A stretch of DNA of 30,541 bases, from the IMG/VR virus record IMGVR_UViG_3300031857_000935, positions 1 to 30,541 of that record; one strand, written 5' to 3'. Below the pieces are notes generated by a model, which had not been told where the DNA came from, did not search any database, and saw nothing but the letters and a program-made list of their open reading frames with translations. Positions within the stretch are counted from its first letter, which is position 1. Each line of letters begins with the position of its first letter. This DNA comes from a virus. This document shows, piece by piece, positions 1-30,541 of the stretch. Both the position numbers and the translations under genes were made by a program.

Positions 1-60
1 CCAAATTAGCGCCCACCAAATTAGCGCCCACCAAATTAGCGCCCTCCAAATTAGCGCCCT
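1..60. repeat. 15-bp tandem repeats, four copies
   Basis: The unit ccaaattagcgccc(a/t) is repeated four times head to tail with one variable base. Each copy encodes one pentapeptide unit (G-A-N-L-x) on the minus strand, so a gain or loss of copies would keep the reading frame. The array probably continues beyond the window edge. Confidence 0.95.
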
Positions 61-124
61 GCAAATTTTCTACGTTTAGCGAAAGTATTACTTTGTCGGT
101 AAATTGGTTTTTGATATTAAGCAT
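1..124 (-). CDS. Pentapeptide-repeat protein (N-terminal part, runs off the window)
   Basis: Reading the minus strand from the ATG at 124 gives 41 codons with no stop. About 20 unremarkable residues (MLNIKNQF...) lead into NLQGANLEGANLVGANLVGANL-type repeats, the A(N/D)LxG pattern of pentapeptide-repeat proteins, which fold into a right-handed quadrilateral beta-helix. Known members include DNA mimics that bind gyrase and many proteins of unknown role, so no function can be assigned. It follows the polymerase by 62 bases and has its own promoter-like site at 149-180. The 3' end is outside the window, so the full length is unknown. The family call is firm; the role is open. Confidence 0.8.
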   Translation of the reverse strand, partial: MLNIKNQFTDKVILSLNVENLQGANLEGANLVGANLVGANL

Positions 125-148
125 ATCGGTTAGGTTTAAATGAATAGT

Positions 149-180
149 CAATATTAAACTTTATTTAAATAATAACCAAA
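149..180 (-). promoter_or_regulatory. Bacteroidota-type promoter for the pentapeptide gene
   Basis: On the minus strand TTTG (177-180) is followed after exactly 20 bases by TAATATTG (149-156), close to the TTTG / TAnnTTTG pair of Bacteroidota housekeeping promoters. The ATG at 124 lies about 25 bases downstream. The boxes and spacing match the sites at 2930-2961 and 29008-29039. Confidence 0.6.
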
Positions 181-186
181 CAAACT

Positions 187-2130
187 TTAATCTTTTTGGT
201 AAAATTTCGAGGTAAACCCGTCAGCGCCTAGCGGTAAGCCTTCCGCCCAGGTCGGCGGTTCGCTCATTAGTTCGATCAGATCCGCGTACACTTTGCCCGC
301 TTTGGCCTCTGGCGCTTCGGCGATTACCTCATCATGGACGTGGGCGATTATGTCGATACCTGCTTTCGTGGCGCGTTCGATCGTAACGGCTAACAGGTCA
401 CGCGCCACGGCTTGCACTATGTTCTCGACCAGCTTACCGCCGTACGTATCCAAGGCGACCCAGCGGCGCGTCGTTTGGTCTACGCCCCAATACTTGACCA
501 CCTCGCCGCCGAAGCGGCTAGGCGCCAGACTGGCTTTCTGATAGACAAGGATTCGACCGGATGGCAAAGTAATAACCAGCGCCGCGCGCTTACCGGTACG
601 CCTTAACTCAAAAGTCAGGTTTTTGTACTTCAGCTTTTTGTTCGGGTTGTCGATTGCGTCCTTTGCCGCTTGGTCTACGCCACGCCAAAACGCCGCGATT
701 GCCGGGTTTGCTTTCCGCCAGCGGCTAACGATCAAACTCATTTCCGCCTCGGATAAACCCATCGATTCGCCGCCCATAGTTTTAAGCGCTCCGACGCCGC
801 CCTGGTAACCTAGCGCCAACTCCGCTATTTTCCCTTTCTGGCGGTACGGGCTACCCTTGTCGATACTTTCCAGCGGCACGCCAAACATAGCAGCCGCGGA
901 AGCTTCGTAAATTTTGCCGTGCGTTCGGAATACTTCTAGCCGCCACTTTTCGCCAGCCAGCCAAGCTAAAACCCGCGCTTCGATAGCTGAGAAGTCAGCT
1001 ATAAGCAGACGGTTACCCGGCGAAGGTATTAGCATAGTGCGCGTAAGTTCCTTTAAGACTTGCTGCGGGCTATCGTAAAGAAACTCCAGCGTATCAAAGT
1101 CGCCCTGCCTGACCAGTTCCCGCGCTTCGTCTAGCGTCGCCATGTAGTTACGCGGCAGGTTTTGTAATTGGATCCCGCGGCCCGCCCAGCGCCCAGTCCG
1201 ACCCGCGCCGTAGAATTGGAATAGACCACGCGCCCGACCGTCAGCGCAAAGGTAAGCGGCGGCCGCTTGGTACTTTTTAACCGACGTGTTGCTGGTCATC
1301 TGGCGCAGTTCTAACGCCCGCTTTACATCGCCCTGCGCGCCAGCCAGCATTTCATTAACGTCATCCTTCCGTAGGCTTGTTATGTCGTCGCCTGTTTGGT
1401 TCGTTAGCCAGCTGGCCAGCTGCGCGGGACTGTTTGGATTATCTAGACCGGTAAGCTTCCGCGCCTCCACCGTTAGGCGGTGCGTCGTTATCCGGTCAAG
1501 TTCGACGGCGTTCTTTACGAGTTCGGCGTCGATCCTTACGCCGCGGTCGTTTATAGCTTGGTCTATTAAATAGTTTTCTTGTTCGGTAAATTCAAAGGGC
1601 TGCAAAGCCTTGTATAGTTCGCGCGTCGTTTCGACGTCCTTAACCAGATAGTCTTTGAACGCCTGCCACTTATCCGGCGCGTCTTCTGGTCGGTTGCGTG
1701 TCCGCCCTCCGTTCGTTTTGGTAGGTGCGCACGGTATTGAAAAGAAACGGATAAGCGCCTTTCCGGCGGTGTCCTTCTGGATCGGTAAACCGACCGCGGC
1801 GCCTGCCTCTTCCAAGCTGGAAGGATAGCCGCAGTAAGCGGATCGTACCGCCGTACACGTCCAGCGGGGAAAGTCCCAGCCGCAGCGCTTAAGCGCTAAG
1901 CGTTCAAAGGCCGCATTGTGCGCTATCAGTTCGTCGGCTTGCTTGCAGACCTTCACGAAGGTGGTATAATCGCCGTAGCCGCCATCCCATTCGAACGTAA
2001 TAACCGGCCCTTCGTCGATAGCGTAGCCGACCAGCAGGATCTCGAAATTAGGGCTCTCGAAGTATGGGTAAACGCCCGACTTTTTAAGGTCGACGTCGGA
2101 GTAAGTCTCCAGATCAATATAAACTTTCAC
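187..2130 (-). CDS. Family A DNA polymerase with 3'-5' exonuclease
   Basis: The phage replicative polymerase, 647 residues. The exonuclease half shows Exo I (IDLET, D6 and E8), Exo II (AHNAAFE, about 70-76) and Exo III (YLVKD, Y161 and D165). The polymerase half shows RTGRW (311-315), motif A (LLIADFSAIEAR, 375-386, D379), motif B (RQKGKIAELALGYQGG, 430-445) and motif C (HDE, 599-601). All catalytic positions I can name are present, so it should be active; Exo II ends in Glu rather than Asp. The length is typical of the short phage Pol I type without a 5'-nuclease domain. The start is GTG at 2130, overlapping the stop of the small membrane protein gene as GTGA, which implies translational coupling. 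Confidence 0.95.
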   Translation of the reverse strand: MKVYIDLETYSDVDLKKSGVYPYFESPNFEILLVGYAIDEGPVITFEWDGGYGDYTTFVKVCKQADELIAHNAAFERLALKRCGWDFPRWTCTAVRSAYCGYPSSLEEAGAAVGLPIQKDTAGKALIRFFSIPCAPTKTNGGRTRNRPEDAPDKWQAFKDYLVKDVETTRELYKALQPFEFTEQENYLIDQAINDRGVRIDAELVKNAVELDRITTHRLTVEARKLTGLDNPNSPAQLASWLTNQTGDDITSLRKDDVNEMLAGAQGDVKRALELRQMTSNTSVKKYQAAAAYLCADGRARGLFQFYGAGRTGRWAGRGIQLQNLPRNYMATLDEARELVRQGDFDTLEFLYDSPQQVLKELTRTMLIPSPGNRLLIADFSAIEARVLAWLAGEKWRLEVFRTHGKIYEASAAAMFGVPLESIDKGSPYRQKGKIAELALGYQGGVGALKTMGGESMGLSEAEMSLIVSRWRKANPAIAAFWRGVDQAAKDAIDNPNKKLKYKNLTFELRRTGKRAALVITLPSGRILVYQKASLAPSRFGGEVVKYWGVDQTTRRWVALDTYGGKLVENIVQAVARDLLAVTIERATKAGIDIIAHVHDEVIAEAPEAKAGKVYADLIELMSEPPTWAEGLPLGADGFTSKFYQKD

Positions 2131-2309
2131 GGATTCCTAGGCTTCTTAGGATCTTCGACGACTAGGCAAACCACGTAAACTTGTCCGGCCATTAACAAAG
2201 ACATAACTAAACAGTCCCATCGGTCCACCTCTCCGAAGGTGTGCATCTGGTGGTAACAAATCGAACAATAAGCAATGATAAACGCGATTAGGGGAAGGAT
2301 AACTTTCAT
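2127..2309 (-). CDS. Small two-helix membrane protein coupled to the polymerase
   Basis: Sixty residues with two hydrophobic stretches (about 3-17 and 34-50) separated by a His/Cys-bearing loop (CSICYHQMH), and a charged, Pro-rich C-terminus. Its TGA overlaps the GTG start of the DNA polymerase by 4 bases, so it probably lies on the same message and may feed ribosomes into the polymerase frame. I do not recognise a family. The coupling and the membrane profile argue for a real gene; the role is unknown. Confidence 0.6.
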   Translation of the reverse strand: MKVILPLIAFIIAYCSICYHQMHTFGEVDRWDCLVMSLLMAGQVYVVCLVVEDPKKPRNP

Positions 2310-2331
2310 AGTTTTTTAGGGGTTAGGGGTT

Positions 2332-2360
2332 AAAAAGCCCGGACGAAACGCCCAGGCTTT
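2332..2360 (-). terminator. Rho-independent terminator after the ssDNA-binding gene
   Basis: On the minus strand AAAGCCTGG pairs with CCGGGCTTT (9 bp, one G-U) around a 9-base loop and runs into T residues. It lies 26 bases after the stop at 2386, which suggests most messages end before the membrane protein/polymerase pair. Confidence 0.7.
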
Positions 2361-2385
2361 AAGGTAACAAAACAACTCACTCAAA

Positions 2386-2892
2386 TCAAATTTCCTCCTC
2401 TTCGAAGTCGTCCGCGGACCATCCGCCGCCGCCTAGGTTGTCGTCGTCCTTCAGCTTTTGAATAGCGTTAAGGCCTACCGCTACGCCCTTGCCGTCGGGC
2501 CGTTCGTATGCGTATAGGTTGATTGATACCTTGCCCCACGCGCCGGAGTATACATCCTCTTCGTCCAAAATCTCTTCGCGGCTTGCATTCAGCAAACCGG
2601 GCTTTCTGGCTGACTTGCAATTAAGAAACATCATGCCGGCAAAGTTCGGATCGTCTTTGTCTTCGTCGCCGTCCCTTAATGGCAGCTTAATGCCTTTCGG
2701 CTTCTTCGCGCCCCACTTCGCCACTATCGCGGCCTCTACGGCTGCTTCGATTTTGGCCAGCGTCGCCTTATCCTTTTTAGGAATCAACAGGCAGGCTTTG
2801 TAAAACTTTTTGCCCTGGTCGTCTGTCTCGGGCTGCCATACTTTCAGGTAAGAAAGTCTTACTAAACCGGTTACTACTTTTGTCTCGCTCAT
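2386..2892 (-). CDS. DUF2815-type single-stranded DNA-binding protein
   Basis: 168 residues. The N-terminus (TGLVRLSYLKVWQP...KKFYKACLLIPK) and the ending (VSINLYAY...GVAVGLNAIQKLKDDD followed by GGGGW and an acidic DDFEEEEI tail) match DUF2815 proteins, which are OB-fold, gp2.5-like ssDNA-binding proteins of phage replication modules. The acidic C-terminus is the usual site for recruiting polymerase and helicase. It sits beside a DUF2800 nuclease and a family A polymerase, the standard companions. It has its own promoter-like site at 2930-2961 and a terminator at 2332-2360, so it may be made in larger amounts than its neighbours, as expected for a stoichiometric binding protein. Confidence 0.85.
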   Translation of the reverse strand: MSETKVVTGLVRLSYLKVWQPETDDQGKKFYKACLLIPKKDKATLAKIEAAVEAAIVAKWGAKKPKGIKLPLRDGDEDKDDPNFAGMMFLNCKSARKPGLLNASREEILDEEDVYSGAWGKVSINLYAYERPDGKGVAVGLNAIQKLKDDDNLGGGGWSADDFEEEEI

Positions 2893-2929
2893 CGCTTTAA
2901 CGTTTTAGGATTTGAAATAAAATTGAATT

Positions 2930-2961
2930 TAATATTAAATATAATTTGACTAATTACCAAA
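2930..2961 (-). promoter_or_regulatory. Bacteroidota-type promoter for the ssDNA-binding gene
   Basis: Minus-strand TTTG (2958-2961), a 20-base spacer, then TAATATTA (2930-2937). The ATG at 2892 is about 38 bases downstream of the -7 box. TTTGGT and TTTAATATT are shared with the sites at 149-180 and 29008-29039. Confidence 0.6.
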
Positions 2962-2962
2962 T

Positions 2963-3214
2963 TTATTTTGCTTTTTGTTTTTCAAAAGCTTTTTTAATCA
3001 GTACCGACGTCATCGGCTGCGCTGGGCAAATCTTTTGATAAAACGCGCTACCGATGCGGTTACTTCTCAGTTGCTGGAGTTCCGGCGTTTCGCTAGGCCC
3101 AACGTAACGGCTATATGGGCTAAAATAACCGTTAAGCATAATTCGCGCTTCGATATCCTTAAAAGCACGGATGGTCGCCTTTACGGCGCTTGTGGTTCTG
3201 TTCTTAGTTCTCAT
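2963..3214 (-). CDS. Small basic protein of unknown function
   Basis: Taking the ATG at 3214 gives 83 residues; a TTG two codons upstream is possible but less likely. The N-terminus is strongly basic (MRTKNRTTSAVKATIRAFK) and the C-terminus again Lys-rich (KKAFEKQKAK). The start overlaps the end of the DUF2800 gene by 11 bases, so it is part of that operon. I see no recognised domain. The charge would suit a nucleic-acid-binding role within the replication module, but that is inference only. Confidence 0.65.
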   Translation of the reverse strand: MRTKNRTTSAVKATIRAFKDIEARIMLNGYFSPYSRYVGPSETPELQQLRSNRIGSAFYQKICPAQPMTSVLIKKAFEKQKAK

Positions 3215-4391
3215 TTTCAAAATCGTTTTTGTGGTTCAAATCAAATACTGGCCGCGGATCGTCCGCCGTTACTAAAGTAGGTTTCCCCGCGGGCTTAACG
3301 ATGTACGGACCGACCACCGCTTCAAAGTCTGCTTTGCCTAACATCTTGGTAAGATCGGTTAGGCCTTTCAGCTTTACGTTCGTGAAGCGTTCCGGTAGAA
3401 AGCCCGCGCCTTCCAGCGCTGCGGCGACGGCGTCCTCGTCGGTTATCTGGCGGACGCTTCGGCCTTCGACCAGCTTAAGCCCCTGCCACGCCTTACCGGC
3501 TAACGCTTCGGCCTTCACGTAGTCCGTCACTTTGCCCAGCCATTTAGTGAAAAGGTCGGCGCGTTCGTAAATGTCGACCAGATCCGCGTCGGAAAGCAGC
3601 GTCGGTTCCGTGAAGTCGTGCGCGGCTAGCTTTAGGTTTTCTTCGGCTAACGCGCGGCAGCGGCTTGCTACTTTGCAAAAATGGCAATGCGTCCCCGGTA
3701 CGAAATCGCCTTTACCTTCGAAGGCCAGCGCGGCTTTTGGCTTGACGACTTCTTCCGCCCAGGTTAACAGTTCGTCGACGCTTAGCAGGAACTCCGACGG
3801 GCTGCTTACCCGCGGTTGGTGTATAGCTAAAACGACGTCTTGCAGGTCGTACAGTATCCCGTGTTTCTCCACGGCGCCAAGGCCGTAAAGCTTCAGCTGG
3901 GGGTTCTCCATAGCGCTAACGCGAACACCTCGCCCAAACTTTAGATCTATTACGTACAGGCGCGACGCGGCCAAGATTACCACGTCGTTCGTGCCGTATC
4001 CTTCAGGCACGTAAGCCGACAGGTCTACTTTGTCTTCGATGTGGATCTCGGCGAATGGATCCGCCGTTTTAGCATCTCGCCAAACATCCAGCACGTAACC
4101 GACGTAAGCCTCCACGGCTTCCAAGTTATCCGCGCTAAAATACTCGCTATTGATCAGATCGGCTTTCCGTTCGGCGTATTCGCTAAGCGTTAAGCGGTCT
4201 AGCGCGTAGCGCAGTTCGACCTCCGCTAGTTCGTGCGCCCATGTCCCCTCCTTCGCGTAGTCGCTGCCGTCGTCATTGCCCGCCTCGTCTTCCAGCCTAG
4301 CGCTAGGCGTACAAGTCAGCCAGCGGTAAGCGCCCGAAGCGGATAGCAGGGCGTGCGCCCTGCCTCCGTGGTTTATGTCCTTTGCGCTCAT
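3204..4391 (-). CDS. DUF2800 family PD-(D/E)XK nuclease (Cas4/RecB-like)
   Basis: 395 residues. It opens with a sequence around GGRAHALLSASGAYRWLTCTPSA typical of DUF2800. The nuclease core is visible as TWAHELAE (H53, E54), GTNDVV (D136), VIDLKFG (D149 and K151) and the QLKLYG helix (165-170). A later cluster THCHFCKVASRC (C236, C239, C245) could, with one further Cys, hold an iron-sulfur cluster as in AddB and Cas4. Such proteins probably act as exonucleases in phage recombination-linked replication beside DUF2815 and Pol I. The ATG shares one base with the upstream stop (TAATG), so translation is coupled. Confidence 0.85.
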   Translation of the reverse strand: MSAKDINHGGRAHALLSASGAYRWLTCTPSARLEDEAGNDDGSDYAKEGTWAHELAEVELRYALDRLTLSEYAERKADLINSEYFSADNLEAVEAYVGYVLDVWRDAKTADPFAEIHIEDKVDLSAYVPEGYGTNDVVILAASRLYVIDLKFGRGVRVSAMENPQLKLYGLGAVEKHGILYDLQDVVLAIHQPRVSSPSEFLLSVDELLTWAEEVVKPKAALAFEGKGDFVPGTHCHFCKVASRCRALAEENLKLAAHDFTEPTLLSDADLVDIYERADLFTKWLGKVTDYVKAEALAGKAWQGLKLVEGRSVRQITDEDAVAAALEGAGFLPERFTNVKLKGLTDLTKMLGKADFEAVVGPYIVKPAGKPTLVTADDPRPVFDLNHKNDFENEN

Positions 4392-4951
4392 TAGTCTAAG
4401 CTTTGAAGAAAATTATAAAACGCCTCGTATTGATGCTCCGCCAAGTCGGGCGTTTTGGTGACGCCAAAATCCTCCTTTAGCTTAAACTTCATAATTTGCA
4501 GGTGCAAATCTTTTTTCTCAGCTACGGCACGGCGTACGTCGTCCAGCGTAATTTTGGAAGGCTTCGGCGCTGCTTCCGGTTCTTCTTCAGCGGCTTGGTT
4601 ATCTACTTCCGCCGCTTCGCTTTCTGCCGCTTCGGCTGGCTCGCTTTCCGCGCTATTGTCCGCCTTCATTTCAGCAGCCGTTCGGCGTCTGCGCTTCGGC
4701 TTGTCTTCTTCCGTCGGTTCGGCGTTTGTTGTGCTTACCGTTGCGGGGTCCGGCTTGAAAGTTGATAGGGACACCGTTTCGGAATTGCTTCGTGTTTGAG
4801 TGCCATAAAGCACTACGGGCGCCTCGGTATGTGTTGGCATTTCGACCGTTTCGGCTCCCGCTAAAGTTAGGGCGAAATTGGCTAGCGCTTGCATTTGCGT
4901 GCGGTTGTCTGCGCTAAGCGTAAGGCTTAGCTTTACTTTGTTCTCACTCAT
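4391..4951 (-). CDS. Acidic, low-complexity replication-module protein
   Basis: 186 residues in three parts: an ordered N-terminus (about 1-50), a long Ala/Glu/Pro-rich linker with a basic KPKRRRRTAAEMK patch (about 83-96), and a C-terminal helical segment ITLDDVRRAVAEKKD...FGVTKTPDLAEHQYEAFYNFL. That C-terminal pattern recurs at the ends of phage recombination and ssDNA-annealing proteins. It lies between the HTH-like gene and the DUF2800 nuclease and is coupled to the latter, so it is probably an accessory of DNA replication or recombination. I cannot name a family. The middle looks disordered. Confidence 0.7.
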   Translation of the reverse strand: MSENKVKLSLTLSADNRTQMQALANFALTLAGAETVEMPTHTEAPVVLYGTQTRSNSETVSLSTFKPDPATVSTTNAEPTEEDKPKRRRRTAAEMKADNSAESEPAEAAESEAAEVDNQAAEEEPEAAPKPSKITLDDVRRAVAEKKDLHLQIMKFKLKEDFGVTKTPDLAEHQYEAFYNFLQSLD

Positions 4952-4963
4952 AGGAATATAAAT

Positions 4964-5365
4964 TTAGGTTAGTTTATCTATTGCCGTTTCGACTAACGCA
5001 AGGAACGCGCGGACGGTCGTAGCCTCTTCGTCGATTACGTAGCTGCCAAGGTCTACCACGCCCAAAGACGTCGCGCTGGTTATTGTGAAAAAGCCAGCGC
5101 CGGGCGTGTAGCTTACTCGCAGTTCGCCTTTCGCCAAGGTTATACCGGACGCGTCGATTTTACCCGACCAGCTAAGCCCTAGCAGGTCGTCCGTGGTTCG
5201 CCCCGTCAGGATAGCCAAAACGCGCAGCTGGTCCGCGTCAAGCGTTCCGCCGCGTGCCAGTACGCGGTTAAGCGCGTTATACGGGTGCTTGTTACCCGGA
5301 AACAGGCGGGCCGCCACGTAGTCTATCCGCAGTCCGCTTTCGTCGATTATTTTCGATAGGTTCAT
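4964..5365 (-). CDS. Putative HTH-containing regulator or replication accessory protein
   Basis: 133 residues. The first 65 (MNLSKIIDESGLRIDYVAARLFPG...ALNRVLARGGTLDADQLRVLAILTGRTTDDLLGLSW) follow the spacing of an XRE-like helix-turn-helix domain. The remainder is beta-rich with an acidic, helical end. It is the first gene of the replication transcription unit and has a promoter-like site at 5386-5416 just upstream, so autoregulation is a reasonable guess. The HTH assignment rests on pattern only; the C-terminal part is not recognised. Confidence 0.65.
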   Translation of the reverse strand: MNLSKIIDESGLRIDYVAARLFPGNKHPYNALNRVLARGGTLDADQLRVLAILTGRTTDDLLGLSWSGKIDASGITLAKGELRVSYTPGAGFFTITSATSLGVVDLGSYVIDEEATTVRAFLALVETAIDKLT

Positions 5366-5385
5366 ATTTTTAACTTTGTTTAATG

Positions 5386-5416
5386 CAAAGCTAAAAAAGG
5401 TTTAATAAAAACCAAA
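5386..5416 (-). promoter_or_regulatory. Bacteroidota-type promoter for the replication operon
   Basis: Minus-strand TTTG (5413-5416) and, 19 bases on, TAGCTTTG (5386-5393), a perfect TAnnTTTG. The ATG at 5365 is about 21 bases downstream. It is the best -7 match in the window. Confidence 0.65.
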
Positions 5417-5509
5417 AGATTTTTTAAAAAATAGTCGCTTTGCTTCTTAAGCGCTTGATTATTCGTTAGTTTTAGTTTCTCATAGTGGTTAACGGGTTAG
5501 GACTATTCT

Positions 5510-5538
5510 AAAAGCGGGCGCAAAGTGTCCGCTTTTTT
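5510..5538 (+). terminator. Terminator-like hairpin just before the plus-strand ORF
   Basis: AAAAGCGG (5510-5517) pairs with CCGCTTTT (5529-5536) and the T run extends to 5538, the form of an intrinsic terminator on the plus strand. It ends 4 bases before the ATG at 5543, so it could act as an attenuator, or end a short upstream plus-strand RNA. The minus-strand version has only TTTT and would be weaker. Confidence 0.6.
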
Positions 5539-5542
5539 CGAT

Positions 5543-5704
5543 ATGAATAAAATCTATCTACTCATCACCGGCGAAAAAATACGCGCGTTTTATTCGCTTC
5601 GGCGGCTCGGCAAAGAGGCCGGACTGGTCATTAAAAAAGAAGACCTGCCATTAACGGCAGGCCCTGTAAAAATAATAGCGGTCGACGTTGATACTATGCT
5701 TTAG
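5543..5704 (+). CDS. 53-residue plus-strand ORF of unknown function
   Basis: ATG at 5543, TAG at 5702-5704. The product begins MNKIYLLITGEKIRAFYSLRRL and continues through KEAGLVIKKEDLP, a protein-like mix with alternating hydrophobic strand residues followed by a basic helix. It is one of only four small genes I find on the plus strand. Its end overlaps the end of the convergent minus-strand gene at 5694 by 11 bases, and its body contains that gene's terminator (5633-5661). The hairpin directly upstream could regulate it. I have an impression of similar short ORFs in Bacteroidota mobile elements but cannot confirm it. Moderate confidence that it is translated. Confidence 0.5.
   Translation: MNKIYLLITGEKIRAFYSLRRLGKEAGLVIKKEDLPLTAGPVKIIAVDVDTML
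5633..5661 (-). terminator. Rho-independent terminator at the end of the lysis operon
   Basis: On the minus strand CCTGCC pairs with GGCAGG around GTTAAT, followed by TCTTC and six T residues. It lies about 33 bases past the stop at 5694 and inside the convergent plus-strand ORF. Confidence 0.7.
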
Positions 5705-6155
5705 CCTCTTTAGTTTCGGCGTAGACCATTTGGGCCAGCGCTGCCGCTTCGGCTAGGCTTATTTTCCCGTCGCTAAGCGCCGCGTTTAGTTCAGCGGAAA
5801 AGGCTAAATAGAAAGATCCGCGAAGGCTTGGCGCAAGCGTCCGCAGCCTTGCAATAATTACCGCCACGGCGTCCGCGTTTTTATCGTTCTCCTTCAGCGC
5901 TCCGAAAATTACGGCTAGCTTTTTCGATACTATTGGTAGGACTTTACGGAGCGCGGCCAGCGCCACGTCGTCCGCCTTGCCTGGGATCAGTTCTACGACC
6001 GTTCCGGCTGCGTCGCTTTCCACGATTGCTTTTAACCGCGCCGTTACTTCGACGGCTAGGCTAGCGTTTACGCGAAGCGCTTCGAACGCCTTACCGGTCG
6101 CCCTCTTAAGGAACGCGCCGATTTGCTTAATTAAGTTTCTCATAAATTTTATCAT
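5694..6155 (-). CDS. Helical lysis-module protein of unknown function
   Basis: 153 residues, or 149 from the second ATG at 6143. The N-terminus is basic and amphipathic (MRNLIKQIGAFLKRATGKAF), the rest Ala-rich and helical. Near the C-terminus LSDGKISLAEAAALAQMVY resembles the small helical proteins often found beside holin and endolysin genes in Bacteroidota phages. It follows the M15 peptidase by 5 bases and is the last gene before a terminator, so it belongs to the lysis operon. No catalytic motif is visible. Confidence 0.65.
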   Translation of the reverse strand: MIKFMRNLIKQIGAFLKRATGKAFEALRVNASLAVEVTARLKAIVESDAAGTVVELIPGKADDVALAALRKVLPIVSKKLAVIFGALKENDKNADAVAVIIARLRTLAPSLRGSFYLAFSAELNAALSDGKISLAEAAALAQMVYAETKEAKA

Positions 6156-6160
6156 TTGGT

Positions 6161-6544
6161 TTATTTCTTATTGCCCCAGCGGATCCGCTTTCCGCGCGTG
6201 TCGTAATGCACCCAAGACGCGTAAAGGCCTAGCCCGCCTTCCCGCATTTTACCAGCCTTAATGAGTTCTTCGATAGCCGCGTAAATGTCCGCAGGCGTTA
6301 CGCCCGGCACGGCGATATCCGCCGCCTGCCCTGTCACGTGGAAACTCTTAAGCGCTCCGCCTATCTTCAGATTATGTTCGGCGCTTCGGTAGCCCGACTT
6401 AATATCGATAGGCTTGTCTAAGTGGTCGCGAAGGACTTGCAGCTGGTCCGCTAAAATTTGCAGGTTAGCCGTTACGCTTTCTGGGAAAGCGGCGCCGTCC
6501 TTGGATGCGAACTCTGACAGATCGAAATTAATGGATAGTCTCAT
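6161..6544 (-). CDS. Peptidase M15 family endolysin
   Basis: 127 residues, the size of a free-standing M15 (YcbK/VanY-like) domain. The zinc-site pattern is complete: SGYRS (50-54), SFHVTGQAADI with H69 and D76, and SWVHYDTRG with H113. These enzymes cut peptide stems of peptidoglycan, and in phages they open the host cell wall at lysis. No signal peptide is present, so release to the wall would depend on a holin. Its ATG overlaps the stop of the holin-like gene by 4 bases (ATGA), supporting a lysis cassette. Confidence 0.88.
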   Translation of the reverse strand: MRLSINFDLSEFASKDGAAFPESVTANLQILADQLQVLRDHLDKPIDIKSGYRSAEHNLKIGGALKSFHVTGQAADIAVPGVTPADIYAAIEELIKAGKMREGGLGLYASWVHYDTRGKRIRWGNKK

Positions 6545-7065
6545 GTCTCGTTATTTTGTTCTTTGTCGTTCAGGCCTTCGCCGCTATTGAGTTTTTTTAT
6601 TGCGTTGCTCACGCCTTGGTATATGATCGCCCGCAGCGCGTTGATTAGCATTTCAACAAGGTCCTTATTCACGTAATTTTTACGGCGCTTGATGCTTAAC
6701 AGGTTCGTGTAGCAGCTTACCGCGTCGTTTCCGATTAGCGTCCACATAGTGGTAAGAACAAAAATATTAAGATCGTAGCCCGCCAGCGCACCGGTAAGCG
6801 CAAGGCTGAGCGGGATAAACAGAATCGCGATTTTCGTACCTACGCCCGCCCAGAATTTAGATTTCGATACTTCGGACCAGCCGAAAACGACTATCGTTTT
6901 CCATACGCCTAAAAGCGTATCGGAGACCATAAAAAACCAAAGCAGGGTTATCAACCCATAACTGACGCCCAAAAACGTCATCGAAGAAATTAAGGCCAGC
7001 TTAGCGGCTAAATAGCTTTGTTCGCTAGCGGCCAGCGCCGCGTCGCTTGGGTTGGTTTCAAGCAT
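6541..7065 (-). CDS. Holin-like membrane protein
   Basis: 174 residues with several hydrophobic segments (about 22-48, 53-62, 76-93 and 98-112) and charged ends. The segment DTLLGVWKT...SEVSKSKFWAGVGTKIAILFIPL fits the pattern of the phage_holin_4 (toxin secretion/lysis) family, in which an early Asp-x-x-x-G helix is followed by a Ser-Lys-rich loop and a GxxxK helix. It is translationally coupled to the M15 endolysin downstream and heads its own unit behind the promoter-like site at 7094-7125. The long charged C-terminal tail (about 125-174) is cytoplasmic if the usual topology holds. Confidence 0.75.
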   Translation of the reverse strand: MLETNPSDAALAASEQSYLAAKLALISSMTFLGVSYGLITLLWFFMVSDTLLGVWKTIVVFGWSEVSKSKFWAGVGTKIAILFIPLSLALTGALAGYDLNIFVLTTMWTLIGNDAVSCYTNLLSIKRRKNYVNKDLVEMLINALRAIIYQGVSNAIKKLNSGEGLNDKEQNNET

Positions 7066-7093
7066 TAGAAAAAGAGTAACTCGTTGGTTATTC

Positions 7094-7125
7094 GAAAACT
7101 AAATAAAAAGTAACTTTCGAACAAA
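7094..7125 (-). promoter_or_regulatory. Bacteroidota-type promoter for the lysis operon
   Basis: Minus-strand TTTG (7122-7125), 20 bases, then TAGTTTTC (7094-7101), one base off TAnnTTTG. The holin ATG at 7065 is about 29 bases downstream. It lies between a strong terminator and the holin gene, where a promoter is needed. Confidence 0.55.
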
Positions 7126-7147
7126 GTAATTACCCAAAAAACTGCAT

Positions 7148-7176
7148 AAAAAAAACGGCCTGCCGAAGCAGGTCGT
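7148..7176 (-). terminator. Strong terminator at the end of the fibre operon
   Basis: On the minus strand ACGACCTGC pairs with GCAGGCCGT (one non-Watson-Crick position) around a TTCG tetraloop, followed by eight T residues. It lies 16 bases after the stop of the 64-residue gene and separates the structural genes from lysis. Confidence 0.85.
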
Positions 7177-7191
7177 TTCTAGTTAGTGGCT

Positions 7192-7386
7192 TTAAGCTTT
7201 GGCGTCTGGCGCAGGCTCCGGCGCGTCGGATACTTCGGTCAGCTTGCTGCCCATGAAGGTCATAAGCTGCTGAACAGCTTGCGTTACAGCCATGTTTTCC
7301 GAAACGGTTTTCGGAAAACAAGGCAGCGCGTTAACCATACCTTCGAACGTCTTAATGTCTTCTTCTTGTAGCGTGATTTGTCGCAT
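7192..7386 (-). CDS. Small hypothetical protein, last gene of the fibre unit
   Basis: 64 residues: a helical body (MRQITLQEEDIKTFEGMVN...AVTQAVQQLMTFMGSK) and an acidic, Pro/Ala-rich tail (DAPEPAPDAKA). The ATG lies 14 bases after the previous stop, and a strong terminator follows, so it closes the structural transcript. Short proteins at this place are common in Bacteroidota phages and have no known function. It could be a fibre chaperone or a virion decoration, but nothing in the sequence decides this. Confidence 0.6.
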   Translation of the reverse strand: MRQITLQEEDIKTFEGMVNALPCFPKTVSENMAVTQAVQQLMTFMGSKLTEVSDAPEPAPDAKA

Positions 7387-7400
7387 AGGGTTTTTTGGTT

Positions 7401-7673
7401 TCAGTCCACCAAGATAATAACATTTATCTGACTAGCAATAAAGGCGTACGCATAGGCGTTACTCCCGTCCCAGCCTAGATAATCTTCGCCGGTCATCGTT
7501 ACGTTTCCCTGGGTGATGGCTTGCCCCGGCTGGCTTTCCGTGTCCGCCTCTTTGAGTAGCCAATAAAACGTGCATGACGTCGCCAAGTCGTCGTTAACTA
7601 TTACCGCGTCCAAAACTTCGGCCGTCTTTGTTTGGCCATTAGACCAGATTTGTAAAGGTTGAATTTGTACCAT
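7401..7673 (-). CDS. Hypothetical tail-module protein
   Basis: 90 residues, beta-rich, beginning MVQIQPLQIWSNGQTKTAEVL and ending with a hydrophobic strand (INVIILVD). The middle AITQGNVTMTGEDYLGWDG reads like a small structural beta-domain. It starts 7 bases after the fibre gene stop and is followed by the 64-residue gene. I recognise no named family. Its position suggests a fibre-associated or decoration protein. Confidence 0.6.
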   Translation of the reverse strand: MVQIQPLQIWSNGQTKTAEVLDAVIVNDDLATSCTFYWLLKEADTESQPGQAITQGNVTMTGEDYLGWDGSNAYAYAFIASQINVIILVD

Positions 7674-7680
7674 TGTTGAT

Positions 7681-8925
7681 TTATGTTAAGATTCCAATAT
7701 TGATTAAGGCTTGAGCGATTTGTTGAAGAGTGTACCCACCAAATGTATTTCCCGATGTGATAGTTGATCCTCCACTTCCTGCTAACGTTGCTGCTGCAAT
7801 ACCTGTAGTAGGCTGAGCGATTGGTGTTTTATTCCAAAATGAAAGTAGTTGGTTTGTCGCAGTTCCGATTCGTGTTCCTGTTACTGTTGGTAATATTAGA
7901 TTAGAAGTCACCGTCAACGCCCCCTGCACCCTAGCAGTGCCATTCACATCAAGTCGGAAGCCTGCGTCTGTGGTGGTTCCGATTAGCACGTTGCCACTAT
8001 TCCGATCTATACTTATTCTGTTAATAGAATTAGTTCTAAGAAAAAGAGCACCCCTAATAGAATCAATTGCCGTATTTGCACTATCGTGAATTATTCTAAA
8101 TTGAACAGGATTACCCGCAGCGGATGAATTTTGACTAGAAAATAAAATTGCATTGTTAGTCCCCCTATTAATGTTTCCTAATTCTGATATCGTTAACAAT
8201 TGCTTATTAACAGTATCCCAAGTCAGCCCCGCATCCCCACTTTGCGCACTCGCACCACTCCAAACCGCTACCTGACCAGCCGTACCTGTGCCCGACACCC
8301 TCGCATTGATCTGCCCTTGTGTCTTATTGAAAGCCTGAAGTATCGAATCGGTCGCAGCGATGGCAGTATTCGCACCGACTGAGAAGCCTGTCAGTAAAGT
8401 ACTTGTCCCGACTTGCGCAGCGGCGGCAGCGCTAGCTGCTGCATTGTTAGCGCTAATCAGAGCGTTACCTGCCTGTGTGGTTGCTATATTTGCCTGAGCG
8501 GTCGCCGTGCTGGCACTAGCCGCTGCGGCGTTCTCGGAACCCAAAGCGGCGGACGCGCTAGCGGCTGCGGCGTTCTGTGAACCCAAAGCGGCGGACGCGC
8601 TAACCGCGGCAGCGTTAGCCGACGCCAAGGCGTTACTGGCTTGCGTTGTCGCGATGCCCGCCTGCGCGGTCGCCGTGCTGGCGCTTGTGGCTGCGTTGTC
8701 TTCGGCTAGTTCGGCGGCTTGCTCGGAAGCTAAAGCGGCCGAAGCGCTGGTCGCTGCGTTAAACTCCGAAACGTCGGCGGCCAGCGCTGCGGCTTCCGCC
8801 TGTAAGGCGAAGGCTCTCGCGGCTTCTTCAGGCGAAACGGTTACTTGGACGTTTACGACTTGGTTGTTAACCGTTACGTTTGTTTCGTTTATTTCCGTGT
8901 CTACGGTTACGGTAACTTGGCTCAT
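7681..8925 (-). CDS. Tail fibre with Ala-rich repeat stalk
   Basis: 414 residues. The parts are an N-terminal attachment region (1-43), an Ala/Ser-rich repeat stalk (about 44-173) with repeated STATAQA(G/N)IATTQA and SAALGS(Q/E)NAAA units, and a beta-rich distal part. The distal part contains GNVLIGTTTDAGFRLDVNGTARVQG (311-335 region), a fibre and adhesin motif I associate with Bacteroidota, and ends YTLQQIAQALINIGILT. The first half uses GC-rich codons like its neighbours. The C-terminal half (about 7681-8400) is visibly AT-richer, as if the tip came from another genome. Likely role: host recognition. Its ATG overlaps the previous stop by 4 bases. Confidence 0.8.
   Translation of the reverse strand: MSQVTVTVDTEINETNVTVNNQVVNVQVTVSPEEAARAFALQAEAAALAADVSEFNAATSASAALASEQAAELAEDNAATSASTATAQAGIATTQASNALASANAAAVSASAALGSQNAAAASASAALGSENAAAASASTATAQANIATTQAGNALISANNAAASAAAAAQVGTSTLLTGFSVGANTAIAATDSILQAFNKTQGQINARVSGTGTAGQVAVWSGASAQSGDAGLTWDTVNKQLLTISELGNINRGTNNAILFSSQNSSAAGNPVQFRIIHDSANTAIDSIRGALFLRTNSINRISIDRNSGNVLIGTTTDAGFRLDVNGTARVQGALTVTSNLILPTVTGTRIGTATNQLLSFWNKTPIAQPTTGIAAATLAGSGGSTITSGNTFGGYTLQQIAQALINIGILT
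8522..8605 (-). repeat. Two near-identical 42-bp direct repeats in the fibre stalk
   Basis: Units at 8522-8563 and 8564-8605 differ at only a few bases and each encodes a 14-residue Ala/Ser stalk repeat. They keep the frame, so stalk length can change by recombination. A longer protein repeat (STATAQA...ALxSAN) flanks them at 8458-8521 and 8626-8685. Confidence 0.8.
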
Positions 8926-9302
8926 TTCGTCACAATTTTTTGAATGTTAATAGATCCTTCGACCAAGTGCTTAACGCCTTCCGCCGAAGTAAATTTTATG
9001 TCGTAAAACCATTCGGTCTGGGCCGTCGCTACGAATTGCGTCGTAAAGGTAAACGTCAGCACGTTGAACGACGCGCCCGATATCGCCAAGCCGCTGCCCA
9101 GCGCAAAGGAAAAAAACGGCCTTTCGTTTACGTCCTTCTGGCTCTTTACGTCTAGCCTGATGGCGGTATATTGCCGCAGGTCTAGCGGTACGCTTACGTT
9201 TGATAAGTTCAGCGTCGTAAATACTAAAGTTAGCGTTTTATTGTCGCCTTGGATTAAGTTGATATCCAAAACGCCTATTTGGTCTTTTGTTATAGTTGCC
9301 AT
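8922..9302 (-). CDS. BppU-like baseplate/fibre-anchoring protein
   Basis: 126 residues, nearly all beta-strand: VLDINLIQGDNKTLTLVFT...LDLRQYTAIRLDVKSQKD...WFYDIKFTSAEGVKHLVEGSINIQKIVTK. The layout (a low-D loop that sets limits on allowed values, then a 'YDI...' strand and a closing 'G...I' strand) is that of the N-terminal domain of upper baseplate (BppU/DUF2479-like) proteins, which link fibres to the tail tip. It lies between two fibre genes and is coupled to the downstream one (ATGA). Family assignment is by pattern only. Confidence 0.65.
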   Translation of the reverse strand: MATITKDQIGVLDINLIQGDNKTLTLVFTTLNLSNVSVPLDLRQYTAIRLDVKSQKDVNERPFFSFALGSGLAISGASFNVLTFTFTTQFVATAQTEWFYDIKFTSAEGVKHLVEGSINIQKIVTK

Positions 9303-9322
9303 TTTTTAAATTTATAAAGGCG

Positions 9323-11116
9323 TTAAGGTAAAGTTATTCTTAAGAATCCGTGGTTTATTTTTAAATAGTTGTTCGCGTTTGATTGCCCGAAAACTAAACT
9401 CATTGAAACGTCCGTACCAGAAATACCCGTTTGCAAAGAAAGGTTTGTTCGGTCCCTATCGTAAGCGGGCGAAGCGTCCCTGCGGGCTTTTTGGTTTATT
9501 TGCATTGAAAAATTATTAGCTGAATTAATTATAAAGCTAGCGCGCGACGTGTGAACTGTTACGCCTGTATTGGTCGATAAAGCCAGCGTAGATATAGGGG
9601 TGCTTAATAGGAAGTTTCCAAAACGTAAAGCAATGTTTAGATCCATGTCGCCGCTAATATTCGCAACCGTGCAATTAACTTCCATGCCAAATTCGAATTC
9701 TAACAACGTACCGACGGGTAAAAGATTAAGCGAAGCGAAGCCTGGTATTATTGCCGAATAGCTATAAGCGTAAGTTCCCGCAGTTGTAACCGACGGCGTA
9801 GTGCCTATAATAGCCGTATTCGGATTAACAAATATTTTCTGGTTTAAAGGCACTCCGCCGTCCCGCAAACGGTCATTAGAATCTAAAACCATCATTCGAA
9901 CGGCGCCCGCTGCGGCGGGTACTGCTGGAAAGCGTACGCCACCCGTCCCGTGTGGCTGGATCCGGATATTCATATTGTTTACCGCCGTTGCTAGCGCGAC
10001 CTCGTTAGCCGGTGTACTCATTGAAATACTGGCCGCGTCTTCGTTTGCCGCGTTCCGGAAGTTAAGCGTTGACGTGTTGTCGGAAGTAGCTATTCGAAAG
10101 ACTGGATTCGATCCGGACAAAGCCAGCAGCTGGTTGATAAATACCTTCGCGCCGGTTATGTTCTGAGCGGTTGCCACGGTTACGAAATCGCCTTGCGTTT
10201 CAATCTGTGGACGTACGAATAGAACGCCCTGATTAATCGACTTGTTAATAACTGCAGCAACGCTTATCACGTTATTCGGCGGCGTCGGTACGGCGGTCTG
10301 GTAGCCTCCCGCTACGGTTGTCGATGCGTAAAGTATATCCCCTTCGTTAAACGCGTTTGTGTTGATTCCCCGAAGGCGGCCAAACCAAAGGACCTTCCCG
10401 TCTTCGCCGTTTGCGATTGCCTCGGCAGTAACGCCCATAAAGCGCGTCGAAGGCAGCGACCCATCCGCCAGATAAGGCGCGATAAGCAGACGGCCCGAAG
10501 CGCCCACCGTACCGTTAAAACGGACGGCCGTTCCTTTCGGAATGTTAGCGCCTGTTTGGTTTTTTACCGGGTAGAATAAGTCTTCGCCGACTTTCATCGT
10601 ATAGCCGTTCAGGACTACGTCCAGCGTTTCGTTATCCACGTCCCAGCTTACCGTCCCCTGATCAGTCGGCGTGCCTGTCGGCGTCGTATCGAAGCGGACA
10701 AAGCCCGCGCGGAGGCCGAACTCGCCAAGGTCTACGGAAGCCGTCGCGCCGGCATACGGCACGAAAGTATTCGGCAGGTTCCCCCAGGTATCGGTTAGCG
10801 CATCATAAACCAACAGATCGCCGTCCTGCGGATCTACGATAACGATCCCGTTAAGGTCGTCAAAGGATATGCCGCTACCAAAAAGCGAAGCTGGGATAAG
10901 AAAGGCTGCCCCTGATCGGATTACCAGAATCTGGTCGCCTACCGCCGTGGTTCCGTTCGCCTGAACGCCTGCCAGCAAGTTACCGCGGCTCTGAGCGTCG
11001 TAAAGTTCGTCGATTATGTTCTGGACGAAAGCGCGATGCGTCGCGGCGTTAATAGGCTGGTTACTCGCTAGCAGCGAATTTTTCAGGGCTTCTAATTGCG
11101 CTTTGGTAAATGCCAT
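9323..11116 (-). CDS. Large tail fibre / receptor-binding structural protein
   Basis: 597 residues. A short helical head (MAFTKAQLEALKNSLLASNQPINAATHRAFVQNIIDELYD) is followed by beta-rich modules. One contains GDLLVYDALTDTWGNLPN and a PVKNQTGANIPKGTAVRFNGTVG...GVTAEAIANGEDGKV...FNEGDILYAS segment (about 182-270), a fibre or capsid-decoration fold seen in several phage tail proteins. The remainder looks like a shaft plus a C-terminal beta-sandwich (about 440-597). It lies between the head-tail connector and the BppU-like gene. Host contact is the likely function; no enzymatic motif is seen. Confidence 0.75.
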   Translation of the reverse strand: MAFTKAQLEALKNSLLASNQPINAATHRAFVQNIIDELYDAQSRGNLLAGVQANGTTAVGDQILVIRSGAAFLIPASLFGSGISFDDLNGIVIVDPQDGDLLVYDALTDTWGNLPNTFVPYAGATASVDLGEFGLRAGFVRFDTTPTGTPTDQGTVSWDVDNETLDVVLNGYTMKVGEDLFYPVKNQTGANIPKGTAVRFNGTVGASGRLLIAPYLADGSLPSTRFMGVTAEAIANGEDGKVLWFGRLRGINTNAFNEGDILYASTTVAGGYQTAVPTPPNNVISVAAVINKSINQGVLFVRPQIETQGDFVTVATAQNITGAKVFINQLLALSGSNPVFRIATSDNTSTLNFRNAANEDAASISMSTPANEVALATAVNNMNIRIQPHGTGGVRFPAVPAAAGAVRMMVLDSNDRLRDGGVPLNQKIFVNPNTAIIGTTPSVTTAGTYAYSYSAIIPGFASLNLLPVGTLLEFEFGMEVNCTVANISGDMDLNIALRFGNFLLSTPISTLALSTNTGVTVHTSRASFIINSANNFSMQINQKARRDASPAYDRDRTNLSLQTGISGTDVSMSLVFGQSNANNYLKINHGFLRITLP

Positions 11117-11119
11117 TTT

Positions 11120-11665
11120 TTAAAGAAGGTCTTTGTAAGAAGTACCACTGTACGGATCTCGAAGCGTTACGCGTTTCGGCGCTCGGATTGTAGCGCTAGG
11201 CTTTAAGCGCTGCTTATCTTTTGAGTAGTTAACGCCGTCGAAGGTGAACGTTTTGGAAAGCATTTTGCCCATTGCGACGTTAGCATCCGCGTCGACTTGT
11301 CGAAGGATTACGGCACGTTCCGCGGCTTCGGCTTGGTTAAACGTGCCTTGCGGATCGTTCGTTTTCGTTAGGCCGAACTGCGTAACGTTCATGCCGTGCG
11401 CAGCGATAAAACGCTTGTAAGCGGTCAGGACCAGAAATCGGCTTACCTCCTTCACCAAAAAGGCTTGGAGTTGTGGCCTGCTTGCGGTCGGGTTCTCTGC
11501 ATAGCTTACCAGATCGCCGTAAAGGTCAGCGCCTAGGCGCGGCTCCAGATCGTATTCCTGTGCAGCGTACACATACGGCGCCAGCTGGTCTTCGGCTATG
11601 TTTGGGCTGAACTTGACCAAGTTCGCCGCTAAGAAATCCGCTTTGCTTATAAGTATCGTCGCCAT
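11120..11665 (-). CDS. Head-tail connector (DUF6712-like)
   Basis: 181 residues, helical in the first 110 (KADFLAANLVKFSPNIAEDQLAPYVYAAQEYDLEPRLGADLYGDLV...LQAFLVKEVSRFLVLTAYKRFIAAHGMNVTQFGLT), then a basic tail with RDPYSG. The pattern of helices after 'I...AQ..DL.P.LG..LY' is typical of the small connector encoded directly after the portal in Bacteroidota phages. It would form the ring under the portal that receives the tail. It begins 2 bases after the portal stop, in one operon with it. Confident on position, moderate on family. Confidence 0.7.
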   Translation of the reverse strand: MATILISKADFLAANLVKFSPNIAEDQLAPYVYAAQEYDLEPRLGADLYGDLVSYAENPTASRPQLQAFLVKEVSRFLVLTAYKRFIAAHGMNVTQFGLTKTNDPQGTFNQAEAAERAVILRQVDADANVAMGKMLSKTFTFDGVNYSKDKQRLKPSATIRAPKRVTLRDPYSGTSYKDLL

Positions 11666-11667
11666 CG

Positions 11668-13203
11668 TTATAGTTCTTCGTCTTTAGTAACCAGCCACGC
11701 CCCGACCTGCTCTTCCGTCATTGCGAAGCCGCTGATTAGCAGCTGCGCGGCTTGGTCGTACGTCAGTTCTTCTTTATTGAATTTCCTAACTACTCTTTGA
11801 ATCCCCTGCAACTGGCGGCCTGTTAAATTGGCTAGCGCGTCGTTTCGCTCGGAGCCTTGTATGGGTGCGCCCGGCAGCGTTACCGGCTGGCTGGCTTCCA
11901 GATTAATCTCGAATAGTTCTTTCTGTTCTTCGGGCGTCAGGTTTGCGATTACCGCGTCAGGGATCAAGTCGAACGGCTTAAGCGTCGAAAGGGTAAAATC
12001 CGGATTGAGCGGTAAGCCTTCTAGCTTAAGCTTATCTTTGATCAGATCAAAGCCTTGCTTAATCAAATCCTGCTTTTTGTAGACCGTCAGCGCGAAAAGT
12101 GCCATCTGATTTTTAACCTCTTGCACGTTGCCCAGCTGCCCTTCTTTGGCGATGCCTATCAACACGTCCGGCACTTCGAAGATACGCGCGACGCGCTTTG
12201 CTATTCGGTCACTGGCGCGGTCGGTTTGATCTAAAATCTCCGCGACGTTGATCGTCGTAACGGTCGGTTTAAATTCCTCCGTCGATCCTTTCAAATGTAG
12301 CATCGGGCTGGCGTCTTCGCCTGTGAACGCTTGGAGTTGTTCGTCGAAATAGTCCTGCGCGGTCTTGCCATCTTCGTCTTGGTTCTGGTCGTCGATTGGT
12401 CCGGTCGAAATAATTACCGGCGTGCGGAAGCCCTGCGTAATGTTGCGAAGGTCTAGCTGGCTTATCTTACCGTCGCTTATTACGTCTTCAATACTTGAGT
12501 AATAACGCGGAACGGGGTAAACGTCGTAATAACGGCCAAGTCCTTTACGGAAAACATAAAGGACTTCACCCAATTGCTTACCGTATTTCAGCACCTGTTC
12601 GGCTATAAGCTTGCGGCGTTCTTCGGGCGTGCGCTCTGGATCGTACTCCGGATAAAAAACCGTTTCGGTTTCTTGCTTACCAAATTCGCCGAAAAGCGGA
12701 TTAAATTTAAAGCCGTCGCGCTCGCGGCGCAGGCCTTTAATCGGCAGACTGTAAAGCTTGGCGATATCGCCGGCAGCGTTGAAGATCAAGCGCCAAGCGT
12801 ACCCGTCGAAATACGAAACGCTCGCCGCGGTGTCGTCGACTAAGCCCGCCAGCGTTTGCATCTTGTTTGCCTTCGCGTCGTCTAGGCCTTCCATTACGAA
12901 TCCATCCGCTTTGATGAATTGCTCTAAGCGCCCGACGCAAGCCGTAGCCGTTCCGCTATTGTCGACGGCTTGGATTATCGCGTTCGGCAGGTTATCGAGT
13001 TCGCCGTAAAAATAATACTGGTTCGCCTGGTTCTTTATAATAACGGCTACGGCATTCTGGGCCGCGCGCGCTATCTTCGATTTTAACGAGTTCATCGCGC
13101 TGGAAAGGCCGCTAAGCGCTCCGGCGGAAGGCCGTAAGGTCTTAACGTCCGCCGCTAGGTTAACGACGCGCTCCGCTCGCTGGCTTTGTCTTCGGTCAGT
13201 CAT
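11668..13203 (-). CDS. Phage portal protein
   Basis: 511 residues, the usual size for a portal. A basic N-terminus is followed by an alpha/beta region with the sequence FIKADGFVMEG (about 93-103), a long wing region with KGLGRYYDVYPVPRYYSSIEDV, and the crown/stem helices that include AEILDQTDRASDRIAKRVARIFEVPDVLIGI (about 331-361) and QEVKNQMALFALTVYK, the stem-helix signature of portals. It forms the dodecameric gate through which the terminase pumps DNA. It is coupled to the preceding 78-residue gene (8-base overlap). Unusually, it lies far from the terminase and behind capsid and tail tube genes. Confidence 0.85.
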   Translation of the reverse strand: MTDRRQSQRAERVVNLAADVKTLRPSAGALSGLSSAMNSLKSKIARAAQNAVAVIIKNQANQYYFYGELDNLPNAIIQAVDNSGTATACVGRLEQFIKADGFVMEGLDDAKANKMQTLAGLVDDTAASVSYFDGYAWRLIFNAAGDIAKLYSLPIKGLRRERDGFKFNPLFGEFGKQETETVFYPEYDPERTPEERRKLIAEQVLKYGKQLGEVLYVFRKGLGRYYDVYPVPRYYSSIEDVISDGKISQLDLRNITQGFRTPVIISTGPIDDQNQDEDGKTAQDYFDEQLQAFTGEDASPMLHLKGSTEEFKPTVTTINVAEILDQTDRASDRIAKRVARIFEVPDVLIGIAKEGQLGNVQEVKNQMALFALTVYKKQDLIKQGFDLIKDKLKLEGLPLNPDFTLSTLKPFDLIPDAVIANLTPEEQKELFEINLEASQPVTLPGAPIQGSERNDALANLTGRQLQGIQRVVRKFNKEELTYDQAAQLLISGFAMTEEQVGAWLVTKDEEL

Positions 13204-13432
13204 TGGTCGGCTCGTCGGTCAGCGTTTCGGCTTGCGGCGCTTTGGTTTTTGATGCTTTGGTTTTTGGCGCTTCGGCTTGCGGTTCTTCGGCTTTTTCAAG
13301 CATGAAATCAAACCAAGGCGCGGCGGCTAGCTTTTCCTGCGCGTGCGCGGATCCGATTGAATGCCGGTCTATAAGCGTGCCGTCCGACAAAGCTATGGAG
13401 TGGTTTTCGAAGTCTTTTTTGAATTTTAGCAT
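13196..13432 (-). CDS. Small hypothetical protein before the portal
   Basis: 78 residues. The first half (MLKFKKDFENHSIALSDGTLIDRHSIGSAHAQEKLAAAPWFDFMLEK) looks like a compact domain. The second is an Ala/Pro/Lys/Glu low-complexity tail with KTKASKTKAPQA repeats, probably disordered. It overlaps the portal start by 8 bases, so it is real and translated with it. It follows a terminator hairpin at 13465-13494 and thus either starts a unit or depends on read-through. No family recognised. Confidence 0.65.
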   Translation of the reverse strand: MLKFKKDFENHSIALSDGTLIDRHSIGSAHAQEKLAAAPWFDFMLEKAEEPQAEAPKTKASKTKAPQAETLTDEPTND

Positions 13433-13464
13433 AGTCGTAAAATTTGGAAGGTAATATAATTGAA

Positions 13465-13494
13465 AAGGCCTTAACGCGAAAACGTTAAGGCCTT
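13465..13494 (-). terminator. Perfect 12-bp hairpin after the tail tube gene
   Basis: AAGGCCTTAACG (13465-13476) and CGTTAAGGCCTT (13483-13494) pair perfectly around a 6-base loop. T-rich sequence lies on both sides (ATTTTTT on plus, TTCAATT on minus), so it may work in both directions. It lies 19 bases after the tail tube stop. Confidence 0.8.
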
Positions 13495-13513
13495 ATTTTT
13501 TAAGCTGGCAAAC

Positions 13514-14119
13514 TTACGGCGTCGGCCAGATAGTAAGCGCGTCAAGGATTGCAATATTAGCCGCCAAGGTTAGCGCTACCGGCGGGCTGCCCGCTGGAGG
13601 TCCTTGGAAGTAAAGCTGCAAGTTCTCATGGTTACCGTTAAGGCCTAGCGTGTAGATGTTGGAATCTACAATCGCCGTACCGGATCCGCCGTCAATAGCT
13701 GACGCCTTCAGGCCGAAGTTTGCAAAGTTCGTTCCTTTGTTCATGCCCCACACTTCCAATTCTCCGGAGTTGGTTTCCACCACCACGAACACGCCTTCCA
13801 CGTCCAGCAAAGCGTCCAGCGCTTCAAGTTCTGCGGCGGTGTTGTAATACGCAACCAAGTTAATACCGTGGTTTCGCAAATTGAAGTTTTCGCCGACTTC
13901 CAAAGCCATAACGGAGTTATGCTTTTCGCGTTTGCCGATGAACTTAACAAAGCCCTTCGTCGAAGCGAAAGTAAAGCCCGTTACCAGGTTACCGGTTCCG
14001 AAAGTCACCGCGGTAAGGTCAGACAGTAAGCCGACATATACGCGTCTATTCAAGCCGCCCGCTTTACGGGTAGCGTCACAATTTGGGTTAATACCCCTAG
14101 TTAATTCTGTGCAAGACAT
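13514..14119 (-). CDS. Major tail tube protein
   Basis: 201 residues, beginning MSCTELTRGINPNCDATRKAGG and continuing NRRVYVGLLSDLTAVTFGTGNLVTGFTF. The short Cys-containing head, a GG-x-x-x-V strand, an internal helix (TAAELEALDALLDV) followed by VFVVVETNSGELEVWGMNKG, and late IVDSNIYTLGLNGNH fit the tube proteins of Bacteroidota siphophages. It would form the rings of the tail tube. It is framed by terminator hairpins at 14144-14168 and 13465-13494, consistent with separate, high-level expression. The C-terminal 30 residues (Pro/Ala-rich then hydrophobic) look like an added tail. Confidence 0.75.
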   Translation of the reverse strand: MSCTELTRGINPNCDATRKAGGLNRRVYVGLLSDLTAVTFGTGNLVTGFTFASTKGFVKFIGKREKHNSVMALEVGENFNLRNHGINLVAYYNTAAELEALDALLDVEGVFVVVETNSGELEVWGMNKGTNFANFGLKASAIDGGSGTAIVDSNIYTLGLNGNHENLQLYFQGPPAGSPPVALTLAANIAILDALTIWPTP

Positions 14120-14143
14120 ATCTTAGTTTTTTAGAAAGTTAAG

Positions 14144-14168
14144 AAAAAGGCGGGCTGCTAGGCCCGCC
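14144..14168 (-). terminator. Rho-independent terminator after the major capsid gene
   Basis: On the minus strand GGCGGGC pairs with GCCCGCC around CTAGCA, followed by TTTTTC. It begins 13 bases after the capsid stop and ends 24 bases before the tail tube ATG. Confidence 0.85.
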
Positions 14169-14181
14169 GATTGCCTGCCTC

Positions 14182-15417
14182 TTACTGAGGTCTGTAAAGA
14201 AATACCTCGTTCGAATACTTGTAAGTAATGTCGGACTTCATTCGGTTTTTAACCCTGTAAACGTCGTCACCGGTTACGTCACCAAGGTAAAGCACGCGGG
14301 CGTATACCTCGTCACTCAATAGGTCGAAGCCTAAGAACACGTTGCCCGGGTTGAATACGCAAAGCTGGTTATCGTTCCAAACTGGCATCGCTACTAGGTC
14401 GATATCCAAGTAAGGAATCAAAGCATCCTGCGCGAAGTAGCTTTCACGCGTGAAGCCTCCACCGCTGCCGGAGATCAAACCGTTTGCCACTCTGTAGGCG
14501 TCGGCCACTCGGTCGGAAACGTGGATCTTCGTACGTCCGTTACCGGTCGAAGAAATTTGCTTCTTCACGCGCTGCGGGATCGACATATAGATGGAAGTCA
14601 AGACGGCCATCACGTTATTCTGATTGATGAAGAACGCTGTACCTGTGGATGCTGGAGTCGCACCTGTCACGGCTTCCTGAATAGTCAGGACGTTGCCCGC
14701 CACGGTCAAAACGGTTACCGTCTGGCCTGCGATTGTCACGCCGCCGATAGTCTGGTTTCCGTTGGTTCCGATCAAGGTAACGCGGTCGCCCGGAATGATG
14801 TTCGCGGCACTCGCTACGGTTACGGTCGCGGCGTTTGCAGCGCCTGACGCTACGGCAGTAATTGCGGTTGCTGCAGAAGGAGGCAGCGCGAATTTAGGCG
14901 CGTTTGCGTCTGCGATAATTTGCGGAAGCAAACCGGTATAAGCCGCGGAGAAAGTCGCCGAAGCCACGCCGGTACTTGCTACGCCAGCCTTTCCAAGGAT
15001 GTAAAGCGCCTCGTTTGCAAGTGCCATTCTTGGAACGTAGATCCTTTCCAATAGGAAATTATACAGTTCCGGAGTCAGTTTGTAGTCTTCGAAATCGCCT
15101 ACGCGCTGCTGCTCTGATTCCCAAGTCGTGCGCAAAAGTTCTGCGTCGATCTGGTCCATCACTTCGTAAGCCTTCATTTCCAGCACTCTTTCGGAAAGGT
15201 CAATGTTGCCCGACTGAGCGGTAAACATTGCGGAAGGCTGCTGAAATTCGATAGCGCGCGAAACGCCTCTAAGGACTTCTTTGTTTTTTACGGTTTCGAC
15301 CGGAGTCACCAAGCCGCGGTTAACTAGACCGGCAGGCGCAAGGATCGCCGGGGTTAGGTATTCCGCGTAAAGTTTACCGTTGTAGGTATTCCCGTTGGGA
15401 AAGTTAATAATAGCCAT
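14182..15417 (-). CDS. Major capsid protein with an inserted beta domain
   Basis: 411 residues. The N-terminal arm and E-loop region (SRAIEFQQPSAMFTAQSGNIDLSERVLEMKAYEV) and the ending, with ALIPYLDIDLVAMPVWNDNQLCVFNPGNVFLGFDLLSDE and final KSDITYKYSNEVFLYRP, are typical of HK97-fold capsid proteins of this phage type. Residues about 184-263 form a Val/Thr/Gly-rich block (VTVASAANIIPGDRVTLIG...TVTVLTVAGNVLTI) that reads as an independent beta-sandwich inserted in the fold, probably exposed on the capsid surface. It follows the protease by 33 bases and is followed by a terminator. Context and size make the call strong; the insertion is inference. Confidence 0.85.
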   Translation of the reverse strand: MAIINFPNGNTYNGKLYAEYLTPAILAPAGLVNRGLVTPVETVKNKEVLRGVSRAIEFQQPSAMFTAQSGNIDLSERVLEMKAYEVMDQIDAELLRTTWESEQQRVGDFEDYKLTPELYNFLLERIYVPRMALANEALYILGKAGVASTGVASATFSAAYTGLLPQIIADANAPKFALPPSAATAITAVASGAANAATVTVASAANIIPGDRVTLIGTNGNQTIGGVTIAGQTVTVLTVAGNVLTIQEAVTGATPASTGTAFFINQNNVMAVLTSIYMSIPQRVKKQISSTGNGRTKIHVSDRVADAYRVANGLISGSGGGFTRESYFAQDALIPYLDIDLVAMPVWNDNQLCVFNPGNVFLGFDLLSDEVYARVLYLGDVTGDDVYRVKNRMKSDITYKYSNEVFLYRPQ

Positions 15418-15450
15418 TTTCTTTGCTTGTTAAAGGTTTTGATTTTTTGA

Positions 15451-16659
15451 TTAGATACCTGCTTTGTTCATGGCTTTCAGCCTGATTTTCTCGCTCGGCG
15501 AAAGCTTGGCGAAGTCGGCAGCGGAAAGCGCGGCAGGTGCTTTTTTCTTGTCGTCGGGATCGCCCGCGATTTGGTTCTTAAGACTGATAAACTCGGTTTT
15601 CAGTCCTTCCAAAGCGGTCGCCTTCTGGGCGTCGCTTGCCTTCAGCGCTTTGATTTGGTTTTGTAGATCCAAAATTTCAGCATCTTTGGCTTGGAGCACT
15701 TTTTCCTTTTCCACCATTTTGGCGGTCAGGTCTTCGACGTCGATGGCTGGCTTTACTTCAGTAATTACGCCGTTAGCGTCCAGCACCACGGTCGTGCCGT
15801 CTTCCAGTACGTGTTCGCCTTCAGGCGCTAGCTGCTCGGTCGGCAGACCTTCTTCGGCTAGGTAGACCGTTTTACCTACCAGTTCGCCGTCTTCGGCCCC
15901 GGCGATAAAAATCGCTACTCCGTCCTTCGTTACGGCAGCCATGTTTTTGAGGCTGGAGTTAAAAAGGTTTTTTAGGCCTTTCAGCATTTTCTCGAAGGCG
16001 TTGAATTTTTCTTCGTGTTGCATTTGGTTTTCAATTAAAATTAATTTATCGGTTTGTTCTTTTTGGATTAGGTCGATCTGGTTCCGGCTAAAGGTTACGA
16101 CCTTGTTGCGAAGCGTTACGGCTTTGAAATCTTCCGCTAATTCGGTCGCTAGGCCAAGTGCCAGCGCCTTGTCCGCGCCTAGGTTCGTCTCGCTAGCCAT
16201 TAACGCTAGCAAAGCGGTTTCCTTGTCTTTGCCTGCCGCCTCGGTGTAAACTTGCAGGATACGCGCGTCGGTCTGTTCGAAAACTTCCTTAAGCGCTTCA
16301 AGCGTGTGAACGTTCAGCTTTTCGCCTGCTAGGTCCTGCGCGTCCACCCAAGCGTTGTGAATAATCATTTCGCTGGTAGGCGTTACGCGGCGCGTCTTTC
16401 CGGCCATGAAGATGACGGAGGCGATACTGTTCGCAGTTAGCGCCGTGGTCGTTACGTCTAGGCCTTTGAGCGCGTCGTAAATTTTAAAGCCTTCGTCCAC
16501 GCTCCCGCCTATCGACTTGATGACGACGTCGAAAGGCTCGCCGTCGGATCCGTCTATATAGGCTTGCAGGTCCTCAAAGCTAAAGGACTTTTCGCCGGGC
16601 GCCATTGCTGCCGCTTCGTTTTTTCTGGCTATTACGCCTTCGATAATTAGGCTCTTCAT
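15451..16659 (-). CDS. ClpP-like prohead protease fused to a scaffold-like domain
   Basis: 402 residues. Residues 1-180 are a ClpP/S49-type head maturation protease: IKSIGGSVDEGFKIYDAL (48-64), the nucleophile region TANSIASVIFMAG (S78 most likely) and MIIHNAW (H101). The acidic catalytic partner is not certain. After a linker and a small beta domain (about 245-305), residues about 311-365 form a coiled coil rich in Lys/Glu/Ala/Gln, as in scaffold proteins, ending in a basic, Ala-rich tail. One chain may thus supply both scaffold and protease. The ATG codon M213 (MQHEEKF) could start a separate scaffold. It begins a transcription unit behind the divergent plus-strand cassette. Confidence 0.85.
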   Translation of the reverse strand: MKSLIIEGVIARKNEAAAMAPGEKSFSFEDLQAYIDGSDGEPFDVVIKSIGGSVDEGFKIYDALKGLDVTTTALTANSIASVIFMAGKTRRVTPTSEMIIHNAWVDAQDLAGEKLNVHTLEALKEVFEQTDARILQVYTEAAGKDKETALLALMASETNLGADKALALGLATELAEDFKAVTLRNKVVTFSRNQIDLIQKEQTDKLILIENQMQHEEKFNAFEKMLKGLKNLFNSSLKNMAAVTKDGVAIFIAGAEDGELVGKTVYLAEEGLPTEQLAPEGEHVLEDGTTVVLDANGVITEVKPAIDVEDLTAKMVEKEKVLQAKDAEILDLQNQIKALKASDAQKATALEGLKTEFISLKNQIAGDPDDKKKAPAALSAADFAKLSPSEKIRLKAMNKAGI

Positions 16660-16729
16660 GATTTGGGTATCAAATTAATTTTATTTTGCAAAAAAGTTTT
16701 TTTAAATTCCCCAAAAAATAAACGCCCGC

Positions 16730-16870
16730 GTGTCTGATAAGGATCTTGATCAAATTAAAGTACACCTGCCGAAGGACTTAAAAAACAAGTTCGCCGCAAA
16801 GGTACGAAAGGAATCCAAGACCCAAACAGGCGTTATAAAATCGCTTATCCATAATTACCTAAATACCTAA
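16730..16870 (+). CDS. Ribbon-helix-helix (CopG/Arc-like) regulator
   Basis: GTG at 16730, TAA at 16868-16870, 46 residues. QIKVHLPKDLKNKFAAKVRK has the pattern of a ribbon-helix-helix domain: strand QIKVHLP, helix KDLKNKFAAKVRKES, turn, and second helix TQTGVIKSLIHNYL. Such dimers bind operator DNA in the major groove. It is divergent from the protease gene across 70 bases of AT-rich sequence, where it could control both directions. It is the first of three plus-strand genes; the next ATG follows 11 bases later. GTG is the only common start codon between the upstream in-frame stop and the conserved strand. A confident domain call for so small a protein. Confidence 0.75.
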   Translation: MSDKDLDQIKVHLPKDLKNKFAAKVRKESKTQTGVIKSLIHNYLNT

Positions 16871-16881
16871 CCCTTCTTAAA

Positions 16882-17025
16882 ATGAAAATCTATATTAACC
16901 GCTTTATAAGCACCGTCGCCGTGTTTATTGCTATCCTTGTCATGTTGGTTCTTTACCCGCTTATTGCTCCTTACTACATCATAACCGGCGTAGACCTGAC
17001 CGCTAAAATCCTACCTAAAATATAA
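16882..17025 (+). CDS. 47-residue single-helix membrane protein
   Basis: ATG at 16882, TAA at 17023-17025. After a short basic start (MKIYINRFIS) comes a long hydrophobic stretch (TVAVFIAILVMLVLYPLIAP, about 11-30), then YYIITGVDLTAKILPKI. One membrane-spanning helix, with the N-terminus inside by the positive-inside rule. It sits 11 bases after the regulator gene and abuts the next start (TAA directly followed by ATG), so the three are probably one message. Small membrane proteins in phage morons often act in superinfection exclusion or as toxins or holins; which applies here cannot be read from the sequence. Confidence 0.6.
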   Translation: MKIYINRFISTVAVFIAILVMLVLYPLIAPYYIITGVDLTAKILPKI

Positions 17026-17130
17026 ATGTACGTAATCACGATACTGCTAATTCTCACGCTAGGCGGAGAGGCAAAGAAAAACTCAGTCGAAAAAGAAGGC
17101 ACGCGAATAGACCACGCCGTAATTGCCTGA
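17026..17130 (+). CDS. 34-residue peptide with hydrophobic N-terminus
   Basis: The ATG at 17026 immediately follows the stop of the membrane protein gene; TGA at 17128-17130. MYVITILLILTLGG is a short hydrophobic segment and is followed by a charged part (EAKKNSVEKEGTRIDHAVIA). It could be a signal-anchor peptide; it has no lipobox Cys, so a lipoprotein or o-spanin is unlikely. The evidence that it is translated is the exact junction with the upstream gene and the shared strand. Length alone would not support it. Confidence 0.4.
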   Translation: MYVITILLILTLGGEAKKNSVEKEGTRIDHAVIA

Positions 17131-17210
17131 CAAAAAAGAAGCTGCTTAAAACTAAAACCACGCGGTCGTGGTTTATGCTGCGCTTTGTTTCCGTCGGTTC
17201 GACTCCGTAC
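17131..17210 (+). other. 80-base non-coding stretch with a CCACG hairpin
   Basis: Between the last plus-strand gene and the bidirectional terminator. AAACCACG (17155-17162) pairs with CGTGGTTT (17167-17174) around CGGT; read on the minus strand it is followed by TTTTAGTTTTAA and could be a second terminator for the tape measure unit. Further on, 17194-17204 reads GGTTCGACTCC, like a tRNA T-arm, but no cloverleaf can be built around it. Confidence 0.4.
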
Positions 17211-17242
17211 AAAAAGCCCGCCTAAATAGCGGGCTTTCTTTT
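17211..17242. terminator. Bidirectional terminator between tape measure and plus-strand cassette
   Basis: AAAGCCCGC (17213-17221) and GCGGGCTTT (17229-17237) pair perfectly around a 7-base loop, with CTTTTTT after it on plus and TTTTT after it on minus. It ends at the tape measure stop codon and would serve both convergent units. Confidence 0.88.
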
Positions 17243-19627
17243 TTACCTCAAATCCGCCTGAACTCTTACCAGCTTGGCTTCGCCCTGCACGCGTTCGATG
17301 TCGCTTACCTTGGTAACGATTGTTAGCTGGCTTATCGCGCTTTCGAAGCTTTCCCGGCTTTCGGTAAGCGCCCGACGGTCTAACGTTGGTGCGGATCCGC
17401 GCGCGACCGCTCCGCCGTCAGCCAGAAACGACCGACCGCCGGAAAACCAAGACTTGCCGCCGTGTAGCTGGTTAAATCCGCTTAACGCCTTCAAGGCACT
17501 AAAGGCGGTTTTCTTCATCACGAAAAGCCCTTCCCCGCCTTCCACGTTCGCGACCGTCTGACCGCCTACGGCCACGTCTACGCCCCCGCCGCCGTGCGAC
17601 GGTCCCGTTATGCCTATACCGCCGCCTTCGGCGAATTTCGGCGCGCTAGACCCTTTAATTTTTGCCACGTTCGCTAGACCCGCCGCGACGTTAGCCGCTG
17701 CGATTATCTGACCGAACGGCGGCGGTATTGTTGCCAGCGCAAGGTTAGCGCTTCGGTAAGTATCCAAAAGCGCTTGGAAGGCTGCCGCTATTTTACCCGC
17801 GGCGCTTTGTTCTCCGAATACCGCTTTAGCCGCGTTCAGTACGGCGTTCTCTGCTTGGATTTGGTAGCCCGCCGTTTGTTCGGCCAGCTTTTTCTTTTCT
17901 TCGGATGCCTTCGTGGCGGCCTGTATATCGGCCTGCCGCGCGGCCACGCTGGCGCTTATCGCTTCGTCTTGTACGGATCTGATATCCGCCTGGAGTTCCT
18001 GCTCAATAGCTAGGCGCGTTTCGGCGTCTATTTGTGCGTTCGTGCGTGTCGCTTCCAGCTGACTGTCTAGCGCGGCTATCCGCGTTTCGCGTGCCAGCGC
18101 TTCCACTTGGTCCAGTTGCGTTTGGTATTCTTCCAAGTTTATAAGCCCGTCAGCGAATTGCTGGCGGACCGCGTTAAGCGAATCGCGGACGGCTAAATCC
18201 GTTTCGACCTGCCGCGCTTCTAGCGCCGTTTTGTATTCGTCGTTTAGCTTGACTTGTAAATCCTGCGCTGCCTTGAGCGCTTCCGCGTCTGCCTTTTCGC
18301 GGTCTGCTTTTGCTTGGTCCGCGATGGCTTTCGCCTGATCCGCGGAGGCCTTGCTTAACTCGTTGCGTTTGTTCTGGAGTTCTATTTGCTTTTCGCCGCT
18401 TTCCTGCTGGAGGTTAGCCAGTTCGATTTCGGCTTCGATTACCTTGTTACGGTCCGCGTCGGTCGCTTGGCTTAGCGCCGTTTGGGCTTTTAGAATCCGA
18501 ATGCGCTCCTGTTGCAAACCTATTGTTTTTGCAATTAATCCGCTTTCGATTTGTTCGGCTTTCTGCGCGGCTGCTAGTCGTTCGCTTTGGCTTTTGGTTA
18601 CGTCTTCGGCTATCTTCTTGAGTTCGGTTATTTGCTGGCGGCTCTGCGCTCTTTGGAGTTCAAGCGCCTTTTCCTGCCTTACCACGTTCTGGAGTTGCTT
18701 AGTCAGTTCGGCGGCGTCCCCTGCGGCCTTGGCGGCGTTCGCGCCTAGTTGCAGGACGTTGATTCCGTCGATCTCGCTAACGGCGTCTTTCACTTCAGTA
18801 AAGCCTTTCGTCACCCGGTCGTAATCCAGCGTAAAGATCCCCGCCAAAATTTCGCCCAACCCTTTAAAAGTTGGTATGATTGAATCAAAGACCTGTTTCC
18901 CTAGGCGGCTAAATTCGTCAAAGACGACGGCTATAAAAGTCCCGACGGCCTCGGTAGCCTGCGCCACTTTGTCCATGCCTTCCTGCGTGCGGGTTAGGTA
19001 GCTTATCAAAGCGCCAAGCAATACCACAAAAGCCCCGACGCCGGAGGCCAGCAGCGCCTTGCTAAATGACTGCGTGGCTACGGTCCCGCCTTGCGTCGCA
19101 GCGGTCGCTATGTTCTGCGCAGTCGCAAAGGCTTGCTGCGCTTTGGTAAATAGCCCCGTGCCGTCTATGGCTTCCAGAATTGATTCGGTATAGTTACCGA
19201 CGTTTCGACTGGTTACTCCGATTTCATCTTCGAGGTCTTTTAACGTGTTGGTTTGCTTAAGCAGTTCTTTTTGAAGCGCGCCGCCTACTGCAGCATTGTT
19301 TCGCTGCTCTTCAGAAAGGTTGATGTATTCTTCCTTAAGCCTTGAGACGTTCGCCCGCAGTTCTTTGATTGATCCGCCTACGCCTTTCTGTAGTTTGGCG
19401 TTTGCGTCAAGCACGCGTTGGTTATCGCGGATAGCTGCAGTATTCTCCCGCAGCGCCGTTTCGTTCCGTACGTACTCCGCCGTGTTCTTTTTACCCTCGT
19501 CGGCCAGCGCTTTTTGCGCTTCTCTCAACTTGTCGATTTCTTGACGCGCTGCAATGATCGCCGCTTCGCTTCGGGCTATCTGGTTTTCGTCGATCCCGAC
19601 TTTTAACAAAATACTTTCTTCGGCCAT
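17243..19627 (-). CDS. Tail tape measure protein
   Basis: 794 residues, the longest ORF. Residues about 15-135 are a coiled coil (QIARSEAAIIAARQEIDKLREAQKAL). Hydrophobic stretches at about 191-211 and 226-267 (GVGAFVVLLGALISYL) are followed by very long Gln/Glu/Lys/Ala helices (about 310-590). The C-terminus is Gly-rich (FAEGGGIGITGPSHGGGGVDVAVGG, then FSGGRSFLADGGAVARG). This is the standard tape measure layout. By the usual 1.5 angstrom per residue it predicts a tail near 120 nm, so a long-tailed siphovirus or myovirus; no sheath gene is seen, which favours a siphovirus. It starts 3 bases after the 47-residue gene. Confidence 0.9.
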   Translation of the reverse strand: MAEESILLKVGIDENQIARSEAAIIAARQEIDKLREAQKALADEGKKNTAEYVRNETALRENTAAIRDNQRVLDANAKLQKGVGGSIKELRANVSRLKEEYINLSEEQRNNAAVGGALQKELLKQTNTLKDLEDEIGVTSRNVGNYTESILEAIDGTGLFTKAQQAFATAQNIATAATQGGTVATQSFSKALLASGVGAFVVLLGALISYLTRTQEGMDKVAQATEAVGTFIAVVFDEFSRLGKQVFDSIIPTFKGLGEILAGIFTLDYDRVTKGFTEVKDAVSEIDGINVLQLGANAAKAAGDAAELTKQLQNVVRQEKALELQRAQSRQQITELKKIAEDVTKSQSERLAAAQKAEQIESGLIAKTIGLQQERIRILKAQTALSQATDADRNKVIEAEIELANLQQESGEKQIELQNKRNELSKASADQAKAIADQAKADREKADAEALKAAQDLQVKLNDEYKTALEARQVETDLAVRDSLNAVRQQFADGLINLEEYQTQLDQVEALARETRIAALDSQLEATRTNAQIDAETRLAIEQELQADIRSVQDEAISASVAARQADIQAATKASEEKKKLAEQTAGYQIQAENAVLNAAKAVFGEQSAAGKIAAAFQALLDTYRSANLALATIPPPFGQIIAAANVAAGLANVAKIKGSSAPKFAEGGGIGITGPSHGGGGVDVAVGGQTVANVEGGEGLFVMKKTAFSALKALSGFNQLHGGKSWFSGGRSFLADGGAVARGSAPTLDRRALTESRESFESAISQLTIVTKVSDIERVQGEAKLVRVQADLR

Positions 19628-19630
19628 AGC

Positions 19631-19774
19631 TTACGCGGTCTTTTCTAGTTCGTTAATTCTTGCTTTTAGGGCGTCCGCCTCTTCGCGGTAGATCTTGCAG
19701 CCGCAGTTTGCGTAATTTTGCAAAGCCGTTTCTAGTTTTGCTTTGAGTTCTTCTAGCGTAAAGTCTTTTTTCAT
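19631..19774 (-). CDS. 47-residue coiled-coil protein upstream of the tape measure
   Basis: ATG at 19774, TAA at 19631-19633. MKKDFTLEELKAKLETALQN, then YANCGCKIYREEADALKARI, then NELEKTA: two helices with heptad-spaced Leu residues separated by a CGC motif. The ATG overlaps the upstream stop as ATGA, and the tape measure ATG follows 3 bases after its own stop, so it is locked between two certain genes on the same message. Possible roles are a tape measure chaperone or a small tail-tip part; nothing decides between them. Confidence 0.7.
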   Translation of the reverse strand: MKKDFTLEELKAKLETALQNYANCGCKIYREEADALKARINELEKTA

Positions 19775-21816
19775 ATTCCTAATTTTACGAGGCGGACAAA
19801 GCAGCTTTCCCGCCGGTTTACTTTGAATTGCCGGACCTGCTCAATGTAGAAAAAATCCCCGAACTTTTCCACGTAGACAGGCCGCGTAAAGTCTAGCCGC
19901 TGAACGTCGGGCAGGTCAAGTAAGAAAAGCGCTTCGACTACTTTCGTATTGTCCAGAACGCCGCCCAGGATTCGGTAATTATCGCGGAGCGCTCGGTCGA
20001 AGGATAGCGCCCCGGCGTTCACCTCATAGTTGATTTCGTTCGCGTCTACGATAATGTCCAGGGACGCTTCCGTAGGCGTTAAGATCGCCACGCGCGGCGC
20101 GAACTCTTCCAGCTTCAGGTCTTCGTTCAGGTTATACGCGAAGCCGTCAAACGTATACTTATCGCCTGTAAATACCTTGCCCATTGTCCGCGAATTTTGG
20201 AGCGTAGGCAGTACGGGAACGGGCGCAAACTTGGAAGCGAAAATAACCTTTTCGGCTTCCAGATTTTGGTTAGCCACCGTAACGATCCCGCGGCCTTCGT
20301 CGGGCTGGAGAAACGCGTCCTTGTCGTCACCGGCAAAGTCGTAGAAATTCCGCTGCGCGAAGCCTTCCAGCTGGTAGTTTACCGCCGGATCTTCCGACAG
20401 ATCGATTTTGTTCGACCAGTCCAGCGCCTGGGCTTTTTTGGTTATGATGCTATCCAGCTTTGCGGTGTTTACGCGCTTGGACGTTTCGTCAACTTGGATA
20501 ATAACGCCCTCTAAATTTACGACGGTTAGCAGCAAGTCGCCCACCGTAGGCGCCGCGGGCAAAACGTTTGCGGCGCGTACGTTTATCGGAATATTCGGAC
20601 CGCTTACCCGCGTGCCGTTCTTCGGCACTTGGTTAATTTTAAATTCCAGATTTTCGAAGCGTAGGTACTTAAGCCCCCAGCCAGGTCGGTTGCTTCTTAC
20701 CCGCCAGCCAAAGCGTAACGTGGTAAGGTCCGCCGTGCCGTTTATCAAAGCATCGAAGGCGGTAACGTCGGTACGCCTTGACGGATAGACGAAATTTAGA
20801 TCGCGTTCCAGCGTTCCGCTTTCCGGCGCTCGGTAAATATTGAAAGGCCCAAAGAAACGATCTTCGAAAATTACGGGCGTAGGGCTTACGGTAAGTAATA
20901 GCGTTCCGGCGGCGTTGTAGATTAGCAGGTCGACGTATACCTCCGCGTTCGTGTAACGGCGCGGCAGGTTGGTTATTACCTTGCCAGCTATCGAAATTTC
21001 GAAACGTACTTCGTCCTGGTCTGCGACGTTTGGCTGGTAAGTAAATTGCCCAGCGCTTACGTTCGCGTTGTATAGGTTCGACGTGTCCTTTACTTCGTCG
21101 GGGAAACTGATCTTTTCGACCGTATCGCCTGTCAGCTGGTTATAATCAATTGTAAAGCGGTACTGCGCTAGGCTATCCAATAGATCCGCCACGGCTCCGC
21201 GGCATAGTACGGCTAGGCTCCGATAAGTTAGCGTATTAAGCAGGTCGCCTTCCAGCGTGTAGCCTAAACTACTTACCGCCTTTTCGATTATCGTTTTTGC
21301 CCAAAAGCTAGGCTGGAAAAATCGGAAGCTATACGATGCCGCCCCAGGCGCGGCGTACTCCAAAAAGCCGTAATCAATATTCGGATAGACAAAGCCCTCC
21401 GCCGTTTCGCGGCGTGCTACTACGTTCGGACCGGTGTAAAGGTGGTCGTATTCGACCAGATCAACTTCGGTCAGCTTGACCGACGCGATGGCTTTAAAAA
21501 AGTCCGTGTTTCCCGCGCTTACGAAAAGTCGGTAATCTTCTTTGGTCTCCAGAATTACGGCGCTGCCTTCCACGACTAAAATGCCGTCGATGTAAATTAG
21601 GCAGGTGTTTTTTTGGTAAGGTATCGCGGTAAGGCTGGTAACGATTTCGCAGTTATCGAATAACGCTTTATTCGCGTTCGTACGCGCTAGGCTGAAGACG
21701 TTCGAATAAGATCCGCGACGGCTGCCTAGCTGGTCAAACGTTAACGCCTGCAAGGTTAGCGCTATCTGGGCATCCTGCGTATCGACTAACTGGCCGTTGA
21801 TGTATATTTCCGTCAT
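19771..21816 (-). CDS. Large tail/baseplate protein
   Basis: 681 residues, beta-rich. It begins MTEIYINGQLVDTQDAQIAL; residues about 30-55 (DQLGSRRGSYSNVFSLARTNANKALF) match a motif common at the start of tail-tip proteins in Bacteroidota phages ('R..SYS..F.L..T..N...F'). The rest contains repeated strand-rich blocks and ends FGDFFYIEQVRQFKVNRRESCFVRLVKLGI. It is coupled at both ends to neighbours (4-base overlaps). Its place next to the tape measure suggests a distal tail or baseplate hub component. No lytic motif is visible. Exact role uncertain. Confidence 0.6.
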   Translation of the reverse strand: MTEIYINGQLVDTQDAQIALTLQALTFDQLGSRRGSYSNVFSLARTNANKALFDNCEIVTSLTAIPYQKNTCLIYIDGILVVEGSAVILETKEDYRLFVSAGNTDFFKAIASVKLTEVDLVEYDHLYTGPNVVARRETAEGFVYPNIDYGFLEYAAPGAASYSFRFFQPSFWAKTIIEKAVSSLGYTLEGDLLNTLTYRSLAVLCRGAVADLLDSLAQYRFTIDYNQLTGDTVEKISFPDEVKDTSNLYNANVSAGQFTYQPNVADQDEVRFEISIAGKVITNLPRRYTNAEVYVDLLIYNAAGTLLLTVSPTPVIFEDRFFGPFNIYRAPESGTLERDLNFVYPSRRTDVTAFDALINGTADLTTLRFGWRVRSNRPGWGLKYLRFENLEFKINQVPKNGTRVSGPNIPINVRAANVLPAAPTVGDLLLTVVNLEGVIIQVDETSKRVNTAKLDSIITKKAQALDWSNKIDLSEDPAVNYQLEGFAQRNFYDFAGDDKDAFLQPDEGRGIVTVANQNLEAEKVIFASKFAPVPVLPTLQNSRTMGKVFTGDKYTFDGFAYNLNEDLKLEEFAPRVAILTPTEASLDIIVDANEINYEVNAGALSFDRALRDNYRILGGVLDNTKVVEALFLLDLPDVQRLDFTRPVYVEKFGDFFYIEQVRQFKVNRRESCFVRLVKLGI

Positions 21817-23270
21817 TGCGTCTGGATAGTTACCTGCCGCGCCTTTCTGAATCGGAAAGCGAAGCGCGTCTCTGATTGGTTAAATCGATTCCCGTACGTC
21901 GAAAAGCCTGCCCGGTCGATGACTATCGGAATATCGAAGGCCGCCGTTTCGGTATTGTAAAGAAACGCCTGGATGGAAGACCGCAGGCTGGTTAATAGGT
22001 TCAATTGGTTTTTAGACATAACGCCGCCCCGCACGTCTACGAAGTCGTACACGTCCCGAAATTCGACGCGCTTAAGCGTCTGCGTTCCGTCGACCACCGT
22101 ATTATCCGCGCCGAACTCGCGCCCGTTCATATACCGACATTCCACCGCCATAGACGAAAAGCCGCCGCGCTGGTTCAGCCAAGCGAAGTTTAAAACGTCC
22201 GCCGCGCATACGTCGATTATCTCGCTCACAGGCGTAACGCATACGTTAAGCGTGAAAAGAGTACCCGACTTGCTGAACGTGTAGCTGAAGCAGCCTGTCA
22301 CGCTATTAAGCTGCCCGCCTGTCAGGTAGTCCAGCGGGTTGTAATCAGCGGATAGGTAGTCTGCCACTCCGCCCGTACACGGGTTAATAATTAGCTGGAT
22401 GTTATTGCCCACGGCGGTCGCTTGGATCCAAGACGGCAGGGCTGGCGCTACGGTAAATCCCGAAGTCGCCGCCGCGCCTAGCCAAGTAATAACTTTCGGC
22501 TCGCAGCTTAGCAGGCGCAGGCTCACCACGGCGCCCGACGTTGTGGAGGCGGGCGCTTCGGGATTGCTTACGAAATTGTGTATGATGCCTTTAGTCAGCG
22601 CCAAACTGTAAAGTGTCGGCTGGTTTCCGATAAACAGAATAGGCCTTTCGCCTACCGCTTCAAGTCCTGTTTGCTGCTGCGATGTAAGCGGCGCCAAACC
22701 GTAGTAAGCCGTAAGCGCTCCGTCGTCGTTTGGTATCGCCGTAGCCGTCTTTAGCCTGACCGTGTACCGGATCGAAATAGGCACGTTTGCGCCTGTCACC
22801 GGCGGCGTAACGGTAAAGCGCGTACGAAGGAAACCCGCGACGTCAAAGCGGTAAACGCCCAGCGCGTTTGCGCTTATTCGTAATTCGTCGGTTACCTGCC
22901 ACGGCTTAATAACTGCTTCCGGTCCCGCGCTATATCCCGCGATAAGCTGGAAGTCCTGCGCACCTTCCGGTATGAATTGATTTGATCCGGTCGCCGTACT
23001 GGATCCGATGTAAGGCGTATTGAGTTCCAAGCGGAGCGCCACGCCCGGCGTTATGTCGATGACGCGGTAAACGCCTAGGTAAGCGCCGTTCGTTATGCGG
23101 ATGCTATCTCCGATTTCGATGAAGTCCGCAAAGCTTGACGGAACGTCGATAGCCGCCACGCCTGCCACGTCCACGAAATTACACGACGCAAACTGCCAAA
23201 CGTACTCGAAGATTAAAGGACTAAATACGTCTTCGCCGTTATCTGGGCTGGTTATTAGGCTTATGCTCAT
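21813..23270 (-). CDS. Structural tail protein of unknown role
   Basis: 485 residues, beta-rich with many Tyr/Phe/Val strands. It begins MSISLITSPDNGEDVFSPLIFEYVW; the segment ADFIEIGDSIRITNGAYLGVYRVIDI resembles a small barrel used in tail and baseplate proteins. Cys residues are frequent for a phage protein (FASCNFVD, SCEPKVI, NPCTGG, TGCFSYTF, NVCVTP, DVCAAD). It is coupled to the gp10-like gene upstream and to the 681-residue gene downstream by ATGA overlaps. Position in the tail block suggests a tail-tip component. I do not recognise a named family. Confidence 0.6.
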   Translation of the reverse strand: MSISLITSPDNGEDVFSPLIFEYVWQFASCNFVDVAGVAAIDVPSSFADFIEIGDSIRITNGAYLGVYRVIDITPGVALRLELNTPYIGSSTATGSNQFIPEGAQDFQLIAGYSAGPEAVIKPWQVTDELRISANALGVYRFDVAGFLRTRFTVTPPVTGANVPISIRYTVRLKTATAIPNDDGALTAYYGLAPLTSQQQTGLEAVGERPILFIGNQPTLYSLALTKGIIHNFVSNPEAPASTTSGAVVSLRLLSCEPKVITWLGAAATSGFTVAPALPSWIQATAVGNNIQLIINPCTGGVADYLSADYNPLDYLTGGQLNSVTGCFSYTFSKSGTLFTLNVCVTPVSEIIDVCAADVLNFAWLNQRGGFSSMAVECRYMNGREFGADNTVVDGTQTLKRVEFRDVYDFVDVRGGVMSKNQLNLLTSLRSSIQAFLYNTETAAFDIPIVIDRAGFSTYGNRFNQSETRFAFRFRKARQVTIQTQ

Positions 23271-23722
23271 GGCTCGGCGCTTTTCTTGATAAATTCATTT
23301 ATGACGTAATCGCGGAAAGAATCGCTTAAGTTGTCGATAAGCTTTTCCTTGATCACCTGCTCGTTAATGCTATCCGATATAACGCCGGAGTTACCGCCCT
23401 GGCGATAAAGCAAGCTGCCCTCTTCGCCTATCTTACGGGCGATTAGGAAAGCCAAGCTGCGCGGGCTTATGTCGGAAGTGATCGGTTTTTGTCTTACCCA
23501 TTGTTCGATCACGTCGATAGGCGGACGTTTGCCCGGCTTTCGGCCCGTTTCCAAAACCGTAAAATATTTCTTACTAGAAAAGATCGTAAGGCCTTGCGCG
23601 TCGATCCGATAGCCCAGACTGGCCGCGCTTTCGCCGGTCACGTTTGGGATTTTGGACTTGATGTCCTTAATGACTTCTTCGGCGAAGTTCTTTAAAATCG
23701 CCTGCGTTAAGCCGGTCAGCAC
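23267..23722 (-). CDS. HK97 gp10-like head-tail joining / tail completion protein
   Basis: 151 residues. The features of the HK97-gp10 family are present: an N-terminal helix (LTQAILKNFAEEVIKDIKSKIPNVTGESAASL), a strand YFTVLETGRKPGKRPPIDVIEQWV (about 51-74), and the helix SLAFLIARKIGEEG followed by a final amphipathic helix. This family sits at the joint between connector and tail tube. The start is GTG at 23722, 7 bases inside the end of the tail terminator gene. Confidence 0.75.
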   Translation of the reverse strand: MLTGLTQAILKNFAEEVIKDIKSKIPNVTGESAASLGYRIDAQGLTIFSSKKYFTVLETGRKPGKRPPIDVIEQWVRQKPITSDISPRSLAFLIARKIGEEGSLLYRQGGNSGVISDSINEQVIKEKLIDNLSDSFRDYVINEFIKKSAEP

Positions 23723-24132
23723 GGAGAAACTAGCTGGATGGTAAAGCTTATCGCGTAACCGCTGAGCGTCCCCTGGTAAAATTGGTACTGCGGCTCTTTC
23801 TGAATGTTAGTCAGCTTTAACGCTGGGCTGCTATCTAGCAGCGCGTTTATGAACGTATCGCTAAGCGTGTCCATTTCGGCGATAAGCGCTTCGCGTTCTT
23901 CGGGCGTAGTGTCGGGACGGTCTTGTTGCCAAAAGCCCAGAATCAAATTTGCAGAATCAAAAACGGCGTCGGGCGTACTGCGCGCGTCGGTTAGCGTGAA
24001 CGGCAGCAAGGTTACCAGCGGATAAACGCCGCTGAAGCTTTGCGAAAAGTCGACTAAGCGGCCGTGGATAAATCGGCAGCTAGTCGGGACCGCATCGCGG
24101 CAGGCGTTGACAATATTCTGATAGTTTGCCAT
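23716..24132 (-). CDS. Tail terminator / tail completion protein
   Basis: 138 residues. An N-terminal helix (MANYQNIVNACRDAVPTSC), a strand pair around FSGVYPLVTLLPFT, then SANLILGFWQQDRPD followed by the helix TPEEREALIAEMDTLSDTFINALLD and a closing strand TLSGYAISFTIQLV. This order (helix, strands, long helix, final strand) is that of the gpU/gp17-type tail terminators that cap the tail tube, and it precedes a gp10-like gene as usual. Sequence similarity is not obvious by eye; the call rests on layout and neighbourhood. Confidence 0.65.
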   Translation of the reverse strand: MANYQNIVNACRDAVPTSCRFIHGRLVDFSQSFSGVYPLVTLLPFTLTDARSTPDAVFDSANLILGFWQQDRPDTTPEEREALIAEMDTLSDTFINALLDSSPALKLTNIQKEPQYQFYQGTLSGYAISFTIQLVSPC

Positions 24133-24150
24133 ATGCCCGAAAATATACGG

Positions 24151-24483
24151 CTACGAAAGGAAAAGTAAAAGCAAAAAGGCCGAAAAGACTACACCCAATA
24201 AAATCCAAAGGTTTGTGAAGTTCGGTTCGTCGAAGTCGAAATCTTCACCCACGTCGTTTTCCGGTTCGTCGATCTTCAAGGCTTTGCCGCAGTCAGGGCA
24301 AACAGGCCAATCGCCTAGGCACTCCTCCGGCCGTTTGTCTGCCGGGTAAAAATCCGCGTTCAGAAGGCGGTCTGCGTAGGCGCTATGGCTAACTTTGCCG
24401 GATCCCTGTTCGGTTACTTGCGGGCGCGCGGACCACCCCAAGGCGGCTCGCAGGTTATGGCATTTTTTACAGGGCTTTTCCAT
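24151..24483 (-). CDS. Zinc-ribbon and membrane-anchor protein, in the -1 frame of the tail chaperone
   Basis: 110 residues. Two Cys pairs (CKKC at 5-8 and CPDC at about 62-65) could bind one zinc ion. A negatively charged linker (IDEPENDVGEDFDFDEPNF) follows, and the C-terminus is a single hydrophobic helix (LWILLGVVFSAFLLLLFLS), so the protein is tail-anchored in a membrane. The ATG is 14 bases after the upstream stop, and the frame is exactly -1 relative to the chaperone ORF with no stop between, so a fused product is possible. If it is made alone, its role is unknown; a membrane helix is unusual in a tail operon. Confidence 0.6.
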   Translation of the reverse strand: MEKPCKKCHNLRAALGWSARPQVTEQGSGKVSHSAYADRLLNADFYPADKRPEECLGDWPVCPDCGKALKIDEPENDVGEDFDFDEPNFTNLWILLGVVFSAFLLLLFLS

Positions 24484-24497
24484 AGGTCGAAATATAG

Positions 24498-25169
24498 TTA
24501 TTTTTTAGCCCCAGCGCTTTTCCGCCGTTCGATCTCCCGCAAATTTTCCTGAAAGCGGTTTTTGGCCAGCTGGTAGGTAAGTTCCAAATAGACTTCTTCG
24601 GCGGACCACTTGAAGACGTCGTAAGGTTTGCAGCCATATTTTCCCGCTAGGTTCTCGGCGATGCCGTACGGCCCGAAACTGTGGAGCGCCTCGACGCCTG
24701 CCTCTACTTCGTCCTCGTTCGGCGGTTCGCCTGCAAGGTCTTTGAAGCGTTCAAATAACGCGTTCAGGTCTTGATATATCAAAGCGCCCAGCGCAAGCAG
24801 CGGAGCGGCGGGACCCGTCACGTAAGCCGCGCCGTGGTAGATCCGCACCAACTCCAAGAAAAGCCGGTAAGGCGCTACGCCAGACGCCAGCGCGCGTTTA
24901 GCCAGTTCGGCCTTCTCGAAGCTGGCGGCCGCTACGTCGACGGCTGGCGGCGCCCAGTTAGCCGGTACGGCTAGCGCCGCTTCGGTTACGTCGTCTAGGT
25001 AGCTGAACAATTCGTAAAGCGCCAGGACGGCTTCGGAAGAAAGCGCTGCGACTTCTTCGGCCGTCAAGCCGCTAAGCGCTGCGATAACTTCGCGCGGCGT
25101 GTGGCGGCTGATCTTTAGAAGGTCTTCCGCCGTTACGGTTTTAAATGAATTCTTTATAGTGTTCGCCAC
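24498..25169 (-). CDS. Putative tail assembly chaperone (G-like)
   Basis: 223 residues, helical and Ala-rich. The C-terminal third (SFGPYGIAENLAGKYGCKPYDVFKWSAEEVYLELTYQLAKNRFQENLREIERRK) matches the pattern 'G.Y....LA......DV.......V...L..EK..YE.R' of the chaperone-type proteins encoded near the tape measure in Bacteroidota phages. It would coat the tape measure before tube assembly. It overlaps the terminase end by 29 bases. The last codons are AAA AAA TAA, with the -1 frame open into the next gene, reminiscent of the G/GT frameshift in tail chaperones. Function is inferred, not certain. Confidence 0.55.
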   Translation of the reverse strand: MANTIKNSFKTVTAEDLLKISRHTPREVIAALSGLTAEEVAALSSEAVLALYELFSYLDDVTEAALAVPANWAPPAVDVAAASFEKAELAKRALASGVAPYRLFLELVRIYHGAAYVTGPAAPLLALGALIYQDLNALFERFKDLAGEPPNEDEVEAGVEALHSFGPYGIAENLAGKYGCKPYDVFKWSAEEVYLELTYQLAKNRFQENLREIERRKSAGAKK

Positions 25170-26466
25170 GGGTTAGCTTTTTGGTACGTCCTATAGACTT
25201 CGATTTGTAATTAGGTTGGTAGCTGGTCAGGACGTGGATAGCGGCGTAACGCGTCGCGTCGATTGCGTGGTTATTCGCGTCCTGCGGAGCGTTTATAGCC
25301 GCGCCGGTCTTCCGGTCTTTCTCCCAAGTATAGGCCCGCAGTTCGGCGATTAGGTTTAAACTGGACTGCGTTACGCGGATGGGGTATGCTTGCAGCAAGT
25401 CGATCCCGAAGTTTACGGAATCTTTGCCCTTGTCCGCCGCTTGGATCCGGAAGCCGAAGCCGCTTATTTCCTTTATGCTTTTCGGCTCCGCGGCGTCCGC
25501 GTAAATTGGAACGTTGGTCTTTACGCCAAGCCGTTTGTATTCGGCGACTAGTTCGGAGTTAAGCAGGCCACGGCGGTAAATCAGTTCATCCAGAATAAGT
25601 TCACCGTCGTGGAGGTATAGCGCCACTAGGGCAGCGGGGTCGTTTGTGTATCCGAAGTCCTGCCCATAGGCCAGCAGCTTAGCGGCAAGCGGTACGGCGG
25701 CTATCTGGGTCCAATTCGAAAAGATGACGCCTTCTAGCGATCCGGTAAGTCCCATACCGAACACCCTCCACCAATTACACCAGTAGGCGCTTTTTACATT
25801 GTCTTCGGCAAACAGGGCTTCGCCTTCCAGCCATTCGTCGTGAAACGCTTTTGTGCGGTTCTTTTCGATCTCGCGGACTATCGACGGCGCCAGCGCTTCG
25901 TTATCCTTGTATGTCAGGCGGAGCGTTACGGCGTCGGGGTCGTTAGCCAGTTCGGTATCCGCCCAAAATTCGTTTGACGGGTTGTAATCTAGCCAGACTT
26001 CCTTATCGGTTCGGATTGCCAGCTGGTAATACGTATCAAAACTAATGCTATTACATTCGTTAATGTACAGGACGTTTCGACGCGGACCTCTTACGCGGCC
26101 TTCACTATCCGCACTAAAAAATTCAATATAGCTGCCGTTTGCAAACGTGTAAATCCGGTCGGTCTTATTATACCTGTCATCCATCCAGCGCCCCGTCGCA
26201 ATCATAAAAGCTTTAAAGTCTTTGATCGCACCTTTCTTCAAATGTGGGATACTTTCTGAAACGACGGAAATGGATAGGCCTGGCGACTTGATAGCCTGGT
26301 CGGCTAGTATCGGAAGAATCCCGAACGTTTTACCTGCGGACGTTCCGCCGGGTACTATGTACGTCCTAGCGCCTATTTTGCGGGCCGCCCTTAGCTTTTT
26401 TATTGCCGTGGTATATCGGAAGCCCTTGACGGCTTTAACCGTTGTCTGCTTCGCTGTCATCGGCAA
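25141..26466 (-). CDS. Terminase large subunit
   Basis: 441 residues. ATPase: Walker A GGTSAGKT (40-47), Walker B NVLYINE (131-137), and WLDYNPS (158-164). Nuclease (RNase H-like): YGQDFGYTNDPAAL with D270, PIYADAAEPKS with D324, and NNHAIDATRY with D403. All catalytic acids are in place. The family is the PBSX/Terminase_3 type. It cuts concatemeric DNA and powers packaging through the portal. The first Met lies 32 bases inside the small subunit gene; Met3 is an alternative start. Nothing at the sequence level says whether packaging is cos or headful. Confidence 0.95.
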   Translation of the reverse strand: MPMTAKQTTVKAVKGFRYTTAIKKLRAARKIGARTYIVPGGTSAGKTFGILPILADQAIKSPGLSISVVSESIPHLKKGAIKDFKAFMIATGRWMDDRYNKTDRIYTFANGSYIEFFSADSEGRVRGPRRNVLYINECNSISFDTYYQLAIRTDKEVWLDYNPSNEFWADTELANDPDAVTLRLTYKDNEALAPSIVREIEKNRTKAFHDEWLEGEALFAEDNVKSAYWCNWWRVFGMGLTGSLEGVIFSNWTQIAAVPLAAKLLAYGQDFGYTNDPAALVALYLHDGELILDELIYRRGLLNSELVAEYKRLGVKTNVPIYADAAEPKSIKEISGFGFRIQAADKGKDSVNFGIDLLQAYPIRVTQSSLNLIAELRAYTWEKDRKTGAAINAPQDANNHAIDATRYAAIHVLTSYQPNYKSKSIGRTKKLTRGEHYKEFI

Positions 26467-26770
26467 AAACAGGCTGCTCGAAAGTGTGTTCGAATTGCTG
26501 GCGCTCCACGTATCCGCGCGCCTTACCTTTGGTCTTCAAGTAGAAAATAGTCGCGGCATCAGATCCGCCTTCGATCAATTTAAAAAGCTTCGATTCCACG
26601 AAGTCAATCGCCACGCCTTGCAGCTCCTCAACGGCGGCCCTATATTTCGGGTCCTTGTCCACCCAAAGATAATGGCTCGACCGCGGTAAGCCTGCCATCT
26701 TGCAGGCGGTCGTTACTACGCCAAGATTCTTTTCGAGCGCTTCTAACAGCTTCTTTTTACGTATGTCCAT
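26435..26770 (-). CDS. Terminase small subunit
   Basis: 111 residues. An N-terminal helix-turn-helix (KKLLEALEKNLGVVTTACKMAGLPRSSHYLWVDKDPKYRAAVEEL, about 6-50) is followed by a helix (VAIDFVESKLFKLIEGGSDAATIFYLKTKGKARGYVERQQ) and an acidic tail. The 'G.VT.AC..AG..R...Y.W...DP.Y..A' pattern is typical of small terminase subunits, which recognise the packaging site. It lies 9 bases after the ParB-methyltransferase gene and overlaps the large subunit by 32 bases. The C-terminal acidic end (DDSEADNG) is dispensable-looking. Confidence 0.85.
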   Translation of the reverse strand: MDIRKKKLLEALEKNLGVVTTACKMAGLPRSSHYLWVDKDPKYRAAVEELQGVAIDFVESKLFKLIEGGSDAATIFYLKTKGKARGYVERQQFEHTFEQPVFADDSEADNG

Positions 26771-26779
26771 TTTGTCTTA

Positions 26780-27964
26780 TTACCTCCAGTCGTTTGTTAC
26801 GTCTACGCCGTTACGCTTAACGGTTAAACTTGGATCTAATTTAAGCATTCGGTTGATAATTACGTCGCAATACTTCGGGTCGAGTTCCATGCCGTAGCAC
26901 TTTCTTTTAAGTTGGTGCGCCGCGACCATCGTGCTGCCGCTGCCGAGAAACGGCTCGAATAGTAAATCGTCAGCTATCGTGTGATTGTTTATACCGTACT
27001 CCCACATCTTAATGGGCTTCATGGTTGGGTGCTCCCTGTTTGCTGATGGCTTGTCAAAATCCCAAACAGTTGTTTTCGTCCTGTCGCTATTCTTCAGGCG
27101 CTGGCCGCCCTGCTTCCATCCAAATAAAATTGGTTCGTGCTTGTAGTGGTATTCTCCGTGGCCTAGTACCATACTCGATTTATTCCAAACCATAATCTGG
27201 CGCAACCATCCGCGCTCCAACCAATCGTTCGCAAATATGAGGTGCAACGGTCCCGCCGGGACCGTTGCCAGCAAATAGGCCCCTTCTCGAGTCACTAAAT
27301 CTACGTTCGAAAACCACGCCGTCACAAATTCTTTTAATTTTTCTGGGCTGCAATCGTCCGATTCTATTTTTAAAGAGTCTTTCGTCTTGCCTACGTAGGC
27401 TACCCCGTAAGGCGGATCGGTAAAAACCATGTCGGCTTTCTCCCCATTCATCAAATTGGCTACCTGATCGGAATCGGTACTGTCTCCGCAAAGCAATCTA
27501 TGCGGTCCGATTTCATACAGATCGCCCAGCACGGTTTTAGGCTCGCTAGGCGGTTCGGCGTCAAAGTCATCCTCCAAGGCCTCCAAAGTTTCTACGTGCA
27601 TGTCCGGCACGTCTAGGCCCCACGCCTGGAGTTCTTCGGTATCCCATTGGCTGGCTAACTGCCCCCAGTCCCAATCGCCAAAGCCGACGTTGTCCTTTAT
27701 GATAAATTGCTTCTGTTCGTCTTCGGTCAGGTCGTCCGCCAGTACGATCGGTACTTCTTTTAAGCCCGCCTCCTTGCAGGCCTTCAACCGCATGTTACCT
27801 CCCAGCACAATCATATCCGAATTGACTACTATCGGTCGGATCTCAAGCATTTTTGGAAAGTCCTGAATTGATTTAACTAGCTTTTTAAATTTCTCGTCTT
27901 TGATCGTCCGCGGGTTGTTCGGGTTCGGCCTTATCGCCGTCATTTTTACGGTTCTTATCTGCAT
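26780..27964 (-). CDS. ParB-like domain fused to a beta-class N6/N4 DNA methyltransferase
   Basis: 394 residues from the ATG at 27964. Residues 1-115 form a ParB/sulfiredoxin-like domain (LGGNMRLKACKEAGLKEVPIVLADDLTEDEQKQFIIKDN, 54-92). Residues about 145-394 are an amino-methyltransferase with DPPY (183-186) before FEPFLGSGST (336-345), followed by MELDPKY; this order is that of the beta class. It should methylate adenine N6 or cytosine N4 in phage or host DNA. The open frame extends 52 codons further upstream, but that part runs through the repeat region and the promoter-like site at 27986-28017, so the shorter start is preferred. It leads the terminase operon. Confidence 0.88.
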   Translation of the reverse strand: MQIRTVKMTAIRPNPNNPRTIKDEKFKKLVKSIQDFPKMLEIRPIVVNSDMIVLGGNMRLKACKEAGLKEVPIVLADDLTEDEQKQFIIKDNVGFGDWDWGQLASQWDTEELQAWGLDVPDMHVETLEALEDDFDAEPPSEPKTVLGDLYEIGPHRLLCGDSTDSDQVANLMNGEKADMVFTDPPYGVAYVGKTKDSLKIESDDCSPEKLKEFVTAWFSNVDLVTREGAYLLATVPAGPLHLIFANDWLERGWLRQIMVWNKSSMVLGHGEYHYKHEPILFGWKQGGQRLKNSDRTKTTVWDFDKPSANREHPTMKPIKMWEYGINNHTIADDLLFEPFLGSGSTMVAAHQLKRKCYGMELDPKYCDVIINRMLKLDPSLTVKRNGVDVTNDWR

Positions 27965-27985
27965 AGTGTCGGAGGTATTTTCGGT

Positions 27986-28017
27986 CAATTCTACACCAAA
28001 AAGGCGAAAAAAGCAAT
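27986..28017 (-). promoter_or_regulatory. Promoter-like site for the methyltransferase-terminase operon
   Basis: Minus-strand ATTG (28014-28017), 20 bases, then TAGAATTG (27986-27993). The match to TAnnTTTG is imperfect, but the spacing equals that of the other sites. The ATG at 27964 is about 22 bases downstream. A repeat site (28017-28028) abuts the -33 box. Confidence 0.45.
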
Positions 28018-28311
28018 TGTAAACAAAGCCACCTAAAGTAAAGCTTTTGTGTTTACGCGTAACGTGTTGATAATCATCGGGGTAATGGGGGTTGTAAACA
28101 AAGTAAACACAAATTCCCATATTATCCTTGGGACGTTAGGGGTGTAGTGTTTTCAGTACTGTATTTCCTCGCGTGTATATGCCTATGCCCCCCTCTTCTT
28201 TATATTATTTATATATTTATTGTTTACCATTACTATATAGGGATAACAGTAAGTAAGTCAAGCAGTTACGTTGTAAACACAAAGGTAAACAAAACAGATT
28301 TGTGTTTACAA
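28017..28311. repeat. Dispersed GTAAACA / TGTTTAC repeats
   Basis: Sites at 28017-28028 (TTGTAAACAAAG), 28044-28056 (TTTTGTGTTTAC), 28091-28113 (two overlapping copies), 28218-28228 and 28271-28311 (three copies). The last includes TTGTAAACACAAA (28271-28283) and its perfect 13-bp inverted partner TTTGTGTTTACAA (28299-28311). I saw no comparable cluster elsewhere in the window. Confidence 0.85.
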
Positions 28312-28312
28312 G

Positions 28313-28341
28313 CAAAAAACAAAAAAGCGCCCTGAGGCGCT
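28313..28341 (-). terminator. Terminator after the small early genes
   Basis: On the minus strand AGCGCC pairs with GGCGCT around TCAG, followed by six T residues, G, and six more T residues. It lies 12 bases after the stop of the 74-residue gene. Confidence 0.85.
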
Positions 28342-28352
28342 CCAAATGCAGT

Positions 28353-28577
28353 TTAGCGTAAAACGCGATTTTTCTCCGGAAGACTTTCCGGATCTAAGCC
28401 GCTCCAGTTAAAAGTTAAAATTTTAACTTTTTTAAATCGGCCACTAATAAACGCCGCTCCTTCTTCACCTTCAACTTTTATCAAAGTTCGGTCGTTTGGC
28501 GTGTCGTAAAGGCTGACAAGTTCCATAAATGCGGACAGTCGGTCCGGCCCTTTTACTACGATTTCTATCTGGCTCAT
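28353..28577 (-). CDS. Small hypothetical early protein
   Basis: 74 residues: MSQIEIVVKGPDRLSAFMELVSLYDTPNDRTLIKVEGEEGAAFISGRFKKVKILTFNW is followed by an Asp/Glu/Pro tail. The alternation of strands and one helix suggests a small alpha-beta domain. Its ATG overlaps the previous stop as ATGA, and a terminator follows directly, so it closes a two-gene early unit. I do not recognise a family. Phage early genes of this size are often host-takeover proteins, but that is only a possibility. Confidence 0.6.
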   Translation of the reverse strand: MSQIEIVVKGPDRLSAFMELVSLYDTPNDRTLIKVEGEEGAAFISGRFKKVKILTFNWSGLDPESLPEKNRVLR

Positions 28578-28981
28578 AGCGTAAAAACTTTACGGTCCAG
28601 GAATGCTTCGATCATCTCCACGTCGGCCAAAGTCAGGAACTCCCAGCGCTCCGCCAGCTTGTCGAATAGCATCCGCGCGGGTAGGTTCTCCGTGTTCAGT
28701 ACGCCAGCGCGCGCCGTCTCTACACGCTCCAAAAGTTCGCGCGATTCTTCGGATCGCTCCGATAACATTTTAAAATCTTCTTCCAGATTCGCCTTGTCGA
28801 TCTCGTTCGCGCGCCGTAAGCCTGCCAGTCGGGCTTCATAATCTTCCAGCAGTCCGACACGTTCCTGTTCGATTTTTAACTCCCATGCGTACTGCATGGC
28901 TTCGATTTGCTGCGCGTGCTGCGCCTTGGTCTCGCGGGCTTCTACCAGCGTTTTTTCGAGTAATTGGATTAGGTTTTGCAT
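28574..28981 (-). CDS. Coiled-coil early protein of unknown function
   Basis: 135 residues from the ATG at 28981. Residues about 5-95 are a continuous coiled coil rich in Glu, Arg, Lys and Ala (LEKTLVEARETKAQHAQQIEAM...RVGLLEDYEARLAGLRRANEIDKANLEEDFKML), then a helical end domain (LPARMLFDKLAERWEFLTLADVEMIEAFLDRKVF). A TTG 13 codons upstream is in frame, but it overlaps the promoter-like site at 29008-29039 and is rejected as the start. It lies between the helicase and the repeat region, in a two-gene unit with the 74-residue gene. No family recognised. Confidence 0.65.
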   Translation of the reverse strand: MQNLIQLLEKTLVEARETKAQHAQQIEAMQYAWELKIEQERVGLLEDYEARLAGLRRANEIDKANLEEDFKMLSERSEESRELLERVETARAGVLNTENLPARMLFDKLAERWEFLTLADVEMIEAFLDRKVFTL

Positions 28982-29007
28982 AAAGTGTAAGAGGTTAGAA
29001 TTTGATT

Positions 29008-29039
29008 CAATATTAAACAAAGTTTAATAAAATACCAAA
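29008..29039 (-). promoter_or_regulatory. Bacteroidota-type promoter for the early gene pair
   Basis: Minus-strand TTTG (29036-29039), 20 bases, then TAATATTG (29008-29015), with the extended context TTTGGT and TTTAATATTGA shared with the site at 149-180. The ATG at 28981 is about 27 bases downstream. Confidence 0.65.
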
Positions 29040-29045
29040 CTTTCT

Positions 29046-30464
29046 TTAAATATATTTTTTCACAATATCCCGCACCGCTTCAATCATTGACTTTTCCGCC
29101 TTAACGGCGATCAGTAGTTCGGCCTCCGTCCCGTCCTTCTCCGCCAGCGAACTAACCACGCGCTCGTCGATAGTACCCGCCGCGATTAGGCGATAAATAA
29201 AAACCTGTTTAGCCTTTTGCCCTTGCCTCCACAATCGAGCGATAAGCTGCTTATAAAGTTCAAGAGACCAGTTAAGACCGAACCAGACTACATAATTACC
29301 GCCGTGCTGAATGTTTAGACCGTGGCCACCGCTGGCGGGATGGAGAATAAGCATATCGACTTTCCCGGCGTTCCAGTCGTCTATGTCTTTCTGCCCGTCT
29401 AAAACGCGGGCGTCGATCTTCTTACCGAATCGTTTCAAGATCCGCGCGGCGTCGTGTCGGAAAGCTACGGCGACTAGCAGCGGCTTACCGTTCGCCGCTT
29501 CGCGTATCTCCTCCAGCGCTTCCAGCTTCATTTCGTGGACTTCGTGTACGGCCTTGGCTTCATCGTAAACCGCGCCGTTCGCGAATTGCAAAAGCTTATT
29601 CGAAAGCGCCGCGGCGGTCGCTACGCTTATTTCCTTTTCGCCTAATTCGCTTAGCAGGCTCAGAACTTGTTCGCGTTCGAAATCTTTGTACTTCTTCGCC
29701 AGTTCTTCGTCGAAGTCTAGCCGCTGGTCTATTACCAGCTTTTCGGGCATATCCAGAAAGTCTTCCGCCTTCATCGAAATACAGACATCGCCGATAGCCT
29801 GGTAAATCCGATCCGTAACGCTAGCGTCCTTTAGTTTGTAGCTATACACGATGTGGCCGCTTTGCTTATCTGGTCGGAAGTACGCCTCGCGATAGCGCCC
29901 TATGCTATGCCCTAGGCGCTCGCCGCCATCCAATAGATAGACCTGCGCCCAAAGATCAACCAGGCCGTTAGGCGCGGGCGTACCGGTCAAACCTACCACG
30001 CGGCCTACCGACTTGCGGACGCGCTTAAGCGCCTTAAAGCGCTGGCTCTGGTGGTTCTTGAAGCTGCTAAGTTCGTCAAGGATTAGCATATCGAACGGCA
30101 GGAAACTGCCGCCGTACTGGTCGCATAACCACGCGACATTATCGCGGCTTACTAGGTACACGTCCGCCGTGGCGTCGATAGCCTTTTTCCGCTGCTTCGG
30201 CGTACCCGCGATAAGGCTAAAGGATAGCCCTGCGGTATGCGCCCACTTTAGCGCCTCCTGCGTCCATACACTTTCGACGACACGCTTTGGTCCCACGACC
30301 AGCACGCGGTCGACCTCTAGGCTATTGATCAGTTCGCGGATAGCGGTAAGCGTCGTTACCGTTTTGCCCAGCCCCATATCAAGGAAAAGACCTGCAGCTT
30401 CGTTTTTAAGGATATGCTGAACGCCGAAGCGCTGGTAGCTATGGAGGTTTTCAGGGCTTAACAT
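29046..30464 (-). CDS. SNF2-type superfamily 2 helicase/ATPase
   Basis: 472 residues. Motif I DMGLGKT (29-35), motif II LDELSSFKN (129-137, a DEL[S] variant of DEAH), motif III GLTGTPAPN (158-166), and a C-terminal RecA-like lobe ending in motif VI QLIARLWRQGQ (406-416). The Q-like start (NLHSYQRFGVQHILKN) is typical of the short phage SNF2-like helicases that accompany family A polymerases and DUF2800/DUF2815 proteins. It probably remodels or unwinds DNA at replication forks. The ATG overlaps the end of the preceding ORF by 14 bases, so the two are coupled. Confidence 0.9.
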   Translation of the reverse strand: MLSPENLHSYQRFGVQHILKNEAAGLFLDMGLGKTVTTLTAIRELINSLEVDRVLVVGPKRVVESVWTQEALKWAHTAGLSFSLIAGTPKQRKKAIDATADVYLVSRDNVAWLCDQYGGSFLPFDMLILDELSSFKNHQSQRFKALKRVRKSVGRVVGLTGTPAPNGLVDLWAQVYLLDGGERLGHSIGRYREAYFRPDKQSGHIVYSYKLKDASVTDRIYQAIGDVCISMKAEDFLDMPEKLVIDQRLDFDEELAKKYKDFEREQVLSLLSELGEKEISVATAAALSNKLLQFANGAVYDEAKAVHEVHEMKLEALEEIREAANGKPLLVAVAFRHDAARILKRFGKKIDARVLDGQKDIDDWNAGKVDMLILHPASGGHGLNIQHGGNYVVWFGLNWSLELYKQLIARLWRQGQKAKQVFIYRLIAAGTIDERVVSSLAEKDGTEAELLIAVKAEKSMIEAVRDIVKKYI

Positions 30465-30541
30465 ATCCCACGACGGTTAGCGTTAAGTCCAAAGCGGCCT
30501 CAGTACCCACCACGAAGACGTGAAAGCCTAGTTTTCTAAGC
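30451..30541 (-). CDS. C-terminal end of an unidentified gene (cut by the window edge)
   Basis: The only frame open to the right edge on the minus strand. About 29 residues are visible, LRKLGFHVFVVGTEAALDLT followed by LTVVGYVKP and TGA at 30451-30453. The stop lies inside the helicase gene start, so it was translated with it. In many phages with this replication module a VRR-NUC nuclease precedes the SNF2 helicase, and a 'G..V.VV...EAAL' end is compatible with that, but the fragment is too short to decide. Confidence 0.5.
   Translation of the reverse strand, partial: LRKLGFHVFVVGTEAALDLTLTVVGYVKP

Follow-up and report, generated by a model that had tools for sequence, protein, structure and literature searches.

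A putative PICI-type iteron origin of replication in VapE phages, placed ahead of the packaging operon in one lineage

The window, that is, the whole 30,541-nucleotide stretch of viral DNA analysed here (IMG/VR record IMGVR_UViG_3300031857_000935), carries a compact element at 28017–28311 that is very probably the phage's origin of replication. It consists of eight exact copies of GTAAACA/TGTTTAC (iterons) in both orientations within 291 bp (28019–28309), and its sites are kept in a close relative. We propose, with good confidence, that it is an iteron origin of the type found in phage-inducible islands (PICI/SaPI type), the iterons of which a VapE primase-helicase recognises through its C-terminal winged helix. 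Elements of this kind, with differing words, occur beside a VapE-type helicase gene in dozens of further phages. The original prediction had offered two readings of the cluster, an origin built of iterons and an AT-rich stretch, or the master operator of a repressor. The first has gained strong comparative support, while the association of the element with vapE, mostly inside the replication operon, speaks against the second.

Architecture and conservation of the iteron element

The expected density of at least eight motif copies in about 300 bases and two orientations was borne out by the counts. In a scan of all 7-mers, GTAAACA was the top clustered word of the window, with 8 copies per 300 bp compared with 5 for the runner-up. 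The log10 E of the cluster, calculated on an order-1 background and corrected for all words and positions, is −9.7, whereas the best other place in the window gives +0.8 and the minimum among 20 order-1 simulated windows was −0.8. Nor is the motif frequent elsewhere, a check on which the original prediction depended: three further copies are present in the other 30 kb (9976, 15221 and 20466), and the total of 11 was reached in none of 100 shuffles, which give 3.5 copies per whole 30,541-base record. Another word, AAGGCCT, is over-represented (19 copies versus 5 expected from shuffles) and is dispersed over the genome. The cluster had also been said to occupy the only long gene-free region. This was true only in part, as 5366–5693 is likewise without long ORFs, but the region is the sole one of its kind that holds the motif.

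The right-hand end of the element is a perfect 13-bp inverted repeat (28271–28283/28299–28311), found just as predicted with a third motif copy in its loop. Iteron 1 (28303–28309, − strand) lies in the outer arm, iteron 2 (28285–28291, + strand) in the loop and iteron 3 (28273–28279, + strand) in the other arm, and the 12-bp spacing between iterons 2 and 3 recurs in L090, L097, L174 and other relatives. The AT-rich stretch anticipated between the groups of sites, a putative unwinding element, was located at 28196–28245; it is the AT-richest 50 bp of the element (84% AT), ranks in the top 0.34% of the 50-mers of the window, and is flanked by GTAAACA sites on both sides, with sites likewise flanking this stretch in most of the 30 elements compared. 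Iteron 4 (28221–28227, − strand) lies within it and faces, over a 111-bp gap without sites, iterons 5 (28103–28109, + strand) and 6 (28094–28100, + strand), which form a direct pair with 9-bp spacing. The site-free centre contains a CGCG box (28170–28173; CACGCGAGG on the − strand). Beyond the direct pair are an IHF-consensus-like site, TATCAACACGTTA (WATCARNNNNTTR; 28060–28072, − strand), iteron 7 (28050–28056, − strand) and iteron 8 (28019–28025, + strand).

Much of this anatomy is general. In 17 of the 30 elements the AT-richest 50-mer falls within the largest site-free gap, and in a further six it has sites on either side; CGCG is enriched (17 elements versus 7.8 expected), and so are IHF-consensus-like sites (10 versus 1.7 expected). 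Sites at the two edges of the gap point towards each other in about 20 of 25 elements, as judged by eye with one orientation chosen per word, an arrangement that would suit two helicase assemblies opposed across a melting region. The largest site-free gap has a median of 104.5 bp; by rough calculation, random placing of eight sites in 300 bp gives a similar mean, for which reason the distance is not taken as evidence by itself.

Conservation of the sites in close relatives, the other check on which the prediction hung, is seen in L091, which is 94.7% identical over 1.4 kb: none of the 56 site bases is changed, compared with 16 of 333 other intergenic bases. GTAAACA is also retained in L093 and L094. 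Other relatives have the same layout with another word, namely GGCAACA (L089, L090 and L092), GGAAACA (L099 and L100), CACACAA (L105) and TAAACAA (L176). A word that is switched at all sites together while the layout is kept points to sites that co-evolve with a single reader.

Linkage to vapE and the presumed reader

Nearly all long genes of the window are on the − strand, where the order is a SNF2 helicase gene (29046–30464), two small genes, an intrinsic terminator (28324–28343, − strand) that closes the upstream (replication) operon just ahead of the element, the element, a ParB_N/N6-N4 methylase gene (26780–27964), terS and terL. The contig end cuts a VRR-NUC-like gene of which the C-terminal end is present (30451–30541, − strand), and the contig resumes near the 3′ end of polA (1–187). 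In relatives, the stretch missing from the contig, from VRR-NUC to polA, encodes a VapE primase-helicase. On the gene order of these relatives vapE is expected just beyond the contig end, and the window record is therefore short of several kilobases. The original prediction had noted no initiator gene and concluded that the binding protein would be a new partner. That conclusion finds no support, since the initiator gene expected from relatives, vapE, lies outside the sequenced part of the contig.

The gene with which the element travels was sought in two scans. The first was unbiased and took the best 7-mer cluster of each whole locus. This cluster lies upstream of terS in the lineage of the window, and mostly in the gap in loci that have a vapE/VRR-NUC gap. 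The element is found in this gap in the isolates phiFL4A (GTATCCA, ten sites) and Bacteroides F4 (CGTTTAC, eleven sites), and upstream of terS in P2559Y and BK687P3. In the second scan, loci were picked by VapE similarity alone, and 28 of 33 non-redundant loci had a significant cluster. With about 20 different words, it lay at most 450 bp 3′ of vapE in 20 of these 28, a zone that makes up about 2–3% of each locus. No significant exact-7-mer cluster was present in the remaining five VapE-chosen loci, nor in L180–L184 by the whole-locus scan. Three genomes with homologous TerL in which VapE was undetected (Fpv5, L104 and L101) have no comparable cluster, their best log10 E of −2.1 being at about simulation level. 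The clusters adjacent to vapE and the cluster-free Fpv5, L104 and L101 together make the element part of the replication module: judged from gene order, it goes with the replication gene vapE (primase-helicase) and not with the packaging genes. In the lineage of the window, where the element is found 4–5 kb from vapE and before terS instead of adjacent to the 3′ end of the rep/pri-rep gene, the putative origin has shifted some 4–5 kb downstream and now precedes the packaging operon.

The phage's own VapE helicase is probably the reader of the iterons. The VapE of the window lies beyond the contig, and that of its relatives is homologous to PriRep1 of SaPI. The helicase half of VapE matches PriRep1 (7pds, with dsDNA) with a phmmer E of 3e-72, and 7pds is also the closest solved structure (Foldseek E 4.5e-32, TM 0.72–0.79). 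The AlphaFold model of VapE (mean pLDDT 85.5) has a C-terminal winged helix, and in SaPI Rep the iterons are read by the C-terminal domain (PMC7581432). In a set of 50 dereplicated elements, the similarity of the iterons rises with the identity of the winged helices (r 0.26), a modest covariation that was found after the hypothesis had been formed and with one similarity measure. The partial correlation given the helicase core is 0.235 (exceeded in 0 of 2000 permutations), while that with the helicase core given the winged helix is −0.05, and in a sliding control on 49 elements the 60-column segments not overlapping the winged helix gave −0.13 to 0.07, so that within the C-terminal half of VapE only the winged helix follows the iterons. 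Phages that share a word can differ considerably in their winged helix.

We propose that the winged helix of VapE binds the GTAAACA iterons and that the primase-helicase would assemble on both iteron groups, melt the AT-rich stretch between them and load itself as the replicative helicase, in which case replication would start at the element. This is the reported mode of action of Rep/PriRep in staphylococcal and other phage-inducible islands.

GC skew, considered as proof of an origin, gave a mixed picture. In the set of loci with the element in the vapE gap, GC3 skew shifts at the element in 21 of 24 loci, which are partly related and differ in gene content across the two sides; against controls this gave p = 0.005 uncorrected for relatedness, and 0.13 with neighbouring genes only. 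In the lineage of the window GC skew gave no support, the shift being mostly absent or opposite in sign.

Alternative functions of the element

The element could instead be an operator through which one repressor or activator, bound at several sites, governs the late methylase/terS/terL operon. It follows the terminator of the replication operon and precedes the packaging operon, and a Bacteroidota-type promoter match, TTG-N21-TACCTTTG (28280–28311, − strand), lies in the 13-bp inverted repeat and overlaps iterons 1 and 2. The window has two such matches versus 0.36 expected. The TAnnTTTG part of this one is retained in L091, and the match was not seen in L097 or L090; it is possibly the rightful promoter of the methylase/terS/terL operon. 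Two regulators had been proposed as partners, an HTH-like protein (4964–5365, − strand) and a small RHH-like ORF (16733–16870, + strand, opposite to nearly all genes). The former has no match in Pfam or PHROG and has homologues in P2559Y (32%) and TCUEAP1 (31%), and the latter has a 77% identical homologue in L095 (4940–4812). Nothing ties either protein to the sites. Against an operator speak the position of the equivalent element in most VapE phages, between vapE and VRR-NUC and not at a late promoter, and the covariation of the word with the winged helix of VapE. It would also be unusual for an operator to have eight to 12 sites spread over 300 bp on either side of an AT-rich stretch, and the other operons of the window have no exact site upstream. 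We consider this alternative unlikely. A regulatory role in addition to that of an origin is possible, given that the promoter-like match overlaps two iterons, and binding of the reader may for this reason also affect late transcription. The position of the match in the inverted repeat might thereby link initiation with late transcription.

An origin with a different reader, another phage or host protein in place of VapE, is equally doubtful. The VapE of the window is itself unseen, and SNF2 helicase, VRR-NUC, PolA and SSB travel in the same module. The covariation, however, is specific to the winged helix of VapE and does not extend to the adjacent helicase core, and it is the homologous Rep proteins that read the iterons of PICIs (PMC7581432). 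A DnaA-dependent origin was rejected, since DnaA boxes (at most one mismatch) were not enriched, occurring in 5 of the 30 elements versus 3.2 expected.

A packaging site (cos/pac) bound by the small terminase subunit would account for the position of the element directly ahead of terS in most of the window's relatives and for its IHF-like site, the cosB of known phages being composed of repeats near an IHF site. Words and TerS families, however, do not go together. The TerS proteins of the window and of L094 have no detectable similarity (E > 0.1), yet both phages have GTAAACA, whereas L174 and L090, whose TerS proteins share 72% identity, differ in their words (GTAAACAA, GGCAACAA). Furthermore, the element is absent in phages with homologous TerL but without vapE, and is not beside terS in the vapE-gap phages. 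A packaging site was rejected as very improbable.

Two last readings, an attP-like recombination site with arm-type sites and a partition site for the adjacent ParB_N/methylase, were dismissed as having only a slight chance: two repeat groups around a core with an IHF-like site do resemble attP, and the neighbouring gene does have a ParB_N domain, but no integrase was noticed among the long ORFs of the window when the gene list was inspected, the integrase of phiFL4A lies 13 kb from the phiFL4A element, and L090, L092, L093 and L094 have the element without a methylase between it and terS. The methylase gene, which holds this position in the window and L091, looks like an insertion. Its closest relatives are in phages without the element, and it proved of no use as a guide to the element, as relatives found through it have no common sites and the methylase is widely exchanged.

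Relation to known origins and occurrence in phages

With VapE as the presumed reader, the closest counterparts of the element are the PICI origins (SaPI, EfCIV583 and EcCICFT073, with Rep/Pri-Rep), in which an AT-rich stretch is likewise flanked by two groups of short iterons, with words that differ between elements and a helicase homologous to VapE (7pds PriRep1), and which usually lie directly 3′ of the primase-helicase gene. Unlike these, the elements described here are in phage genomes with PolA, VRR-NUC and SNF2 helicase, and in the lineage of the window the putative origin is apart from vapE, before terS. Because the element of the window would work like a PICI origin but is not adjacent to its initiator gene, it is classed as a variant and not as a strict member. 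The alpha protein of satellite phage P4 is a primase, helicase and origin-binding protein with short iterons of its own (ori/crr), which are in two separate regions some kilobases apart, whereas the window has one compact element. Pri-Rep is distantly homologous to P4 proteins (PMC6092414). In the putative origin of SCCmec, the self-loading helicase Cch2 likewise acts on direct repeats downstream of its gene (PMC7581432), although there are only three iterons of 5 nt and Cch2 belongs to the D5_N/Primase_Cterm group, in contrast to VapE (PF05272) here. Lambdoid origins resemble the element in combining phage iterons, bound by the O protein, with an AT-rich region. The lambda origin lies inside the O gene and has longer, direct-repeat iterons on one side, and O recruits the DnaB of the host.

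This origin layout has been described in print as peculiar to phage-inducible islands, a view that, on these comparisons, appears too narrow. We lean towards the view that PICI-type iteron origins are the general origin of many VapE phages, in Bacteroidota and other hosts, in which the word evolves fast with the winged helix of VapE, the layout (facing pairs about 105 bp apart and an AT-rich centre with CGCG) is preserved, and the origin may become separated from the initiator gene. For the majority of phages, to our knowledge, the origin is undescribed. A layout recognisable from sequence alone and tied to one helicase family would allow origins to be predicted in many of them, and would connect the replication of phages with that of their satellite parasites. 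The words paired with their winged helices would provide a natural data set for the recognition code of self-loading helicases, and the pairing predicts which phages and islands are able to share, or compete for, an initiator. Subscription papers aside, no literature joining VapE and iterons in phages was found, and a prior description is possible.

Some phages depart from the two common locations of the element. TCUEAP1 (L261) has two groups of TTGAGAC sites, one at 24888–25211 (intergenic, after the gene for an M15 peptidase) and one at 240–372 (upstream of terS), which may both be origins, or one an origin and the other a control site. A third location is seen in the VapE phages L266, L269 and L300, whose best cluster (TAAACAA/AAACAAT) is found some 8 kb upstream of vapE.
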